A stretch of 58,898 nucleotides of DNA, from assembly GCA_947630835.1 (NCBI GenBank), contig CANRIZ010000017.1, positions 1 to 58,898 of the forward strand, written 5' to 3'. The notes beneath the pieces are model-generated. The model ran no database searches, was not told the DNA's origin, and saw only the letters and a list, made by a program, of their open reading frames with translations. The first letter of the stretch is position 1. Each line of letters starts with the position of its first letter. Shown here piece by piece: positions 1-58,898 of the stretch. Source of the DNA: an uncultured Clostridia bacterium. Its GTDB lineage: Bacteria > Bacillota > Clostridia > Oscillospirales > Acutalibacteraceae. Both the position numbers and the translations under genes were made by a program.

Positions 1-768
1 TCTCCTGCCGAGTGGATCACCATTCACCGCAGATTGTTCGAGGGCGTATTTGACCACGCCGGACAAATCCGAAAATACAACATTTCCAAAAAGGAATGGG
101 TACTGAATGGCGAATCGGTTATCTACGCCGATTTTAACAGCATAAAAGATACCTTGGATTATGATTTTGCCACTGAAAAACAGTTCTCCTATGAGGGATT
201 GTCGGTGGAAGCATCGGTAAAACACCTTGCAAAATTTGCATCGGATATTTGGCAGATTCACCCCTTCGGCGAGGGCAACACAAGAGCCACCGCCGTGTTT
301 ATGATTCAGTATATGAAAACCTTCGGGTTCCGTGTCAACAACGATGCGTTCCGTGAAAACTCTTGGTATTTCCGCAACGCTTTGGTTCGTGCAAACTACA
401 ACGATCTGCAAAAGGGGATCCATTCCACCACAAAGTTTTTGGAATTGTTTTTCACAAATCTCCTGCTCGGTACCAACTACGAATTAAAGAATCGCTATAT
501 GCACGTCGATTTTGCGGATGAAACTGCCTCCCAAAGTATCAACGCTAGAGTTCCAAAGTATCAATTTGATACTTTAGACTGTTCTTTGGAAGAACTTGCA
601 GTTTTAGAATTGGTTGCAAAGAACCCGACGATAAAGCAACAACAGCTTGTAGAAGCAACCGGAAAATCAATCGCAACGATCAAACGAATTATGAAATCGC
701 TACAGGATAAAAATTATATCCGCCGTGAAAGCGGCAAACGCTACGGTAAGTGGGAAATTTTGGTTTAA
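1..768 (+). CDS. Fic family protein, 5'-truncated by the window edge
   Basis: The reading frame is open from the first base, so the gene starts left of the window; 255 residues are visible. The Fic signature HPFGEGNTRAT begins at visible residue 87 (base 259). It contains the catalytic His and the phosphate-binding GN-x-R of the HPFx(D/E)GN(G/K)R family that usually transfers AMP or another nucleotide moiety to target proteins. The C-terminal 60 residues look like a winged helix (QQQLVEATGKS then KRIMKSLQDKNYI), as in DUF4172/Fic-HTH proteins that bind DNA or autoregulate. It lies 24 bp upstream of a type III restriction gene on the same strand, so co-transcription is plausible. Any inhibitory helix would be upstream of the window or is not recognisable. 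The family call is firm; target and role are unknown. Confidence 0.88.
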   Translation, partial: SPAEWITIHRRLFEGVFDHAGQIRKYNISKKEWVLNGESVIYADFNSIKDTLDYDFATEKQFSYEGLSVEASVKHLAKFASDIWQIHPFGEGNTRATAVFMIQYMKTFGFRVNNDAFRENSWYFRNALVRANYNDLQKGIHSTTKFLELFFTNLLLGTNYELKNRYMHVDFADETASQSINARVPKYQFDTLDCSLEELAVLELVAKNPTIKQQQLVEATGKSIATIKRIMKSLQDKNYIRRESGKRYGKWEILV

Positions 769-792
769 AGCATCGATTTCTGGAGGGAAAAT

Positions 793-3663
793 ATGTTCTA
801 TAAAATGATAGAAAACAAGTGCAGAGAGTGGTATGCTTCTGAGCAATGCACTGTTCGTAATTTAATTGAATATATAGAGAAAACCGGACAAATGCGGGAC
901 GCACAGATTGAAGCAATCAAGGTTTATCTGTTTCTTAAAATCGCCTGTGAGTGCAGGCCGTTAGAATACCTTTTTCTAAACGGTCGGTTCAACTCTCTTG
1001 ATTTAAACGATATAGAGTTATCAACGGCAGCCCGTGAATACTTGGAAAAAAATCCGTCAGCGGCCGCACTGTTTGAATATTCCCGATTAACAAACGATAA
1101 GGGCGAACAGGTTTCAGAAAAGCTTGAAAATCAAATCAAAAAAGATCCGTCAAGTATTGACTGCGAAAGCTTTTTTCATAACGCTTTTTATGGCGTTTCT
1201 TATACGGATTATCTGTTCAGCCTGCCAATGGGTGCCGGTAAAACATATTTAATGGCGGCGTTTATCTATCTTGATTTGTATTTTGCACTAATCGAGCCGA
1301 CAAATCCCATATTTGCACATAATTTTATTATCTTTGCGCCGTCAGGACTAAAATCCTCGGTTGTGCCAAGCCTCAAAACGATACAGAATTTTAATCCGGC
1401 TTGGATTATTCCCGAACCAGCGGCAACAAAAATTAAGCGTTTGATTTCATTTGAGGTACTTGATCAGGGAAAAACCGCTAACAAATCTAATAAAACAAAA
1501 AACCCGAATGTTCAAAAGATTGCAAATCATCAGCCGCTTTCCGAACTTTTCGGGCTTGTTGCCGTTACAAATGCAGAAAAAGTCATACTTGACCGTATTA
1601 AGGAAAAAAACGGTCAAATCAGTCTGTTTGAGGAAAGCGATGATGAAAAGGACAAACAGGCAAATGAACTCCGAAATCTGATCGGCAAACTGCCGTCGCT
1701 TTCAATCTTTATTGATGAGGTACACCACGCCGTCAGCGATGAAATTAAACTGCGTGCTGTTGTTACAAAATGGGCGCAAAATAAAACCGTTAACTCAGTA
1801 ATAGGCTTTTCGGGCACACCTTATCTTGAAAAGGCCGAAAAATTCAGGGTTGTCGATTCCCTTTCCGTAGGGACGGCGGAAATTACAAATATTGTATATT
1901 ACTATCCATTAATTAACGGCGTGGGTAACTTCTTAAAGCGTCCGGTAGTTAAAATTGCGGATATTGCCGACAGCAGTTTGATTATTGAAAAAGGCGTCCG
2001 TGAATTTCTCAATACATACAAAGATACGATTTATGCAGACGGTTCGACCGCTAAGCTCGGCATTTATTGCGGCACGATTGAAAAATTAGAAGAAGTTGTC
2101 TATCCTTTGGTATCCCGTATTGTTTCGGAATACGGACTTGAAACAGATGTAATACTGAAATTTCACAAAGGCAATAAGCAATATAAAATGCCTGCCGACA
2201 GCCAAATGCAGTTTGATATTTTGGATAAATCTATTTCAAAGATACGCATAGTACTGCTCGTGCAAATCGGCAAAGAGGGCTGGGACTGCCGCAGTCTGAC
2301 GGGCATTATACTTTCCCAAGAGGGCGACTGCCCGACAAATATGGTACTGCAGACATCCTGCCGCTGTCTGCGACAGATAGTGAAGAACAGCCCCGAAACA
2401 GCGCTGATTTATCTCAACGAAAGTAACGCCGGCAAGCTGAATATGCAGCTTGAACAGCAACATCACATTACTCTAAAAGAATTTTCATCTGCCGACAACA
2501 GCAAACCGTCGTTAAAGCGTTATAACCGCACGACGTATTTAAAGCTGCCGAAGGTCGAGTTTTACCAGCTCAAAATCAATTATGATACCCTTACGATCGA
2601 AAAAGCCGATCCGGCAAGCAATATTGCGGTTTCGGCCGACGGTACACGCCTTGCAGTCAGTATAATCAAAACTACCGACCTATCTATGGACGAGAGCAAA
2701 ACAACGATAAGCGTTGACGACTCGGAATACGGGACCGAACCTACGACCTTCCTTTCTTGGGTTTACGGAATTACAAAGGGCGGCTTTCTAACACTTACGG
2801 TTGCAGAGCTAATGAAATTTGAAAAATCTCTCAAAGACATTTATAATACAATCACCTATAAGAAAGACGGGGTTTTCTATTTCAGCTCAAAATATGACCG
2901 AAAGCAGGTTGAGGCCAATATTCGCAAAGCCTTCTGTGATAAGCTTGACTTTAAAACGACAGAAGAGCTTATACCTGAAGCGGCAAGTCTTTTGAATATC
3001 AAAAATTTCACTGACAAAATTCTTACCGACAGACCGCAGGATTACTACCCGGATCAGGTTATTACAGATAAAATCATATTGGACGACGAGGGCAAACTGA
3101 AAATTGACCCTAAAACAGAAAATGCCATTCGGCTGCTGGAAGAAGCCGGAAACATAACGATAGCCGAAACACTGCGGGCACAGAGTACTTCACACAAGAA
3201 TAAAGACCGTTCGTTCCATTATCTGCCCTACAGAACCGATAGTGGCTTTGAACAGACTTTCTTAAAGGAAGTGCTATCTTTTGAGGAGATTGAAAAGCTC
3301 GGCTTAGAGGTCTACTACAACGGTGACCGTGCTATGACTGAATTCAAAATTAAATGTTATAAGCAGAACGGAGAAAAATGGAAATACATAGGCATTTATA
3401 CTCCTGACTTTTTGATTATTAAGCGCAAAGGCGACAAGATACACAAAGTGATAATCGTCGAAACAAAGGGCGGTATATATGCAAACGACCCGACCTTTAA
3501 AGATAAAAAGACCTTCATGGAATCGGAGTTTTCAAAACAAAATAACAAAGCTTTCGGCTATGAGCGCTTTGACTATTTATATTTGGAAGATAAGCTGTCG
3601 GAGAAAGAACGAATTTTATTGACACAAAAGAAAATCAAAGAATTTTTCAAGGAGGAACATTAA
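793..3663 (+). CDS. res: Type III restriction enzyme, Res (helicase-endonuclease) subunit
   Basis: A 956-aa SF2 helicase-nuclease that would translocate on DNA and cleave when two recognition sites meet, working with the Mod subunit. Visible motifs are Walker A MGAGKT (residues 146-151), the DEVH box (D308), the SAT-like motif GFSGTP, and a helicase C-domain with GKEGWDC and QTSCRCLRQ. A C-terminal PD-(D/E)XK nuclease core has P871-D872 followed by E890-x-K892. The length is typical of type III Res. The ATG at 793 follows GGAGGG (782-787). The stop overlaps the next ATG by one base (TAATG), so the genes are translationally coupled. The order res before mod is opposite to the classic mod-res arrangement. 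No truncation or missing motif was seen, so the subunit is probably active. Confidence 0.93.
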   Translation: MFYKMIENKCREWYASEQCTVRNLIEYIEKTGQMRDAQIEAIKVYLFLKIACECRPLEYLFLNGRFNSLDLNDIELSTAAREYLEKNPSAAALFEYSRLTNDKGEQVSEKLENQIKKDPSSIDCESFFHNAFYGVSYTDYLFSLPMGAGKTYLMAAFIYLDLYFALIEPTNPIFAHNFIIFAPSGLKSSVVPSLKTIQNFNPAWIIPEPAATKIKRLISFEVLDQGKTANKSNKTKNPNVQKIANHQPLSELFGLVAVTNAEKVILDRIKEKNGQISLFEESDDEKDKQANELRNLIGKLPSLSIFIDEVHHAVSDEIKLRAVVTKWAQNKTVNSVIGFSGTPYLEKAEKFRVVDSLSVGTAEITNIVYYYPLINGVGNFLKRPVVKIADIADSSLIIEKGVREFLNTYKDTIYADGSTAKLGIYCGTIEKLEEVVYPLVSRIVSEYGLETDVILKFHKGNKQYKMPADSQMQFDILDKSISKIRIVLLVQIGKEGWDCRSLTGIILSQEGDCPTNMVLQTSCRCLRQIVKNSPETALIYLNESNAGKLNMQLEQQHHITLKEFSSADNSKPSLKRYNRTTYLKLPKVEFYQLKINYDTLTIEKADPASNIAVSADGTRLAVSIIKTTDLSMDESKTTISVDDSEYGTEPTTFLSWVYGITKGGFLTLTVAELMKFEKSLKDIYNTITYKKDGVFYFSSKYDRKQVEANIRKAFCDKLDFKTTEELIPEAASLLNIKNFTDKILTDRPQDYYPDQVITDKIILDDEGKLKIDPKTENAIRLLEEAGNITIAETLRAQSTSHKNKDRSFHYLPYRTDSGFEQTFLKEVLSFEEIEKLGLEVYYNGDRAMTEFKIKCYKQNGEKWKYIGIYTPDFLIIKRKGDKIHKVIIVETKGGIYANDPTFKDKKTFMESEFSKQNNKAFGYERFDYLYLEDKLSEKERILLTQKKIKEFFKEEH

Positions 3664-3863
3664 TGAATGAAATTCGACCGTCATTTGGAATTGAATTTGA
3701 CGATAAATATATAGAGGCAAAAAAAGAGCTGTTTAAATGTTATGAGGCTTTTATAAAACTGACAGATGCGCAGAAACAACAACTTGCAATAGAGTTTTTA
3801 AAGTCAGTGGGTATGGCTGATGCGGTTGAGAAGTTTATGAGATATATGAATAATGGAGGGTGA
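3663..3863 (+). CDS. Small conserved-looking protein between res and mod
   Basis: A 66-aa acidic, helix-prone protein of unrecognised family. Its ATG shares one base with the res stop codon, and a strong GGAGG sits in the last codons of res. Its stop (3861-3863) falls between the ribosome binding site (3855-3860) and start (3869) of mod, so it is tightly built into the operon. The sequence is mostly two amphipathic helices ([13 protein letters not shown] and [13 protein letters not shown]) with no zinc motif or signal peptide. It could be a small accessory or specificity subunit of the type III complex, or a regulator; no function can be read from sequence alone. Operon position and Shine-Dalgarno signals make it a convincing gene. 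Confidence 0.7.
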
Positions 3864-3868
3864 TTCTA

Positions 3869-5719
3869 ATGCCGATTAAATATGTGCCGTTCATCCCCGA
3901 ACCCATTGAGGGACAGGCTGTGCTGGGGAACTTTAACAGAATCCTGAAATATAAAGGTGCCGATGACGTTTCCATGACCCTCCGGCGCGGGATGCCCCTT
4001 TATGAAATGGAAAAGCAGGAGACCGTGGGCGAAAACGCAGACGGTAATATGGTAATTCGGGGCGAATGTGTTTCTGCCTGTGCATACCTGAAAGAAAAAG
4101 GTATTCAGGTGGATCTTGTGTATATCGACCCACCCTTTGCCAGCGGTGCAGATTACGCCAAGAAGGTCTATATTCGCCGCAACCCGAAAGTTGCGGAAGC
4201 GATCGCGCAGGCTGAGCAGGAGCTTGACATTGACGAACTGAAAGCCTTTGAAGAAAAAATGTACGGCGACGTTTGGGACAAGGAAAAGTACCTGAACTGG
4301 ATGTACGAAAATCTCATGGCGATCAAAAGTATTATGAGCGAAACGGCGTCGATTTATGTCCATTTGGATTGGCATATCGGGCACTATGTAAAAATCCTGA
4401 TGGACGAGGTGTTTGGGGAGGACAATTTCAGAAATGAGATTATTTGGGCTTATAGAAGATGGAGTGCTCGATCTTCAATTTTTCAGAATTCACATGATGT
4501 CATTTACTGGTATACAAAAAATGAAGAGTACAACTGGAATCAGACATATGAAAAATATGCAGATAACGGTGCACATTTTACCGAAAAAGATGAAAATGGA
4601 GAATACAGATGGCAGTACCTTAACGGCAAAAAATACAAATTATATAAAAAGGACGGAACACGCACAAAAGACTGGTGGGATGATATTCCATATATTAATT
4701 CAATGGCAAATGAGCGCATTGATTATGCCACTCAAAAGCCTGAAGCACTTCTTGAGCGTATCATCAAAGCATCTTCCAACGAAGGAATGCTCGTTGCCGA
4801 CTTTTTCGGCGGCAGCGGTGTTACAGCGGCAGTGGCATCAAAACTCGGACAGCGCTTCATTCACTGTGATATCGGATTGAATTCCATACAAACCACCCGC
4901 GACCGCCTAAAAGCGAACGGCGCAGAGTTTGACGTGCTGGAAATTAAAGACGGCGTGCAGCTTTACCGCAACCCGGTACAGACAATGGACAAGATCAAGT
5001 CACTGATACCGGGGCTTAAAAATGAGGATTCTCTCGATTCCTTCTGGGAGGGCGCCGTTTCCGACAGCAAGCTGGGAACCGTCCCCGTCTATGTCCCGAA
5101 CTTGGCGGACAGTTCTTCAAAACTGCTCGACAAGGTAATGATGAATCGCATTATTCATCAGGCTATCCCCGAGCTTGACGGCAATATTAAAAAAGTTATT
5201 GTCTACTACATAGATATTACGGACAAAGACGAAATCTTGCAATTTATAGATGAAGATGACAGCACAACGGTCGAAATTGAACTGCGTGACCTGAAAACCG
5301 TTCTTGACGATGTGATAATCGGCGATTATGCGGAATTTCATACAGAGGAATGTCACGACGACCTGTTCGGCGGATACGCTGTTGTCATTGATAAATTTAT
5401 GAGCGACCGTGTGATTTCAAAGATAGATGAGTTCAATCAAAAAGCATTTCTTAATTCTTCGGCAAAGAAGCCGTATAAGCCTATTGAAATCAGTAAGGAC
5501 GGCTTGGAGCTTATTGAGTTTTTGAGCGTTGACTGCACCGCCGCCGAGGGTGAGTGGCACTCCGACAGCGAAATTAAGATTGACAAAAACGGCTATGTGA
5601 TCGCTAACGGCACGAAAACAAAAAAATTTTGGAACGAACAAATTCGCTGTGACAAAAAGCCGCTTCGCCTCAAAATCCGTAACATCTGCGGCGACGAAAC
5701 GGTGTGGGCGGTTATGTGA
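3869..5719 (+). CDS. mod: Type III DNA methyltransferase, Mod subunit (adenine-N6, beta-class order)
   Basis: Modification and specificity subunit (616 aa) that would methylate adenine in the recognition site and guide Res. The catalytic motif IV is DPPF (87-90), a variant of DPPY. The S-adenosylmethionine-binding motif DFFGGSG follows at about residues 311-317, giving the beta-class order IV then I. The central part between them (roughly bases 4430-4760, including [16 protein letters not shown]) should hold the target recognition domain and is visibly more AT-rich than the flanks. The C-terminal 200 residues may contact Res. The ATG at 3869 was chosen because GGAGGG lies 8 bases before it; an upstream GTG at 3860 lies inside that site. 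The preceding small gene overlaps this leader. Family call firm; sequence specificity cannot be read. Confidence 0.92.
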
Positions 5720-6046
5720 AAATCATAGTATTTTTTGAATAATAACCGTTAGTTTGCAATTCATAACTCTGGAACCACGATGGATAACCTAATACATAGT
5801 AGCATATTGTATTGCACCTGTTTCTGGCATTACCCAAACATATATTTGAAGTTGATCGCATTGAAAAACGCAAAGAAACAAGCAAGTATATTGTTTGTTT
5901 CAAGCCTAATACAACAAAAAATCAATAAATTAGTCTTTGAAGGAAAAACGGACATTTCCTCAAGTTCCTTACTATTTTTCTTATGATAATCTCAAATGCA
6001 GAAGCATTAGATGTACTGTGAAAACTGATTCTTAAGGAGAGATAAT
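5720..6046. other. Intergenic stretch without a recognisable gene
   Basis: The 327 bases between mod and the helicase gene are AT-rich. They contain only short open frames without ribosome binding sites, and no clear hairpin terminator for mod. The last 20 bases hold AAGGAG in front of the helicase start. This junction marks the change from moderate-GC type III genes to markedly AT-rich DNA, so it may be a seam between separately acquired modules. Confidence 0.5.
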
Positions 6047-8860
6047 ATGACACATCAGTGGACTGATAATCAACGAGAAGCAATTGAAACTATTGGCCAA
6101 AATATGCGAATAGTTGCATGCGCTGGTTCAGGCAAAACTACAACTATGGTTGAACATATTCTTTATTTGTTAAATCAACCAGATGTTGAACCAGAAAATA
6201 TTGTGGCAATTACATATACAGAAAAAGCAGCAGCTTCACTTAAGCAAAAGATATTCGAAGCGTACGAAAAACAGCATAATACTCTTGAAGGACTTGCAAA
6301 TATGTACATTGGAACTATACACGGTTTTTGCCTTTATATGTTGCAAGAATTTTCTGATGAATATAAAACATTTGAGACCTTAAATGATGTTCAGACTAAA
6401 TTATTCATTAAACGGCACCGTAGAGACAACGGCATTTATGATGTGATGTATCATTCGGTGAAGAGCTCAAATACTTATCCTCTCTATAATGATAATAGTA
6501 GTGCAGATAAAAAAGCAAATGCAATTAACGCATATAAAGCGTTCCTTGATATTGGAAGAGAGTATAGTATTGAAAAGCTTGATAAATCGCTACAAAATCA
6601 TATCGAAAAATATGAGAAAACATTAATAACCCATAAGTATTTCGATTTTACTTCTATAATTTCAACTACTCTTACTAAACTCAATTCTGGTGTCTTCGAT
6701 AATTTTATATCAGGAAAAATTAAATATTTAATAGTAGATGAATATCAAGATGTCAATGCAGCACAAGAAAGAATCATAAAACACTTTTCGGAACAAGGTA
6801 CATATATCTGCGTTGTCGGTGATGACGATCAAACTATTTATCAATGGCGTGGTAGTAATTTATGCTTTATTAAAAATTTTGCTGATTCGTACCATAATGT
6901 TAAAAAAATTGATTTGGATATTAATTTTAGAAGCAGTAAAGGGATCACCGAAATTTCAAAACAAGTTATTGACCAAAACAATAATCGTCTACGTAAGGAA
7001 ATGAAAAGCAAAGAAAATCAGAGTTATGACCAAGGTGATATTATTACTTACGAATTTGATGATCGTGTTTCTGAGGTTAACTTTATTATAAATAAAATCA
7101 AGCAACTAATAGGATGCAAGTACATCCGAAAAGGTCAAGAGTTTAAATTGGATTTAGATGATATGGTTATCTTAGTTAGTTCGGTCAAAAAAATACCAGA
7201 ATTAATTTCGGGCTTGGAATCAAATAATATTAATTTTATTGTTGAGGGAACAAAAAATTTATTTGACTCTGAGGAAATTGTAATTCTGTGTGATACACTT
7301 TCTTTGATTTTCCCGCAAATAGTTTTTGAATATGGTTCCCCAAACAAAGAGAAGACTGTTAACAATATTAAAGCTACAGACATTCCCGATGCTTTAATTG
7401 AGCGATGGGGAAAATATACTCATATTGATAAAAGCGATATCAGGACCCATCTTGAAACATTTGTACTTTCACCTTTTAAAACGGATGATTATGAGTACAC
7501 CATACAAGGTGCAATAAAAAAGTTATTTATGGATTTACAGCTCTTCTATGTTGAGGATGAAAAAGTTCTATATAACTGGGGAAAATTCACTGAAATGATC
7601 AATGATTTTGAAAAGATCAATCTGGATATGGTCCCATCATATAGATTGAAAGCATTTGAAACGTTTTTAAGAGAGGAAGCCCCAGAAATATATCCAGAGG
7701 GATGGTTATCCCCTAACTTTAAAGCCGTAAAATGTTTAAGAATTATGACTTTTCATCAATCAAAAGGTTTGGAGTATCCTGTTGTATTTATGCCGTTTTT
7801 AACTAAACATTCTATTTTTCCTCAGCGCAATCCTGGTGGATTAAATGCTTGGGGCATTATCAACGACAATACAATCAAGCAAGAATACGAAGACAATGAC
7901 GAAAGTATTAGAAGAGTGTTTTATGTTGGGATGACTCGAAGTGAAAAATTTCTCTTCATGACTCGTTCTAACCATATATCCGAATCTGGAAAAACTAGTT
8001 ACAGAACTCCTGCTTTTCCTTTCGTGGAAGCTAAAAATTCACCTTTTAAAGAAACTCGGCTTTACTTGGAAAAAGAATATGAAAAAAGTGATAAAGCAAA
8101 ATTTTCCACTGATGAGGTCATTACTTTAAATTTTTCATTACTGAAAGACTTGTTTGATTGCCCTTATAAATTTAAAATGACTAATATTTATGGCTTTTGT
8201 TCTCCGTTGAATATTCGTATGGGTTATGGTAGGTCTATTCATAATATGCTAGATTATATACACAAAAACCATGAAAGCATAAATTATAATGATCCTTTGA
8301 TTATTGAAAGTATCGTAAAAAAATATTTACATCTTCCATACGGATCTCCGAAATTGTATGAAGCTATGACCGAAAAAGCAACAAGAAATTTAAACTCTTA
8401 CATTAGAAACAATGCTTCACGGTTCAAGTATATCAAGTTTTCCGAAAAAAGCATCAATTATAGTATTGATGAATATATGTTCATTAACGGACGAATTGAT
8501 CTTGTACGAGATGAGGTTAATCATACAATTACTCTTGTCGATTTCAAATCGAATAGCGAAGTTTTATCCAAAGACCAAATAAAGAATCAACTAATGGTTT
8601 ATGTGCTTGGATATGAAAATCTAACTGGTGAAAAAGTTGATTATATAGAGTCTTATGACTTCAACAATAGTAACCCAACAACAATTGAATTGCACGATGC
8701 CGATAGAGATATATTTGACAAACGTTTAAGAGAGTGTGAAAATACTATTAGATCAAGCGATTACAAAAAAATATTCGAATTGGATAATACCAAGGATTAC
8801 AATTTTTGCAAGAATATTAAGTGTGAGTTTTATGATTCGTGTCATCTGCACTTTAAATAA
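6047..8860 (+). CDS. UvrD/PcrA-type helicase fused to an Fe-S-type PD-(D/E)XK nuclease
   Basis: A 937-aa protein. The N-terminal 650 residues form an SF1A helicase: Walker A ACAGSGKT (24-31), motif II DEYQD (D231), motif III DDDQTIYQWRG, motif IV-like INFRSS, motif V TFHQSKGLEYPVVF and motif VI RRVFYVGMTR. The C-terminal 230 residues are a RecB/AddB-like nuclease: GYGRSIH, GRID (D818), DFKS (D832, K834) and QLMVY. One cysteine before the nuclease core (C705) and three at the end (C921-x4-C926-x5-C932) resemble the iron-sulfur staple of AddB, Dna2 and Cas4, although the first gap is usually CxxC. It would unwind and degrade DNA. AAGGAG precedes the ATG. The next gene, 86 bp on, is a DNA methyltransferase, suggesting a self/non-self system rather than housekeeping repair. 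Confidence 0.9.
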   Translation: MTHQWTDNQREAIETIGQNMRIVACAGSGKTTTMVEHILYLLNQPDVEPENIVAITYTEKAAASLKQKIFEAYEKQHNTLEGLANMYIGTIHGFCLYMLQEFSDEYKTFETLNDVQTKLFIKRHRRDNGIYDVMYHSVKSSNTYPLYNDNSSADKKANAINAYKAFLDIGREYSIEKLDKSLQNHIEKYEKTLITHKYFDFTSIISTTLTKLNSGVFDNFISGKIKYLIVDEYQDVNAAQERIIKHFSEQGTYICVVGDDDQTIYQWRGSNLCFIKNFADSYHNVKKIDLDINFRSSKGITEISKQVIDQNNNRLRKEMKSKENQSYDQGDIITYEFDDRVSEVNFIINKIKQLIGCKYIRKGQEFKLDLDDMVILVSSVKKIPELISGLESNNINFIVEGTKNLFDSEEIVILCDTLSLIFPQIVFEYGSPNKEKTVNNIKATDIPDALIERWGKYTHIDKSDIRTHLETFVLSPFKTDDYEYTIQGAIKKLFMDLQLFYVEDEKVLYNWGKFTEMINDFEKINLDMVPSYRLKAFETFLREEAPEIYPEGWLSPNFKAVKCLRIMTFHQSKGLEYPVVFMPFLTKHSIFPQRNPGGLNAWGIINDNTIKQEYEDNDESIRRVFYVGMTRSEKFLFMTRSNHISESGKTSYRTPAFPFVEAKNSPFKETRLYLEKEYEKSDKAKFSTDEVITLNFSLLKDLFDCPYKFKMTNIYGFCSPLNIRMGYGRSIHNMLDYIHKNHESINYNDPLIIESIVKKYLHLPYGSPKLYEAMTEKATRNLNSYIRNNASRFKYIKFSEKSINYSIDEYMFINGRIDLVRDEVNHTITLVDFKSNSEVLSKDQIKNQLMVYVLGYENLTGEKVDYIESYDFNNSNPTTIELHDADRDIFDKRLRECENTIRSSDYKKIFELDNTKDYNFCKNIKCEFYDSCHLHFK

Positions 8861-8946
8861 AATCATGCTTTTATATGTAGTTGCTATGTCATTTCACGCT
8901 ATTAAGTTGGTCTTGAAAAAATTTAATTATTTATAACGGTGATAAA

Positions 8947-10317
8947 ATGAATCTTGAAAATCTTAAATCAAAATTTAATCAACTTACTTTAGAATCTGAA
9001 GACCATTGGGACTATCGTGGAAACAACAAAAGTGAACGTGACTATGTTCACGGATTTTGTACTTATCCTGCTATGATGGTTCCCAAGATGCAGCGTGAAA
9101 TATTGCAAGTCTGTCTTGAACAATCTAAAAACAAACATCTAAAATTGTTAGATCCTTTTGCTGGTTCAGGTACTATTTTGGTTGAAGGTATGTTACAAGG
9201 ACTAGATATAGTTGGAATAGACATCAACCCATTGGCCGTTCTGCTCTGTAAGGTAAAAACTACAATAATTGATCCAAAAGTATTAAAGCAACATACAAAT
9301 AATATAGCATGCGAAATCAATCGACTGAAAATGTCTCAAATAGAACATCATTCTTTTGATGGAATTGAAAAATGGTTCACCCATCAAGCAATAACAGATC
9401 TAACTATCCTGCGAAATGCTATTATTAAGGATGGCGATATTAATATAAGACGGTTCTTTTGGGCAACTTTTTGCGAGGTAATTAGAATTGTATCAAATTC
9501 AAGAGATTGCACATATAAACTACATATCAAAGAAAAATCAGATATTGATGGCTATGATAAGGATGCAATTAATCTCTTCTTGAAAACCCTAAGTTTTAAT
9601 GTGGATAAATATTTAACATTTTACAACAAATTAAAAAGCACTGGGAAACTTAAGAAAGATGGAGTTTCATATAAAGGTAAAATTAAAATTGTTTTAGGAG
9701 ATTCAATTTCTTATCTAAATCACACAAAGCAAAAATTTGATTTAATCTTAACTTCTCCCCCTTATGGGGACAACCATACAACTGTTTCTTATGGTCAATA
9801 TTCTATAATGCCATTAAGATGGATTCAATGTTCTGATATCGACGATGCTTTTGATGAAAGAATGTTATACACTCTAAATGGAATAGACAATCTATCATTA
9901 GGTGGAAAATCTACAAATAGAACTATGACAAAAAAACGAAAAAGTGTTTTAGAAAAGTCTGCAACTCTTAAAAATCAAAGTGAAGAAATTATGGTAATTG
10001 CTAAAAAGCAAGTAAATAAACTAATTGCTTTTTATAGTGATTACGACTCGTTTTTGTCAGCCATATCAAAGAAAATGAACTCAAATGCAATATCTGTATG
10101 GACATTAGGCAACAGAAAAATAGCCAAGCAGGAAATACTTATGAATAAAATAATGATTGAACTTTGTGATCATTACAAGTTGTCCTTAGTCACAAGTTTC
10201 ACTAGAAAAATTTTAAATAAAAGAATGCCTGAAATTTGTGCTTACACTGCTGAAAGTACAAAATCTCAATCTACTATGACAAGAGAACATATCCTTGTAT
10301 TTACCAAGGATATATAA
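8947..10317 (+). CDS. SPPY-type DNA methyltransferase (N4-cytosine or N6-adenine)
   Basis: A 456-aa amino-methyltransferase. The SAM-binding motif LDPFAGSG starts near residue 68, with GIDINP following. The catalytic motif TSPPYGD (S270-Y273) comes 200 residues later; this order is motif I then IV. SPPY is common among N4-cytosine enzymes, but N6-adenine cannot be excluded. The SPPYGD-x2-TTVSYGQ continuation is seen in methyltransferases that sit beside restriction genes. The ATG follows GGTGA. Composition is as AT-rich as the helicase-nuclease just upstream and unlike the type III genes, so these two probably arrived together. Likely role: protecting host DNA from the neighbouring helicase-nuclease (inference). 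Length and motifs look intact. Confidence 0.88.
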   Translation: MNLENLKSKFNQLTLESEDHWDYRGNNKSERDYVHGFCTYPAMMVPKMQREILQVCLEQSKNKHLKLLDPFAGSGTILVEGMLQGLDIVGIDINPLAVLLCKVKTTIIDPKVLKQHTNNIACEINRLKMSQIEHHSFDGIEKWFTHQAITDLTILRNAIIKDGDINIRRFFWATFCEVIRIVSNSRDCTYKLHIKEKSDIDGYDKDAINLFLKTLSFNVDKYLTFYNKLKSTGKLKKDGVSYKGKIKIVLGDSISYLNHTKQKFDLILTSPPYGDNHTTVSYGQYSIMPLRWIQCSDIDDAFDERMLYTLNGIDNLSLGGKSTNRTMTKKRKSVLEKSATLKNQSEEIMVIAKKQVNKLIAFYSDYDSFLSAISKKMNSNAISVWTLGNRKIAKQEILMNKIMIELCDHYKLSLVTSFTRKILNKRMPEICAYTAESTKSQSTMTREHILVFTKDI

Positions 10318-10319
10318 AA

Positions 10320-10354
10320 GACAGGGCACGAGAGTTGGTTTTTCGTTCCCTGTC
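10320..10354. terminator. Stem-loop after the methyltransferase gene
   Basis: GACAGGG pairs with CCCTGTC, then after one mismatch ACGA pairs with TCGT, closing an 11-base loop. It begins 3 bases after the methyltransferase stop. There is no long T tract, so it is a weak intrinsic terminator or an mRNA-stabilising hairpin. Confidence 0.45.
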
Positions 10355-10355
10355 C

Positions 10356-10722
10356 TTATAAGTGAATAAGTTCTTTGTCAACCACTTCATTCACAATGTT
10401 ACGAATATTGTTAATCTTTCGCACCCAAGCTATTTGGTCGGTTGATTTGAGTTATTCTGTCACACCTTCCTTCTCGGTGTATTCTTTTACCAGCCAAGAA
10501 AAAGGGATTGTGCCTGTTCTTCGGTGTCGGCGAGGTAGGATTGAAGCTTGCTGGAAGTAAGCAGGTTGTATTTTAGAACTTTGTGCTGTTGCTTAAAGTA
10601 TCGCAGTAGGCGCTGTCCCTACACGCCGATGAGACGTTATTCTTCGTCAGGTAAAGTAAGATTAGGTAATCGCCTTTCCGGGTAAAAGTACCGCTCATTT
10701 GCTCGAGTACTATTTTTTCTAT
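10356..10722 (-). pseudogene. tnpV: Degraded tnpV-like transposon gene
   Basis: Read on the minus strand, this matches the second tnpV copy at 11064-11438 in layout and residues, but is riddled with damage. The start is ATA instead of ATG, several in-frame stops replace codons, and the 367-base length implies a net frameshift. Recognisable pieces are the GDYL...LTLPDEE start, the RLLRYFKQQHKVLKYNLL middle and the IAWVRKINNIRNIVNEVVD end. The upstream bases also match the leader of the better copy, including the remains of its hairpin. TnpV proteins are short accessory proteins of clostridial mobile elements; their function is not established. Clearly non-functional. Confidence 0.75.
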
Positions 10723-11063
10723 AACGTAAACCTATTTTTGTGCTACCATTATACAAAGGGGCTCATTTTCGTCAAATGTGTAATTTTTAAAAGTGCAGCT
10801 TTTCCGTCTTGAAATGAGATTCCAAAAATGGGTATCGCATTTTAGTCAAGTACGATTTACCGAATCGTACTTGACTAAAATTAAAGTTCCGGCAAGTGCG
10901 TATGTTTTCTTATACTTGGATAGGAGCTATATGGCTGCCGTTACAAAATCCGAGAATTTGATTAAACTTCTACACGCAGATCTCATAAACTGCGTGTCAA
11001 ATAATACATTCTCTGCTTTATGGTGAAGCAGCGGCAGAGGTTTCTCCCTGCCGCCGACCGGTT
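10723..11063. other. Non-coding spacer between the two tnpV copies
   Basis: No gene with a ribosome binding site was found here. The notable content is a perfect 19-bp inverted repeat (listed separately) and a short GC-rich hairpin near 11034-11055 (CGGCAG paired with CTGCCG) just downstream of the second tnpV copy, which may act as its terminator although no T tract follows. Confidence 0.5.
10839..10881. repeat. Perfect 19-bp inverted repeat with 5-base loop
   Basis: The left arm 10839-10857 (ATTTTAGTCAAGTACGATT) is exactly complementary to the right arm 10863-10881, separated by TACCG. The stem is far longer than ordinary terminators here and has no T tract beyond the arms. It could be a transposon-end pair, a recombination or protein-binding site, or a folded single-stranded-DNA signal of the mobile element. 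It sits between two tnpV copies and near no intact gene. Confidence 0.85.
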
Positions 11064-11438
11064 TTAACTGTAAATCAGTTCATTATTGACAATCTCCGTT
11101 GCTCGGTTCCTGATATTGTTCATCTTTCCAACCCACGCCATCGAATCCCGTGCTTTGAGCGATTCGGTTATGCCCTCATGTTCCGCCATCTGTTTTATCA
11201 GCCGAGAAAACAATTCCGCTGCCTGCCGATCGACGTCGGCGAGGTGGTCGTTCAGATTGCAGGCAGTGAGCAGGTTGTAGTATAAGATATGGTGGTGCTC
11301 TTTCAAATACCGCCTGCGCCGCTGAGCCCATACGCCTATTGGCTGATCTTCCTCGGCGGGTAAAGTTAGTCAAGGGAGCCGATAGTCGCCCTGCTGTTTG
11401 TACTTCCCGCCAATTTGCTTGAATACTGTTTTTTCCAT
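11064..11438 (-). pseudogene. tnpV: tnpV with premature stop codon
   Basis: A TnpV-like reading frame of 124 codons starting at ATG 11438-11436, behind AAAGGAGG with 8-base spacing. The first 22 codons (MEKTVFKQIGGKY to DYRLP) are followed by TGA at 11372-11370. The same frame then continues undisturbed (LTLPAEEDQPIGVW, then KEHHHILYYNLLTACNLNDHLADVD, to the end at 11064). A one-base change from a Cys codon TGC to TGA explains it. An internal restart at about 11306 would give an 80-aa fragment. TnpV is found on clostridial conjugative and mobilisable elements. Probably a recent pseudogene; recoding or a sequencing error is the alternative. Confidence 0.8.
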
Positions 11439-11446
11439 AACGCAAA

Positions 11447-11477
11447 CCTCCTTTGCACTACTATTGTACAAAGGAGG
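11447..11477 (-). promoter_or_regulatory. Hairpin sequestering the tnpV ribosome binding site
   Basis: On the minus strand CCTCCTTTG (11477-11469) is a perfect 9-bp complement of CAAAGGAGG (11455-11447), which contains the Shine-Dalgarno of tnpV; the loop is 13 bases. Transcripts covering this hairpin would hide the ribosome binding site. Such structures are known in transposase leaders as protection against read-through expression; here this is inference from base pairing. The degraded upstream tnpV copy keeps a partly matching remnant near 10731-10762. Confidence 0.65.
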
Positions 11478-11637
11478 CTTGGTTTCGTCGAATGTGCGAT
11501 TTTGAAATTTACAGCTTGATTATCAAAAATGACATTTCAATGGATTTTACCCCTTAAAAGTCTGACATTTCAATAGGATTTGCTCGACATTTTTATGACT
11601 TTTCAAATTTACATGGAGTAGCATACGCTTATTCCTG

Positions 11638-12207
11638 TCAGAGAAGTTTCCGCTGCCGGGCAAACTCCTTTAGAATGTAAATATGCCAACGGGACTTTTG
11701 GACGATGGTGCGAAAGTACGGCGAGCAGAAAAACTCGATCAGATATACCTTGGGGATACGGTTCACATTGTTTTTCTTGAACGACTTTAAGTGTCCTCTG
11801 CGGCACCAGCTGTTGACGGTGGTTTTCACATAGCCGGTCAACTTCACAATATCCTCTGCCATCAGAACGTCGGGGTACTTGGAGAGCAGCTTAGCATAAA
11901 AGTCGTGCATATCCTCCCGCACTACAGGAGGAACCTCGCTTTGCATTTTTACCGGGTAGCTGTTGCTGTACCACCCCGCCGGGGCGGAGTAGCTTTCGGG
12001 AAAGACCTTGCGGTCTTTCAGATAGGCGATAACGTCCGCCTTTTTAATTTTGTAGCAGCGGGTTCGTTTGCCCGTATACTCGCACGGAATCTTTCCGCTT
12101 TTCAGCAGGTACAGCGCCGTGGATTTGCTGATATGGCAAATCCGATAGAGATGATCCTTTGTGATGACCTCCGGGATGGAATCCCAGTTGACAGCGTTCT
12201 CTTTCAT
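11638..12207 (-). CDS. Two-domain helix-turn-helix protein, excisionase/regulator-like
   Basis: A 189-aa basic protein with two MerR/excisionase-type DNA-binding segments. The first is residues 15-68 (ITKDHLYRICHISKSTALYLLKSGKIP then the YKIKKADVIAYL wing). The second is about 115-165 (VLMAEDIVKLTGYVKTTVNSW, then RRGHLKSF and IPKVYLIEFF). A linker with SYSAPAGWY joins them. ATG 12207 was chosen because GAGGTG lies 8 bases upstream; the TTG two codons earlier is less likely. It is the last gene before the island's tRNA-Ser attachment site, where xis/int modules usually sit, so it may be an excision or directionality factor or the element's regulator. No integrase is next to it in this window. 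Confidence 0.75.
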   Translation of the reverse strand: MKENAVNWDSIPEVITKDHLYRICHISKSTALYLLKSGKIPCEYTGKRTRCYKIKKADVIAYLKDRKVFPESYSAPAGWYSNSYPVKMQSEVPPVVREDMHDFYAKLLSKYPDVLMAEDIVKLTGYVKTTVNSWCRRGHLKSFKKNNVNRIPKVYLIEFFCSPYFRTIVQKSRWHIYILKEFARQRKLL

Positions 12208-12261
12208 TTGCAATACACCTCAAAATAACAGAATTGTCGGTGTGCTGTCCGTGTATTGCCG

Positions 12262-12300
12262 TTCTGCCTCTGTTCTGCCCTGTCTGCCCCCGGTTCTGCC
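12262..12300. repeat. Four TCTGCC iterations one helical turn apart
   Basis: TCTGCC occurs at 12263, 12274, 12283 and 12295; three of the four are preceded by T (TTCTGCC). Spacings of 11, 9 and 12 bases put the repeats roughly on one DNA face. They lie between the HTH gene start and the attachment site, where arm-type integrase/excisionase sites or an autoregulatory operator would be expected. Function is inferred from position only. Confidence 0.5.
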
Positions 12301-12467
12301 CAAAATCGCAATTTTTCGTGATTTGAACCCATTTTGAGAAAACGCCGAAACAGGGCGATTTTTTGAATGCGACCGCCGAAAAATCCAGTCGCCGTGCGGG
12401 TTTTCGCCGATCCATATCTGACCGTTTCTGACAGAAAATTTTCGAAAAGCGGTCGGAGAGCATCGCA

Positions 12468-12523
12468 CTCGAAATCAGGTAGCCTTCACGGGCTCGTGGG
12501 TTCGAATCCCACCGCTTCCGCCA
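12468..12523 (+). other. Island attachment site (att): 3' half of tRNA-Ser(CGA)
   Basis: From CTCGAAA (anticodon loop, anticodon CGA, 12468-12474) to CCA (12521-12523) the sequence is a normal serine tRNA 3' half: the TCAGG anticodon-stem strand, a long variable arm, a T arm GTGGG-TTCGAAT-CCCAC and the acceptor strand CGCTTCC-G-CCA. The upstream bases do not supply the partners: TCGCA stands where CCTGA is needed, and no GGAAGCG or D arm is found. The gene is therefore cut at the anticodon loop, a common crossover point for tyrosine recombinases. This predicts an intact tRNA-Ser at the other island end, left of the window. Confidence 0.8.
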
Positions 12524-12525
12524 AG

Positions 12526-12556
12526 AAACGGCAAAGCTGACGCTTTGCCGTTTTTT
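12526..12556. terminator. Intrinsic terminator of the original tRNA-Ser gene
   Basis: AAACGGCAAAGC (12526-12537) pairs perfectly with GCTTTGCCGTTT (12542-12553) around a TGAC loop and is followed by TTT. It starts 2 bases after the tRNA CCA, so it is the tRNA's terminator. It may also stop minus-strand transcripts from the gene ending at 12608. Confidence 0.85.
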
Positions 12557-12607
12557 ACTTATAAGATTTTTACTTTTATTATTAATACGGCTTATTAATC
12601 CGTCGTA

Positions 12608-14083
12608 TCAATCCAACGAATAGTAATCCACCAATTCCTGTTTATGCTGAGGGCCTGTAGGTCCGCCCGACAGTCTTGGATATATACATATCGGAGGATA
12701 ATAGCCGTAATTTCCCCAACGGCTGACTGCTTTACTGTTTTCGTCATAGTAATTTAAATTAAAGCATTCGTTCCATTGACTTTGTCCTATACCGCGGCCC
12801 ATATGGTTCAGGCTGTCATAAGAATAAGTTTCCAAAGCGTTGTTTTCCCATAAATTCCAGGCTGTTCCCCTGCTGCATTCATCGGTAAGTTTAACTACAA
12901 AAGCGTTTACATAAATATGCTTTCCCTCGGTTGACCACATACCGTGGCTGCCTAATGCTGTATATGCGACAGGATGAGTGGCGTCGATTTTTTCAACGTC
13001 GTTCCACGAATAACAATTAATAAAATCGTGCGCGCTGTAGCATACGATAACAGGGCGCCAGGAAACAGAGCCGTTAACGGTTTCTTTCAAAAGGCGAACG
13101 GTCATATGCTCCCAATCGCCTATATGATTGCCGAATTCCATACCCAGTATTTCTTTTGATTTATTATACGGAGTAAAAACAAAATAGCTTAAATCGAGAT
13201 ACTTCTGCTCCTTCTCTATAGCAAAAGCGTAAGCCTTGGCTTTATCGAGATTTCCGTATAAATAATCACTCATATATTTGGGATTGTCGAGCTGTGTGAT
13301 TATGTAACGATAATCGCTGTCGGTCTTAACCCTTTTCATATTTTCGGCGGCGTCTTCAACCGAGGTCGCAAAGAAACGCTCCTCCTCCGCCCACCAAATT
13401 CTCGGAGCAAAGGTATTAAGCAGCTCCGCTTTTTTGTCGCTGTCAAGCTCTACGCATAAAACCGTTTCACTCTCTAAGGGCATTATTTTTATTGATTTAA
13501 TTTCATCCTCTATCGAATAGAACTTCCCTTTTGACAAAGTGGAATAAACGTAGATATTTTCTTTTCCGCCGAAATTCTCTTTACTGAAAGTATGCAATTC
13601 GTAACCGCCGTCGATAAACAGCCTAAAATTCTCATATGAAACGCTTGGATATTCGCCGACGTCAAATTCGTCATAACTGTTTTGATCAGAAAAGACGGCA
13701 ACAGGCGAATTGATATTACCGAAATCCTTTGTAAACTGTGCGCTTGCATAACCTTCTCTTGAATTTAAAACCAACTGCGTTGACACAAACGAGCCGTAAC
13801 TGCCCCAACCGATAAATTTATATCCGTCTTTTTTCAGTACCGGCAGTTTAATTTTTTCATATGCGTCATAAGTAATTGTATCGCTTTCGGGATAACCCTC
13901 CGCACCGTTGTAATATAATGTTAAAGTTCCCTTTTCGTTTGGCTGAATAATATAGTCGGTTCCGTAAGGGTCGTACACATACGAACGGTTTACGGCAAAA
14001 ACGACGCACAACGCCACAATTACCGCCGCGGGCAAAATTAACCATAACCATTTCAAATTTCTTTTATGCTTTGATTTCTCCAT
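12608..14083 (-). CDS. Membrane-anchored Vps62-like protein with an InlB-type repeat
   Basis: A 491-aa protein. A basic N-terminus and one hydrophobic segment (about residues 10-32, LWLILPAAVIVALCVVFAV) indicate a signal anchor with the rest outside. Residues around 50-95 (LTLYYNGAEGYPESDTITYDAY then GYKFIGWG) resemble an InlB B-repeat/Flg_new module of surface proteins. The C-terminal half matches the Vps62 family: GNHIGDWEHMTVRL and YTALGSHGMWSTEGKH, with conserved Asp/His/Trp that suggest an enzyme-like or metal-binding site; biochemical function is not established. ATG 14083 follows AAGGAG; a GTG at 14245 lacks such a site. A consensus promoter lies at 14394-14422, so the mRNA has a long leader containing a tiny frame. 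Confidence 0.75.
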   Translation of the reverse strand: MEKSKHKRNLKWLWLILPAAVIVALCVVFAVNRSYVYDPYGTDYIIQPNEKGTLTLYYNGAEGYPESDTITYDAYEKIKLPVLKKDGYKFIGWGSYGSFVSTQLVLNSREGYASAQFTKDFGNINSPVAVFSDQNSYDEFDVGEYPSVSYENFRLFIDGGYELHTFSKENFGGKENIYVYSTLSKGKFYSIEDEIKSIKIMPLESETVLCVELDSDKKAELLNTFAPRIWWAEEERFFATSVEDAAENMKRVKTDSDYRYIITQLDNPKYMSDYLYGNLDKAKAYAFAIEKEQKYLDLSYFVFTPYNKSKEILGMEFGNHIGDWEHMTVRLLKETVNGSVSWRPVIVCYSAHDFINCYSWNDVEKIDATHPVAYTALGSHGMWSTEGKHIYVNAFVVKLTDECSRGTAWNLWENNALETYSYDSLNHMGRGIGQSQWNECFNLNYYDENSKAVSRWGNYGYYPPICIYPRLSGGPTGPQHKQELVDYYSLD

Positions 14084-14309
14084 TTTTAATAACTCCTTAA
14101 AACAAACAAATTGCGTTTTAATTTCGTAAACAAAAGTGACTGTTAAAAGGGTATAAAAATACCATACAATCAAAACCAATCGTCTGCTTGTATGGTTAAA
14201 ATAATAAAAGACACGACCGCCGTGCCTTACAAATACAGTATTCACGAAAGGTTTTTACAGGCAACGCAAATAAACGCAAAATATGCGTTAAGCCGCCCGG
14301 TATTAACTT

Positions 14310-14345
14310 TTAATTAACAGTCACCTCAAAAAAAGTAACTCCCAT
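14310..14345 (-). CDS. Possible 11-aa leader peptide
   Basis: ATG 14345-14343 sits 7 bases after a strong AAAGGAGG and 49 bases after the -10 of a consensus promoter, and encodes MGVTFFEVTVN before a TAA. It is therefore the first translatable frame on the mRNA for the Vps62-like gene 227 bases downstream. It could be a translation-sensing leader, an uncharacterised micropeptide or chance; no attenuator hairpin was identified. Confidence 0.35.
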   Translation of the reverse strand: MGVTFFEVTVN

Positions 14346-14393
14346 GATTAATCCTCCTTTCATTTTTTTAGCTTGTCAAAATTTGACGAACTG

Positions 14394-14422
14394 ATTATAA
14401 ATGATGATTTATATTATGTCAA
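14394..14422 (-). promoter_or_regulatory. Consensus sigma-A promoter for the Vps62-like gene
   Basis: On the minus strand TTGACA (14422-14417), a 17-base spacer and TATAAT (14399-14394): a perfect match to both hexamers and spacing. Transcription would start near 14387. Confidence 0.85.
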
Positions 14423-14474
14423 TACTATTTTCTAACTAAAATAACTTTTGTATTTTAAACAGTTTAAAATATTC

Positions 14475-14503
14475 TTGACAAAATAATCGCAGTAGAATAG
14501 AAT
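14475..14503 (+). promoter_or_regulatory. Sigma-A-type promoter upstream of the MFS gene
   Basis: TTGACA (14475-14480), a 17-base spacer and TAGAAT (14498-14503) on the plus strand. It is about 100 bases before the AAAGGA at 14607 that probably belonged to the transporter gene. Confidence 0.7.
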
Positions 14504-14604
14504 TAATTTGTGCCTTATATACAAAATTTTATTATCAATAGAATTTTGTCACTTTAAATTTAAGCGTGTTTGGGGATAAATTTATTATGAAAATTGTGAA
14601 ATAA

Positions 14605-16853
14605 TTAAAGGAATCTCTTATCAGCATAAAAAAATACTGGCGAACGCCGCCAAAGGGCAGATATATGAATTTTCGCGAAATTATATCGTTGTCCGTTGGC
14701 GGCTTGGGCGCTAAGTTCCTGCTTTGGACTATCGGTCAGCTTACAATATACATAGGAAACGGTTTTGTCTGCAACACTATCGGAATAAAGCCCGGTCCCG
14801 TATATGTAATTTATATTATCAGCATTTTTGCAAGCTTCCCGCTTGGTTTTCTTCGTGCGAGAATGATAGACAATTCCAAAAGTATGAAGGGCAAATACCG
14901 CCCCTTTATTCTTTCTATGGGATTGCCGAGTATGATTTTGGCATTAATTTACGTATGGCTTCCATATGAAAAAATGAGCCCTATGCTTACTTATACCGCT
15001 ATTTTATTAATAAATATAGGACTTCAGTTTTTTTATACGTTTTTTAACGACGTTCATTCAAGCATCATTAACGTTCTTTCGCCAAATACCATAGAGCGAA
15101 CCGACGTAATTTCCATTAAACTGGTTATCGAATGTCTTGCGCCTTCTGTTTGTACTTTTATAATACCGCTTTTTGCAAAGATGATTACCGGCAAAAACAC
15201 GCTTTTTGACATCAGGATTTACCGTTTTGTATATCCTCCGCTTATTATATTCGGTTTCCTTTTATCCCTTTTGATTTATTTTAATACCGAAGAAAAAATT
15301 GTTCAGCCCAGAGCGCATGAACCTACAATGAAATTTACGGACGCTTTGAGAGAAGTCGCCCGCAATAAATATTTTTGGATTATTTCCTTGGCAAGTTGGA
15401 TAAATTTTTTGGAAACCGCAATCAACAACATTTTAAGCTGGACTTACAATTATCAAAAGGTATGCTCCCCTGCCGCCTATTCGATAATTACTCTTATAAC
15501 GGGTAACGCCTCGTTTTGGTCAATGCTTTTCGCTCCTTTTGCAATAAGAAAATTCGGAAAACGTATAGTTCTCGTTACGTCAAATTTACTCAACGTACTT
15601 TTTATAGGATTAATGCTGCCGATAATAAGGAGCTCGGGCTCATATAACATAATGTTTCCGCTTACCGTATGTATATTCTTTAATAATTTTGCCACAACTT
15701 TCGGAAACACGCTTAATTCAAGCGTCAATGCCGATATAAGAGATTATCAGCAATATGTTACCGGCAAGCGCATAGACGGAATGTTCGTTACGGTAGGTCT
15801 TATAGGCACTTTGTATCGCTTGCAACAGGCTCGATACTCCCGACGCTCTATTCAAAGGCGGGACTCAACGAAGTTACTGCCGTTTTGCTCGGATATGACG
15901 CTTCTAATGTTTATAACGTGCTTTACAATACCGATTACTACATTCGCGTTTGCTCAATTTTAATTGTAGCTTCGGTTATAGGCGCAGTACTTAACGCAAT
16001 ACCGTTTTTCTTCTACGACCTAACCGAAACCAAGCAAAAAGCTATGGTTCAGGTGCTGAAAATACGAGCGATATTCAACGACGCGGAAATGCATATACTC
16101 ACTCGGGAAAAATGCGAAGAGGCGCTCGAAATAATCAAAGATGCCAAAAGATACGAAAACGCCGAGTTTATAACAATTTCCAACGAAAAGCTTATCAACG
16201 CAAAAAGAACGCATAAACGCTCCGAAATCAAAAAGGCCAAATCGGAGCTTAAAGAACAGAAAATCGAGAACGAAAAAATTGCCGTATCAAAATTTGTAAG
16301 CGAAGAACTTAATAAATTTAATACGGAATCCGGCAAAGAGGAAATACGAAATGCGGAAATGATAGTAAACGCCGGTCTTGACGGATTTTTAAAAATTGAA
16401 TTTATGACAAAAAAGCAGGCGCGTTCCCTGCCAAGAAATACTCAGCAGGAAAAAACGGCGGCCAAAAACGCTTTAACGCTTATTAACAAAATGAAAACAG
16501 CCAAAAAGACCGTAAAAAAATATTACCCCAACGGTATAGTGAAGTTTGACGACTCTCTGTTTGAGGAAATTTTCTCCGAGCTTGACAAAAACGACAGCGA
16601 CAGAAGAAATACGGTTTTAAAACTTAAATACGCAAGGGAATCAAAAAACCGCAGTGAAATTGTTATGCTAAAAAACGAACTTAACGAACTGCACCGTAAA
16701 AAAAGCGCTATAGAAATTAAGCTAAAACAGGCGGAAGAACAAAATTCCGTTTACCACCGCGCCGCAGCGCCTTACCTCGACGCATTGGACCTTATTAAGC
16801 AAAAGGAATGGTATGAAACTGCGGAAAGTATGCTTACAGAATATGCTTTTTAG
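14605..16853 (+). pseudogene. MFS/GPH-like transporter with C-terminal coiled coil, frameshifted
   Basis: Two frames together form one gene. The first (from ATG 14665) gives about 380 residues of a many-pass membrane transporter of the GPH/MelB-like major facilitator type (YIGNGF, PLGFLRARMID, GKYRPFILSMG). After IGT-L near base 15813 the frame shifts by one. Reading the other frame continues sensibly (VSLATGSILPTLYSKAGL) through the last helices, then a 280-residue charged, helical, coiled-coil tail ending at 16853. One missing G explains it. The N-terminus is also odd: family-like residues KKYWRTPPKGRY lie in frame upstream of ATG 14665 behind AAAGGA (14607), but no ATG, GTG or TTG is placed to start them. 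Substrate unknown. True decay or a sequence error are both possible. Confidence 0.75.
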
Positions 16854-16886
16854 ATAAAGGGATAATATTAAAAGACATAAATAATT

Positions 16887-16927
16887 AAAAGCTCTCAACT
16901 CTGCAAAACGCAGTGACGAGAGCTTTT
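16887..16927. terminator. Bidirectional terminator between the MFS gene and guaB
   Basis: AAAAGCTCTC (16887-16896) pairs with GAGAGCTTTT (16918-16927); an inner CTGC/GCAG stem extends it. A and T runs on both flanks allow termination of the plus-strand transporter and minus-strand guaB transcripts, which converge here. Confidence 0.8.
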
Positions 16928-16943
16928 GTTATATAAATTATAA

Positions 16944-18449
16944 TTATTTTATTGTCGGAGTGGTATCCTTTTGTATAACGTCGTGCGCTCCGCCCTCCAC
17001 AATACTTGTAGCGGATACAAGGGTGAGCTTCGCCTTTTCCTGAAGTTCCCTTATGGTAAGCGCGCCGCAGTTGCACATGGTTGATTTTACCTTGCTTAAC
17101 GTAAGCGCAACATTGTCTTTGAGAGAGCCTGCGTACGGAACATAGGAGTCAACGCCCTCCTCAAACGACAGCTTCTTGTCGCCGCCGAGGTCGTAACGCT
17201 GCCAGTTTCTCGCCCTGGCGCTTCCCTCTCCCCAATACTCTTTGTAATATGTACCGTTTATGCTGACTTTGTTCGAGGGACTTTCGTCAAAGCGGGCAAA
17301 ATATCTGCCGAGCATTATAAAATCGGCGCCCATGGCAAGAGCCAGGGTAATATGATGGTCGTAAACTATGCCGCCGTCGGAGCAAACCGGAACGTAAATG
17401 CCGGTTTCTTCAAAATATTCGTCCCTTGCCTTGCAAACGTCAATAAGCGCGGTAGCCTGTCCTCTGCCTATGCCTTTTGTTTCCCTTGTAATGCAGATAG
17501 AGCCTCCGCCTATTCCGACCTTTACAAAATCCGCTCCGCACTCGGCAAGGAATCTGAATCCGTCGGCGTCTACAACATTGCCCGCGCCGACCTTAACGGA
17601 CTCGCCGTAATTTTTTCTTATCCAATCTATAGTAAGCTTTTGCCACTCGGAAAAGCCTTCGGAAGAATCAATGCAGAGCACGTCTGCCCCTGCCTCAATC
17701 AAAGCCGGAACTCTTTGAGCGTAATCCCTTGTATTGATACCTGCGCCTACGATATAGCGCTTGTCGCCGTCGAGCAATTCGTTGGGGTTCTGCTTATGCG
17801 AATCGTAGTCCTTGCGGAAAACCATATAGCAAAGCTTTTGAGAATCTGAAATTATAGGAAGTGAATTAAGCTTATGCTCCCAAATAATATCGTTCGCCTC
17901 TTTAAGAGTTGTTCCCTCGGCGGCGGTAATAAGCTTTTCAAAGGGAGTCATAAATTCGGAAACCTTTAAATCGGGCGACATACGGCTTACCCTGTAATCG
18001 CGGCCCGTAACTATGCCCAAAAGCTTGCCGTCGGGAGTGCCGTCCTGCGTTACGGCAATGGTTGAATGGCCTGTACGCTTTGTAAGCTCAACAACGTCGG
18101 CAAGGGTATTGTCGGGGCGCAGATTGGAATCGCTTTGAACAAAGCCCGCCTTGTATGTTTTCGCCCTTTTTACCATTGCGGCCTCCTGCTCGATGGTCTG
18201 AGAGCCGTAAATAAACGAAACGCCGCCCTCGGTAGCGAGAGCAACCGCCAATTTATCGCCGGATACGGACTGCATAATTGCAGAAACCAGCGGTATATTC
18301 ATACTTATCGCCGGATTTTCCCCCTTTTTAAACCTAACAAGCGGTGTTTTTAAAGACACGTTAGCCGGAATACACTCGCTTGAAGAATAACCCGGAACAA
18401 GCAAATACTCGTTAAAGGTGTGCGAGGGTTCATTAATAAACTTAGCCAT
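16944..18449 (-). CDS. guaB: IMP dehydrogenase
   Basis: Oxidises IMP to XMP with NAD+, the committed step of GMP synthesis. The 501-aa protein has the (beta/alpha)8 barrel interrupted by two CBS domains (about residues 95-215: [28 protein letters not shown]). The catalytic loop [16 protein letters not shown] carries the active-site Cys; the phosphate site is [11 protein letters not shown] and the flap region contains EGSAR. AGGAGG precedes the ATG. It is 52 bp downstream of alaA on the same strand and may share its promoter. Length and motifs are complete; this is the longer IMPDH form also seen in other Clostridia. Confidence 0.95.
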
Positions 18450-18501
18450 TTTAATTCCTCCTATAATTTAATTATCCGTTGAATAATTAATATCCCTAAA
18501 T

Positions 18502-19728
18502 TTATGCCTGCGAATAACCGCCGAGAAAATCCTTTAGCTGTGCGGCGGCATATCTTAAATCCTTGATATCGGGCAAATAAACGATTCTTATGTGGTCCGG
18601 CGACGGGTAATTGAACGCCGTTCCCTGAACCGTAAGTATTTTTTTCCGTTTAAGGAAGTCAAGAGCAAATTTTTCATCGTCCTTTATATTAAACTTTTTA
18701 ATATCGAATTTCGGGAAGATGTAAAATGCAGCTTTGGGTTTTACTACCGAAACCCCGTCAATTTCGGAAAGCGCGTTGTATATAAACTCACGCTGCTCGT
18801 ATATTCTGCCGCCGGGCTTCAAAAGCGCGTCCACGCTCTGATAACCGCCGAGAGCGGTCTGTATAATCTGCTGCGACGGAACGTTGGAGCAAAGGCGCAT
18901 AGACGAAAGCAGATTTAAGCCCTCTATATAGCCTTTAATTCTGCTCTTATCGCCGCTTACAACCATCCAGCCGCATCTGAACCCGGCTACCCTGTGGGAT
19001 TTTGAAAGTCCGTTAAAAGTTATGCACGGTACGTCGGGAGCAAGCGCCGCAATCGAGATGTGCTTTAATCCGTCCATAACAAGCCTGTCATAGATTTCGT
19101 CGGAAAAAATAATTATACCCGTTTTCCTTGCAATTTCAACGATTTCTTTAAGTACTTCCTCCGAATACAAAGCTCCGGTGGGGTTGTTGGGGTTAATTAT
19201 GACTATGCCCTTGGTTCTGTCGGTAATTTTTGACTTAATATCCTCAATATCGGGGTTCCATTCGTTTTGCTCGTCGCACATATAATGAACGGTTTTGCCG
19301 CCCGCAAGGTTTACCGAAGCGGTCCAAAGAGGATAATCGGGAGACGGTACAAGAATTTCGTCGCCGTTGTCAAGCAAGCCCTGCATTGACATTGTAATCA
19401 ATTCGCTTGTGCCGTTGCCGGTGTAGATGCTGTTAATGTCAACATTGGGAATGTTTTTTATCTGACAATATTGCATTATGGCTTTCCTTGCGGAAAAAAT
19501 GCCCTTTGACTCGGAATAGCCCTCGGATTGGCGCAGGTTATGTATCATATCATAAATAATTTCGTCGGGAGCGTCAAAATTAAAAGGAGCGGGATTTCCT
19601 ATATTAAGCTTCAAAATCTTAACGCCCTCGTCAATCATTCTGTCCGCCTCGTCCAAAACAGGGCCTCTGATATCGTAACAGACATTGTCGAGCTTCTTTG
19701 ATTTTTCGTAAACTTTCAAAAATATCAT
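18502..19728 (-). CDS. alaA: Alanine-synthesising aminotransferase, AlaA-like
   Basis: A PLP-dependent class I/II aminotransferase of 408 aa, predicted to make alanine from pyruvate and glutamate. It resembles E. coli AlaA in long stretches: NIGNPAPFNFDAPDEI, SEGYSESKGIFSARKAIMQ, PSPDYPLWTA, INPNNPTGA, SDEIYDRL and GLSKSHRVAGFRCGWM (the PLP-binding Lys in SKSH). The SMRLC-NVP and ALGGYQS blocks are also shared. The ATG follows TAAGGAA. A promoter-like pair lies just upstream (19751-19778), and a terminator separates it from spoVM. Enzyme family certain; substrate by similarity. Confidence 0.9.
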   Translation of the reverse strand: MIFLKVYEKSKKLDNVCYDIRGPVLDEADRMIDEGVKILKLNIGNPAPFNFDAPDEIIYDMIHNLRQSEGYSESKGIFSARKAIMQYCQIKNIPNVDINSIYTGNGTSELITMSMQGLLDNGDEILVPSPDYPLWTASVNLAGGKTVHYMCDEQNEWNPDIEDIKSKITDRTKGIVIINPNNPTGALYSEEVLKEIVEIARKTGIIIFSDEIYDRLVMDGLKHISIAALAPDVPCITFNGLSKSHRVAGFRCGWMVVSGDKSRIKGYIEGLNLLSSMRLCSNVPSQQIIQTALGGYQSVDALLKPGGRIYEQREFIYNALSEIDGVSVVKPKAAFYIFPKFDIKKFNIKDDEKFALDFLKRKKILTVQGTAFNYPSPDHIRIVYLPDIKDLRYAAAQLKDFLGGYSQA

Positions 19729-19750
19729 TTCCTTAAATATATTACTCTTT

Positions 19751-19778
19751 ATTTTATATAATAAATAAATCTTGTCAA
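19751..19778 (-). promoter_or_regulatory. Promoter for alaA (and perhaps guaB)
   Basis: On the minus strand TTGACA (19778-19773), a 16-base spacer and TAAAAT (19756-19751), about 22 bases before the alaA start. The leader would be very short. Confidence 0.6.
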
Positions 19779-19790
19779 GTATTATTTCAC

Positions 19791-19822
19791 AAAATGCGGC
19801 AAGGAAATTCCAAGCCGCCTTT
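19791..19822. terminator. Terminator at the end of the yicC-spoVM block
   Basis: GCGGC (19796-19800) pairs with GCCGC (19814-19818), with an internal GGAA/TTCC helix after a TT/TT bulge. ATTTT follows on the minus strand, on which spoVM is read. Confidence 0.6.
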
Positions 19823-19829
19823 TATGTAT

Positions 19830-19913
19830 TTAAACATTCTCTTTTTTTATACCGAAAATCCATCTCAGCAAGCCGCTTAAAATTTTCGGACTTTTCACAA
19901 CAACCACTTTCAT
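19830..19913 (-). CDS. spoVM: Stage V sporulation protein M (27 aa)
   Basis: An amphipathic micropeptide that marks the convex outer forespore membrane and anchors the spore-coat ATPase SpoIVA. The product is 27 residues: MKVVVVKSPKILSG, then LLRWIFGIKKENV. Compared with the 26-aa B. subtilis SpoVM it keeps K7, P9-K10, L12, G14, R17 and G21 and a basic tail, including the helix-breaking Pro9. GGAGG precedes the ATG with an 8-base gap. It is the last gene of the yicC-to-thiN block, exactly where spoVM lies in Bacillus (thiN-spoVM). It is too short for routine gene callers and easily missed. Strong evidence that the organism makes endospores. Confidence 0.9.
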   Translation of the reverse strand: MKVVVVKSPKILSGLLRWIFGIKKENV

Positions 19914-19927
19914 AAAATCAGCCTCCA

Positions 19928-20080
19928 TTATGATTTGCAAAGAGATACGCCGCACACTACCAGAGCTATAGAAAGTACAACAACAAGGAATTTCGGCGGA
20001 AAAATAAAGGCAAGCATCAAACCCAAGCCGAACATAGCAAAAATAATACCTATATTAAGCTTTTGCTTTTTCTTTCGCAT
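19928..20080 (-). CDS. Small membrane protein between thiN and spoVM
   Basis: A 50-aa protein: a very basic start (MRKKKQKLN), then two hydrophobic stretches (IGIIFAMFGLGLMLAFIF and FLVVVLSIALVVCGVSLC) joined by PPK, i.e. two short membrane helices. The ATG at 20080-20078 has only a weak GGTGA upstream. It ends 14 bases before spoVM and starts 60 bases after thiN, so it should be co-transcribed with both. Family not recognised with certainty; a sporulation or membrane role is only suggested by position. Confidence 0.7.
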   Translation of the reverse strand: MRKKKQKLNIGIIFAMFGLGLMLAFIFPPKFLVVVLSIALVVCGVSLCKS

Positions 20081-20140
20081 ATTGTCACCGCTTTCTACAG
20101 TTCTTATTACACAATATGCGGAAATTAAAAATATGTTAAA

Positions 20141-20773
20141 TTAATTTTTTGAAGCCTCCATAACAATCAAAACGCCGCCGGCTTCTATACTTGCGCTGTT
20201 TTCAATAATTTCATTGCTTACGCCGAGGGCGGAAAAAGGTGAAAGTCGGTATTCTTTAAGCGGATAAAACATACCCTCAAGCGTAACCGTACATTCAGAA
20301 CCGAAAGAAAAAACAGAAACGTATGTATTTGCCTTTTTTAACGTGCGCGTTTCGTTTTTTAAGGCGTAAATTTTCGTATTTTCGTTAATTAGCGTTATAT
20401 TTACGCCCTTGTTTTTAAACTGCGCCGTTAATACGATATTTGCAAAGCTGTGATCGACTCTCCCGCCGAGAGCGCCCAAAATCAAAATATCGTTATATCC
20501 CCTCTTAACCGCCGTTTCGACGGCAAATTCCGTATCGGTACAATCCTTAACGGGATTTAAAGCAATCGTTTCAATATCGGTTTCGGGCAAATCCGCAGAA
20601 TCAAAATCACCGACAATTAAATCGGGCTTAATATCTGCTTTTAAAAGAGTTAAATATCCTGCGTCGGCGGCAATTACAAAATCGTCTTCCGATATATTGT
20701 TTCCGATAAAGCTAAACCGTCCGACCTCGCCCGCCGCAACTATAACACAACGCCTGTTTTTTACAAATTCCAT
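20141..20773 (-). CDS. thiN: Thiamine diphosphokinase
   Basis: Transfers pyrophosphate from ATP to thiamine to make thiamine diphosphate. The 210-aa protein shows the family blocks AADAGYLTLLKADIKPDLIVGDFDS, TDTEFAVETAV and ILGALGGRVDHSFANI (nucleotide and thiamine contacts), then a small C-terminal beta domain (SPFSALGVSNEI). It overlaps the end of rsgA by 13 bases, so the two are translationally coupled. In Bacillus an rpe gene usually stands between rsgA and thiN; it is absent here. Confidence 0.92.
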   Translation of the reverse strand: MEFVKNRRCVIVAAGEVGRFSFIGNNISEDDFVIAADAGYLTLLKADIKPDLIVGDFDSADLPETDIETIALNPVKDCTDTEFAVETAVKRGYNDILILGALGGRVDHSFANIVLTAQFKNKGVNITLINENTKIYALKNETRTLKKANTYVSVFSFGSECTVTLEGMFYPLKEYRLSPFSALGVSNEIIENSASIEAGGVLIVMEASKN

Positions 20774-21642
20774 TGTTTAATATCCTTTACCTCATTATAA
20801 AGCTCAATATAGCTGTTGTGCCTTGAAACGCTGATTTCACCGTTTTTTACGGCGTTGACAACGGCACAGCCCTTGTCGCAGGTATGCGTGCAGGAGGAAA
20901 ACCTGCAAGAGTCAAGGTATTTTCTGAATTCCCTAAAGCAATAAGGCAAATCCTCCTTTAATATGGGATTGTCCTTGTTGATTTCAAAGGAGGAAAAGCC
21001 CGGAGTATCCATAATAAGGCCGCCGCAAACCTTAAAAAGTTCGGCTTGCCTTGTAGTATGCTTTCCCCTGCCCAATTTTTGACTTATTTCAGCCGTTTTA
21101 AGCGACAGCGAAGGTTCGAGGTTGTTGAGCAAAGAAGTCTTGCCAACGCCCGAATTTCCCGTAAATGCGCTTATTTTATTTTTTATAAGCTCCTTTACTT
21201 TATCGACGCCCGCTTTTGTTTTGTTTGAAACGGGAATTACGGTAATTCCCGTTTTAGAGTAAATTTCAAACAAATCGTCACTCGGCGAAAGATCCGACTT
21301 TGAAATAACGAGAACAGGCTCGATCCCCTTAAATTCCGCAACGGTTATCAGCTTGTCTATTACGAGAGCAGACGGCCTCGGCTCAACAGTGGACGCAACA
21401 ATAATAAGATTATCTATATTTGCAACCGGAGGACGCGCAAGAAAATTTTTTCGTTCAAGTATTTCGTTAATGGCGTTTTCGCCGTTTCTCTCAACGGAAA
21501 TAATTACCTTGTCGCCGACGAGCGGAACGGTTTTATCCTTTCTGAAAACGCCCCTCGCCCTACATTCATATACCGTATTGGCGGCTTCAACATAGTAGAA
21601 GCCGCCAATGCCTTTTATAATTGTCCCTTTATATTTTTCCAT
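20761..21642 (-). CDS. rsgA: Small-subunit ribosome assembly GTPase
   Basis: A circularly permuted GTPase that helps mature the 30S subunit. An N-terminal OB fold (about 1-65) is followed by the G domain with the permuted order G4 (ISKSD), G1 (GNSGVGKTS), G2 region, G3 (DTPG). The C-terminal zinc site is C-x4-C-x(1)-H-x(3)-C-like (CRFSSCTHTCDKGC). ATG 21642 directly follows the prkC stop (TAA-T-ATG); an in-frame TTG at 21651 is possible. Like the prkC-rsgA pair of Bacillus, it is co-transcribed with the kinase, which phosphorylates RsgA in other Firmicutes (family knowledge). About 293 aa, normal length. Confidence 0.94.
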   Translation of the reverse strand: MEKYKGTIIKGIGGFYYVEAANTVYECRARGVFRKDKTVPLVGDKVIISVERNGENAINEILERKNFLARPPVANIDNLIIVASTVEPRPSALVIDKLITVAEFKGIEPVLVISKSDLSPSDDLFEIYSKTGITVIPVSNKTKAGVDKVKELIKNKISAFTGNSGVGKTSLLNNLEPSLSLKTAEISQKLGRGKHTTRQAELFKVCGGLIMDTPGFSSFEINKDNPILKEDLPYCFREFRKYLDSCRFSSCTHTCDKGCAVVNAVKNGEISVSRHNSYIELYNEVKDIKQWNL

Positions 21643-21643
21643 A

Positions 21644-23800
21644 TTATTCAACCGTTAGAGTTATCTTTTGACTCGGAGTATAAGTGGAGGAATCGTATAC
21701 GGGAAGCTGGCTTGTAACAGTACCGCTTGAAACGGGATTGTTTTCCGAATCGTAAACGTCAACGTTTGTAAAGCCCGCCTTTTCGAGTATATCCATAGCT
21801 TCGCTTACGTCCTTACCGACAACGTCCGGTATGGGGGATTTTTCAACATATACGTTTTTCTCGGTATTGGAAACCTCCGCCTTATCCTTAGTAAAGTCAA
21901 TGGTTCCCCTGAGTACGGTCTGGTCGTTAATCTTTACGGTAAACTTCTGGTCCGCACCCTTGCCGGTTATCTGTATGGTCTTAGTTCCGCCGTCAAGCAA
22001 AACCTCGTCATAAGTTTTGTAAAGGTCGCTGCCGAGGTAAACCTTCATAGTACCCGTGGACTGATTAACGGTCTTCGGAAGCGAAACGTCAATACTTGCC
22101 GTTCTTTCGGCAGGAACGCCCGTGCTGACGTAAATAGTAACCTCGGAGCCGCTGTCCGCTTTAGTGCCGGCGGTAGGCTTTTGGTTAATAACCTGACCCT
22201 TTTCAGCCTCGTTATCCTGGTCGACGGCGGAAACGGTAAATCCTGCGGATTTCAAAAGTTCAATAGCCAATTCCTTACTCTGCCCCTGAACCTCGGGAAC
22301 CGTTACCTGATTGGGATTTTTATCGGTTGAAACATAAACGGTAACCGTAGAACCTTTAACCGCAAACGCGCCTTCGGCAGGCTCCGTATTGATAACAAGC
22401 CCGGGGCTTAGATTTTTTTCGTACTGCTCGACAACCTTAACGGAAAAGCCCTGCTTGCTGAGCTTCGTTTCGGCTTCCTTCTGCGTCAAGCCGAGAACGC
22501 CGGTAATAAGAACGTTCTCATCGTTATAAGCAATCGAAAGCTTAACGGTTGAACCTTTTTTAACGTTCGTGTTCTTTTCGGGCGTTTGCGAAATAACAAC
22601 GCCGGCGTCTTTATCCTCGGAATAAACAGATTCCGTTTCAAATTTAAACTTATCGGTGTACTCGGAATTTGTAAGTATTTCATCGTTATAATTCATTCCC
22701 ACAAAATCCGGAACGGCAATTTTGTTTGTGCCTCTGAATATCAAAATACCGGCAAAAACCGCAATTATAACTATAATACCCGCTACAACGCCGAACAAAA
22801 TAGGCATGGTTTTGCTCGGTTCTTCTTTTTCGGCAGCGTTTTCCTTTTCCGCGGCGGAAGCTCTCCTCTCGTTTCTTACGGGCGGCTGTTCGGCAGCGTT
22901 CGCGGCATTATTGCGCGGAACATACTTTGTCGGCTCGTTGTCAACAAAGTAATTATAGTTGAATTTAATGGAGGGGTTACGCTTAAATTCGTCAATGTCA
23001 AGCAACATTTCCGCGGCGGAATGATAGCGATTGCTGCGCTTTTTCTGCATAGCCCTCATAGTAATCTGCTCAAGCCCGAGAGGAATATTCGGATTAATTT
23101 CTCTGGGCGGCTTTGCCTCCTGCTGAAGCTGCATGATAGCTATTGAAACCGCATTGTCCGACTGGAAAGGAAGCTGACCTGTAAGCATTTCGTACATCAT
23201 AACGCCTACAGAGTATATATCCGCCTTATCGTCGGTAATTTCTCCCCTTGCCTGTTCGGGGCTTATATAATGAACCGAACCTATTGCTTCTTCGGACATG
23301 GTTCTTGTATCGCTTCTTGAAAATCTCGCAATACCGAAATCCGTTACCTTTATGGTGCCGTCCTGAAGCAGCATAATATTCTGCGGCTTAATATCCCTGT
23401 GTACAATTCCCTTATCGTGGGCATGCTGTAATGCAAGCAAAATCTGGCTTACAAAATGGACCGTTTCCTTCCAGTTTATAATCATCTGCTGCTCTATATA
23501 TTCCTTTAAGGTGATGCCCTCAATATATTCCATAACGATATACTGAAGCCTGTCGCCGAAGCTTACGTCGTAAACCTTAACAATATTGGGATGTGAAAGA
23601 ACGGCAATCGCCTTAGATTCGTTTTTAAAACGGCGGCGAAATTCCTCGTTTTCCAAAAGCTCTTCTTTAAGAATTTTAACGGCAACAATTCTGTCGTCAA
23701 TATTGTCGTACGCCTTATAGACAACAGCCATACCGCCGACGCCGATTATTTCCCTGATTTCGTAACGGCCGTCAAGCCTTTTTCCGCAATAGTTCTCCAA
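21644..23800 (-). CDS. prkC: PASTA-domain Ser/Thr protein kinase
   Basis: A 718-aa membrane kinase that senses muropeptides or lipid II and controls cell-wall synthesis and spore germination in relatives. Kinase domain residues 12-275: G-loop GVGGMAVV, K42, HRDIKPQN (D136), DFG and a Thr-rich activation loop (RSDTRTMSEEAIGS). A linker leads to one membrane helix (ILFGVVAGIIVIIAVFAGILIF, about 335-355). Outside are three PASTA repeats (about 362-565), then an unusual beta-rich insert of about 85 residues (PKTVNQSTGTMKVYLG to EVSNTEKNVYVEK), then a fourth PASTA (PDVVGKDVSEAMDILEKAGF). It lies next to its phosphatase prpC, as in Bacillus. All catalytic residues are present. Confidence 0.95.
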   Translation of the reverse strand: MENYCGKRLDGRYEIREIIGVGGMAVVYKAYDNIDDRIVAVKILKEELLENEEFRRRFKNESKAIAVLSHPNIVKVYDVSFGDRLQYIVMEYIEGITLKEYIEQQMIINWKETVHFVSQILLALQHAHDKGIVHRDIKPQNIMLLQDGTIKVTDFGIARFSRSDTRTMSEEAIGSVHYISPEQARGEITDDKADIYSVGVMMYEMLTGQLPFQSDNAVSIAIMQLQQEAKPPREINPNIPLGLEQITMRAMQKKRSNRYHSAAEMLLDIDEFKRNPSIKFNYNYFVDNEPTKYVPRNNAANAAEQPPVRNERRASAAEKENAAEKEEPSKTMPILFGVVAGIIVIIAVFAGILIFRGTNKIAVPDFVGMNYNDEILTNSEYTDKFKFETESVYSEDKDAGVVISQTPEKNTNVKKGSTVKLSIAYNDENVLITGVLGLTQKEAETKLSKQGFSVKVVEQYEKNLSPGLVINTEPAEGAFAVKGSTVTVYVSTDKNPNQVTVPEVQGQSKELAIELLKSAGFTVSAVDQDNEAEKGQVINQKPTAGTKADSGSEVTIYVSTGVPAERTASIDVSLPKTVNQSTGTMKVYLGSDLYKTYDEVLLDGGTKTIQITGKGADQKFTVKINDQTVLRGTIDFTKDKAEVSNTEKNVYVEKSPIPDVVGKDVSEAMDILEKAGFTNVDVYDSENNPVSSGTVTSQLPVYDSSTYTPSQKITLTVE

Positions 23801-23814
23801 AGTTTTGTCCTCCT

Positions 23815-24543
23815 TTAATAAGAAAGTGCTACAACCGTTATATTGTCGCCGCCGCCGTTTTTATTGGCTTGGGCTACAAGTAAATCGGCAATTTGATAAT
23901 AAGGGTTATTCTCAATTATATTTTCAAACATATCCGAATCGACAAAATTGGTAAGCCCGTCCGTACAGAGGATTATAATATCGTCGCTGTTTAAATCGTA
24001 CTCATAATAATCCACTTTAATATCCGGATCAACGCCCAACGCCCTTGTAATTATGTTTTTGTTCGGATGCGTTTTCGCCTGGTTTTGGGTAATTTCGCCC
24101 TTTTCTAAAAGCTCCTGTACAACGGAATGGTCCCTGGTAAGCTGGATAACGCTTTTATCGCTTACCGCGTAAGCTCTGCTGTCCCCGGCATGGGCTATAT
24201 AGGCTACGCCGTCTACTATAACCGTGCAAACGACCGTAGTTCCCATACCTTCAAGCTCTTTGTTAGCCCTGCTCATATCAAAAACGCTGATGTTTGCGGC
24301 GTTAATTGCCGAAACGAGCATATTTTTTATTGACATAGGGCTCATACCGTTTCTGTAGAGAGAGGTGATTTTTTCGGAAATTATTTTAACTGCGGTTGAC
24401 GAAGCTACGTTACCTCCGGCAGCTCCGCCCATACCGTCGCAGACAACAGCCCATGCAACCGTATTGGGCAATTCCCCGGCAGCATACGAATCCTGATTGG
24501 TATTTCGCACTCTGCCGATATCTGTTTTGGCAGCTATTCTCAA
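23815..24543 (-). CDS. prpC: PP2C-type Ser/Thr phosphatase
   Basis: Removes phosphate from PrkC and its targets. The 242-aa PPM/PP2C fold shows the metal-binding motifs: RVRNTNQDSY near the start, VVCDGMGGAAGGNVAS (metal Asp and GG), YIAHAGDSRAY, LTRDHS, CTDGLTNFVD and GGGDNITVV at the end. It ends 14 bases before prkC on the same strand. Size and motifs fit the bacterial Stp/PrpC group. Confidence 0.95.
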   Translation of the reverse strand: MRIAAKTDIGRVRNTNQDSYAAGELPNTVAWAVVCDGMGGAAGGNVASSTAVKIISEKITSLYRNGMSPMSIKNMLVSAINAANISVFDMSRANKELEGMGTTVVCTVIVDGVAYIAHAGDSRAYAVSDKSVIQLTRDHSVVQELLEKGEITQNQAKTHPNKNIITRALGVDPDIKVDYYEYDLNSDDIIILCTDGLTNFVDSDMFENIIENNPYYQIADLLVAQANKNGGGDNITVVALSY

Positions 24544-24575
24544 ATTTCATTACCTCCCGTCGAAAGTGCAATAAA

Positions 24576-25613
24576 TTAATACGCTTGTTTTTTCCTTGCT
24601 CTCAACTGACCGCAGGAGGCGTTAATATCGCTTCCGAGAGTTCGCCTCACCGTAACGGTCAGATTTTTGCTTTCAAGTATTTTAATAAAATTTTTTATAT
24701 TTTCGCCGTTACTTTTTACGAAATTATTTTCCCTTACGTTGTTTACGGGAATTAAATTGATATGGCACAACATTCCGCCGAGCTTTTTTGCAAGCTCGTA
24801 AGCGCATTTTTCGCTGTCGTTAAAGCCGTCAATCATAGCGTATTCAAAGGAAATGCGCCTTGAAGTAACCTCGGTATAATACTTGCAGGCTTTTAAAAGC
24901 TCGGATATGTTCCATTTGGAATTAACGGGCATAGTCTGCGAACGAAGCTCGTCGTTCGGCGCATGAAGCGAAACAGAAAGCGTTAAGCCGAGCCTTTTGT
25001 CGGCAAGCTCATAAATTTTCGGAACAATTCCGCAGGTGGAAAGCGAAATATGCCTTATGCTGACGTTAAGACCTCTTTCGTCGGTAACAAGCTCAAGAAA
25101 ACGCATGCAGTTATCAAAATTGTCAAGCGGTTCGCCCGTTCCCATTAAAACGATGTGAGATATTTTTATATTTAAATCTTTTTGCGCCGCATAAATTTCC
25201 GACAGCATCTCCCCTGCGCTTAAATTGCGCTCGAAACCGCCTATTGCCGAAGCGCAGAATTTACAGCCCATTTTACAGCCGAGTTGAGTAGATATACAGC
25301 AGGAATAGCCGTATTTGTACTTCATTACGACGCATTCGACAAATTCGTTTTCACCGAAGCGGAACAGATATTTTACCGTACCGTCGATTTTTGAAACAAG
25401 CTTTGAGTCAACAACGCATTTGCTTATAAGGTATCTTTCGGAAAGCTTGTCCCTCAAGCTCTTGGGAAGGTCGGACATTTCGGAAAAATCCTCAACGCCT
25501 TTATTGTGAAGCCAGGAAAAAATCTGATTTGTACGGAACTTGGGTAAGCCCAGCGCCTCTGTCTGCTCCGACAGTTGTGCGAAATTTAACGAACGTATAT
25601 CTGTTTTATCCAA
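24576..25613 (-). CDS. rlmN: 23S rRNA (adenine-2503-C2)-methyltransferase
   Basis: A radical-SAM enzyme that methylates A2503 of 23S rRNA and A37 of some tRNAs. The 345-aa protein has the CxxxCxxC cluster motif (CKMGCKFC), GTGEPLDNFDN, the SAM-contact region LSLHAPNDELR, and the C-terminal Cys in the RRTLGSDINASCGQL motif that forms the protein-RNA intermediate. It overlaps rsmB by 8 bases. Confidence 0.96.
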   Translation of the reverse strand: MDKTDIRSLNFAQLSEQTEALGLPKFRTNQIFSWLHNKGVEDFSEMSDLPKSLRDKLSERYLISKCVVDSKLVSKIDGTVKYLFRFGENEFVECVVMKYKYGYSCCISTQLGCKMGCKFCASAIGGFERNLSAGEMLSEIYAAQKDLNIKISHIVLMGTGEPLDNFDNCMRFLELVTDERGLNVSIRHISLSTCGIVPKIYELADKRLGLTLSVSLHAPNDELRSQTMPVNSKWNISELLKACKYYTEVTSRRISFEYAMIDGFNDSEKCAYELAKKLGGMLCHINLIPVNNVRENNFVKSNGENIKNFIKILESKNLTVTVRRTLGSDINASCGQLRARKKQAY

Positions 25614-26895
25614 AATCTTTTCTCCTGAAAACGGCGTAGAAGAAGCCGTCCGTTTCGTTAATATGCGGCATTAATGTCACATAATCGCCGTGTTTTTCAT
25701 AATTTTTGTTGTTTTCCAAAAACCTGTCGCAGACGCAGTCGTTTTCCTTTTTGCTAAGCGAACAGGTTGAATATACAAGCAGCCCGCCCGCTTTAACATA
25801 TTCGGACGCGTTTATCAAAATATTATACTGTAAATCCGTCAATTTGTCAACGAAAGACAAGTCCTTATAACGTATTTCGGGCTTTCTTCCGATAATTCCG
25901 AGTCCCGAACACGGAACGTCGGCAAGAACCCTGTCTGCGGAGCTTATAAGGGACTCGTTTAAAACCGAAGCGTCGCCCGTCCGCGCATCAATAATATCTG
26001 TACCGAGCCGTTTTGCGCCTTCTTTTATAAGCCGCGTTCTGTGTTCATATAAATCAAAGGCATAAATTTTCCCCTTGTTATTCATATATTGAGCCGCCGT
26101 AAAGCTTTTTCCGCCCGGAGCGGAGCAAAGGTCAATAAAAGTCATATTCTCTTTTAGCTCAAGCGCCTTAACGCACAGAGCGGAAGAAACATCCTGAACG
26201 TGAAAAAGCCCGTTTTTGTATTCCGGCATATTTTCAAGCGAGCCGAAATTTTTAACTCTTATATGGTTTTCAACCGAAGACGCTTTCTCACAGTGGATTT
26301 TTTTATCCTCAAACAGCTTTATTAACGACAAAGCGTCGGTTTTTAACGTGTTTACTCTTATGTTTACATCGGAGCTTTTCAAAAAGCCGGAAAGTATCCC
26401 CTTGGCACATTCTTCGCCGTAATCGTCGCAAAACTGCTTTACGAGGCTCTCGGGGCAAGAAAACCTTACGCTCATATTAAATATTTTATCATCGGTATTC
26501 GGGTATATTATGTCGCTTTCCGCAATTTTACGCAAAACGGAATTAATAAGCCCGCTTGCAAACGAACAGCCGCAGCTTCTTGACAGCTTAACGCTCTCGT
26601 TTACGGCTGCCGAAGCAGGGACGTTATCCATAAATTTAAGCTGATAAACGCCCATTCTGAGTATGGTATGTACTTCAGGCTTCAGTTTTTTTATGGGCTG
26701 TGATAAATACCCGGACAAAACATAATCAAGGGTGATTTTGCGCTCAATCACCCCGTACACAAGCGCGGTAACAAAAGCGGCGGAATATATTTGAGCCTTG
26801 TACTGCGTAAGATAATTGTTAAGCACAAGATTTGAATACGCCTTATCGTGTTCGATTCTGTTTAAAATTTTAAATGAAAGCTGTCTGTCGTCCAT
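25606..26895 (-). CDS. rsmB: 16S rRNA (cytosine-967-C5)-methyltransferase
   Basis: Methylates C967 of 16S rRNA. The N-terminal 140 residues form the NusB-like RNA-binding domain (LNRIEHDKAYSNLVLN). The SAM domain has DLCSAPGGKSFTAA, the Asp motif DARTGDAS, LADVPCSGLGIIGRKPEIR with the release Cys, and the YSTCSLSKKEND catalytic Cys. 429 aa, normal for the family. Part of the fmt-rsmB-rlmN block conserved across Firmicutes. Confidence 0.95.
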   Translation of the reverse strand: MDDRQLSFKILNRIEHDKAYSNLVLNNYLTQYKAQIYSAAFVTALVYGVIERKITLDYVLSGYLSQPIKKLKPEVHTILRMGVYQLKFMDNVPASAAVNESVKLSRSCGCSFASGLINSVLRKIAESDIIYPNTDDKIFNMSVRFSCPESLVKQFCDDYGEECAKGILSGFLKSSDVNIRVNTLKTDALSLIKLFEDKKIHCEKASSVENHIRVKNFGSLENMPEYKNGLFHVQDVSSALCVKALELKENMTFIDLCSAPGGKSFTAAQYMNNKGKIYAFDLYEHRTRLIKEGAKRLGTDIIDARTGDASVLNESLISSADRVLADVPCSGLGIIGRKPEIRYKDLSFVDKLTDLQYNILINASEYVKAGGLLVYSTCSLSKKENDCVCDRFLENNKNYEKHGDYVTLMPHINETDGFFYAVFRRKDFG

Positions 26896-26906
26896 ACTTC
26901 TTTTTA

Positions 26907-27632
26907 TTATCTTCTGTTATTTCTCGAAAGCAGTAAAAGCCTTAAAAGGTTTACCGCCGTAACCGCAAACGAGGCGACATAAGTCATAGCGGCGGCTCTG
27001 AGAACTTTTTTTGTACCCGCAAGCTCATCTTCGGAGAGCATACCGGTTCTCTCGATTACTTCAAGCGCTCGGTTGCTTGCGTTAAATTCAACAGGTAAGG
27101 TAACAAGCTGAAACAGCATTATAAAAATATAAAGGAAAATGCCTATTTCAACAAGCAAGCCCATACCGAAAAACAGCCCCAAAAGCGCAAGAGGTATAGC
27201 CGCGCTTGAGCCTATTCTCGCAGGCATAAGCAACGCGTTTCTTACCTTAATAGGTTTATAGCCCTGAGCGTGCTGAGCCGCATGTCCGGCTTCATGGCAG
27301 GCAACGCCTATAGCCGCTACAGACGTGCTGTTAAATACCTGCGCCGAAAGATTTATAGTATTTGAAGAAGGATCGTAATGGTCCGATAATTTACCCTGTA
27401 TCTGATTTATCGCAACATTCGTTATACCGTAGCTTTTTAGCACGTTTTGTGCCGCCTGCGCTCCGGTAATCCGCCTTGCGCTCAACTGCCTGTCGTACTT
27501 ATCGAAGGTAGAGTTTACACGTCTGCTTACTATCATCGAAATTATTACGACGGGAAGAACCAAAACAAAGTAGGATAAATTATATAAAGCATAGGAATTT
27601 GTATTAATATATAAATTTATAAAATTAAACAA
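26907..27632 (-). CDS. Membrane zinc metallopeptidase, YugP family
   Basis: A 241-aa integral membrane protease-like protein. The zinc motif ACHEAGHAAQH (HExxH) sits in the middle, preceded by the substrate-side region LSDHYDPSSNTINLSAQVF. Hydrophobic helices lie at the N-terminus (YFVLVLPVVIISMIV), after the motif (GLFFGMGLLVEIGIFLYIFIM) and at the end. Conserved LPVEFNASNRALE contains a likely third ligand (Glu). The start is probably TTG at 27632 behind AGGAG. The family is common between fmt and rsmB in Clostridia; its substrate is unknown. Confidence 0.88.
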   Translation of the reverse strand: MFNFINLYINTNSYALYNLSYFVLVLPVVIISMIVSRRVNSTFDKYDRQLSARRITGAQAAQNVLKSYGITNVAINQIQGKLSDHYDPSSNTINLSAQVFNSTSVAAIGVACHEAGHAAQHAQGYKPIKVRNALLMPARIGSSAAIPLALLGLFFGMGLLVEIGIFLYIFIMLFQLVTLPVEFNASNRALEVIERTGMLSEDELAGTKKVLRAAAMTYVASFAVTAVNLLRLLLLSRNNRR

Positions 27633-27645
27633 GCAACATCAGCTC

Positions 27646-28572
27646 CTATTCAAAATACGCGCCTTTTTCAATCTTATGACCGAGCAAAAAATCGGCGGCG
27701 CTCATTCGTTTTTTACCCTCAAGCTGCAATTCAAGTATATCAATACATTTATTATCACCGCAGCCGACGGTTATAACATTGTCAGCTTTTGCCACAACGC
27801 CCGCGTCGGCGCATAATTTATCGTTTATTACCGACGAATGAATTTTAACCTTTTTGCCGTTAAAAACTGCGGTGGCAACGGGCCAGGGAGATAAGCCCCT
27901 TATCTTATTGTGAACTTCCCGTGCGGGGCGGGTAAAATCTATGGGACAAAGCTCCTTTGTGAGCATCGGCGCATAGCTTGAAAGCGCGTCGTCCTGCTTT
28001 ATAGGGTTAAGCTCGCCCGCTTTAAGCTTAGAAACGGTTTGGCTCAGAACCTCTGCACCGAGCAGGGAAAGCTTATCGTGAAGCTCGCCGGAGGTCATAT
28101 TTTCGCCTATTTCAATTTCGGATTTTAAAAGCATATCGCCGGTGTCTATGCCCTCGTCCATAATCATTGACGTAACACCGCTTTTCTTTTCGCCGTTTAA
28201 AACCGCCCGTTGAATAGGCGCCGCACCCCTGTATGCGGGCAAAAGCGAAGCGTGTATATTAATTGAATTATATTTCGGCGCAGTTAAAATTTCGGCGGGA
28301 AGAATTTTGCCGTAAGCGACGACTATCGAAAGGTCGGGAGCAAGGCTTTTGATAATTTTAAGAGCCTCTCCGTCTCTCATACTCTTTGGCTGGAAAACAG
28401 GAATATTATGCTTTACGGCGAATTCTTTAACGGGCGAAAAGCTTAAAGCATAGCCTCTGCCCTTGGGCTTGTCGGGTTGGGTAAATACGCCGACAACCTC
28501 CTCGCCGTCTAAAACAAGCCTTTCAAGGCATGGAACTGAAAACTCCGGCGTACCCATAAAAACAATTTTCAA
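27646..28572 (-). CDS. fmt: Methionyl-tRNA formyltransferase
   Basis: Formylates initiator Met-tRNA with 10-formyl-THF. In the 308-aa protein the N-terminal catalytic domain has MGTPEFSVPCLERL, the catalytic motif NIHASLLPAYRGAAPIQRAVL (Asn-His) and GIDTGDML; the C-terminal OB-like tRNA-binding domain includes RGLSPWPVA. It starts 4 bases after def, the deformylase that removes the same formyl group, a very conserved pairing. Confidence 0.96.
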   Translation of the reverse strand: MKIVFMGTPEFSVPCLERLVLDGEEVVGVFTQPDKPKGRGYALSFSPVKEFAVKHNIPVFQPKSMRDGEALKIIKSLAPDLSIVVAYGKILPAEILTAPKYNSINIHASLLPAYRGAAPIQRAVLNGEKKSGVTSMIMDEGIDTGDMLLKSEIEIGENMTSGELHDKLSLLGAEVLSQTVSKLKAGELNPIKQDDALSSYAPMLTKELCPIDFTRPAREVHNKIRGLSPWPVATAVFNGKKVKIHSSVINDKLCADAGVVAKADNVITVGCGDNKCIDILELQLEGKKRMSAADFLLGHKIEKGAYFE

Positions 28573-28575
28573 ATT

Positions 28576-29052
28576 TTAATCCGCCTCTCTTTTAATTTTT
28601 TCAATCACTTCCTGCGGTGCAAGCCTTTCGGTGTAAAGATGGCCGTCAAGATGGTCGATTTCGTGGCAAAACGCCCTTGCCTTCAAACCCTCGCCCTTGT
28701 AAAGGCACCATCTGCCCTCACGGTTTTGCGCTCTGACCTTAACGGTCATAGGTCTTTTGGTAATTGCGCTTCTGCCGGGCAGTGAAAGACAGCCCTCAAC
28801 CTCGTATTGCACACCCGAAGTTTCAACAATTTCGGGATTTATCAATTCTATTAAGCCCTCGCCGACATCGACAAGCACAACTCTTTTGAGCACGCCGACC
28901 TGAACGGCCGCAAGGCCGCAGCCGTCCGCCTTATACAGAGTATCTTTCATATCGTCGAGCAAAACAAACAGGCGTTCGTCAAATTTTTCAACCGGTCTGC
29001 TTATCTTTTTTAAAATCGGGTCGTCGTCGATTCTGATATTCCTAATTGCCAT
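28576..29052 (-). CDS. def: Peptide deformylase
   Basis: Removes the N-formyl group from new proteins. The 158-aa metalloenzyme has motif I GCGLAAVQVG, motif II EGCLSLPG (metal Cys) and motif III HEIDHLDG (HExxH). ATG 29052 was chosen because GAGGTG precedes it and the protein then begins MAIRNIRIDDDPIL as usual; the longer frame overlaps priA. Located between priA and fmt, as in Bacillus. Confidence 0.95.
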   Translation of the reverse strand: MAIRNIRIDDDPILKKISRPVEKFDERLFVLLDDMKDTLYKADGCGLAAVQVGVLKRVVLVDVGEGLIELINPEIVETSGVQYEVEGCLSLPGRSAITKRPMTVKVRAQNREGRWCLYKGEGLKARAFCHEIDHLDGHLYTERLAPQEVIEKIKREAD

Positions 29053-29062
29053 AGCGCTCACC

Positions 29063-31525
29063 TCAAAACATATTTTCGGGATTGATATCGGCATAAGCCG
29101 TAACTTTTTTATATCTTTTATCGTTATAAAAATCTTTTAACAGCCTTGCCGTAAACTCTCTGAACCTTGCGGTATTTTTACATTTTATAATAACTCTGTA
29201 TCTGTATTTACCCGAAACCTTGGATATTCTCGGAGATAACGGGCTTAAAAGTATTATTCCCAAATCCGCATATTCATTTCTATGAAGCTGTTTGACGCTT
29301 TCGTAAAATGACTTTGCCGCATTTTTTGTTAAAATTTCATCTTCGCCGATAAAACCTATCGAGCAAAAGTCGCAATACGGAGGATAAATCAAAGCTTTTC
29401 TGATTTTTATTTCAAGCTTATAAAAAGAATCGTAATCCTGTTTGGCGGCAAGCCTTATTATTTCGTTTTCGGGGAAAGAGGTTTGAATAACCGCCCTGCC
29501 TTTTTCTTCGCCCCTGCCTGCCCTTCCGACAACCTGAGTCATTAAATCGAACGCCCTTTCGGCGCTTTTGTAATCGTCGTTAAAAAGCTGTTGGTCTATC
29601 GAAACAACGCCTACAAGCGTAACGTTAGGGAAATCAAGCCCTTTAGCAACCATTTGCGTACCGAGCATTATATCGTACTTTCCGTCGGAAAAATCCTTAA
29701 GCGAATTTTCAAAATAAAGCCTTGACGAAGCAGAATCGGTGTCAAGCCTCAAAACGCGGGCTTCGGGAAATTTCTCGGCAATTTCGTCCTCAAGTTTCTG
29801 CGTACCCGAACCCGAATAAACCACGCTTTCCTTTGAACACTCCGAGCAAACCTTTGTAAAAGGCTCGGAATACCCGCAGTAATGGCACATAAGCCTTTTG
29901 TTTTTTGTGTGGTAAGTCAATGAAATACTGCAATTTGGGCAGACCTTTACTTTGCCGCACTCCGAACAAACGGCAAAGGTGTTGAAGCCCCTTCTGTTAA
30001 GCAATAAAATTGTCTGCTTTCGATTTTTTAAATTTTCCGCTATAAGCTCCTCGAGCAAGGGCGTCAGATTGCTGTCGCTGCGGCCTCCTGCGCCGTACTT
30101 TTTCTCCGACATAATAACTTCGGGCAAAAGCGCGCTTCCGAATCGTTTATTTAGCCTGTGAAGCGAAATTTTACCTTCGAGAGCTGAGGCATAAGTTGAA
30201 ACGGACGGCGTTGCGGAAGAAAGGAGCAAAAGCGAATTGTTGTAGCGGCTTCTGAATAACGCCGCGTTTTTTGCGTTATACCTGGGAGTCATTTCGCTTT
30301 TATAAGTAGCTTCCTGCTCCTCGTCAACAACGATTAATCCTATATTCTTTAACGGAGCGAAAACCGCCGAACGGGTGCCGAGCGCAATTTGAGCCTTGCC
30401 GTCCGCCGCCCTTTGCCACTCGTCTTTACGCTCCCCCATGGACAAACCGCTGTGAAAAACCGCAACCTTATCGCCGTATCGCTCGTAAAAAATTGAAAGC
30501 ATTTGAGGCGTAAGCGAGATTTCCGGTACCATAACAATAACTGATTTTCCGCAGTCTACAACGTCGTCAATAAGCTTTAAAAACACCTGCGTCTTTCCCG
30601 AACCCGTAACGCCGAAAAGCAACGCGGTACCGCTTTTACCGGATTGCATTTGCTTTTTTATATCAATGTATGCTCCGGTTTGCTCCTCGGATAAAACAAT
30701 ATCGCTTCGTGTACTTACGCAAGAGCCGGTTTTATTGGGTTTTCTGTAAACCTGTCTTTCAAATATCTCGACTATGCCCTTTTTTGCCAACGCCGTTATA
30801 ACAGCCGGAGTTGTGCCGGTGAAATAGCAAATTTCCTTTACGCTTGCAGAAAAAATATCCGTAAGCAGATTAACAATTTCCCTCTGCTTTACAGTAAGCT
30901 TAGGCTTTTCCTCACAGTTTAAGTAAAACTCGGTAAGGCGGACAGTTTTAACGGTTGAGTCACCTGTTTTATGTACAAAATTGAAATTACTTAAAAGATA
31001 GCCCCTCGAGCAAAGGGACGATACAATATCGGCGTCCTTTTTATAGCCTAAATCTTTAAGGATTTTTTCTTCTTTAACGTAACCGCTTTTTTCTTTAAGA
31101 TAGTTTATTACGCCCTGCTCGTCCGGAGCGAGTTTTTCAATTTGGCTTTGAGTAACCTCGCCGTTAAACACATAGGAATTTACCTCTTTTAGCCCTATAC
31201 CCGCAGGGAGCATAGCTTTGCAAGCGTCGAAAAGCGTGCAAAACGTTTGCTCTTTAAGATAGACCGCCAAACGCAGAAGCTCGTTATCAAGCAACGGAAC
31301 GACGTCAAGCACGGATAAAATGCTTTTAAGCTTTTTCTTGCCTTCGTCTTTCCTAACCGCAAAAACAAAGCCCTGCCTTTTTTTGTTTGCGTTTCCGAAC
31401 GGAACCAAAACCCTTACGCCGGCATTGACCTGTGACAATAATAAATCGGGAATTGCATAATCAAAAGCTTCATCAAAGCTGTAAGCAGTGTTTTCGACAG
31501 CTACCTTAGCGATGAATCCGGACAC
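29063..31525 (-). CDS. priA: Primosomal protein N' (replication restart helicase)
   Basis: An 820-aa 3'-5' helicase that reloads the replisome at stalled forks. An N-terminal 3'-DNA-binding domain (about 1-110) is followed by a winged helix and the helicase core with GVTGSGKTQVF, DEEQ and GTRSAVF. A zinc-binding region with four CxxC-type pairs follows (CSECGKVKVCPNCS and CHYCGYSEPFTKVCSECS), then motifs V/VI (LGTQMVAKGLDFPNV and QVVGRAGRGE). The start is GTG 31525, with GGAGG 9 bases upstream. The length is slightly above average. Confidence 0.95.
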   Translation of the reverse strand: MSGFIAKVAVENTAYSFDEAFDYAIPDLLLSQVNAGVRVLVPFGNANKKRQGFVFAVRKDEGKKKLKSILSVLDVVPLLDNELLRLAVYLKEQTFCTLFDACKAMLPAGIGLKEVNSYVFNGEVTQSQIEKLAPDEQGVINYLKEKSGYVKEEKILKDLGYKKDADIVSSLCSRGYLLSNFNFVHKTGDSTVKTVRLTEFYLNCEEKPKLTVKQREIVNLLTDIFSASVKEICYFTGTTPAVITALAKKGIVEIFERQVYRKPNKTGSCVSTRSDIVLSEEQTGAYIDIKKQMQSGKSGTALLFGVTGSGKTQVFLKLIDDVVDCGKSVIVMVPEISLTPQMLSIFYERYGDKVAVFHSGLSMGERKDEWQRAADGKAQIALGTRSAVFAPLKNIGLIVVDEEQEATYKSEMTPRYNAKNAALFRSRYNNSLLLLSSATPSVSTYASALEGKISLHRLNKRFGSALLPEVIMSEKKYGAGGRSDSNLTPLLEELIAENLKNRKQTILLLNRRGFNTFAVCSECGKVKVCPNCSISLTYHTKNKRLMCHYCGYSEPFTKVCSECSKESVVYSGSGTQKLEDEIAEKFPEARVLRLDTDSASSRLYFENSLKDFSDGKYDIMLGTQMVAKGLDFPNVTLVGVVSIDQQLFNDDYKSAERAFDLMTQVVGRAGRGEEKGRAVIQTSFPENEIIRLAAKQDYDSFYKLEIKIRKALIYPPYCDFCSIGFIGEDEILTKNAAKSFYESVKQLHRNEYADLGIILLSPLSPRISKVSGKYRYRVIIKCKNTARFREFTARLLKDFYNDKRYKKVTAYADINPENMF

Positions 31526-31558
31526 GATTATGCACCTCCCGACTAAGTTACGATAAAT

Positions 31559-31771
31559 TTAAATGTTTCTGATTTCCTCAGGCTCGATTATTTTTACTTT
31601 CTCGTCTACAATTTCCTGCAAAGCGAGACTGACGGGCTTTTCGGTTAAAATATCGCCGTTTTCCTCAGCCTTTTCGGAAATTTCCCTTGCCCTTTTTGCC
31701 GTAGCAATAACAAGAGAATAGCGGCTTAAATGATTTTTCAGTACATGCTGAAGACTCGGATTAAATTTCAT
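31559..31771 (-). CDS. rpoZ: RNA polymerase omega subunit
   Basis: The small omega subunit (70 aa) that assists beta' folding and polymerase assembly. Family features are SRYSLVIATAKRAREI and a C-terminal KPVSLALQEIVDEKV. AGAGGT precedes the ATG. It sits directly after gmk, as in most bacteria. Confidence 0.93.
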   Translation of the reverse strand: MKFNPSLQHVLKNHLSRYSLVIATAKRAREISEKAEENGDILTEKPVSLALQEIVDEKVKIIEPEEIRNI

Positions 31772-31789
31772 ATTTACTACCTCTCTGAT

Positions 31790-32347
31790 TTAATTTTTAT
31801 TTAAAATTTCAATAATCTCGTCAACCGCAGTTTCAAGATTATCGTTATAAATCACATAATCATACCCGGAGCTTTCTTCGATTTCGGAAAGAGCCGTTTC
31901 CATACGTCTTTTTAAATCGTCCTCGTCTTCCGTTCCCCTTTTTCTCAAGCGTTGCTCCAAAACCTCAATAGACGGCGGGAGAATGAAAACTGAAACCGAA
32001 TTTTTATAAAGCCTTTTTATCTGCTTTGCTCCGTGAACCTCAATTTTAAGAATTATGGTTTTGCCCTGCGACAGCCAGTCGTCAATGGGCTTTTTGGGCG
32101 TACCGTAAAGATTACTGCCGTATTGAGTGTACTCCAATATGTTGCCGGACTGAATCATCAGTTCAAAATCTTCTTTTGAAATAAAGTAGTAATCCTTACC
32201 GTTTACCTCGTTTTCACGTCTGTTCCTTGTGGTTGCGGAAACAGAATGTACCAAATCGGGCTTCTTTTTATAAAGCAATTCAAGCAAAGTGTCCTTACCG
32301 ACTCCCGAGGGACCGGAAAACAGAATAAGTCTGCCATTACTGTTCAT
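31790..32347 (-). CDS. gmk: Guanylate kinase
   Basis: Phosphorylates GMP to GDP. The 185-aa P-loop kinase has FSGPSGVGKDT, the GMP-binding SVSATTRNRRENEVNGKDYYF, an IEVHGAKQIK block and the lid with RKRGTEDEDDLKRR. ATG 32347 was chosen because GAGGAGG lies upstream and the P-loop then comes at residue 10; a longer frame begins 30 bases upstream. The start lies inside the end of remA (11-base overlap). Confidence 0.95.
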   Translation of the reverse strand: MNSNGRLILFSGPSGVGKDTLLELLYKKKPDLVHSVSATTRNRRENEVNGKDYYFISKEDFELMIQSGNILEYTQYGSNLYGTPKKPIDDWLSQGKTIILKIEVHGAKQIKRLYKNSVSVFILPPSIEVLEQRLRKRGTEDEDDLKRRMETALSEIEESSGYDYVIYNDNLETAVDEIIEILNKN

Positions 32348-32603
32348 TTGCAGCCTCCTCGGAATTGGTTTCTTCATTAAGCCTTTGCATTATTTTTTCG
32401 GTTTGAAGATACGACAGAACAATATGGTTGCTGTCCATAATGATTACCGCCCTCGTTCTTCTTCCCTGGGTTGCGTCTATAAGCAGCTTTTGGTCTTTAG
32501 CGTCCGCAACAAGCCTTTTTACGGGCGCGGAATCGGGATTGACAACAGACAGTATTCTCGCGCAGTTTACAGCATTGCCGAAACCAATATTAACAAGCTT
32601 CAT
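32337..32603 (-). CDS. remA: RemA-family regulator (DUF370)
   Basis: An 88-aa DNA-binding protein family that in Bacillus activates biofilm-matrix and osmoprotection genes. Typical pieces are KLVNIGFGNAVNCARILSVVNPDSAPVKRL and IDATQGRRTRAVIIMDSNHIVLS, with the Arg-rich surface that wraps DNA. The acidic C-terminus (EETNSEEAANEQ) overlaps the gmk start. Gene order yicC-remA-gmk-rpoZ matches Bacillus and many Clostridia. Regulatory targets in this organism are unknown. Confidence 0.93.
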   Translation of the reverse strand: MKLVNIGFGNAVNCARILSVVNPDSAPVKRLVADAKDQKLLIDATQGRRTRAVIIMDSNHIVLSYLQTEKIMQRLNEETNSEEAANEQ

Positions 32604-32612
32604 ATTTACCCC

Positions 32613-33491
32613 TTACTCGATGTTTTGAATTTGCTCCCTAATTTTTTCAACCTCGGATTTTATGGAAATAACGCATTTCGCAATATCTATATCCTGCGCC
32701 TTAGAGCCTATGGTATTGGCTTCACGGTTAATTTCCTGAACAAGGAAATCGAGCTTTCTGCCGACAGCCTCATCGTAATTAACAAGCTCCCTTAGCTGCG
32801 AAATATGGCTTCTCAATCTGACGGTTTCTTCCGCAACCGCAACCTTGTCAGCATAAATTGCCGCCTCGTTTAAAAGGCGCTGTTCGTCAACCGGGGTATC
32901 CTCCAAAAGCTCTTTCATTCTCATTTTAAGCTTTTCGTTGTATTCCCTGACGGTTTCGGGAGAGCGTTTTTCTATAAACTCTACGTTTTCTATAATAACG
33001 TCCGCCCTTGAAAGAACGTCGTTTTTAAGCTTTTCGCCCTCTGTTTCCCGCATGGAAACAAATTTTCTGACAGCCTTTTCGGCTACCGAACTAACCGCCC
33101 GCCAAATTTTTTCCTCGTCGTCGGCAGCCTTATGTAAAGTGAGTACGTCGGGAAAACGGGATAAGGTATAAGCGGTTATGTCGTTTTTAAGAAAAAATTT
33201 AACAGCCAACTCTTTTACTGCCTTTACATACCCTTCCGCCAAAGAATGGTTAACTATAATCTCGGCGTCGGTTTCCTCCAAATTCTCAATATTTACAAAG
33301 CAGTCGATTTTACCCCTCGAAATATAGGAATTTGTAAAGGATTTCAGCTTTTCTTCAAGAAAACCGTATGCTCTCGGAACTCTTGCGGAAAACTCAAAAT
33401 ACCTGTGATTTACGCTTTTAAATTCAACGGAAATATTCATCCCGTCAATCATTTCTTCGGCCATTCCGTAGCCTGTCATACTTTTTATCAT
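32613..33491 (-). CDS. yicC: YicC/YloC-family endoribonuclease
   Basis: A 292-aa protein of the YicC family, shown in E. coli and Bacillus to be an endoribonuclease. It begins MIKSMTGYGMAEE and has EFKSVNHRYFEFSARVPR at the front, plus the conserved C-terminal block GRKLDFLVQEINREANTIGSKAQD. It heads the long minus-strand block ending at spoVM; a good promoter lies about 75 bases upstream. Confidence 0.93.
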   Translation of the reverse strand: MIKSMTGYGMAEEMIDGMNISVEFKSVNHRYFEFSARVPRAYGFLEEKLKSFTNSYISRGKIDCFVNIENLEETDAEIIVNHSLAEGYVKAVKELAVKFFLKNDITAYTLSRFPDVLTLHKAADDEEKIWRAVSSVAEKAVRKFVSMRETEGEKLKNDVLSRADVIIENVEFIEKRSPETVREYNEKLKMRMKELLEDTPVDEQRLLNEAAIYADKVAVAEETVRLRSHISQLRELVNYDEAVGRKLDFLVQEINREANTIGSKAQDIDIAKCVISIKSEVEKIREQIQNIE

Positions 33492-33564
33492 TTAAATTTA
33501 ACATTCCTTCCGATAAACGGTTTTCAAAAACAAAAAACATCGGTAAGATATTTTTTATCATATT

Positions 33565-33593
33565 ATTTTACTATTTTTTATCCGATATGTCAA
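33565..33593 (-). promoter_or_regulatory. Promoter for the yicC-spoVM gene block
   Basis: On the minus strand TTGACA (33593-33588), a 17-base spacer and TAAAAT (33570-33565). It sits just past the stop of the preceding gene and 74 bases before yicC, so this block can be expressed separately from the cdaA-rluB genes upstream. Confidence 0.8.
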
Positions 33594-33594
33594 A

Positions 33595-33969
33595 TCAATC
33601 TGATTTACAGCAGGAACCCTGCAAAAGCTCGGGAATTTCGCCAGTAAAAACGCCGTTTTCCTTTTCAAAGCCGAGCATAAGCAGCACGTCCTCAAATTTG
33701 CAGTCACCGCACTCGGCAATATATGCGTTACGGTTTCCGGCATAGGTCAGAGCGGCCCGAATAAGCCCCTCAACCATAAGCTTGTCCCCGTTTGTTTCAA
33801 CAGTGATGATTTTTGAGCGATAAGCGTTAATCTCTATTAAAATCTTACCGAAATATTCGCCCGAACCCTCCGTAACATAACCGCCGTAAACAAGCTTTTC
33901 ATCAAAAAGCCTGTCCGGAAACAGCTTTTTAAGCTCCTCGATTTCTTTAACGGGTTTATAAAATATCAT
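33595..33969 (-). CDS. Hypothetical protein after rluB
   Basis: A 124-aa protein of unrecognised family starting MIFYKPVKEIEELKK. It is compact and alpha/beta-like with no signal peptide. The middle block EGLIRAALTYAGNRNAYIAECGD and the following LLMLGFEKENG recall the end of acetyltransferase-like folds, but no CoA-binding motif is convincing. It ends in a Cys-Cys pair (GSCCKSD). It starts 2 bases after the rluB stop, so it is the last gene of the cdaA-to-rluB operon. Confidence 0.6.
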   Translation of the reverse strand: MIFYKPVKEIEELKKLFPDRLFDEKLVYGGYVTEGSGEYFGKILIEINAYRSKIITVETNGDKLMVEGLIRAALTYAGNRNAYIAECGDCKFEDVLLMLGFEKENGVFTGEIPELLQGSCCKSD

Positions 33970-33971
33970 AA

Positions 33972-34712
33972 TTACTTCTCCTGCCTAAGCTTAGCCGCGT
34001 TTAACAGGGATTCGACTTCGTCTGCCGTTAACTCCCTGTAATCTCCGGTTTTAAGCATTCCCAATTTAATATTGCCTACCTTAATTCTTTTAAGACGGGC
34101 TACCTCAATACCCAAAGCGTCGAACATTTTTCTTATCTGCCTGTTTCTGCCCTCATACAGAGTAACTTCGACTACGGTACGGTTGTCCTGTTCCTCAATA
34201 ATTTTAATATCCGCCGGCAAGGTCGTTTTTCCGTCAATTTCCATTCCTTCGGAAAAATTTTTCATTTGGGTTGCCGTTATCCCCGGCCTTATTGTTACAC
34301 GGTATGTTTTGGGTATGTGCTTGGACGGATGCGTGAGCAAATTCGCAAATTCACCGTCGTTTGTCATAATCAAAAGCCCCTCGGACTCCCTGTCAAGTCT
34401 TCCCACCGGGTAAACTCTTACGCCAATATCGTTTATAAGCTCGCTTACGCACTTGCGGTCGCGCTCGTCTTTCATGGTGGTAATGTACCCTCTGGGTTTA
34501 TTGAGCATAATATAAACGGTTTTTTCGACCGCCTTAACCTTTTTTCCGAAAACGCTGACCTTATCTTTTTTGGGGTCAACCTTATCGCCTATCACGGCGA
34601 TTTTTCCGTTTACCTTAACCTTACCGCCGGAAATCAATTCTTCCGATTTCCTGCGTGAAGCGACGCCGCATTCCGATAAATATTTTTGAAGTCTGATTTT
34701 ACTGTCCGGCAT
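33972..34712 (-). CDS. rluB: 23S rRNA pseudouridine synthase, RluB/RsuA family
   Basis: A 246-aa enzyme isomerising uridine in 23S rRNA (helix 89/90 region by family). An N-terminal S4 RNA-binding domain (RLQKYLSECGVASRRKSEELI) is followed by the catalytic domain with GRLDRESEGLLIMTNDG (catalytic Asp) and EGRNRQIRKMFDALG. It overlaps the upstream DD-carboxypeptidase by 14 bases. Confidence 0.93.
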   Translation of the reverse strand: MPDSKIRLQKYLSECGVASRRKSEELISGGKVKVNGKIAVIGDKVDPKKDKVSVFGKKVKAVEKTVYIMLNKPRGYITTMKDERDRKCVSELINDIGVRVYPVGRLDRESEGLLIMTNDGEFANLLTHPSKHIPKTYRVTIRPGITATQMKNFSEGMEIDGKTTLPADIKIIEEQDNRTVVEVTLYEGRNRQIRKMFDALGIEVARLKRIKVGNIKLGMLKTGDYRELTADEVESLLNAAKLRQEK

Positions 34713-35871
34713 CTCTTTCTCCTTTAAAAAATTCTGAAATCCTTTTAAAAACGGATTTACTTTCGTTTTTATTAGTATTGTCGGTTTTTACAAAAAAATC
34801 GGCGCTGTCATCGCAAAGAAGCGGTACAGAGCAAATTTCGCAACCGTTTTTACCGTAGAATACGACCCTGCCCGCATTTTCCCCTTTTTTCACGGGAGCG
34901 TACAAAAAATGCTGTAATTCAATCCTGCTGTCATATTTGAGCTTGCTTTCGGAGGTGAAAAAGTAGGGAGTATATTTCATTTTGATATTAACGCTGTGCT
35001 TTTTTGAACCTACGACGTCGATTTTTAAGTTGAAATCCAATTTTAACGGAAATTTTTTAACTGCCCCGAAACCGTAATCCAATAATTTGGTATGGTCGTC
35101 CCAATCGTTCCAATCGTCAAGCGTGACGCAAATCAGGGTAACTCCGTTTCTCTTTGCCGCCGTGACAAGACATCTTCCGCTTTTTTTGGTAAAGCCCGTT
35201 TTAACGCCGATAATGCCCTCGTAAGACTGAAGCAATTTATTGTGATTGGTAATGGTGCGGTTGTATTTAGGGTTGCCGTAGCTTACCGTTTTCTTGTATG
35301 TCGAGCAAATTTCGACAAAAACAGGTAAATTCAAAGCGTAAGAGGTCAAAATCGCCATATCGTAAGCGGTAGAATAGTGATTTTCGTCGTCAAGCCCGGA
35401 GGGAGTGGCAAAGCTTGTGTTTTTCATACCTATCTCCCGGGCTTTTTTGTTCATAAGCTCAACAAATTTTTCCACAGATCCGCTTACGGCATACGCCGCA
35501 ACGTTCGCCGCGTCGTTCCCCGATTGAAGCATCATACAGTAAAGCAGAGTTTTAACGTCGATTTTATCGCCCGCAAGCAAGCCGGACGAAGTTCCTTCAA
35601 CCCTTACCATTTCGTCGGTAACGGTAATTTTCCTGTCAATGTCGCAATTTTCTATAACCAAAACAGCGGTCATAATCTTGGTTGTGCTTGCCATGGAGAG
35701 CTTTTTATCGGGATTTTTGGAATATATTATCTCATTGCTGCCCCCGATAATCAAAACGGACGCTTTTGCGCTGTCCGACGCCGCAGAAGCGGAATTTGAA
35801 TTTACGCTAAACGAAAAAATCAAAACAGCGGCTACAAAAACGCTTATTGCTTTTTTACACAAATCAACCAC
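34699..35871 (-). CDS. D-Ala-D-Ala carboxypeptidase (class C PBP5/DacF-like)
   Basis: A 390-aa secreted or membrane-associated enzyme that trims the terminal D-Ala of peptidoglycan stems. Signal peptide about 1-30 (AISVFVAAVLIFSFSV). The penicillin-binding motifs are complete: S-x-x-K in SMASTTKIM, SGN in LQSGNDAAN, KTG in GVKTGFTKKSG. A C-terminal beta domain follows (about 285-360). It lies between gerW and rluB, typical of dacB/dacF in sporulating Firmicutes, so a role in spore cortex is possible but not shown. The start is probably GTG 35871; a TTG a few codons downstream is an alternative. Confidence 0.92.
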   Translation of the reverse strand: MVDLCKKAISVFVAAVLIFSFSVNSNSASAASDSAKASVLIIGGSNEIIYSKNPDKKLSMASTTKIMTAVLVIENCDIDRKITVTDEMVRVEGTSSGLLAGDKIDVKTLLYCMMLQSGNDAANVAAYAVSGSVEKFVELMNKKAREIGMKNTSFATPSGLDDENHYSTAYDMAILTSYALNLPVFVEICSTYKKTVSYGNPKYNRTITNHNKLLQSYEGIIGVKTGFTKKSGRCLVTAAKRNGVTLICVTLDDWNDWDDHTKLLDYGFGAVKKFPLKLDFNLKIDVVGSKKHSVNIKMKYTPYFFTSESKLKYDSRIELQHFLYAPVKKGENAGRVVFYGKNGCEICSVPLLCDDSADFFVKTDNTNKNESKSVFKRISEFFKGERDAGQ

Positions 35872-35922
35872 CTGCCTATTAAAAATATGCAGGCGGCCTT
35901 TAAAATATTTTACTTTGAGTAA

Positions 35923-36369
35923 TTATTCGGCGGAAACTTCTGCCTCTACGGATATTTCTGTTTCGGCAACGGGCTGAGTCTGCGCCGCCTTTTCCTTATC
36001 CTTCTTAGCCTTATTTACAACGCTTGTAACCTTATCAAACATTTCGGGTACGAGGTTTACTACCCTCTCCGCCGCATTGTCATACGCCGTAATGTGCTTT
36101 AAGCTGACCTCGCCGTCGCTTATAACAAGGAAGGCTACGGGCGTTATGGTTACGCCTGCTCCGCCGCCGCCGCCGAATATTTCCTTATTTCCTTTCGACG
36201 GAAAATCCGAGCCGCCCGAAGCAAAGCCGTATGTAACCTTTGAAACGGGAATAATGGTAAGCGACTCGTCAACCTTCATAGGTTCGCCGATAATTGTGCT
36301 TACATTTACAAGATTCTTTACCTTTTCGATGGTGGTTTCGAGGATTCCTGCCGCTGACTGTTCTTTCAT
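35923..36369 (-). CDS. ytfJ: GerW/YtfJ family sporulation protein
   Basis: A 148-aa protein of the GerW family, needed for normal spore germination in Bacillus. Family landmarks are STIIGEPMKVDESLTIIPVSKVTYGFASGGSDF, the glycine-rich FGGGGGAGVTITPVAFLVI and VSLKHI. The C-terminus is an Ala/Glu/Val-rich tail. It overlaps the DUF2953 gene by 4 bases (ATGA), the same pairing as ytfI-ytfJ in Bacillus. Confidence 0.9.
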   Translation of the reverse strand: MKEQSAAGILETTIEKVKNLVNVSTIIGEPMKVDESLTIIPVSKVTYGFASGGSDFPSKGNKEIFGGGGGAGVTITPVAFLVISDGEVSLKHITAYDNAAERVVNLVPEMFDKVTSVVNKAKKDKEKAAQTQPVAETEISVEAEVSAE

Positions 36370-37094
36370 AGTGTAGCACCGCCTTTAATATTATTTGTAT
36401 CTTCATTATTATCGTTTTCTGTTTTCGGTTTCGGTTTGGAAAACAAAACCTTGAAAACGACTTTAAATAAAAGCTTAACCGCCATTGCAATTGCGGCGTT
36501 GAGATAAAAAATCGGTCTCAACGAGCAATTAAAAACAAACTGCGCGGAATTAAAAGTACCGATAAAATCCGGTTGAATATTCACGTCATAATTTTTTACC
36601 TTAACGCTTGAGCATATATACCCCAAAGCGGGGAAAACGGATTTACATATATTGCCGTATTCGATTGCCGTTGCGGCGGCGTCATGATTTTTTGAAACGG
36701 TTATAAAAATCTCCAAATCGTCAATTATAAAATGCCTTTTGAAGCTTGAAAACATAGTTCCCAATGCGTCCGCGCTGTCGTTAATAAGCTTAATTACGCC
36801 GTCAAAGCCCTGATTGTTGTAAAAAACCTTAAAGGGATTTTCTTTCTTTTTATTAATATTTTCGTCCGCCGGTTTTTCATCGGGTTGCTTTTCCTGCTTA
36901 GGCTCTGCGGGCTTTTTGGGCTTATTTAAAAGCTTCTTGATTTTTTCGTCAAGCGGGACGACGGAAATCCCCAAAAAAGACCATCTGATTTTAAATTTAA
37001 AAGTATCTATATACTCGGTTTCAATCCTGAGCTTAACGCTTAAAAGGAGAACAAAAAGCAAAACTATTCCCAAAAGGATATATAAAAATATCAA
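36366..37094 (-). CDS. ytfI: DUF2953 membrane protein (YtfI-like)
   Basis: A 242-aa protein with one N-terminal membrane helix (FLYILLGIVLLFVLLLSV), a charged Lys/Pro-rich linker (KKPAEPKQEKQPDEKP) and a C-terminal DUF2953 region ending in hydrophobic segments (YLNAAIAMAVKLLFKVVFKVLF). The start is TTG 37094 with AAGGAG 7 bases before it. Pairing with ytfJ supports a sporulation-linked role; biochemical function unknown. Confidence 0.82.
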   Translation of the reverse strand: MIFLYILLGIVLLFVLLLSVKLRIETEYIDTFKFKIRWSFLGISVVPLDEKIKKLLNKPKKPAEPKQEKQPDEKPADENINKKKENPFKVFYNNQGFDGVIKLINDSADALGTMFSSFKRHFIIDDLEIFITVSKNHDAAATAIEYGNICKSVFPALGYICSSVKVKNYDVNIQPDFIGTFNSAQFVFNCSLRPIFYLNAAIAMAVKLLFKVVFKVLFSKPKPKTENDNNEDTNNIKGGATL

Positions 37095-37128
37095 ATTAAT
37101 TCTCCTTTCGTCATACTTAAATCAAAGG

Positions 37129-37713
37129 TTATTCGGATTCCTTTTCCTGCCGAGGCTCGTTTTCTTCGCTTTCTAAGCTAAGCTGTATGTCCGCATTTTC
37201 GTCTTTGGGAAGCTCGGGCAAGTCCTCAAGCGAGGAAAAAGAAAAACAGCGTAAAAAATCGGAGGTAGTGCCGTAAACAAGCGGTCTGCCTGCAAGCTCA
37301 AGCCTGCCCTTTTCCTCAATAAGCTTTTTTTGGCAAAGGGTTGTGATAACTCCGGAGCAGTCAACTCCCCTTACCTGTTCTATAAAAGCCTTGGTAACGG
37401 GCTGGTTATACGCCACAACCGCAAGCACCTCAAACGCCGCCTGCGAGAGCGGAGCGTTTCTTTTAACCTCAAGCACCTTTCTTATGTAATCGCCGTAAAC
37501 ATTTCTTGTGGTAAGCTGATATTTGCCGTCAAGATTTAAAAGGCATACGCCGCTGTTGCGTTCGTCAAGCTGCGCAGAAAGATTTAACAAAATCTGCTGC
37601 GTCTGTTCGTCGTCTATATCAAGCGCCTGAGATATTCTTTCAATTTCAAGCGGTTCGCCGCTTGCAAAAAGTATAGCCTCAACTATTGCCTGTAACTGTT
37701 TAGCGTTAGCCAT
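37129..37713 (-). CDS. scpB: Segregation and condensation protein B
   Basis: A winged-helix kleisin partner that joins ScpA and SMC to compact the chromosome. It has two winged-helix domains (LQAIVEAILFASGEPL and the LSQAAFEVLAVVAYNQPVTKAFIEQVRGVD block) and an acidic tail. ATG 37713 (MANAKQ) follows GGGAG in the end of scpA and starts 2 bases after its stop; an earlier ATG at 37725 overlaps scpA. 194 aa, normal. Confidence 0.92.
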   Translation of the reverse strand: MANAKQLQAIVEAILFASGEPLEIERISQALDIDDEQTQQILLNLSAQLDERNSGVCLLNLDGKYQLTTRNVYGDYIRKVLEVKRNAPLSQAAFEVLAVVAYNQPVTKAFIEQVRGVDCSGVITTLCQKKLIEEKGRLELAGRPLVYGTTSDFLRCFSFSSLEDLPELPKDENADIQLSLESEENEPRQEKESE

Positions 37714-37715
37714 TT

Positions 37716-38459
37716 TTACTCCCATTCTTCCGAGTCCATATTTGTAAAATCATTGTCCAAAAGCTCAATATCAACGTCGGAACCGTCGCCGATTATATTG
37801 ATTTTTCTCGACTTTGCAAGCTCAAGCACCGCAAGAAAGGTTGCTACCATATCGGAGCGACTCTCGGCGTCAAGTATAAGAGAATTAAGCTTCTTTTTGC
37901 TGCCCACCTTCGTAAGCTTTTTAAAAATCGACTTGATTTTAGAGCCGACGGAAACAAGCTTTTTTGCAATTATATCCCTGAACGCCTCGACCGGCGGAGG
38001 CAAATTGCGAAGCTTTCTGCCCGCCGCGGACAAATACGCATTTAAAAGCTCACTTTCCTCGTGAAGCCTTGTATAGGTATAATCGACGGGAAGCTTTGCG
38101 GGCGTTCTGACAAAGGTATCGAAGCCCAAGGTGTGCTCGGCAAGCTTTCCCGCCATAAGCTGACAGTCCCTGTACTCTATAAGTTCGCCGGTAAGCTCAC
38201 GTTTAAGCTCTTCCGCCTCGTCATAAACGGGCAAAAGCGAAACGGATTTTATATATACAAGCCTTGCCGCCATATCGATAAACTCGCTTGCGACATACAA
38301 ATTCTCTTTTTCCATTTGGCGCACATACGCGATATATTGGTCAACGAGCTGAATAATCGGTATATCGTAAATGTCAAGCTTATGCTTGGAAATAAGATGA
38401 AGCAACAGGTCAAGCGGACCTTCAAACGCCGCAACTTTGTATGAAAGGCTTGTTTCCAT
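37716..38459 (-). CDS. scpA: Segregation and condensation protein A (kleisin)
   Basis: The kleisin subunit bridging SMC heads. The 247-aa protein has the N-terminal SMC-neck-binding block FEGPLDLLLHLISKHKLDIYDIPIIQLVDQYI and FIDMAARLVYIKSVSLLP, and a C-terminal winged helix (MVATFLAVLELAKSRKI). It is paired with scpB and preceded by the M50 protease gene, as in other Clostridia. Confidence 0.94.
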   Translation of the reverse strand: METSLSYKVAAFEGPLDLLLHLISKHKLDIYDIPIIQLVDQYIAYVRQMEKENLYVASEFIDMAARLVYIKSVSLLPVYDEAEELKRELTGELIEYRDCQLMAGKLAEHTLGFDTFVRTPAKLPVDYTYTRLHEESELLNAYLSAAGRKLRNLPPPVEAFRDIIAKKLVSVGSKIKSIFKKLTKVGSKKKLNSLILDAESRSDMVATFLAVLELAKSRKINIIGDGSDVDIELLDNDFTNMDSEEWE

Positions 38460-38471
38460 TACACTAATCCT

Positions 38472-39140
38472 TTACCTAAAAAGTATTCTGAAAGGTATGC
38501 TGACTATAAAATTGAGAAACTCGAAAAGCTTTTGGTCGAGAAACTCCAAGGGTTTGTCAAGTACTCCGAATATAATCAGGGCAAAAACAACGAGAATTAT
38601 ATATCTCTCATACTGTGCAAACTTATAATAATATTTTGAGGGTATAAGCAGTTGTAAAATTCTTGAACCGTCAAGCGGCGGAATAGGAATGAGGTTAAAT
38701 ACCGCAAGACCTATATTGATTGTGCAGGCAAAATAAAGGAAGTCGGCAACAGAACTTGCTATTACATTGTTGAATAAATGCATTATATGGAAAAGTATAA
38801 GGAAAATAAAAGCCATTAAAATGTTTGACAAAGGACCCGCCAAAGCGGTAATCGCCATACCTTTTTTGGGGTTTTTGAAATTCCTCGGATTTACGGGAAC
38901 GGGTTTTGCGTATCCGAAGCCTACAAGGAATATCATTATTGCGCCTATTGCGTCAAGGTGCGCCAGAGGATTTACGGTAAGCCTGCCGGACAGCCTCGCC
39001 GTTTGGTCGCCCAGTTTGGTTGCAACATAAGCATGGGCATATTCATGCAAAGGAAGCACGCAGAAAACAACGAACAAACGGGCAAAGAGCAAAATAAACA
39101 GCTCTATACCGGAAAATCCTTGCAGTAAGTTAAACAACAT
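38472..39140 (-). CDS. Site-2 protease family (M50) membrane metalloprotease
   Basis: A 222-aa protein with several membrane helices. The intramembrane zinc motif is LPLHEYAHAYVA (HExxH) near residue 32, and the second metal motif is NLIPIPPLDGSRIL. The family includes small M50 proteases with unknown substrates commonly placed next to scpA. Starts at ATG 39140. Confidence 0.88.
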   Translation of the reverse strand: MLFNLLQGFSGIELFILLFARLFVVFCVLPLHEYAHAYVATKLGDQTARLSGRLTVNPLAHLDAIGAIMIFLVGFGYAKPVPVNPRNFKNPKKGMAITALAGPLSNILMAFIFLILFHIMHLFNNVIASSVADFLYFACTINIGLAVFNLIPIPPLDGSRILQLLIPSKYYYKFAQYERYIILVVFALIIFGVLDKPLEFLDQKLFEFLNFIVSIPFRILFR

Positions 39141-39158
39141 AATATCACCAACAATTAA

Positions 39159-40007
39159 TTATACATGTATTTCAACCACTCTGTCAATATTATTAAAATC
39201 ATAATATACTTCAAAGCTTTTTACTTTGCCGTCAAAGCAAGAAATAACATCCGAGGACTGTCCGTCTCCGCATTCAAAAAGAAATACGCCGTTTTTGCTC
39301 ATTAACGGAAGCCATTTTTCACTTATTGCACGGTAAAAAACAAGCCCGTCCTCCCCCGCCGAAAGCGCCGTAAACGGTTCTTTGAGAACTTCCCTTTGCA
39401 AGCTCGGTATTTCGCTTGCTTTTATATACGGAGGGTTAGAGACTATCATATCGGCAAGCGGGAGCAAAGAAACGTCAAAAGTCGCTAAATCGGTGATATC
39501 GCATTTTACGGCTTTAACATTTTCAAGCGAAAATATTTCAATATTTTTTTGAAGATAGGAAAACGCCTCGTCGTATTTTTCAAAAAGATAAACCGTGCAG
39601 TCGGGATTCAACTTTGCAAGGCTTAAACCTACGGCGCCGGTACCGGCGCACAGGTCGAACACGGTTGAAAGCTTATTTGCCTTGATAATTTCATCTGCCC
39701 TCAAAACGAGAGCTTCAGTTTCGGGTCTCGGTATCAAAACTCCCTTACCGACAAAAAATTCATAGCCCATAAAGCTCCATTTACCGAGTATATACTGCAA
39801 CGGCTCGCCGTTCGCCCGACTTTTAACGGCATTAATTAACTTTTCGCAAACGGTATCGGAAACGGTTAAATCGCCTTTTGTAATCCTTTTTACCCTGTCA
39901 AGGCCGACTATACTTTCAAACAGGCAATCGCAGTCAAAACGGTAATCCTCGCCTACGGACTCTTTAAGCGCCGAAAGGCAAAGGCTGTACAGTTCCCCCG
40001 CCGTCAT
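39159..40007 (-). CDS. prmC: Release factor N5-glutamine methyltransferase
   Basis: Methylates the GGQ glutamine of RF1/RF2. The 282-aa protein has an N-terminal helical domain followed by the SAM domain: VFDLCAGTGAVGLSLA (motif I) and the catalytic MIVSNPPYI (NPPY). LQYILGKWSFMGYEFFVGKGVLIPRPETE is the family-specific stretch before motif I. Its start overlaps the DUF1385 gene by 4 bases. prfA, its usual neighbour, is not in this window. Confidence 0.94.
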   Translation of the reverse strand: MTAGELYSLCLSALKESVGEDYRFDCDCLFESIVGLDRVKRITKGDLTVSDTVCEKLINAVKSRANGEPLQYILGKWSFMGYEFFVGKGVLIPRPETEALVLRADEIIKANKLSTVFDLCAGTGAVGLSLAKLNPDCTVYLFEKYDEAFSYLQKNIEIFSLENVKAVKCDITDLATFDVSLLPLADMIVSNPPYIKASEIPSLQREVLKEPFTALSAGEDGLVFYRAISEKWLPLMSKNGVFLFECGDGQSSDVISCFDGKVKSFEVYYDFNNIDRVVEIHV

Positions 40008-40984
40008 TTAATTTCGTCGTCCTCGGGGTTGTCGGTAAGAACGGCCTTAAGGGATTCTATGCCGACTTCAATTATATCGTCGGTCGGCTCTTTGGTTGTA
40101 ATTCTCTGCATCCAAAGCCCGGGCGCGGCAAGAATTTTTACCGCAATATTGTCGTGCCTGCCGGCATATTTTATAAATTCATAGCCGAGTCCCATTACTA
40201 CCGGAAGCACCAAAAGCTTAACGCCTATCCAGGCAATTCTGCTTACGGAGGCAAGGTTGGGGAAAATAAGCACAAGCGCGGAAGAAACCAATATGCTCAA
40301 TAAAATCATAACAAACATAAAGCTTGTGCCGCATCTCGGGTGAAATCTTGACTGCTTTCTTACATTTTCAACGGTCAGTTCAAGCCCGTTTTCATAGCAG
40401 AAAATGGACTTATGCTCCGCGCCGTGATACATAAACACTCTTTTTATCTCTTTCATTTGAGAAACGATAAAAAGATATGCTATAAAAATCACAATTCGTA
40501 TAATTCCCTCAAACAAAGGGTGAAATTTTTGCAAATTGTTTCCCGTTATTAAATCAATTAAAAACGACGGAAGCCACATAAACAGGAAAAAAGCAAGTCC
40601 CAGCCCCAAAACCGCGGAAATAACGCCGACTGCGTTCATCATTTTTTCGCCGAAATGCTTTTCTATAAAGCGGTCGACCTTTGACATGCTTTCTTCCGGC
40701 GGCGTTTCCAGCCCTTGAGTTGACTTTTCCGCCGATTCCATTAAAAAGCCGTAGCCCGTAACAAGCGACTCAACAAAGCCCACAACGCCCCTGATAATAG
40801 GAACGCCGAATAGCTTGCATTTTTCTTTCCAGGGCTTAATTTGTTTAAGCTCGGTTTCGATTTCGCCGCTCGGCAATCTTACGGACATAGCCGCGCCTTT
40901 CGGACCGCGCATCATAATTCCTTCAATAAGAGCCTGTCCGCCGACAGACGTTTTATGCGCTTTTTTCACTTGCTCATTATTCAA
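40004..40984 (-). CDS. DUF1385 membrane protein (YqhQ-like)
   Basis: A 326-aa protein with several membrane helices. The family signature SVGGQALIEGIMMRGPKGAAMSVR is at the N-terminus, and the central YHGAEHKSIFCYENG and QSRFHPRCGTSFMF carry conserved His and Cys. DUF1385 genes usually stand next to prmC and prfA in Firmicutes and are thought to affect the envelope or divisome, but the activity is unknown. Confidence 0.9.
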   Translation of the reverse strand: MNNEQVKKAHKTSVGGQALIEGIMMRGPKGAAMSVRLPSGEIETELKQIKPWKEKCKLFGVPIIRGVVGFVESLVTGYGFLMESAEKSTQGLETPPEESMSKVDRFIEKHFGEKMMNAVGVISAVLGLGLAFFLFMWLPSFLIDLITGNNLQKFHPLFEGIIRIVIFIAYLFIVSQMKEIKRVFMYHGAEHKSIFCYENGLELTVENVRKQSRFHPRCGTSFMFVMILLSILVSSALVLIFPNLASVSRIAWIGVKLLVLPVVMGLGYEFIKYAGRHDNIAVKILAAPGLWMQRITTKEPTDDIIEVGIESLKAVLTDNPEDDEIK

Positions 40985-41000
40985 CTTAAATACTCCTTAT

Positions 41001-42287
41001 TTATTTTTTTATGCATGAAATTCTTACTTTATATTCTCCGCTTGCCCAGCAGGAGGTGTTGTAATTAACCGTAATTGTAACAGGGACGGACATATTTCCC
41101 TCGCTCAGGCTTACGCCTGCAAGGTCAACCGAAGCGCTGACTTTTTCGTTGTCGAGAGCGTCGATATCCGCCTGAGAACCGAGAATTTTAACGTTTTGAA
41201 TTTGCGAATCAAGAATCTTTACGGTATAATCCTCTCCCGCATTTTCAATTTTGATGTTTTGAGTCGGTATATTTACGGTTTTTGCGGTAACGTTTTCAAC
41301 AACCACGCTGCAATTAAACTTAATATTGTCGTTTAACAAAACATAATCGGTAACGTCGCCCGAATTAAACGTAAATTCGTTTGTACCAATATCCAGCCTG
41401 TTAAAATCGACTGTTCCGACAACAATTTCTTTTGTCTGTTCAAGGTTTTCAACCTGAATGGCTGCCTTAACCGAAGCGGGCGTTATGGTCTTTTTGAAAG
41501 ATGAGTCCAAATAGTCCGCGGGAACGTTTCTGAAAGAAACGGTAGTGGGTAATACAACTTCTTTTAGTATGGGTATGGTCATGGTGGTGACGGTTGAATT
41601 TTCAACAATTTCAGTATTTTTCAAATCGTCTTCGCTTGCGCCTTCAAGCTTAAGCTCCGGCGTAACGGTGGTTGTTTTTGAAAGCGTTTCGTCAATAACA
41701 TATTCCGCCGTAACGCCCGTAATTTTATTAACCTCGGTGGCGGGACCGCTTATAAGCAAGGTGCTGTTTGAAAGAACGGCGTCGCCTAAAATCAAACCGT
41801 CGGCAACAACCTTATCGACATTGGCTATTACCTTGGGCGTAACCGCAAATTCGGTTTCCTTGGGCGAGTCAAAATATACGGAAATGTAATTTTGGGACAA
41901 TGCGGTAATTTCAAAATCCTTATCGTTTAAAGGGCTTGCCTTTAATAAAAGAGTTTTTGTTCCCGCAGAATCAACGTAACTTGTTTGGGCGGCAACGCGA
42001 ATGTCGTCCGCCGTCAAAGAACCGACAACGAATTTTTTGCCTACTACGGTAACGTCAACGGTGTAATTCTCGTTACCGAAAACCTTTAATCCGAGTTGTT
42101 TCGGAATACTGTCCTCAAGATTAATTTCAACGGGAACGGAAAGTATGGTGTTTTCAACTACAGGGCTTTTCTCTATTGAAATCCAAAGCCAAAGGCAAAA
42201 AGACATTAAAAGGGAAAACACAAAGACAAACTTGTTGTTGCCGAAAATCCCCCTCAGCGTTAAGCGCTTATCAGAATTTTTAGCCAT
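41001..42287 (-). CDS. cdaR: CdaR, YbbR-domain regulator of diadenylate cyclase
   Basis: A 428-aa membrane-anchored protein with one N-terminal helix (FVFVFSLLMSFCLWLWI) and an extracellular chain of four YbbR-type beta domains (repeating SVPVEINL, VTPKVIANV, VSFRNVPADYL and VNIPTQNIKIENAG). CdaR binds and modulates CdaA in other Firmicutes. It begins one base into the cdaA stop (TAATG overlap at 42287), so the pair is translationally coupled. Confidence 0.9.
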   Translation of the reverse strand: MAKNSDKRLTLRGIFGNNKFVFVFSLLMSFCLWLWISIEKSPVVENTILSVPVEINLEDSIPKQLGLKVFGNENYTVDVTVVGKKFVVGSLTADDIRVAAQTSYVDSAGTKTLLLKASPLNDKDFEITALSQNYISVYFDSPKETEFAVTPKVIANVDKVVADGLILGDAVLSNSTLLISGPATEVNKITGVTAEYVIDETLSKTTTVTPELKLEGASEDDLKNTEIVENSTVTTMTIPILKEVVLPTTVSFRNVPADYLDSSFKKTITPASVKAAIQVENLEQTKEIVVGTVDFNRLDIGTNEFTFNSGDVTDYVLLNDNIKFNCSVVVENVTAKTVNIPTQNIKIENAGEDYTVKILDSQIQNVKILGSQADIDALDNEKVSASVDLAGVSLSEGNMSVPVTITVNYNTSCWASGEYKVRISCIKK

Positions 42288-43171
42288 TACTTTGAGTCCC
42301 CTTTCTTGGATTTTTTAAATATGCTTTTCTTTTCGGCAGGTAAGTCGGGAGCAAAGCTCTTGTTCAGTATCTCTCTGAGGTCGCCGTCGGAAATATCCCT
42401 TTTAAGCGTGCCCTTCTCTGCAACGGAAATTGCGCCCGTTTCCTCGGAAACAACAACTACAAGCGCGTCGCTTTGCTCGCTCATACCTATCGCGGCGCGG
42501 TGTCTTGTTCCAAGGGAGCTGCTTATTTCGTTATTCTTGGTAAGAGGCAAAATACAGCCCGCGGCGCAAATTCTTGCGTCCTTAATTACCATAGCGCCGT
42601 CGTGAAGCGGAGCTTTGGGGAAGAAAATATTGCCGATAATTTCCGTTGAAATGCCGGCGTCTATGGGAGTGCCGGTATTTATTATGTCGCCCAAAAGCGT
42701 TTCTTTTTCAAATACTATCAACGCGCCGATTTTTTCGTCGCTCATTTCGGCGCACGCTTTGCAGACGGAGTTAATCATTTTGTTAATATTTTCAACCGTT
42801 TTATAGTCCGAGCCGCCCTTTATGGAAAGGAAGCTGAAATTTGAAACAGAGCTTTTGCCCACGCTCTCAAGAGCCCGTCTGATTTCGGGAGAAAATATAA
42901 CGACAAGCACAACGAGCAAATTTGAAAAGAAAAGGGTAAAAATATAGGTGCTGACTTCCATTTTAAGAACGGAAACAACCGCATATAAAATAACAATAAG
43001 GATAAAGCCCTTGGCAAGCTGAATCGCCTTGGTATCCCTGATAAGGTTGATAATAGCATAAATCACAAACGCAACGAGCAAAATATCCAGAACGTCCGAA
43101 AAGCCGTTAAAGCTCAAAATTGCGTTTTTTATATCAACTATTGCGTCGGAAAAACTTAAAAAACTCGGCAT
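42287..43171 (-). CDS. cdaA: Diadenylate cyclase CdaA (c-di-AMP synthase)
   Basis: Makes c-di-AMP from two ATP. The 294-aa membrane protein has three N-terminal helices (about 20-95), then the DAC domain with DGAMVI and GTRHRAAIG (catalytic DGA and RHR motifs) and a C-terminal Lys-rich tail. GGGTGA precedes the ATG. c-di-AMP controls potassium and osmolyte uptake and cell-wall balance. It is the first gene of the minus-strand run down to rluB; glmM, its usual third partner, is absent here. Confidence 0.95.
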   Translation of the reverse strand: MPSFLSFSDAIVDIKNAILSFNGFSDVLDILLVAFVIYAIINLIRDTKAIQLAKGFILIVILYAVVSVLKMEVSTYIFTLFFSNLLVVLVVIFSPEIRRALESVGKSSVSNFSFLSIKGGSDYKTVENINKMINSVCKACAEMSDEKIGALIVFEKETLLGDIINTGTPIDAGISTEIIGNIFFPKAPLHDGAMVIKDARICAAGCILPLTKNNEISSSLGTRHRAAIGMSEQSDALVVVVSEETGAISVAEKGTLKRDISDGDLREILNKSFAPDLPAEKKSIFKKSKKGDSK

Positions 43172-43257
43172 TTACTCACCCTCTGACAAAAAAATACAAT
43201 ATATTACAATCAAGAAACATAATAGAACATATATAATCGCAATATATTGTATCATAC

Positions 43258-44406
43258 TTATTGAATTTTTGCAATTTTAAATACCGAATTTAACAATAAA
43301 TTTACATCCTTTTTTTCGGTGAAAAAAGAAGGGGCTATTCTTACCGTTCCCTTTTCCGAGGTATTGTAAGAAATATGTGCAAGCGGCGCACAGTGAAAGC
43401 CCGCCCTTACCGCTATTGAGTATTCGTTCAAAAGCCTTGCGGTTTCCTCACTGTGCAAATTTTTGACGTTGAAAGAAATAAGCGGAGCAAACCTTTCGTT
43501 TTTTGAAAACAAATCGGTATAAAGCTCTATATTTTTCATATTTTTAAACTCGGAATAAATATGATTTACAATCTCCCTTTCGTGATTGTAAATGTTTTTG
43601 ATTTTTTGCCTGTTAATAAAATCGATTCCTGCGCCGAGACCTGCGATAAGAGGTATGCTCAAAGTTCCGCTTTCATATCTTTCGGGACTTTCCTGCGGTT
43701 GCTTAAAAACAAAGGATTGCGTACCCGTACCGCCCTGCGTAAGGGTTTTAAGCTTTTTTTCGCAATTTATTACCAAAATTCCCAACCCCATAGGTGCATA
43801 AAGTCCCTTATGAGCCGCCGCGCACAGAAAATCAATGCCTTCCTCGGCGCAGTTTATTTCGGTTATCCCGGCGGTTTGAGCCGCGTCAACGGCAAAGAGT
43901 AAATTTTTGCTGTGAGCAAGCTCGGAAAGCTTATTTAAAGGCGGCATTTTCCCAAAAACATTTGAGGCCCCCGTACATATCAGGGCAACGGTGTTTTCGT
44001 CAATCAGCTTTTCAAAATTTTCAATAGTTTCAATATCGTTTTCGGCAATATCGGCAATTTTGTAATCGCACACGCCCTCGTCCTTCAGCGTTTCCAAAGG
44101 CCGTACAACGGCGTTGTGTTCAAGCGAAGAAATTATGAAATTGCATCCGGGCTTTGCAAGTCCTTTAATCACGCAATTAACGGCATAGGTGCAATTCGGG
44201 GTAAAAATTATATTTTCCGGTCTGTCCGTTCCGAAAAGCTCCGCCGCCTTTTCCCTCGTTTCGTAAACCAGTTTCGAGGTTCTTTGCGCCATACTGTGAC
44301 CCGCCCTGCCCGGATTCGCACAGTAGTATTTTATTGAGTTTTCCACAGCCTTTATAACGCAGTACGGTTTCGGGTAAGATGTAGCCGCATTATCTAAATA
44401 TACCAT
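43258..44406 (-). CDS. Cysteine desulfurase-like class V aminotransferase
   Basis: A PLP enzyme (382 aa) predicted to take sulfur (or selenium) from cysteine. Motifs are LDNAATSYPKP at the start, SSLEHNAVVRPL, the PLP Lys in AAAHKGLYAPMG, ESGTLSIP, and the catalytic Cys loop RAGFHCAPLAH. Its ATG (44406) immediately follows the stop of the DUF3343 gene, the usual partner for this subgroup. It is therefore more likely a DUF3343-linked desulfurase than the main IscS or SufS. Substrate and acceptor are inferred. Confidence 0.88.
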   Translation of the reverse strand: MVYLDNAATSYPKPYCVIKAVENSIKYYCANPGRAGHSMAQRTSKLVYETREKAAELFGTDRPENIIFTPNCTYAVNCVIKGLAKPGCNFIISSLEHNAVVRPLETLKDEGVCDYKIADIAENDIETIENFEKLIDENTVALICTGASNVFGKMPPLNKLSELAHSKNLLFAVDAAQTAGITEINCAEEGIDFLCAAAHKGLYAPMGLGILVINCEKKLKTLTQGGTGTQSFVFKQPQESPERYESGTLSIPLIAGLGAGIDFINRQKIKNIYNHEREIVNHIYSEFKNMKNIELYTDLFSKNERFAPLISFNVKNLHSEETARLLNEYSIAVRAGFHCAPLAHISYNTSEKGTVRIAPSFFTEKKDVNLLLNSVFKIAKIQ

Positions 44407-44622
44407 TTATTCCCACACAGCTTCTTTAATTTCGACTCCGTTTTCTTTTAAATACTCAAGCGTTTCGCCCGAAGCGCCGTTTATTTTCAAAATATACCCG
44501 CATCCCTCTCCTTTTTTGGGCCTCGGATTTTTTAATATTTCGGATTTTATATTTTTATTTTTCAGCAAAGAACTCGCCTTCATTGCATAAGTAACGGAGT
44601 TGAGTTTTAAAATTAGCTTCAT
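44407..44622 (-). CDS. DUF3343 protein, putative sulfur/selenium carrier
   Basis: A 71-aa protein: MKLILKLNSVTYAMKASSLLKNKNIKSE, a Pro/Lys loop and GEGCGYILKING. The conserved Cys in GCGY is the likely persulfide carrier of this family. ATG 44622 was chosen for the GAGGTG before it; the frame is open further upstream without a ribosome binding site. It is immediately followed by the cysteine desulfurase gene without any spacer, consistent with a donor-acceptor pair. Confidence 0.8.
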   Translation of the reverse strand: MKLILKLNSVTYAMKASSLLKNKNIKSEILKNPRPKKGEGCGYILKINGASGETLEYLKENGVEIKEAVWE

Positions 44623-44682
44623 TACTTCACCTCTGATAAAGAATTTGTCGCTATATATTATGCTGAAAAAAATATAAAAGTT

Positions 44683-44705
44683 AAAGCCCACGCTCGGTGG
44701 GCTTT
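44683..44705 (-). terminator. Terminator after the SPOCS-LysM gene
   Basis: AAAGCCCAC (44683-44691) pairs perfectly with GTGGGCTTT (44697-44705) around a 5-base loop. On the minus strand T-rich sequence follows. It lies 5 bases past the stop at 44710. Confidence 0.8.
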
Positions 44706-44709
44706 AAGG

Positions 44710-46236
44710 TTATTTGCAGGGTATGAGCAGCTTAGTCCGCTCCTTTAGGATATCTTCGGTTAATTTGTTTTCCTCAAGTATCGCGCTTACGGTGGTGTTG
44801 TACCTTTTTGCTATATTCCATATGCTTTCTCCCGCGTCGGAAAAATAAATTGTGAGAGAAGCGTTGTTTTTTTTCTTTTTCGCAGATTCGTCTATTTCAA
44901 TATCGGTAATTACCTCTTTTTGATAATTTTCAAAAACCACTGCGTTTATATAAAGCTCGGCTCTTATATCAAGCTTACTGTCCCCGTTTATCGTATAATC
45001 CATTGACGAAAGTACGATATTGCTGTAACAGAAAGCGTCCGCGGAGTCGGTTTTAAGACTGCATCTGTATTCAAATTCCAGTTCCTTGTCGACAGAGGAT
45101 ATTTCGTCGTTTTCGTCAAGTATTACGGCGCTTACAGCCAAAGTTCCGTTTACATAGAAGGTATTGTCCCGAAGCTCGGTCGAATAAGTGACGTTTTTGC
45201 CGTTTAAATCCAAAACGGATTTTATCTTTTTATCCCCAAGCTGTGCGCCCGACCTTAGCAGATAAGTATCGTTAATTCTGTCCGACAGCTTTACAAATGG
45301 TACGATTTCCTTTTTGGGTTTAATTTCGTATTCCGTAGAGTAGATATCGCTGATACATTCAACCGTTTTTTCGTCGTAAATATTCATTTCGGCATTGATG
45401 TTTACGGAAAGGTCGAACATTCTCAGCGCGCCGCTTGAATCCGTTTTTGCAAACACGTCTACCGAGCAAACGCTTAAAGTAACATATTCTATGCTGTCGT
45501 CCGCCGTGTTTACCTCGACAATCTGACTTATGGGCATAGAGCTTTCGGCTTTTTCAACCGCACATTCTTTTTCGGTCAAATATGTAACCTTAACTTTCAG
45601 CTCGCCCTTTATAAGCGCCTTTCCGGACACCATTTTAATGCTGTCAAGTATTGCGGACGCGTCGCTTCTTATTATCTGCCCTATGGAATCCTGCGCCGCT
45701 CCGAGTTCAAGCGTTTCGTTTACGGAAAAGGATTTAATCTGACAATCCCTTAAAACTGTCGCGGGACATTCCGACTTTTTAAGCTGAACCGTCTTTTCTT
45801 CGCAGTCGGAAAGAATATTTCTTGATTTTCCGTAATAAAGCTTGTATCTGATTGAAACGGAAGAATGTATAGACAGCTTTCTTTGGCTTGACACACGACA
45901 GTTTACAAATTGCGTCTGAACGTCCGTTACCGGATAGCAATTTTCGGTCTTTGCCAGCTCGACCGATTTTGTAAAGGGAATTCTCTGCTCAAAGCAATGC
46001 ATTTTCTTTTCTTCGCACAGGTAGATTATGCTTACAAGCGCCGTTCCCTCAACGCTCAGTTTTCCCGCCTGTAATTTTGTTTGGGAGACGTTCGGCTTTA
46101 ACACAGCCTTTAAAACGCTTACTATATCGGGGAAATATTCGGGTAAGGTTATGTCGCTTTCCACGGTATGCTCAACGGTATCCTCACAAAGAACGTCCTT
46201 TGTGCAAACACTGAAATTCTTTTTAGATATGTCCAT
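44710..46236 (-). CDS. SPOCS (DUF3794) and LysM protein, SipL-like
   Basis: A 508-aa protein resembling SipL, the C. difficile partner of SpoIVA in spore-coat assembly. Repeated SPOCS/DUF3794 modules are seen: EYFPDIVSVLKAVLKPNVSQTKLQAGKLSVEGTA near residues 30-65, a second around 180-230 and a third around 335-400. A C-terminal LysM (ESIWNIAKRYNTTVSAILEENKL) ends in LLIPC. No signal peptide, as expected for a mother-cell protein. ACGGAGG precedes the ATG. Presence together with spoVM supports a functional spore coat pathway; the orthology is inferred from domain layout. Confidence 0.82.
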   Translation of the reverse strand: MDISKKNFSVCTKDVLCEDTVEHTVESDITLPEYFPDIVSVLKAVLKPNVSQTKLQAGKLSVEGTALVSIIYLCEEKKMHCFEQRIPFTKSVELAKTENCYPVTDVQTQFVNCRVSSQRKLSIHSSVSIRYKLYYGKSRNILSDCEEKTVQLKKSECPATVLRDCQIKSFSVNETLELGAAQDSIGQIIRSDASAILDSIKMVSGKALIKGELKVKVTYLTEKECAVEKAESSMPISQIVEVNTADDSIEYVTLSVCSVDVFAKTDSSGALRMFDLSVNINAEMNIYDEKTVECISDIYSTEYEIKPKKEIVPFVKLSDRINDTYLLRSGAQLGDKKIKSVLDLNGKNVTYSTELRDNTFYVNGTLAVSAVILDENDEISSVDKELEFEYRCSLKTDSADAFCYSNIVLSSMDYTINGDSKLDIRAELYINAVVFENYQKEVITDIEIDESAKKKKNNASLTIYFSDAGESIWNIAKRYNTTVSAILEENKLTEDILKERTKLLIPCK

Positions 46237-46313
46237 AATTATCCTCCGTTTATAATTCTTTTTATAATATATATTAAGTAATTGTAAACTATATTCTCAA
46301 AATTAAAAAATGC

Positions 46314-46342
46314 TTGAATTACAAAAATCAATATAGTATAAT
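46314..46342 (+). promoter_or_regulatory. Promoter for the reverse rubrerythrin
   Basis: TTGAAT (46314-46319), a 17-base spacer and TATAAT (46337-46342), 29 bases before the ATG at 46372. No clear operator repeat was noticed. Confidence 0.7.
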
Positions 46343-46371
46343 ATTTAAAAATAAATTTGGAGGTAATTTTT

Positions 46372-46920
46372 ATGAAAAAATGGATTTGCCCGGTTTGCGG
46401 CTATATTTATGAAGGCGAAAACCCGCCCGAAGCTTGCCCTCAGTGCAAGGTTCCCGGTTCAAGATTTACAGAGGTTGTTGAAAACGAGCTTTCATGGGCC
46501 GCAGAGCACGTTGTAGGAGTTGCAAAGGGCGCTCCCGCAGATATTATCGACGGTCTTAAAGCTAACTTTAACGGCGAATGTACGGAAGTAGGTATGTACC
46601 TTGCAATGGCAAGGGTTGCCCACAGAGAGGGCTATCCCGAAATCGGTCTTTATTGGGAAAAGGCCGCTTACGAAGAGGCCGAACACGCCGCAAAGTTTGC
46701 CGAATTACTCGGCGAGGTTGTTACCGACAGCACCAAGAAAAACCTTGAAATGAGAGTTGAAGCCGAAAACGGCGCAACGCTCGGCAAGACGGAGCTTGCC
46801 AAGAGAGCCAAGGAGGAAGGTCTTGACGCCATTCACGACACGGTTCACGAGATGGCACGCGACGAAGCAAGGCACGGCAAGGCTTTTGAGGGGCTTCTTA
46901 AAAGATATTTCGGCAAATAA
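46372..46920 (+). CDS. Reverse rubrerythrin (peroxide reductase)
   Basis: A 182-aa oxidative-stress protein reducing H2O2 and O2 with electrons from NADH. A rubredoxin domain comes first ([10 protein letters not shown] and CPQCK: two CxxC iron sites), followed by the diiron four-helix domain with [28 protein letters not shown] and [16 protein letters not shown] (E..ExxH pairs). In classical rubrerythrin the rubredoxin domain is at the C-terminus, so this is the reverse form found in clostridia. ATG 46372 was chosen for GGAGG upstream; the earlier TTG lies inside that site. Confidence 0.93.
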
Positions 46921-46927
46921 AATTTTT

Positions 46928-46960
46928 AAGCTCTGTAAAATATTGCAGAGCTTTTCTTTT
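46928..46960 (+). terminator. Terminator after the reverse rubrerythrin
   Basis: AAGCTCTG (46928-46935) pairs with CAGAGCTT (46946-46953), followed by TTCTTTT. tcdA begins 10 bases later, so it may be transcribed partly by read-through. Confidence 0.8.
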
Positions 46961-46970
46961 CGGTGAATAA

Positions 46971-47666
46971 ATGGACGAGATGTACGAGAGAACCGAAATG
47001 ATTTTCGGCTCGGAAAATATTGAAAAGTTAAAAAATTCATACGTTGCGGTTTTCGGCATAGGCGGAGTAGGCTCTTACGTCTGCGAAGCCCTTGCCCGCT
47101 GTGGGATCGGAAGGCTTGATTTAATCGACAGCGACAAGGTATCCGCCTCCAACATAAACAGGCAGCTTATCGCCCTGAACAGCACGGTGGGCAAATACAA
47201 GGTTGATGTGATGAAGGAGAGAATACTCGACATAAACGAAAACGCCGAAGTAAATACTTACAAAACTTTCTTTTTGCCCGAAAATTCAAGCGAATTTGAC
47301 TTTTCTCGCTACGATTACATTGTAGACGCCGTAGACACGGTAAAAGCCAAGACAGAGCTTGTTTTATGCGCCGAAAAAGCAAATGTTCCGATAATATCTT
47401 CAATGGGCGCGGGGAACAAGGTGAATCCCGAAATGTTCCTTGTAAGCGATATTTACAAGACCTCCGTATGCCCGCTTGCAAAAGTAATGAGAACCCGGTT
47501 AAAAAAATACGGAATAAAGAAGCTGAAGGTAGTCTATTCAAAAGAACCGCCCATAAAGAATCCGGGCGAAAAAAGCTACCCCGGCAGCAACGCTTTTACT
47601 CCGTCCGTCGCGGGCCTTATTATCGCAGGTGAAGTTGTAAAGGATTTAACGCAATTTCACAATTAA
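46971..47666 (+). CDS. tcdA: tRNA threonylcarbamoyladenosine dehydratase (ThiF family)
   Basis: An E1-like enzyme that cyclises t6A37 to ct6A in ANN-decoding tRNAs. The 231-aa protein has the nucleotide motif VFGIGGVGSYVCEAL, LIDSDKVSASNINRQL, a DAVDTVKAK block and SSMGAGNKVNPEMF. The Cys in SVCPLAKVMR and the terminal PSVAGLIIAGEVVKDL are typical of the TcdA/CsdL group. GGTGA precedes the ATG. Confidence 0.9.
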   Translation: MDEMYERTEMIFGSENIEKLKNSYVAVFGIGGVGSYVCEALARCGIGRLDLIDSDKVSASNINRQLIALNSTVGKYKVDVMKERILDINENAEVNTYKTFFLPENSSEFDFSRYDYIVDAVDTVKAKTELVLCAEKANVPIISSMGAGNKVNPEMFLVSDIYKTSVCPLAKVMRTRLKKYGIKKLKVVYSKEPPIKNPGEKSYPGSNAFTPSVAGLIIAGEVVKDLTQFHN

Positions 47667-47685
47667 ATTATCTTTAAAAGTTAAA

Positions 47686-47713
47686 GGTCTGAAGCCGCTA
47701 AAAGCTTCAGACC
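47686..47713. terminator. Shared terminator between tcdA and the glucosaminidase gene
   Basis: GGTCTGAAGC (47686-47695) pairs with GCTTCAGACC (47704-47713) around CGCTAAAA. TTAATTTT follows on the plus side and AACTTTTAAA-type sequence on the minus side. It serves two convergent genes. Confidence 0.8.
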
Positions 47714-47720
47714 GTTAATT

Positions 47721-50072
47721 TTATTTGATTATAAAATTGTTTTTAAGATGCTCTGTAAAATCGAAGCTCTCGTCGTAGCCCACACCGCCGATGCAGTTAT
47801 ACTGAATACAGAAAATCTGCTCTTTTATAATCACATAGGCGACGTATTGATAATCCGCTGGCTTATTGCTTTCGTCAAGGCTTAGAATAGAACAGTAATT
47901 TAAAACAGAATCCGCATTTTTTAATTCAAGACTGCCCTGTGAAACAGAAGCGGTGCGGTTGTTCTTTTTCTCCTCCTCGGCAAGCTCGTTTAAGCCTTGG
48001 AACGCCTGGTCGTAGAAAGCGTCCATGGTGTAGTCCAACTCTTCGTCATTGACGCCGATATTTTCTATTTTAACATAGCAGTCGTTATCGGTGTCTTTTT
48101 TAACGAAAACGGAATTTTCATCGTTGTAATCCCAACCCGAGGGCATGGTGAAAGTATAATCGGAGGTCGAAATTTTAACAGTATCGTCTGCTTTGTTGTT
48201 GACCTTAATATCCAAAGAGCCCGCAACAATCTGCAAAATTTTCTTTGCGTCAACGGTAGAAATTTTCCCGTCGCAGGTTACGTCGGCTCGGATTTTTTCA
48301 TCGTCGTTAAATTGCTTTATTCCCGCAACGTTCTGCAAAACCCACTTGGCGTCGACAATTGAAATCTTCTCGTCTTTATTAACGTCGCCGCAGTCGGGGC
48401 TTGTAACCTCCAATATGGGTATATCGGGCTTTGGACCGGGCAAATTGACGTCGGGAACGCTTGACCCTGCCGCGCCCGAATATGTAGTGGGCTTGGGATC
48501 AACGGTATTTGTAAGCGTGGGACAGTCCGGAGCCGTATTCGGATTGGTGGACGCCGCCGGCAAAGCGCAAGCGCTTTGGGGCATATTTCTGAATACCGGA
48601 ATTACAAAGCAGAAATCCGTGCTTAAAATTCCCGAATAGACGGAATCATATATCTTTTTCGCCTGTACCATCGAATAAGTTACGTCCGCCGCATACTGGT
48701 GATTATACAATCCGCCGTTGGGAATAAAGTCAAACTTTTCAAAATAAATGGTATTCTGACCTTTTGAGATATAGCCGGAAGCTATAAACTCGGCGCCGCC
48801 GATAATCGACTTGTACGGAGTGTTCCAAGGGCGGCCGTAACTGCCGGATTCGCTTGCCCATTTAAGTCCGTCAAGGTAGCCGGTATTTGCGCCTACGTTG
48901 TAATAATTATAAATTCCCTTATAAGTTGCATTATCGCCGGAGGTGGATTTGCTTCCGCTTCTGCCGACCTCCTGTATAACCTTGGAGGCAAGATGATACG
49001 GGCTTACGTTGTACTTTTTGCCCGCCTCCAAAAACGCCTCGGCATAAGTAATCGACCTGCCGTCCGTGGTATTGATTTTAACCCCGTCCATAAAAGTGCC
49101 TTTTAATATAGCCTCAACGCCTTGAAGCTTATGAACGCTTGAATTATAGGTCAATTCCTCAAATTGGAATATATTGTTCTCGGTAAGGAAATTTCTCGGG
49201 TCTATATAATAAGAAACCACCTGACCGTGAGCCTGATACCAGTTTGAACCCTCCACAGGCTTAAACGAAGCCGAGGCTCCGGACGAAGCGTTAATGCAGT
49301 TTGCCGCAACGTAACCGGTAACGGTTTTGCCTTCGGTTGTAATCGCCGTAACCTTATACCAAGAACCGTTTGTTGTGCCGTCGTCACAGCTTACGGAATC
49401 TAAAATCGTAACCTTGGTACCCTGAGCGAGCTCGCCCAATTTACTGTGAGACGTGCCCGCGCCGGTTCTAATGGATAAAGTGGCAAACGTGTTGTTAACA
49501 ACGCCCGTGTTACTGCCCGAAGAACTGCCGGGAGTATAGTTTACCGTGGTTGAACGGTACGAAATGTAATAAGAACCGGCTATCGAATTTGAACCAAGCC
49601 TTGTTTCGCTCTTAATAACGTCATACCAGTTAAGCCCCGTATAGAAAAATTTAAAGGTCCAGTTGGAATGAGCTGCCTTTAACTTGGAAACAGCGTCCAA
49701 ATATATATCGGGAATTGCGTTTGAGATACCCTCAACATATTTACCGTCGGCAGCGCCGTCGGTTTTTATATTTGAAATTCCCGAAGCGGCTATGTAGCCC
49801 GAATATTCCTTTCCGTTGACCTTACAGCTTAAACTGTACCAGTAGCCGTTTGTTGTGCCGTCGTCGCAATATTTTTTTCCGTTTAAAACAACGGAGGTAT
49901 TGTTAGGTACGGTAACCACAAGGGCGTAAGACGTACCCGGACCTTTACGCATATTCATATTTCCGCCCGAACCGTTTACAACAGCGGTGGTAAGGGCGCA
50001 GGAAACTATTGAAAATAAAGATGCAAAGGTCAAAATAAACGAAATGGCAAAAAATAACCTTTTAGTTTTCAT
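47721..50072 (-). CDS. Secreted SH3b-glucosaminidase with type I dockerin
   Basis: A 783-aa exported cell-wall hydrolase predicted to cleave glycan strands. A signal peptide (about 1-25) is followed by a first bacterial SH3 (MNMRKGPGTSYALVV), a second SH3 (about 190-265, LSIRTGAGTSHSKLG), and an endo-beta-N-acetylglucosaminidase-like domain (about 285-480: YYIDPRNFLTENNIFQFEEL, SPYHLASKVIQEVG, NYYNVGAN). A Pro/Thr linker leads to a dockerin (about 560-625) with two calcium-loop repeats, GDVNKDEKISIVDAKWVLQ and ADVTCDGKISTVDAKKILQ. The last 150 residues form an unrecognised domain. AAGGAG precedes the ATG, and a promoter lies upstream. A dockerin on an autolysin implies docking to a cohesin-bearing scaffold. 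Confidence 0.88.
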   Translation of the reverse strand: MKTKRLFFAISFILTFASLFSIVSCALTTAVVNGSGGNMNMRKGPGTSYALVVTVPNNTSVVLNGKKYCDDGTTNGYWYSLSCKVNGKEYSGYIAASGISNIKTDGAADGKYVEGISNAIPDIYLDAVSKLKAAHSNWTFKFFYTGLNWYDVIKSETRLGSNSIAGSYYISYRSTTVNYTPGSSSGSNTGVVNNTFATLSIRTGAGTSHSKLGELAQGTKVTILDSVSCDDGTTNGSWYKVTAITTEGKTVTGYVAANCINASSGASASFKPVEGSNWYQAHGQVVSYYIDPRNFLTENNIFQFEELTYNSSVHKLQGVEAILKGTFMDGVKINTTDGRSITYAEAFLEAGKKYNVSPYHLASKVIQEVGRSGSKSTSGDNATYKGIYNYYNVGANTGYLDGLKWASESGSYGRPWNTPYKSIIGGAEFIASGYISKGQNTIYFEKFDFIPNGGLYNHQYAADVTYSMVQAKKIYDSVYSGILSTDFCFVIPVFRNMPQSACALPAASTNPNTAPDCPTLTNTVDPKPTTYSGAAGSSVPDVNLPGPKPDIPILEVTSPDCGDVNKDEKISIVDAKWVLQNVAGIKQFNDDEKIRADVTCDGKISTVDAKKILQIVAGSLDIKVNNKADDTVKISTSDYTFTMPSGWDYNDENSVFVKKDTDNDCYVKIENIGVNDEELDYTMDAFYDQAFQGLNELAEEEKKNNRTASVSQGSLELKNADSVLNYCSILSLDESNKPADYQYVAYVIIKEQIFCIQYNCIGGVGYDESFDFTEHLKNNFIIK

Positions 50073-50102
50073 AATATTCTCCTTCTCTGCAGCTTCAAGC
50101 GA

Positions 50103-50131
50103 ATTTTAGCATATATCCGCAATATTTTCAA
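50103..50131 (-). promoter_or_regulatory. Promoter for the dockerin-glucosaminidase gene
   Basis: On the minus strand TTGAAA (50131-50126), a 17-base spacer and TAAAAT (50108-50103), about 30 bases before the start codon. Confidence 0.65.
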
Positions 50132-50148
50132 CAGTTTAATATTTCCTG

Positions 50149-51744
50149 TTACTGAGCATTGTAATAATCAATTATACCGTCGGCTATGGCGTTTGCGAGC
50201 TTTTTCTGAACGCTGTCCGTGCAAAGCTTGCCGCATTCTGTTGAATTTGAAAGGTACCCGCATTCGATAAGTACCGCCGGGCACTCCTCTACTCTTATAA
50301 CCTGGAAGGGCTTAAAACGAACGCCGCCGTCGGAGGGGTTAACCTTGTTAATCATAGTTGAATTGCCGCTGTAAATGTCCTTCCAAGCAGTAACGAGCCT
50401 GTCGTGAACCTTCTTTGCAAGCGGCTGTGAAAATCCGTAATAGTAATACGCTTCCGTGCCGCTCGGTTTAGAGGAGGTAGAAGAATTTGAATGAATTGCA
50501 ACGAAAATATCAGAACCTGATTTTCTGGAAAAGTTCTGACGTTCATCAAGACTCTTTGTGGAGTTGTCGGTTCTCGTCATCTTGACGGTTACTCCCCTGT
50601 TTTCAAGGTTTGCCTTAACGTAATTTGTGATTTTAAGGTTTACGGAGCTTTCATACGTACCGTTAGTTCCGATTGCTCCGGGGTCGTTTCCGCCGTGTCC
50701 CGCGTCAAGCGTTACCACCGCAGAGCTTAAAGTCGGCTTCTCGTTAAAGCTTAAAACAAGCCTGTTGTATTCCGAATAGTACGCCTTGTAGCCGTAATAC
50801 TTTCCGCTGTTTTTAAAGTAAACCCTAAGCGTGGACGTTGAGTTATCGCTGTCGGTTATCCATTGAGCTTTGCTGATAACCGTGCTGTTTTTAATCTCAA
50901 ACTCGCCGCTTGCCGACGGTGTGAAAAAGAATTTAAAATCAATATAGCTGCCCTTAAAGCTGCTTACGTTAAAAGGTCTGTTTTCATAGCCTGTAAAGAA
51001 ATTATCTATATTCAATTTGGCTATAAAAGGAACTTTCCAATCAACGGTAATTGTAAGGTCGGTAGCGTTATTATCGCTTTGCGCTTTGTAAGCCGAAGCC
51101 TTGTTTTGCGGCATCGTATAGCCTTTAAACGATTTTACGTTTTTAGTCGCAACCTTTGTACCGGAAGCGAGAACATAATAATCCTGGTCGTAATTTCCGC
51201 CCTTTTTTATCGTGTTTACGATATAATCGAACGTACCCTTTATTTCGGGTGAATAATTCGGGTTGTTTTTATCGTTATCGGTTGAAGAGGGAACGGTTTC
51301 CGCAAAATCCGCCGTAACCTCGCACATCTGCTTTGTACCGAGGCCGTGGTCCGTGTAAGGCGTTAGCAAATTAACCTTTTCCTCAACCGGAGCGGGCGGA
51401 ACGGGGTCGGGAGCGTCCGCGTCAAGCCCCGCGACGACCTTGAGAACCCTTTTTGCGTCAACCGTGCTTATCTTGCCGTCGTTATTGTTGTCGGCAATTT
51501 TAAGCTGATCGTCGGTCAAAACTATAATATTTGCAACATGCTTTAAAATAAGCTTTGCGTCTACAATCTTAAGCTGACCGTCGCAGTTTACGTCGCCCCA
51601 AACGGGTTTTGAATCGACGGGCGTACCGTCGGTATTTGTAGACTCATTTTGATTAGCCGAAGCCGGAGCGGCGAAAGCCTGCAAAGGCAAAAGCATAAAT
51701 ACCGCCAGAAAAATGCACAATACTTTGATAAGCTTGCTTTTCAT
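50149..51744 (-). CDS. Secreted N-acetylmuramoyl-L-alanine amidase with type I dockerin
   Basis: A 531-aa exported enzyme predicted to cut the amide bond between MurNAc and L-Ala. Signal peptide about 1-28 (VLCIFLAVFMLLPLQAFAA). A dockerin near the N-terminus (about 49-107) has two calcium repeats, GDVNCDGQLKIVDAKLILK and ADNNNDGKISTVDAKRVLK. A middle beta region (about 120-345) is shared with the neighbouring amidase. Amidase_3 domain from about 355: TLDAGHGGNDPGAIG (zinc His), ESSVNLKITNYV, VAIHSNSS (zinc His) and VLIECGYLSN (catalytic Glu). ATG 51744 was chosen for AGGAG 9 bases upstream. The N-terminal placement of the dockerin is unusual. Confidence 0.9.
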   Translation of the reverse strand: MKSKLIKVLCIFLAVFMLLPLQAFAAPASANQNESTNTDGTPVDSKPVWGDVNCDGQLKIVDAKLILKHVANIIVLTDDQLKIADNNNDGKISTVDAKRVLKVVAGLDADAPDPVPPAPVEEKVNLLTPYTDHGLGTKQMCEVTADFAETVPSSTDNDKNNPNYSPEIKGTFDYIVNTIKKGGNYDQDYYVLASGTKVATKNVKSFKGYTMPQNKASAYKAQSDNNATDLTITVDWKVPFIAKLNIDNFFTGYENRPFNVSSFKGSYIDFKFFFTPSASGEFEIKNSTVISKAQWITDSDNSTSTLRVYFKNSGKYYGYKAYYSEYNRLVLSFNEKPTLSSAVVTLDAGHGGNDPGAIGTNGTYESSVNLKITNYVKANLENRGVTVKMTRTDNSTKSLDERQNFSRKSGSDIFVAIHSNSSTSSKPSGTEAYYYYGFSQPLAKKVHDRLVTAWKDIYSGNSTMINKVNPSDGGVRFKPFQVIRVEECPAVLIECGYLSNSTECGKLCTDSVQKKLANAIADGIIDYYNAQ

Positions 51745-51757
51745 TTTCAACATCTCC

Positions 51758-53724
51758 TTATTTATTTTGATTGTAATATTCCAAAACACCGTCGGAAATC
51801 GCTTTCGCAATTTTTTCTCGGTTTTCACCGTTTGAAAGCATATCGCATTCGGTGGGATTGGATAAATAACCGCATTCTATTAAAACCGCGGGACATTCCT
51901 CAATTCTTATAACCTGATAAGGGAAAAACCTTACCCCTCCGTCACGAGGTATTATTTTATCATACATTAAAGAATTATTCAAATATAATTCCCGCCACAC
52001 TCCCGCAAGCTTTGAGTGAACGGCAGAAGCAAGCGGCATTGAAAAAGCCGTGTAATAATACGCTTCCGTTCCGCTTAACGAAACGTCCTCGGAAGAATTG
52101 CTGTGAACGGCAATAAACATATCCGCATTTGCGGCCCTTGCAAAATCCTGCCTTTCGTCAAGCGAAGAAAAGCTGTCGCCCCGCCTCGTCATAACAACGC
52201 TTACGCCGTTATTTTCAAGGTAATTTTTCACTCTTTCGGCAATATCGATATTGATATTTGACTCATACGTTCCGTTTGCGCCTATAGCTCCGCAATCCTT
52301 GCCGCCGTGGCCCGCGTCCAAAACTATCTTTTTGTTTGACAAGGGCTTTTCCTTAAAGGAAATAACAAGTCTGTTATCGGAAGAATAATAAGCCCTGTAA
52401 CCGTAATAAGCCCCCTTTTCTTTCAAAAACACCCTCAAGGTGCTTGTACCGTCTTTGCCGATATCAAGCCACTGAGCAAAAGAAACGGGAGAATTTTCGC
52501 CAAAGACTGAATCCGAGTCGGGAACGGCGTTTGTGTACTTAAAAACAAAATCTATATAAGACGCGGTAAATTTTCTTACGTTGAAAGCCCTTGAAGCGTG
52601 TCCCGTATAATAGCTTTGCAGTTTAAGCTGTGAAACAAACGGAACCTTCCAGTTCAAAGTAAGGATTACCGACGAGCCGTCGGCGCTTGCGGCCGACACC
52701 GTATTCATAGGCATTATGTACCCCGTAACGGCTTTATATTCTTTTTGGCTATTTTAACGCCGGAAAGCAATATGCAATATTCCTGATTGTCATATTTACA
52801 TTCACTCGTTATATAATCGACGGTACCCGAAAGATAAGGCGTAAAGCGCGGGTCGCTTCGGTCGTCCGCAGTTGAAGCAGGCACAACCTCGGCGTAATTT
52901 TTGGTTACTACGCACATCCGGGCCGAGCCGAGCGAATGGTCAAATTCGGGAGAAAGAAGTTTAACGGTATTATCGGGCAGAATTTCCGGAGCAACTATAC
53001 TCCCCCTGCCGCTTTTGAGCGTATATTCTTTTATCGACTTTAAAACGCTGAGCTTGCCGCCGGATTTTTCTTCCTTATAATCTCCGAACTCGGCATAAAA
53101 CTTAATATTGCCAAGCTCTTCCCTGTCGCTTTCAAACGAGGGAACGGTATAATCGGCAAAATAGGTTTTAAAAATGCCTTCGGAGCTGTCGCCGCATTTA
53201 AGCTCCACGGTTCGAGCGCCTATTACGGCGTAAATTTTCGAGCCGCTGAGCGCGTCTGCGGAAAGTCTAAGTACCATATCGCTGTTTATTGTTACGTCCG
53301 TATCGGGATAAACAGACCTGATTACGCTTAAATCATATTTGATTTTATACGTAAAGCTTTTATCGCCGTTCGTTACGGTAACGGCGTTTTCGCCGGAATT
53401 TAAGCTGTAATCGTATTTAAACGCTCCGTCGCTTTCAACGCTGACGGGATTTGAATTAATTTTTAAAGGCTTGTCCGGCAGGCAATATCCCTCAAAGCTG
53501 ACAAGCGGAGTATCGGAAGAAAATTCCGCCTCGGACGGCGAAAGAATTATCAACGATTCCCCTGCGCCGAGCCCGGGATTGAGCTCAACGCTTCCCGAAT
53601 TAAAGAAGCGAGAAAAAGCGGGAATTATTTTGCCGTTTTGACAGGAAATCACCGCAAAACAGATTAAGGCAGTAAAAGCCGCCAAGCCTACTGCGCCCAA
53701 TATCCTTGATTTTTGCTTTAACAT
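51758..53724 (-). pseudogene. Second N-acetylmuramoyl-L-alanine amidase, split by a one-base frameshift
   Basis: Two frames make one gene. The upstream part (53724-52714) has a basic start with a hydrophobic anchor (ILGAVGLAAFTALICFAVI), a beta-sandwich region and the same block as the neighbour amidase (LLSPEFDHSLGSARMCVVTKNYAEVVPAS). It stops after GVKIAKKNIKPLRGT. The downstream part restarts at MPMNTVSAASADG and carries the rest of the shared beta region and an intact Amidase_3 (VLDAGHGGKDCGAIG, IAVHSNSS, VLIECGYLSN). Adding one A in the AAA run near 52733-52735 restores the frame and gives KAVTGYIMPM, matching KGYTMPQ of the paralogue. There is no dockerin. It is either a recent loss, a phase-variable site or an assembly error. 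Confidence 0.82.
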
Positions 53725-53799
53725 AAAGCAACCCCTTACCAAAGCTGAAACCGCATCCCTAAAGATAAATCCCCTAAGCCGAAATATCGCTAAAGATTA

Positions 53800-54999
53800 T
53801 TATAACACATTCTTTATATTTTTCAACTCGTCGTCGCTTATTGCGGCGCTGTCGGAAAACAGGCTCGAATAGGAATAAAGACATATACCGGAGCATTTTT
53901 CTTTAAGCTTTAAAAAGGAAATCTGCCTTGAAATAACGTCGTTATGCTCTTTCCACTCGTTAATACCGCTGCCGGCATAAATGTCCTCGCTTCCCGATTT
54001 ATAACAGGCAAGCCCGAAGCAAAGCTTGATTAAATTTGCGTCCGCCGCTTTTTCCCAATCCCCGACAAGCTGTTCAAACGGCAATTTGTCATTTTCAAAG
54101 CCGTAATAAGCCTGAACTATTATACAGTCGGCGTATCCCTTTTGCGAACACCAAAGCTCAACGTCGGCAAAAAATTCGTTATAATTTTTTTCTATATCCC
54201 CGCTCGGGCTTACGGAAAAAAGCTTATCATCTCCATAGGATTTTACGGTAGAGTACAGCTGCGAAACAAGATTGTTGACGTTTTCCCTTCGCCAATCCTC
54301 CAAATTGAGCTTACCGTTTTCGTTTTTGTAATTTTCGTAAGACTGTTTATCGAAGCTTTCGTCGGTTTCGGGATAAAAATAATCGTCGATATGTATTCCG
54401 TCAACTTCATAATTGCCTAAAATTTCCCGAACGCCGTCGAGTATAAGCTTCTGAACGCCTAAAGAAGCGGGGTTTAAGTAAATGCCGTCGTCGGTTACAA
54501 CAACGTCGTCGCTTTTGTCGGAAAGCATATTCTTTATCGGCGATTTATCGGGCAAATCGTCCGTTTTGTTTGAATAAGACACCCTGTAGGGGTTTATCCA
54601 TGCGTCCGTTTTGATTTCGTTTTCATGGCAAATTTCGCAAAACATCTTCAAAGGGTCAAAATTTTTGTCCTTTTTAATCTTTTGCGAAAGGCTGTCTGCT
54701 TCCGGAAAGACGGAAGAAAGATAATATGAGTCGGCAAAAGCCCTCGTATGAAGGATAATTCTGTTAAGCCCCAAGCTTTTGCAATTTAAAACAACGGTCT
54801 TTATGTTGTTTTTTAAGCTCTCTGCGCTGTCGGAGCTTTTAATAATATCGTCAAGCTCGCTGTAACTTACCCAAACGGCTTTTATTTCGGTGCTTTTCGG
54901 CTTTTCGGTTTCGCCGTCTTTTTCGGCGCCGCCGCTGTTTCTGCATCCGCCTGAAAGAAGGCAGAAAACCAATATAAAAATTATCGCTTTTTTTCTCAT
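53800..54999 (-). CDS. GH10-like (DUF187) glycosyl hydrolase lipoprotein
   Basis: A 399-aa exported protein. The N-terminal MRKKAIIFILVFCLLSGGC looks like a lipoprotein signal, with Cys about 19 as the likely lipid anchor. The body is a TIM-barrel of the GHL10 family: KAVWVSYSELDDI, LGLNRIILHTRAFADSYY, TDAWINPYRVSY, YEVDGIHIDDYFYP and FSVSPSGDI, with the Asp-rich DGIHIDDYFYPETDES active region. Relatives are thought to act on cell-wall or host glycans; the substrate is unknown. ATG 54999 follows GGAG. Next to two amidases, it fits a cell-envelope remodelling cluster. Confidence 0.85.
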   Translation of the reverse strand: MRKKAIIFILVFCLLSGGCRNSGGAEKDGETEKPKSTEIKAVWVSYSELDDIIKSSDSAESLKNNIKTVVLNCKSLGLNRIILHTRAFADSYYLSSVFPEADSLSQKIKKDKNFDPLKMFCEICHENEIKTDAWINPYRVSYSNKTDDLPDKSPIKNMLSDKSDDVVVTDDGIYLNPASLGVQKLILDGVREILGNYEVDGIHIDDYFYPETDESFDKQSYENYKNENGKLNLEDWRRENVNNLVSQLYSTVKSYGDDKLFSVSPSGDIEKNYNEFFADVELWCSQKGYADCIIVQAYYGFENDKLPFEQLVGDWEKAADANLIKLCFGLACYKSGSEDIYAGSGINEWKEHNDVISRQISFLKLKEKCSGICLYSYSSLFSDSAAISDDELKNIKNVL

Positions 55000-55055
55000 A
55001 ACAAACTCCATTGACTTTAATGAATTAATAAATTAAAATTAATTCGGTGATTTTT

Positions 55056-55343
55056 ATGGATAAAAATACGGCGGCGTTTTATTTTTTAATCTATGAAGCG
55101 CTTATATCGCTTATCGGCGTTTCGGCAACCGTATATGACAAATATGCGGCAAAAAACGGGCTTTGGCGCATAAGGGAATCGACGCTTTTATTGATTTCGG
55201 CGCTCGGAGGCTCTGCCGCTATGCTGATAAGTATGAAAAAAATCAGGCATAAGACAAAGCACAAAAAATTTATGGTAGGAATACCGATAATTATTTTTCT
55301 TCAGCTTGCTTTGATACTGTATTTTTTCATTTTTCAAAAATAA
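55056..55343 (+). CDS. DUF1294 small membrane protein
   Basis: A 95-aa protein with three hydrophobic helices. The family block YDKYAAKNGLWRIRESTLLLISALGGSAAMLIS is clear, and the terminal helix is GIPIIIFLQLALILYFFIF. ATG 55056 was chosen; an in-frame GTG at 55047 overlaps the weak GGTGA. Function unknown. It is the only plus-strand gene in this neighbourhood, divergent from the GH10-like gene. Confidence 0.85.
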   Translation: MDKNTAAFYFLIYEALISLIGVSATVYDKYAAKNGLWRIRESTLLLISALGGSAAMLISMKKIRHKTKHKKFMVGIPIIIFLQLALILYFFIFQK

Positions 55344-55417
55344 ACAAAGCTTCCGCGCGCTGTTAAAGACGCATTTTGCGTTTTAGGCGATTGCGGTTTA
55401 ACTAAAGTTTCATCTTA

Positions 55418-55454
55418 AAATCCCACAGAAAGCGCACGGCAATCTGTGGGATTT
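55418..55454. terminator. Terminator between the DUF1294 and zinc-ribbon genes
   Basis: AAATCCCACAGA (55418-55429) pairs perfectly with TCTGTGGGATTT (55443-55454); T-rich bases follow on both sides. It lies between convergent genes and can serve both. Confidence 0.85.
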
Positions 55455-55459
55455 ATAAT

Positions 55460-55765
55460 TTAATTGTCGTCAACTATAATTTCGAGTATTCCTTCCCTGC
55501 CGGATTTGGATTCGCCCTTTAACCGTTCGGCATACTTTTGTTTGCCTTCCTCGTTTACAAATTCCTTAAACATTTCGGGCTTAATAACCCTGCTGTAAAT
55601 TATACTGCCGCACTCACGGCAAATAATATGCTCGATAGGCGAACCGAACACGCTGCCCCTGACGTCGGTAAAAACATTTGCGGAATCGTTTTGATAGCCG
55701 TAAACAAGCATTGTGGAATTGCAATATGGGCATTTTTCAAAAACTATTCGCTTCAAAATAAACAT
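55460..55765 (-). CDS. Zinc-ribbon protein
   Basis: A 101-aa cytoplasmic protein with two CxxC pairs (FEKCPYCNS and IICRECGS) forming a likely treble zinc ribbon, then a charged helical tail (EEGKQKYAERLKGE). It starts close behind the cadherin-like gene. ATG 55765 is directly behind AAAGG, so a TTG at 55756 (better spacing) may be the true start. The longer frame upstream overlaps the neighbour and is unlikely. Family not identified; nucleic-acid binding or a regulatory role is possible. Confidence 0.7.
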   Translation of the reverse strand: MFILKRIVFEKCPYCNSTMLVYGYQNDSANVFTDVRGSVFGSPIEHIICRECGSIIYSRVIKPEMFKEFVNEEGKQKYAERLKGESKSGREGILEIIVDDN

Positions 55766-55775
55766 CCTTTCAAAA

Positions 55776-56555
55776 TCAGTCGTTTCTCTTAAAGAAAAGA
55801 TAAACGGAAATTCCGAGCAATGCCGCTCCTCCGACGGCAAAAACTATTCCGAGCTTGGTATATGTATTGATTTTGCCTTTATTTTGCTGTATATTCGCCG
55901 CCTGTGTAATTTGAGGAAGCGTTGTTGAAGCGACGGTCGAGGTAGTTTCCTCAACGGTATATTTAACGCTTATTTCGTAGATTTTTTCGGTTGCGTCCTC
56001 GGCGGTAACCGTAACTTTTATTACATTGTCGCCGTTTACGGGTTTAAATTCGGGCGGGATTTCAACGCTCGCCTTGTCGCTCTTTGCACTTGCGCTTACT
56101 TTTAGCAATACTGCCTCGGAAGAAAGCGTCGAGCCGTACGTGATTGTATCTGAGCTGAACTGCGGAGTAATCGTTAACGGCAATTCCCCTCCGTCGGACA
56201 AAACGGCGATTACGGATAAGCTTGAAAGGTCGGCGTTATCGGATTTTTTCGGCGCCTGCGTAGTTGTCGGAGACGCTTTTTTTGTAGTGGAAGGTCTTGA
56301 ACGCGTTGTTCTTACCTGAGTTACGGTCGTTTTAACGGAAACGGTCTGCGTGGTTGCGGGCTCGGTAGTGTTCGGCGCTTCGGTTTCGGGTTCATCGGTA
56401 ACGTTTTCGGTTACGGTAGCCGTTATAACTTCGTCGTCGGTGAGTTCGTTCTGCTGAGTATCTGTTTCGGGTTCTGCAAATACCGCAACGGAAAATAAGA
56501 AAGTTAAAAGCATAAGTACAGAAAATATTTTTAAGCTTCTGTTAATATTATTCAT
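55776..56555 (-). CDS. Exported Thr-rich protein with a cadherin-like beta-sandwich
   Basis: A 259-aa surface protein. Signal peptide about 1-27, then a Thr/Pro/Glu-rich low-complexity stretch (EPATTQTVSVKTTVT, RPSTTKKASPTTTQAP, about 45-105). Next comes a domain of about 90 residues (LSSLSVIAVLSDGGELPLTITPQFSSDTITY to EKIYEISVKYTVE) resembling the cadherin-like beta-sandwich (PF12733) of bacterial cell-surface proteins. A second Thr-rich linker and one C-terminal membrane helix with a basic end (AVGGAALLGISVYLFFKRND) follow. CGGAGG precedes the ATG. Likely anchored in the membrane with the domain outside; partner unknown. Confidence 0.78.
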   Translation of the reverse strand: MNNINRSLKIFSVLMLLTFLFSVAVFAEPETDTQQNELTDDEVITATVTENVTDEPETEAPNTTEPATTQTVSVKTTVTQVRTTRSRPSTTKKASPTTTQAPKKSDNADLSSLSVIAVLSDGGELPLTITPQFSSDTITYGSTLSSEAVLLKVSASAKSDKASVEIPPEFKPVNGDNVIKVTVTAEDATEKIYEISVKYTVEETTSTVASTTLPQITQAANIQQNKGKINTYTKLGIVFAVGGAALLGISVYLFFKRND

Positions 56556-56600
56556 AAAGTCCTCCGAGTAATTACTTAATAAATAATAACATAGTTGCTC

Positions 56601-57407
56601 TCAAAATTCAACAGAATTTAATATATCGTTTTCGTTTACATACTTCTCAATTCTACATTTTCCCTCAAGGCAAACTCCGTTATTATTAGAAATTTTCAAA
56701 ATCCCTCCGGGTTCTTTTACGGCAATCGGAAAAGCCTTGTAATCGGATTTTAACAGATATTCTCCCAAAGCGGCAGTACCGCTTGCGCAGGAGTTTTCCC
56801 AATACAAAGCGTCAACTGCCGGTACATAGACCAACGGAGTCAGGCTCGTAAGACTTTCGTTTACAAACAAAAGCCCCAAAGCGTCGCAGCTAAGCTCTTT
56901 ACTTAAATTCCTTACAAAAGTCTCGGCATAATTTGCGCTCAAACGCCCCTTAATTAATATGTGCGATATTCCTTTGTAATGAATAATCGGCAAAACGGTT
57001 TCGGCGCCGTTTATGACCGCGGTAATTTCGCCTACGCTTTCCGCCCTCGGCATTTGAACGCGGCAGACGTAACCCGAGTCGGTTTTCTCGTCGACCGTCA
57101 CGTTTACAGGTTCGTCGCACCCGCTTATGCTTACCTTTACAAGCTTTTTAAAATCCCTGCTTTTTTCCAAAAAAACAACTGCGGCTGCCATACAGGCGTT
57201 TCCGCAAAACTCGCCGCCGCTCATTCTGATTTTTATATCAAAATCATCACTTTTTTCGTTAATTATAAAGCCCGCCTGTTCGCCGCTTTTTTCAAGCTCC
57301 AAAAGCTTTTTAGCGACAAAAGGCTGAACCTCGGTACTGAACCGAGATTCAACCAAAACAGTTATATTTCCTGTGGGGTTTACAAGATAATAATTACATT
57401 GAGCCAT
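56601..57407 (-). CDS. DapF-like amino-acid racemase/epimerase
   Basis: A 268-aa PLP-independent two-cysteine racemase of the diaminopimelate epimerase fold. The two catalytic Cys are in [15 protein letters not shown] and [16 protein letters not shown], which differ from the classic DapF motifs (GNGxRC and GTGSCA). They look closer to histidine-racemase relatives such as CntK and LarN-type enzymes. It begins inside the end of the ABC ATPase gene (14-base overlap), so it belongs to an amino-acid transport operon. Likely role: interconvert a D- and L-amino acid; the substrate is not readable. Both active-site Cys are present. Confidence 0.8.
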
Positions 57408-58155
57408 TTTTATAATTACTTAAAAACTGCTTTATCCTTGCCGATTTGGGATTGTCAAATACCTCCTGCGGAGTTCCCTGCTCGGCTATCACGCCGTTGT
57501 CCATAAATATAACCCTGTCGGAAACCTGACGCGCAAATTCCATCTCATGGGTTACTATAACCATAGTCATTTTTTCTTCCGCAAGCTGCTTTATAACCTT
57601 TAAAACCTCGCCCGTCAATTCCGGGTCAAGCGCCGAGGTCGGCTCGTCGAAAAACAAGATTTCGGGATTCATAGCGAGCGCTCTGACTATCGAAACCCTC
57701 TGCTGTTGACCGCCCGAAAGCTGACAGGGATACGATTCCGCCTTATCCTCAAGACCCATCTTTTTTAAAAGCTCTTTAGCCTGAACGGTTACTTCCTTTT
57801 TATCTCTTTTTTGAACGCATACGGGAGCGTCAATAATATTTTTCATTACCGAATAATGGGGAAAGAGATTAAAATTTTGGAATACAAGCCCGAATTCGTT
57901 TTTAAATTTTTTAAGATTTTTGGCATAAACCGGTTTACCGCTATCGCTTGTGACGGCAAATTCACCCATATAAGAAATACTGCCGCTGTCGATTTTTTCC
58001 AAAAATGCGGCGCAGCGCAGTAAGGTTGATTTACCCGAACCCGAGGAGCCTATTACGGAAACAACCTCGCCTTTTTCAACGCAAAGCGAAATATCCTTTA
58101 AAACGTTGTTATCGGCAAAGGATTTTTTTATGTTTTTCATCTCTAATACTTTCAA
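57394..58155 (-). CDS. Polar amino-acid ABC transporter ATPase (GlnQ-like)
   Basis: A 253-aa ATP-binding subunit for amino-acid import. It has Walker [11 protein letters not shown]-loop [16 protein letters not shown], signature [33 protein letters not shown] with Walker B, H-loop VTHEM, and the C-terminal [10 protein letters not shown] typical of the polar-amino-acid group. The start is probably TTG 58155 with GGAGGGGG upstream. Paired with the permease just upstream; a substrate-binding protein is expected beyond the window. Confidence 0.93.
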
Positions 58156-58168
58156 AAAGGCCCCCTCC

Positions 58169-58825
58169 TTAATTATAATAATTCAGCGCTTTTTCTATCC
58201 TGTTCATGATAAACGCTACAAGATAGTTGAAAACGTAGTAGAAAACCGCAGCCGCAACAAAGGTTAACATACCCGGAGAGTGGGGCGATACGGCTATTTG
58301 CTTGGCTTTGGTGAACATCTCAACCGTGCCTATTATGCAGGCAAGCGAGGTATCCTTTACAAGAGTAATGATTTCGTTGGTAACGGCAGGCAGTACCCTT
58401 TTTATCATCTGGGGCAAAATAATTTTGAAAAATGTCTGCGGCTTCGTAAAACCGAGCACATCGGCGGCCTCGTACTGCCCTATTGAAATCGACTCTATAC
58501 CGCCCCTGTATATCTCCGCAAAATATGCCGCATAATTTACTATAAACGCCACGATTACCGCGCTGAATCGCCAATTACTCGGCGGAGTGATACCGAAAAT
58601 AAGATTAGGTCCGTAATACACGACCATAAGCTGTAAAATAAGCGGAGTACCTCTCATTACCGAAATGTAAATATCGGTAATCCATTTTAAAGGCTTAAAC
58701 TTACTTGTTTTAAAAAAATACACAACAAGTCCCAACGGCATTGAACCCAAAACCGTCAGGGAAAAAATTTCAAGCGTTATAATAAAACTTTTTGCCAATT
58801 CGCTGAGCATTACCTGAATTGTCAT
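58169..58825 (-). CDS. Polar amino-acid ABC transporter permease (GlnP-like)
   Basis: The membrane subunit of the same importer, with about five helices. HisM/GlnP family block: [18 protein letters not shown] and the EAA loop [29 protein letters not shown], which contacts the ATPase. ATG 58825 (MTIQVML) was chosen; in-frame ATG 58837, directly behind AAAGGA, is an alternative. 218 aa in the chosen form. It ends 13 bases before the ATPase gene. Confidence 0.9.
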
Positions 58826-58898
58826 AAATATGACCATTCCTTTCCGCTGCGCTACAAGGCACAAAAAGGCATCAAACCAATATCCTGTAACGCAGCTT

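Follow-up and report, generated by a model that had tools for sequence, protein, structure and literature searches.

Introduction

Fusions of a UvrD helicase to a Cas4-like nuclease (pfam12705) are predicted defense components found next to restriction-modification (R-M) genes (Hudaiberdiev et al. 2017, PMC5704561). The excerpted text of that source names two conserved contexts for the fusion, type III Mod/Res and Dcm (with Vsr), and proposes an ancillary role for it. The titles and abstracts of the open-license literature that we searched held no experiment on a UvrD-Cas4 fusion; in a cyanobacterium, a separate Cas4-like nuclease and UvrD are described, in an excerpt of PMC10653904, as reducing plasmid maintenance. 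R-M-like systems with a GHKL ATPase (HEF_HK/paraMORC) appear in excerpts of PMC8011034 and PMC2292703.

Here, we analyze a stretch of 58,898 nucleotides (the window) from an uncultured Clostridia bacterium in which a UvrD-Cas4-type helicase-nuclease is followed by a DNA methyltransferase, MT2. The locus shares the domain fusion, the DNA methyltransferase/R-M context and the predicted role in defense with the fusions in the excerpts of PMC5704561; it differs from them in having a C-x4-C spacing and, 3′ of the helicase, an SPPY methyltransferase of the kind linked to MvaI/BcnI nucleases or GHKL ATPases. Res and Mod genes lie upstream of the helicase, but the direct partner is neither Mod nor Dcm. 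An earlier sequence-only reading had called the two genes an unnamed pair; the pairing with MT2 does fall outside the named contexts, although the helicase family is already described in the available text of PMC5704561. We propose, with a probability of about 0.5, that the helicase-nuclease and MT2 form one horizontally moved, AT-rich defense module of the R-M type, the pair being known from two loci. The pairing with a methyltransferase of this kind looks like a new variation on the known UvrD-Cas4/methyltransferase theme.

Results

Table 1. Features of the locus, in window coordinates
Feature	Position	Strand	Basis or remark
Type III-like Res	793-3663	+	Pfam, PADLOC
ORF66 between Res and Mod	3663-3863	+	ORF
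Type III-like Mod	3860-5719	+	Pfam, PADLOC
AT-rich gap between Mod and helicase, 327 bp, GC 0.309	5720..6046	.	
UvrD (SF1) helicase with PF12705 RecB/AddB/Cas4-like nuclease, four conserved Cys ("UvrD-Cas4" type), 937 aa	6047..8860	+	ORF, Pfam, alignment
Helicase-MT2 spacer, 86 bp	8861..8946	+	40 bp in G213
SPPY DNA methyltransferase MT2, 456 aa	8947..10317	+	ORF, Pfam, PADLOC, tree

The frames and coordinates of both genes in the sequence-only reading, including the interval between them, are exact (Table 1). Pfam identifies UvrD-helicase (PF00580, residues 5-282), UvrD_C (PF13361, 288-641) and PDDEXK_1 (PF12705, 694-933), in agreement with that reading of a UvrD helicase and an AddB/Cas4-like nuclease in one chain; a single-chain SF1 motor with a PF12705 nuclease is the defining trait of the UvrD-Cas4 fusion family. 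The residues it singled out (C705, C921, C926, C932 and D832/K834) are correctly placed and, together with H732 and D818, invariant in 12 of 12 aligned helicase-nucleases, the window's own counted. The C-x4-C gap, which it found unusual, is real in the window protein but no family trait. A script found the C-terminal Cys pattern in 41 of 45 UvrD-Cas4 members (the window among the 45), 40 of which have C-x2-C-x5-C, the window protein alone having C-x4-C-x5-C. The four unmatched members are L027 (truncated), L072, L084 and L085; in L072 and L085, the C921 and C926 positions still align. A helicase outside this set, from a genome of a different family of the same order (G213), also has C-x4-C, and the two form one group (100/100) among the fusion proteins in a tree in which long-branch PcrA-type rows are interspersed too. 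C-x4-C is a mark of this helicase lineage, a local quirk as opposed to the family-wide C-x2-C.

MT2 is an intact SPPY DNA methyltransferase, as had been read from the sequence: PADLOC type II methyltransferase models cover nearly all of it (best E 2.3e-85), Pfam N6_N4_Mtase matches at 48-95, and motif I, DPFAGSGT (69-76), precedes motif IV, TSPPY (269-273). From the SPPY motif, its product is presumably N4-methylcytosine. The closest relative (L025, 60-61% identity) is followed by a gene for a GHKL-type ATPase and has no helicase beside it. In 12 of the 15 cases examined, an enzyme of the MT2 type has an MvaI/BcnI nuclease or a GHKL ATPase nearby; consistent pairing with another endonuclease, which in the sequence-only reading would make the present pairing accidental, is thus partly found. 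MT2 homologs occur in nine of 394 genomes of the order, and phage records held no relatives at E up to 1e-15.

Four described systems resemble the pair in part. MT2 is homologous to seven methyltransferases near MvaI/BcnI nucleases (27-34% identity), but the tree places it outside the MvaI-linked clade and the cognate endonuclease of a type II MvaI/BcnI system was not found: neither the window's genome (G000) nor G213, both incomplete assemblies, yielded an MvaI/BcnI nuclease, while the positive controls G311 and G474 were detected. The likeness to GHKL (HEF_HK/paraMORC) systems lies in the ATPase gene after L025; MT2 itself is followed by no large gene, ORFs up to 11638 being under 100 aa by length. 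AddAB and RecBCD likewise combine a UvrD motor with a RecB-family nuclease, and AddB carries a comparable four-Cys set; the window protein, however, is a single 937-aa chain that scores 150.8 bits against the AddA model cut-off of 707.65, and the host's AddA is separate. Gabija shares a UvrD-type helicase, and PADLOC GajB models match the motor domains, but the window protein has an extra nuclease domain and Pfam detected no GajA-like ATPase-TOPRIM among the eight proteins scanned (34 to 14245).

The UvrD-Cas4 family adjoins DNA methyltransferases far more than PcrA-type controls do. Removing near copies (L017, L019, L029) from the 45 members and adding L168-L170 and G213 (L180) gave 46 loci; without the window, L168-L170 (found via Res) and L180, 41 remained. 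Their 80 immediate neighbors include 18 PF01555 and four PF00145 methyltransferases. Around the controls (47 loci, 88 neighbors), both families fall outside the 25 commonest of 73, a ranking that leaves room for one methyltransferase per Pfam family. Methyltransferase models matched beside none of the 47 control loci; they were trained on the family's own neighbors and are circular for the family, for which the PF01555/PF00145 counts are the independent check. A further locus sample comprises at least 80 loci. The family's usual methyltransferase is not of MT2's kind: for 26 of the 43 family rows, a Mod-type enzyme is the closest one inside 3 kb (three of the 26 found through Res), many of them in Hel-Mod-Res operons, plasmid neighborhoods included. 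Among the matches listed, many family loci carry a Res-like SF2 gene as well. The barest arrangement is L085, in which an m5C methyltransferase overlaps the helicase-nuclease by 35 bp and the two genes are flanked by TehB-like and thiolase genes. The family tree, built without the incomplete L027, L071 and L086, contains long branches and interspersed PcrA rows, and some of the loci that it shows without a methyltransferase are truncated at a contig end; it supports repeated partner change only.

The two genes stand apart in composition, at about 31% GC (helicase 0.314, MT2 0.308) against 41-45% in the type III neighbors (Res 0.407, Mod 0.451) and 0.425 in the remaining window, as the sequence-only reading had noted. 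In codon usage, they are nearest each other (distance 0.166), which AT content alone may explain. By eye, a GGAG run lies immediately 5′ of the helicase ATG; a pattern scan listed no terminator-like site in the spacer between the genes. The suggested integrated island is supported by visual inspection only, from what resembles the 3′ half of a tRNA-Ser near 12437-12523, decayed repeats and an HTH gene; ARAGORN and Rfam reported no tRNA. Downstream of 10317, only short ORFs (<100 aa) occur as far as the HTH gene at 11638.

The second locus is that of G213. Its helicase is 60% identical to the window's and is followed 40 bp downstream by an MT2-family gene (34-36% identical), in the same order and strand; the helicase runs off the contig end, so that its first 73 residues and all upstream sequence are out of view. 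Both genes have a GC content of 0.34, the remainder of the contig (1-5545) 0.54. A single clade for the two MT2 genes is rejected (p-AU 4.55e-5); the methyltransferases are of different lineages, and the arrangement has therefore outlived an exchange of partner. The helicase lineage was found in two of 394 genomes of the order, with MT2 adjacent in both; this is a lower bound: the search scored two candidates in each genome (E up to 1e-40), and G517, G538 and G544, whose fusion proteins are distant, went unreported. It was not found in 254 other genomes of the class (E up to 1e-60). Viral contigs held no relatives in a helicase-only scan and merely a distant UvrD with the window and G213 pairs as query. 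Conserved co-occurrence, by which the sequence-only reading would judge the pairing, is seen in that the pair recurs in G213, the sole other genome found, but the exact pair is limited to two loci.

Discussion

Two lines of evidence support a restriction or defense pair, the recurrence in G213 and the family-wide link to methyltransferases; on the other side, the helicase family is known, and enzymes of the MT2 type usually have other partners. Among the alternatives, the best surviving one, which we nevertheless consider rather unlikely, is that the helicase-nuclease is ancillary to the upstream type III-like Res-Mod, with Res cutting unmodified DNA, UvrD-Cas4 degrading the ends and MT2 an unrelated passenger. 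It draws on the prevalence of Mod, often in Hel-Mod-Res operons, as the nearest methyltransferase in the family, on the resemblance of the window's Res and Mod to those of such operons (including L168-L170) and on the Res-like genes at many listed family loci, which fit a helper, as does the ancillary role proposed in the excerpts of PMC5704561. However, among the loci retrieved by one Res search, the Hel-Mod-Res operons are only distantly related (Res 26-28% identical) and differ in gene order, whereas the four close relatives of the window's Res-Mod (L162-L165, Res 67-97% identical) lack a helicase within the 19-20 kb examined. Because these close relatives lack the helicase, its membership of a Res-Mod operon is weakened; the 327 bp and the sharp GC difference between Mod and helicase also argue against it. 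Res-ORF66-Mod (793..5719) is probably a separate R-M system that neighbors the pair.

It is doubtful that the two are independent genes, one for a lone protective methyltransferase and the other for a nuclease that acts on its own, brought together by chance in a defense island. Defense genes do cluster and shuffle in genomes, only two loci with the pair are known, and L025 adjoins a GHKL ATPase in place of a helicase. Against chance, the two gene families are found together a second time, in another family of the order, with the same gene order and again closely spaced, and this with MT2 homologs in just nine and the helicase lineage in two (lower bound) of the 394 genomes. A role in DNA repair or recombination is improbable despite the RecB/AddAB-like domain logic, given the rare and patchy occurrence, the place beside R-M genes and a full-length AddA already resident in the host genome, which therefore would not need the helicase-nuclease for general end repair.

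Returning to the R-M-type module, we infer a model for its coupling and antiphage effect in which MT2 would mark host DNA as self by methylating a short motif, and the UvrD-Cas4 protein would be the destroying arm. Its predicted activities would be entry into invading DNA that lacks the mark, at an end, a gap or a site, unwinding in the 3′ to 5′ direction and then cutting by a RecB/AddB-type nuclease supported by a putative Fe-S cluster. Marked and unmarked DNA would most likely be told apart via the methyltransferase or its mark, because a methyltransferase lies directly downstream in both loci of the lineage despite exchange within its family. A bolder proposal, in our view unlikely, is that the UvrD-Cas4 protein serves as the restriction enzyme in minimal systems of two genes, as a RecB-like degrader with no need of a site-specific endonuclease; self/non-self recognition would come from a plugged-in methyltransferase (SPPY here, m5C in L085), and the mark or the bound methyltransferase would perhaps act as a Chi-like stop.

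Whether the UvrD-Cas4 protein is only a helper or can restrict DNA by itself is most simply asked at two-gene loci, where a methyltransferase is present and no endonuclease is obvious. The nuclease is conserved while the MT2 next to it has changed, which suggests that the methyltransferase is plugged in as the partner that sets specificity; this would add to the known R-M architectures.

Results

The window starts at the first base of contig C17 from its host genome (G000, 2.1 Mb in 39 contigs), and its main genes between 34 and 10317 all lie on the plus strand. The helicase-nuclease and the adjacent DNA methyltransferase, MT2, that the sequence-only reading described were found as stated, by window coordinates, Pfam and PADLOC. 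In the helicase-nuclease, PF00580 and PF13361 form the motor and PF12705 covers residues 694-933 (Pfam). MT2 is spanned almost fully by PADLOC type II methyltransferase models, with a Pfam PF01555 match confined to the surroundings of its DPFAGSGT motif, which precedes TSPPY. In general, SPPY is a sign of N4-cytosine methylation.

Features of the window
Feature	Position	Strand	Remark
Fic-HTH protein	34-768	+	upstream of Res
Res	793-3663	+	
ORF66	3663-3863	+	between Res and Mod
Mod	3860-5719	+	PF01555 enzyme (Pfam)
Mod block	4451-4700		residues about 198-280
Helicase-nuclease	6047-8860	+	327 bp after Mod
MT2	8947-10317	+	86 bp after helicase-nuclease
Diverged copies	10360-10800 and 11060-11520		78% identity over 102 columns in the best piece
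tRNA-like stretch	12437-12523		resembles 3' half of a tRNA-Ser gene, by eye

The Fic-HTH protein strongly matches positions 112-333 of the 377 in PDC-S72, a PADLOC candidate model (E 2.7e-83), and its N-terminal part may extend past the contig start. The two diverged copies of one stretch resemble decayed mobilisation genes. The tRNA-like stretch is a possible integration scar; neither ARAGORN nor Rfam gave a tRNA there.

Relatives of the helicase were searched for in plasmids, viral contigs, genome contigs and the numbered genomes. Seventeen plasmid records matched, 11 neighbourhoods of which were opened (one, L021, turned out to be PcrA-like); viral contigs held 25 loci, and a sample of genome contigs at least 80. 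A profile search split 45 helicase-nuclease members, window included, from shorter PcrA-type proteins. C705, C921, C926, C932, D818, D832 and K834 are invariant in all 12 sequences of one alignment; a set of 24 sequences shows no change at C705, C921 or C926 and almost none at C932. In the parts of PMC5704561 consulted, the sole match of a literature search for the term, the same fusion is named UvrD-Cas4 and is proposed to have an ancillary defence role; of its two contexts there, one is type III Mod/Res and the other Dcm with Vsr. UvrD-Cas4-like fusions near EVE-domain genes appear in the consulted part of PMC7641849. At locus L026 (7998-13871), a UvrD-Cas4 relative is followed after 3 bp by a Sacsin-domain protein with a NO VEIN C-terminal domain in place of a methyltransferase.

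By our own models, a DNA methyltransferase lies within 200 bp of the helicase-nuclease in 24 of 41 loci of the family, a set that leaves out near copies, the window, G213 and the three loci reached via Res, and there is none within 6 kb in 9 of 46 loci, some of these cut by contig ends. As those models were trained on such helicase neighbours, Pfam, applied on each side to the closest gene encoding 150 aa or more, served as an independent test: PF01555 (18) and PF00145 (4) occur among 80 neighbours of the 41 loci. At 47 PcrA-type control loci, with 88 neighbours in 73 families, both are absent from the 25 commonest families, and NAD-dependent DNA ligase dominates (27). On a tree of 46 rows (43 helicase-family, three PcrA-type), the Mod-type label requires 10 changes and the full set of labels 15; thus, the helicase-nuclease switches partners. 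L085 is a bare two-gene locus, with TehB-like and thiolase genes as its flanks: the gene for an m5C methyltransferase overlaps that for the helicase-nuclease. L031 resembles it but has an HNH gene downstream. Possible further cases are L032, in which the 337-aa protein downstream had no Pfam match, and L033, which as fetched begins at the methyltransferase, with one further protein scanned singly.

The lineage of the window helicase was reported only in the window and in G213, a genome from another family, among 394 genomes of the order, a tally that is a lower bound because three distant fusion proteins known from Res loci were missed; matches in G432 and G514 are the motor part of proteins of about 710-720 aa. 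MT2 relatives occur in nine of the 394. The G213 helicase, the first 73 residues of which fall beyond the contig end, is 60% identical to that of the window over the part present, shares its C-x4-C and groups with it on the 46-row tree (support 100/100). An MT2 relative, 34-36% identical to the window MT2, follows 40 bp later on the same strand, and both genes have a GC content of 0.34 vs 0.54 for contig bases 1-5545. The same contig carries a type II CRISPR locus (L180, 2-4804) with a Cas9 part, Cas1 and repeat-like ORFs. On the methyltransferase side, window MT2 is sister to that of the GHKL-linked L025 (100/100) and does not group with G213 MT2; forcing the two UvrD-Cas4-linked genes together is rejected (p-AU 4.55e-5). 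The arrangement was probably retained while the methyltransferase was swapped, rather than the same families having met separately twice.

Among 15 MT2 members examined, an MvaI/BcnI nuclease gene adjoins or lies within about 1.5 kb in seven (L012, L015, L016, L023, L024, L182, L183), a GHKL ATPase gene adjoins in five (L013, L025, L051, L052, L181) and a UvrD-Cas4 gene in two (window, L180); the neighbours of the 15th, L014, were unscanned. The survey left out seven of 14 plasmid matches (H20, H23, H24, H27, H28, H29, H31), four of nine genomes (G098, G245, G348, G514) and 18 of 20 viral loci (L053-L070). The consulted part of PMC8011034 describes HEF_HK/Response_reg_2 pairs with methyltransferase genes upstream and MvaI_BcnI domains in such vicinities. 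By profile, MvaI/BcnI nucleases were found in G311 and G474 and in neither the window genome nor G213.

The upstream Res-Mod genes are the other possible partner. Among the loci collected before the genomes were searched for Res, the sole matches to window Res (E up to 1e-5) came from four Hel-Mod-Res operons, in each case their Res, which initially pointed to an upstream partner. Res was found in 11 of the 394 genomes. The helicase is absent from the 19-20 kb around close, complete Res-Mod in all four such loci (L162-L165; Res 67-97% identical), so the window Res-Mod lineage exists helicase-free in the four cases seen. L168-L170 are Hel-Mod-Res operons with a distant Res (26-28% identical); the other four are L166 and L167 (truncated or decayed), G275 (not extended) and the window itself.

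Within the Res-Mod lineage, the small genes between Res and Mod differ (the window and G446 carry ORF66; G332, G390 and G523 have other ORFs). In the region after Mod (5720 onward in the window), the window and each of L162-L165 have a different gene, like a cargo slot; in L163 this gene encodes 231 aa matching the PADLOC models PD-Lambda-3_B and Aga_HEPN. Window Mod is nearly identical to that of same-genus G446 save for the Mod block, which resembles a swapped target-recognition region.

Discussion

These findings favor the helicase-nuclease and MT2 as a putative restriction-modification-type module, in which MT2 would place a self-mark on host DNA and the helicase-nuclease would destroy unmarked DNA. 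The proposal of a linked defence module is supported by the family-wide methyltransferase habit and by one independent recurrence in G213, its function being a prediction. Because the host genome has a full AddA, a general repair role of the helicase-nuclease is unlikely. The example of L085 suggests that the nuclease might act alone; alternatively, it may need a cut by another enzyme, e.g., the neighboring Res.

The suggestion that the pair is unnamed holds only in part: the helicase family is already known and, in the consulted part of PMC5704561, predicted to act in defence. As far as the literature searched goes, the pairing with MT2 is a new variant of this family.
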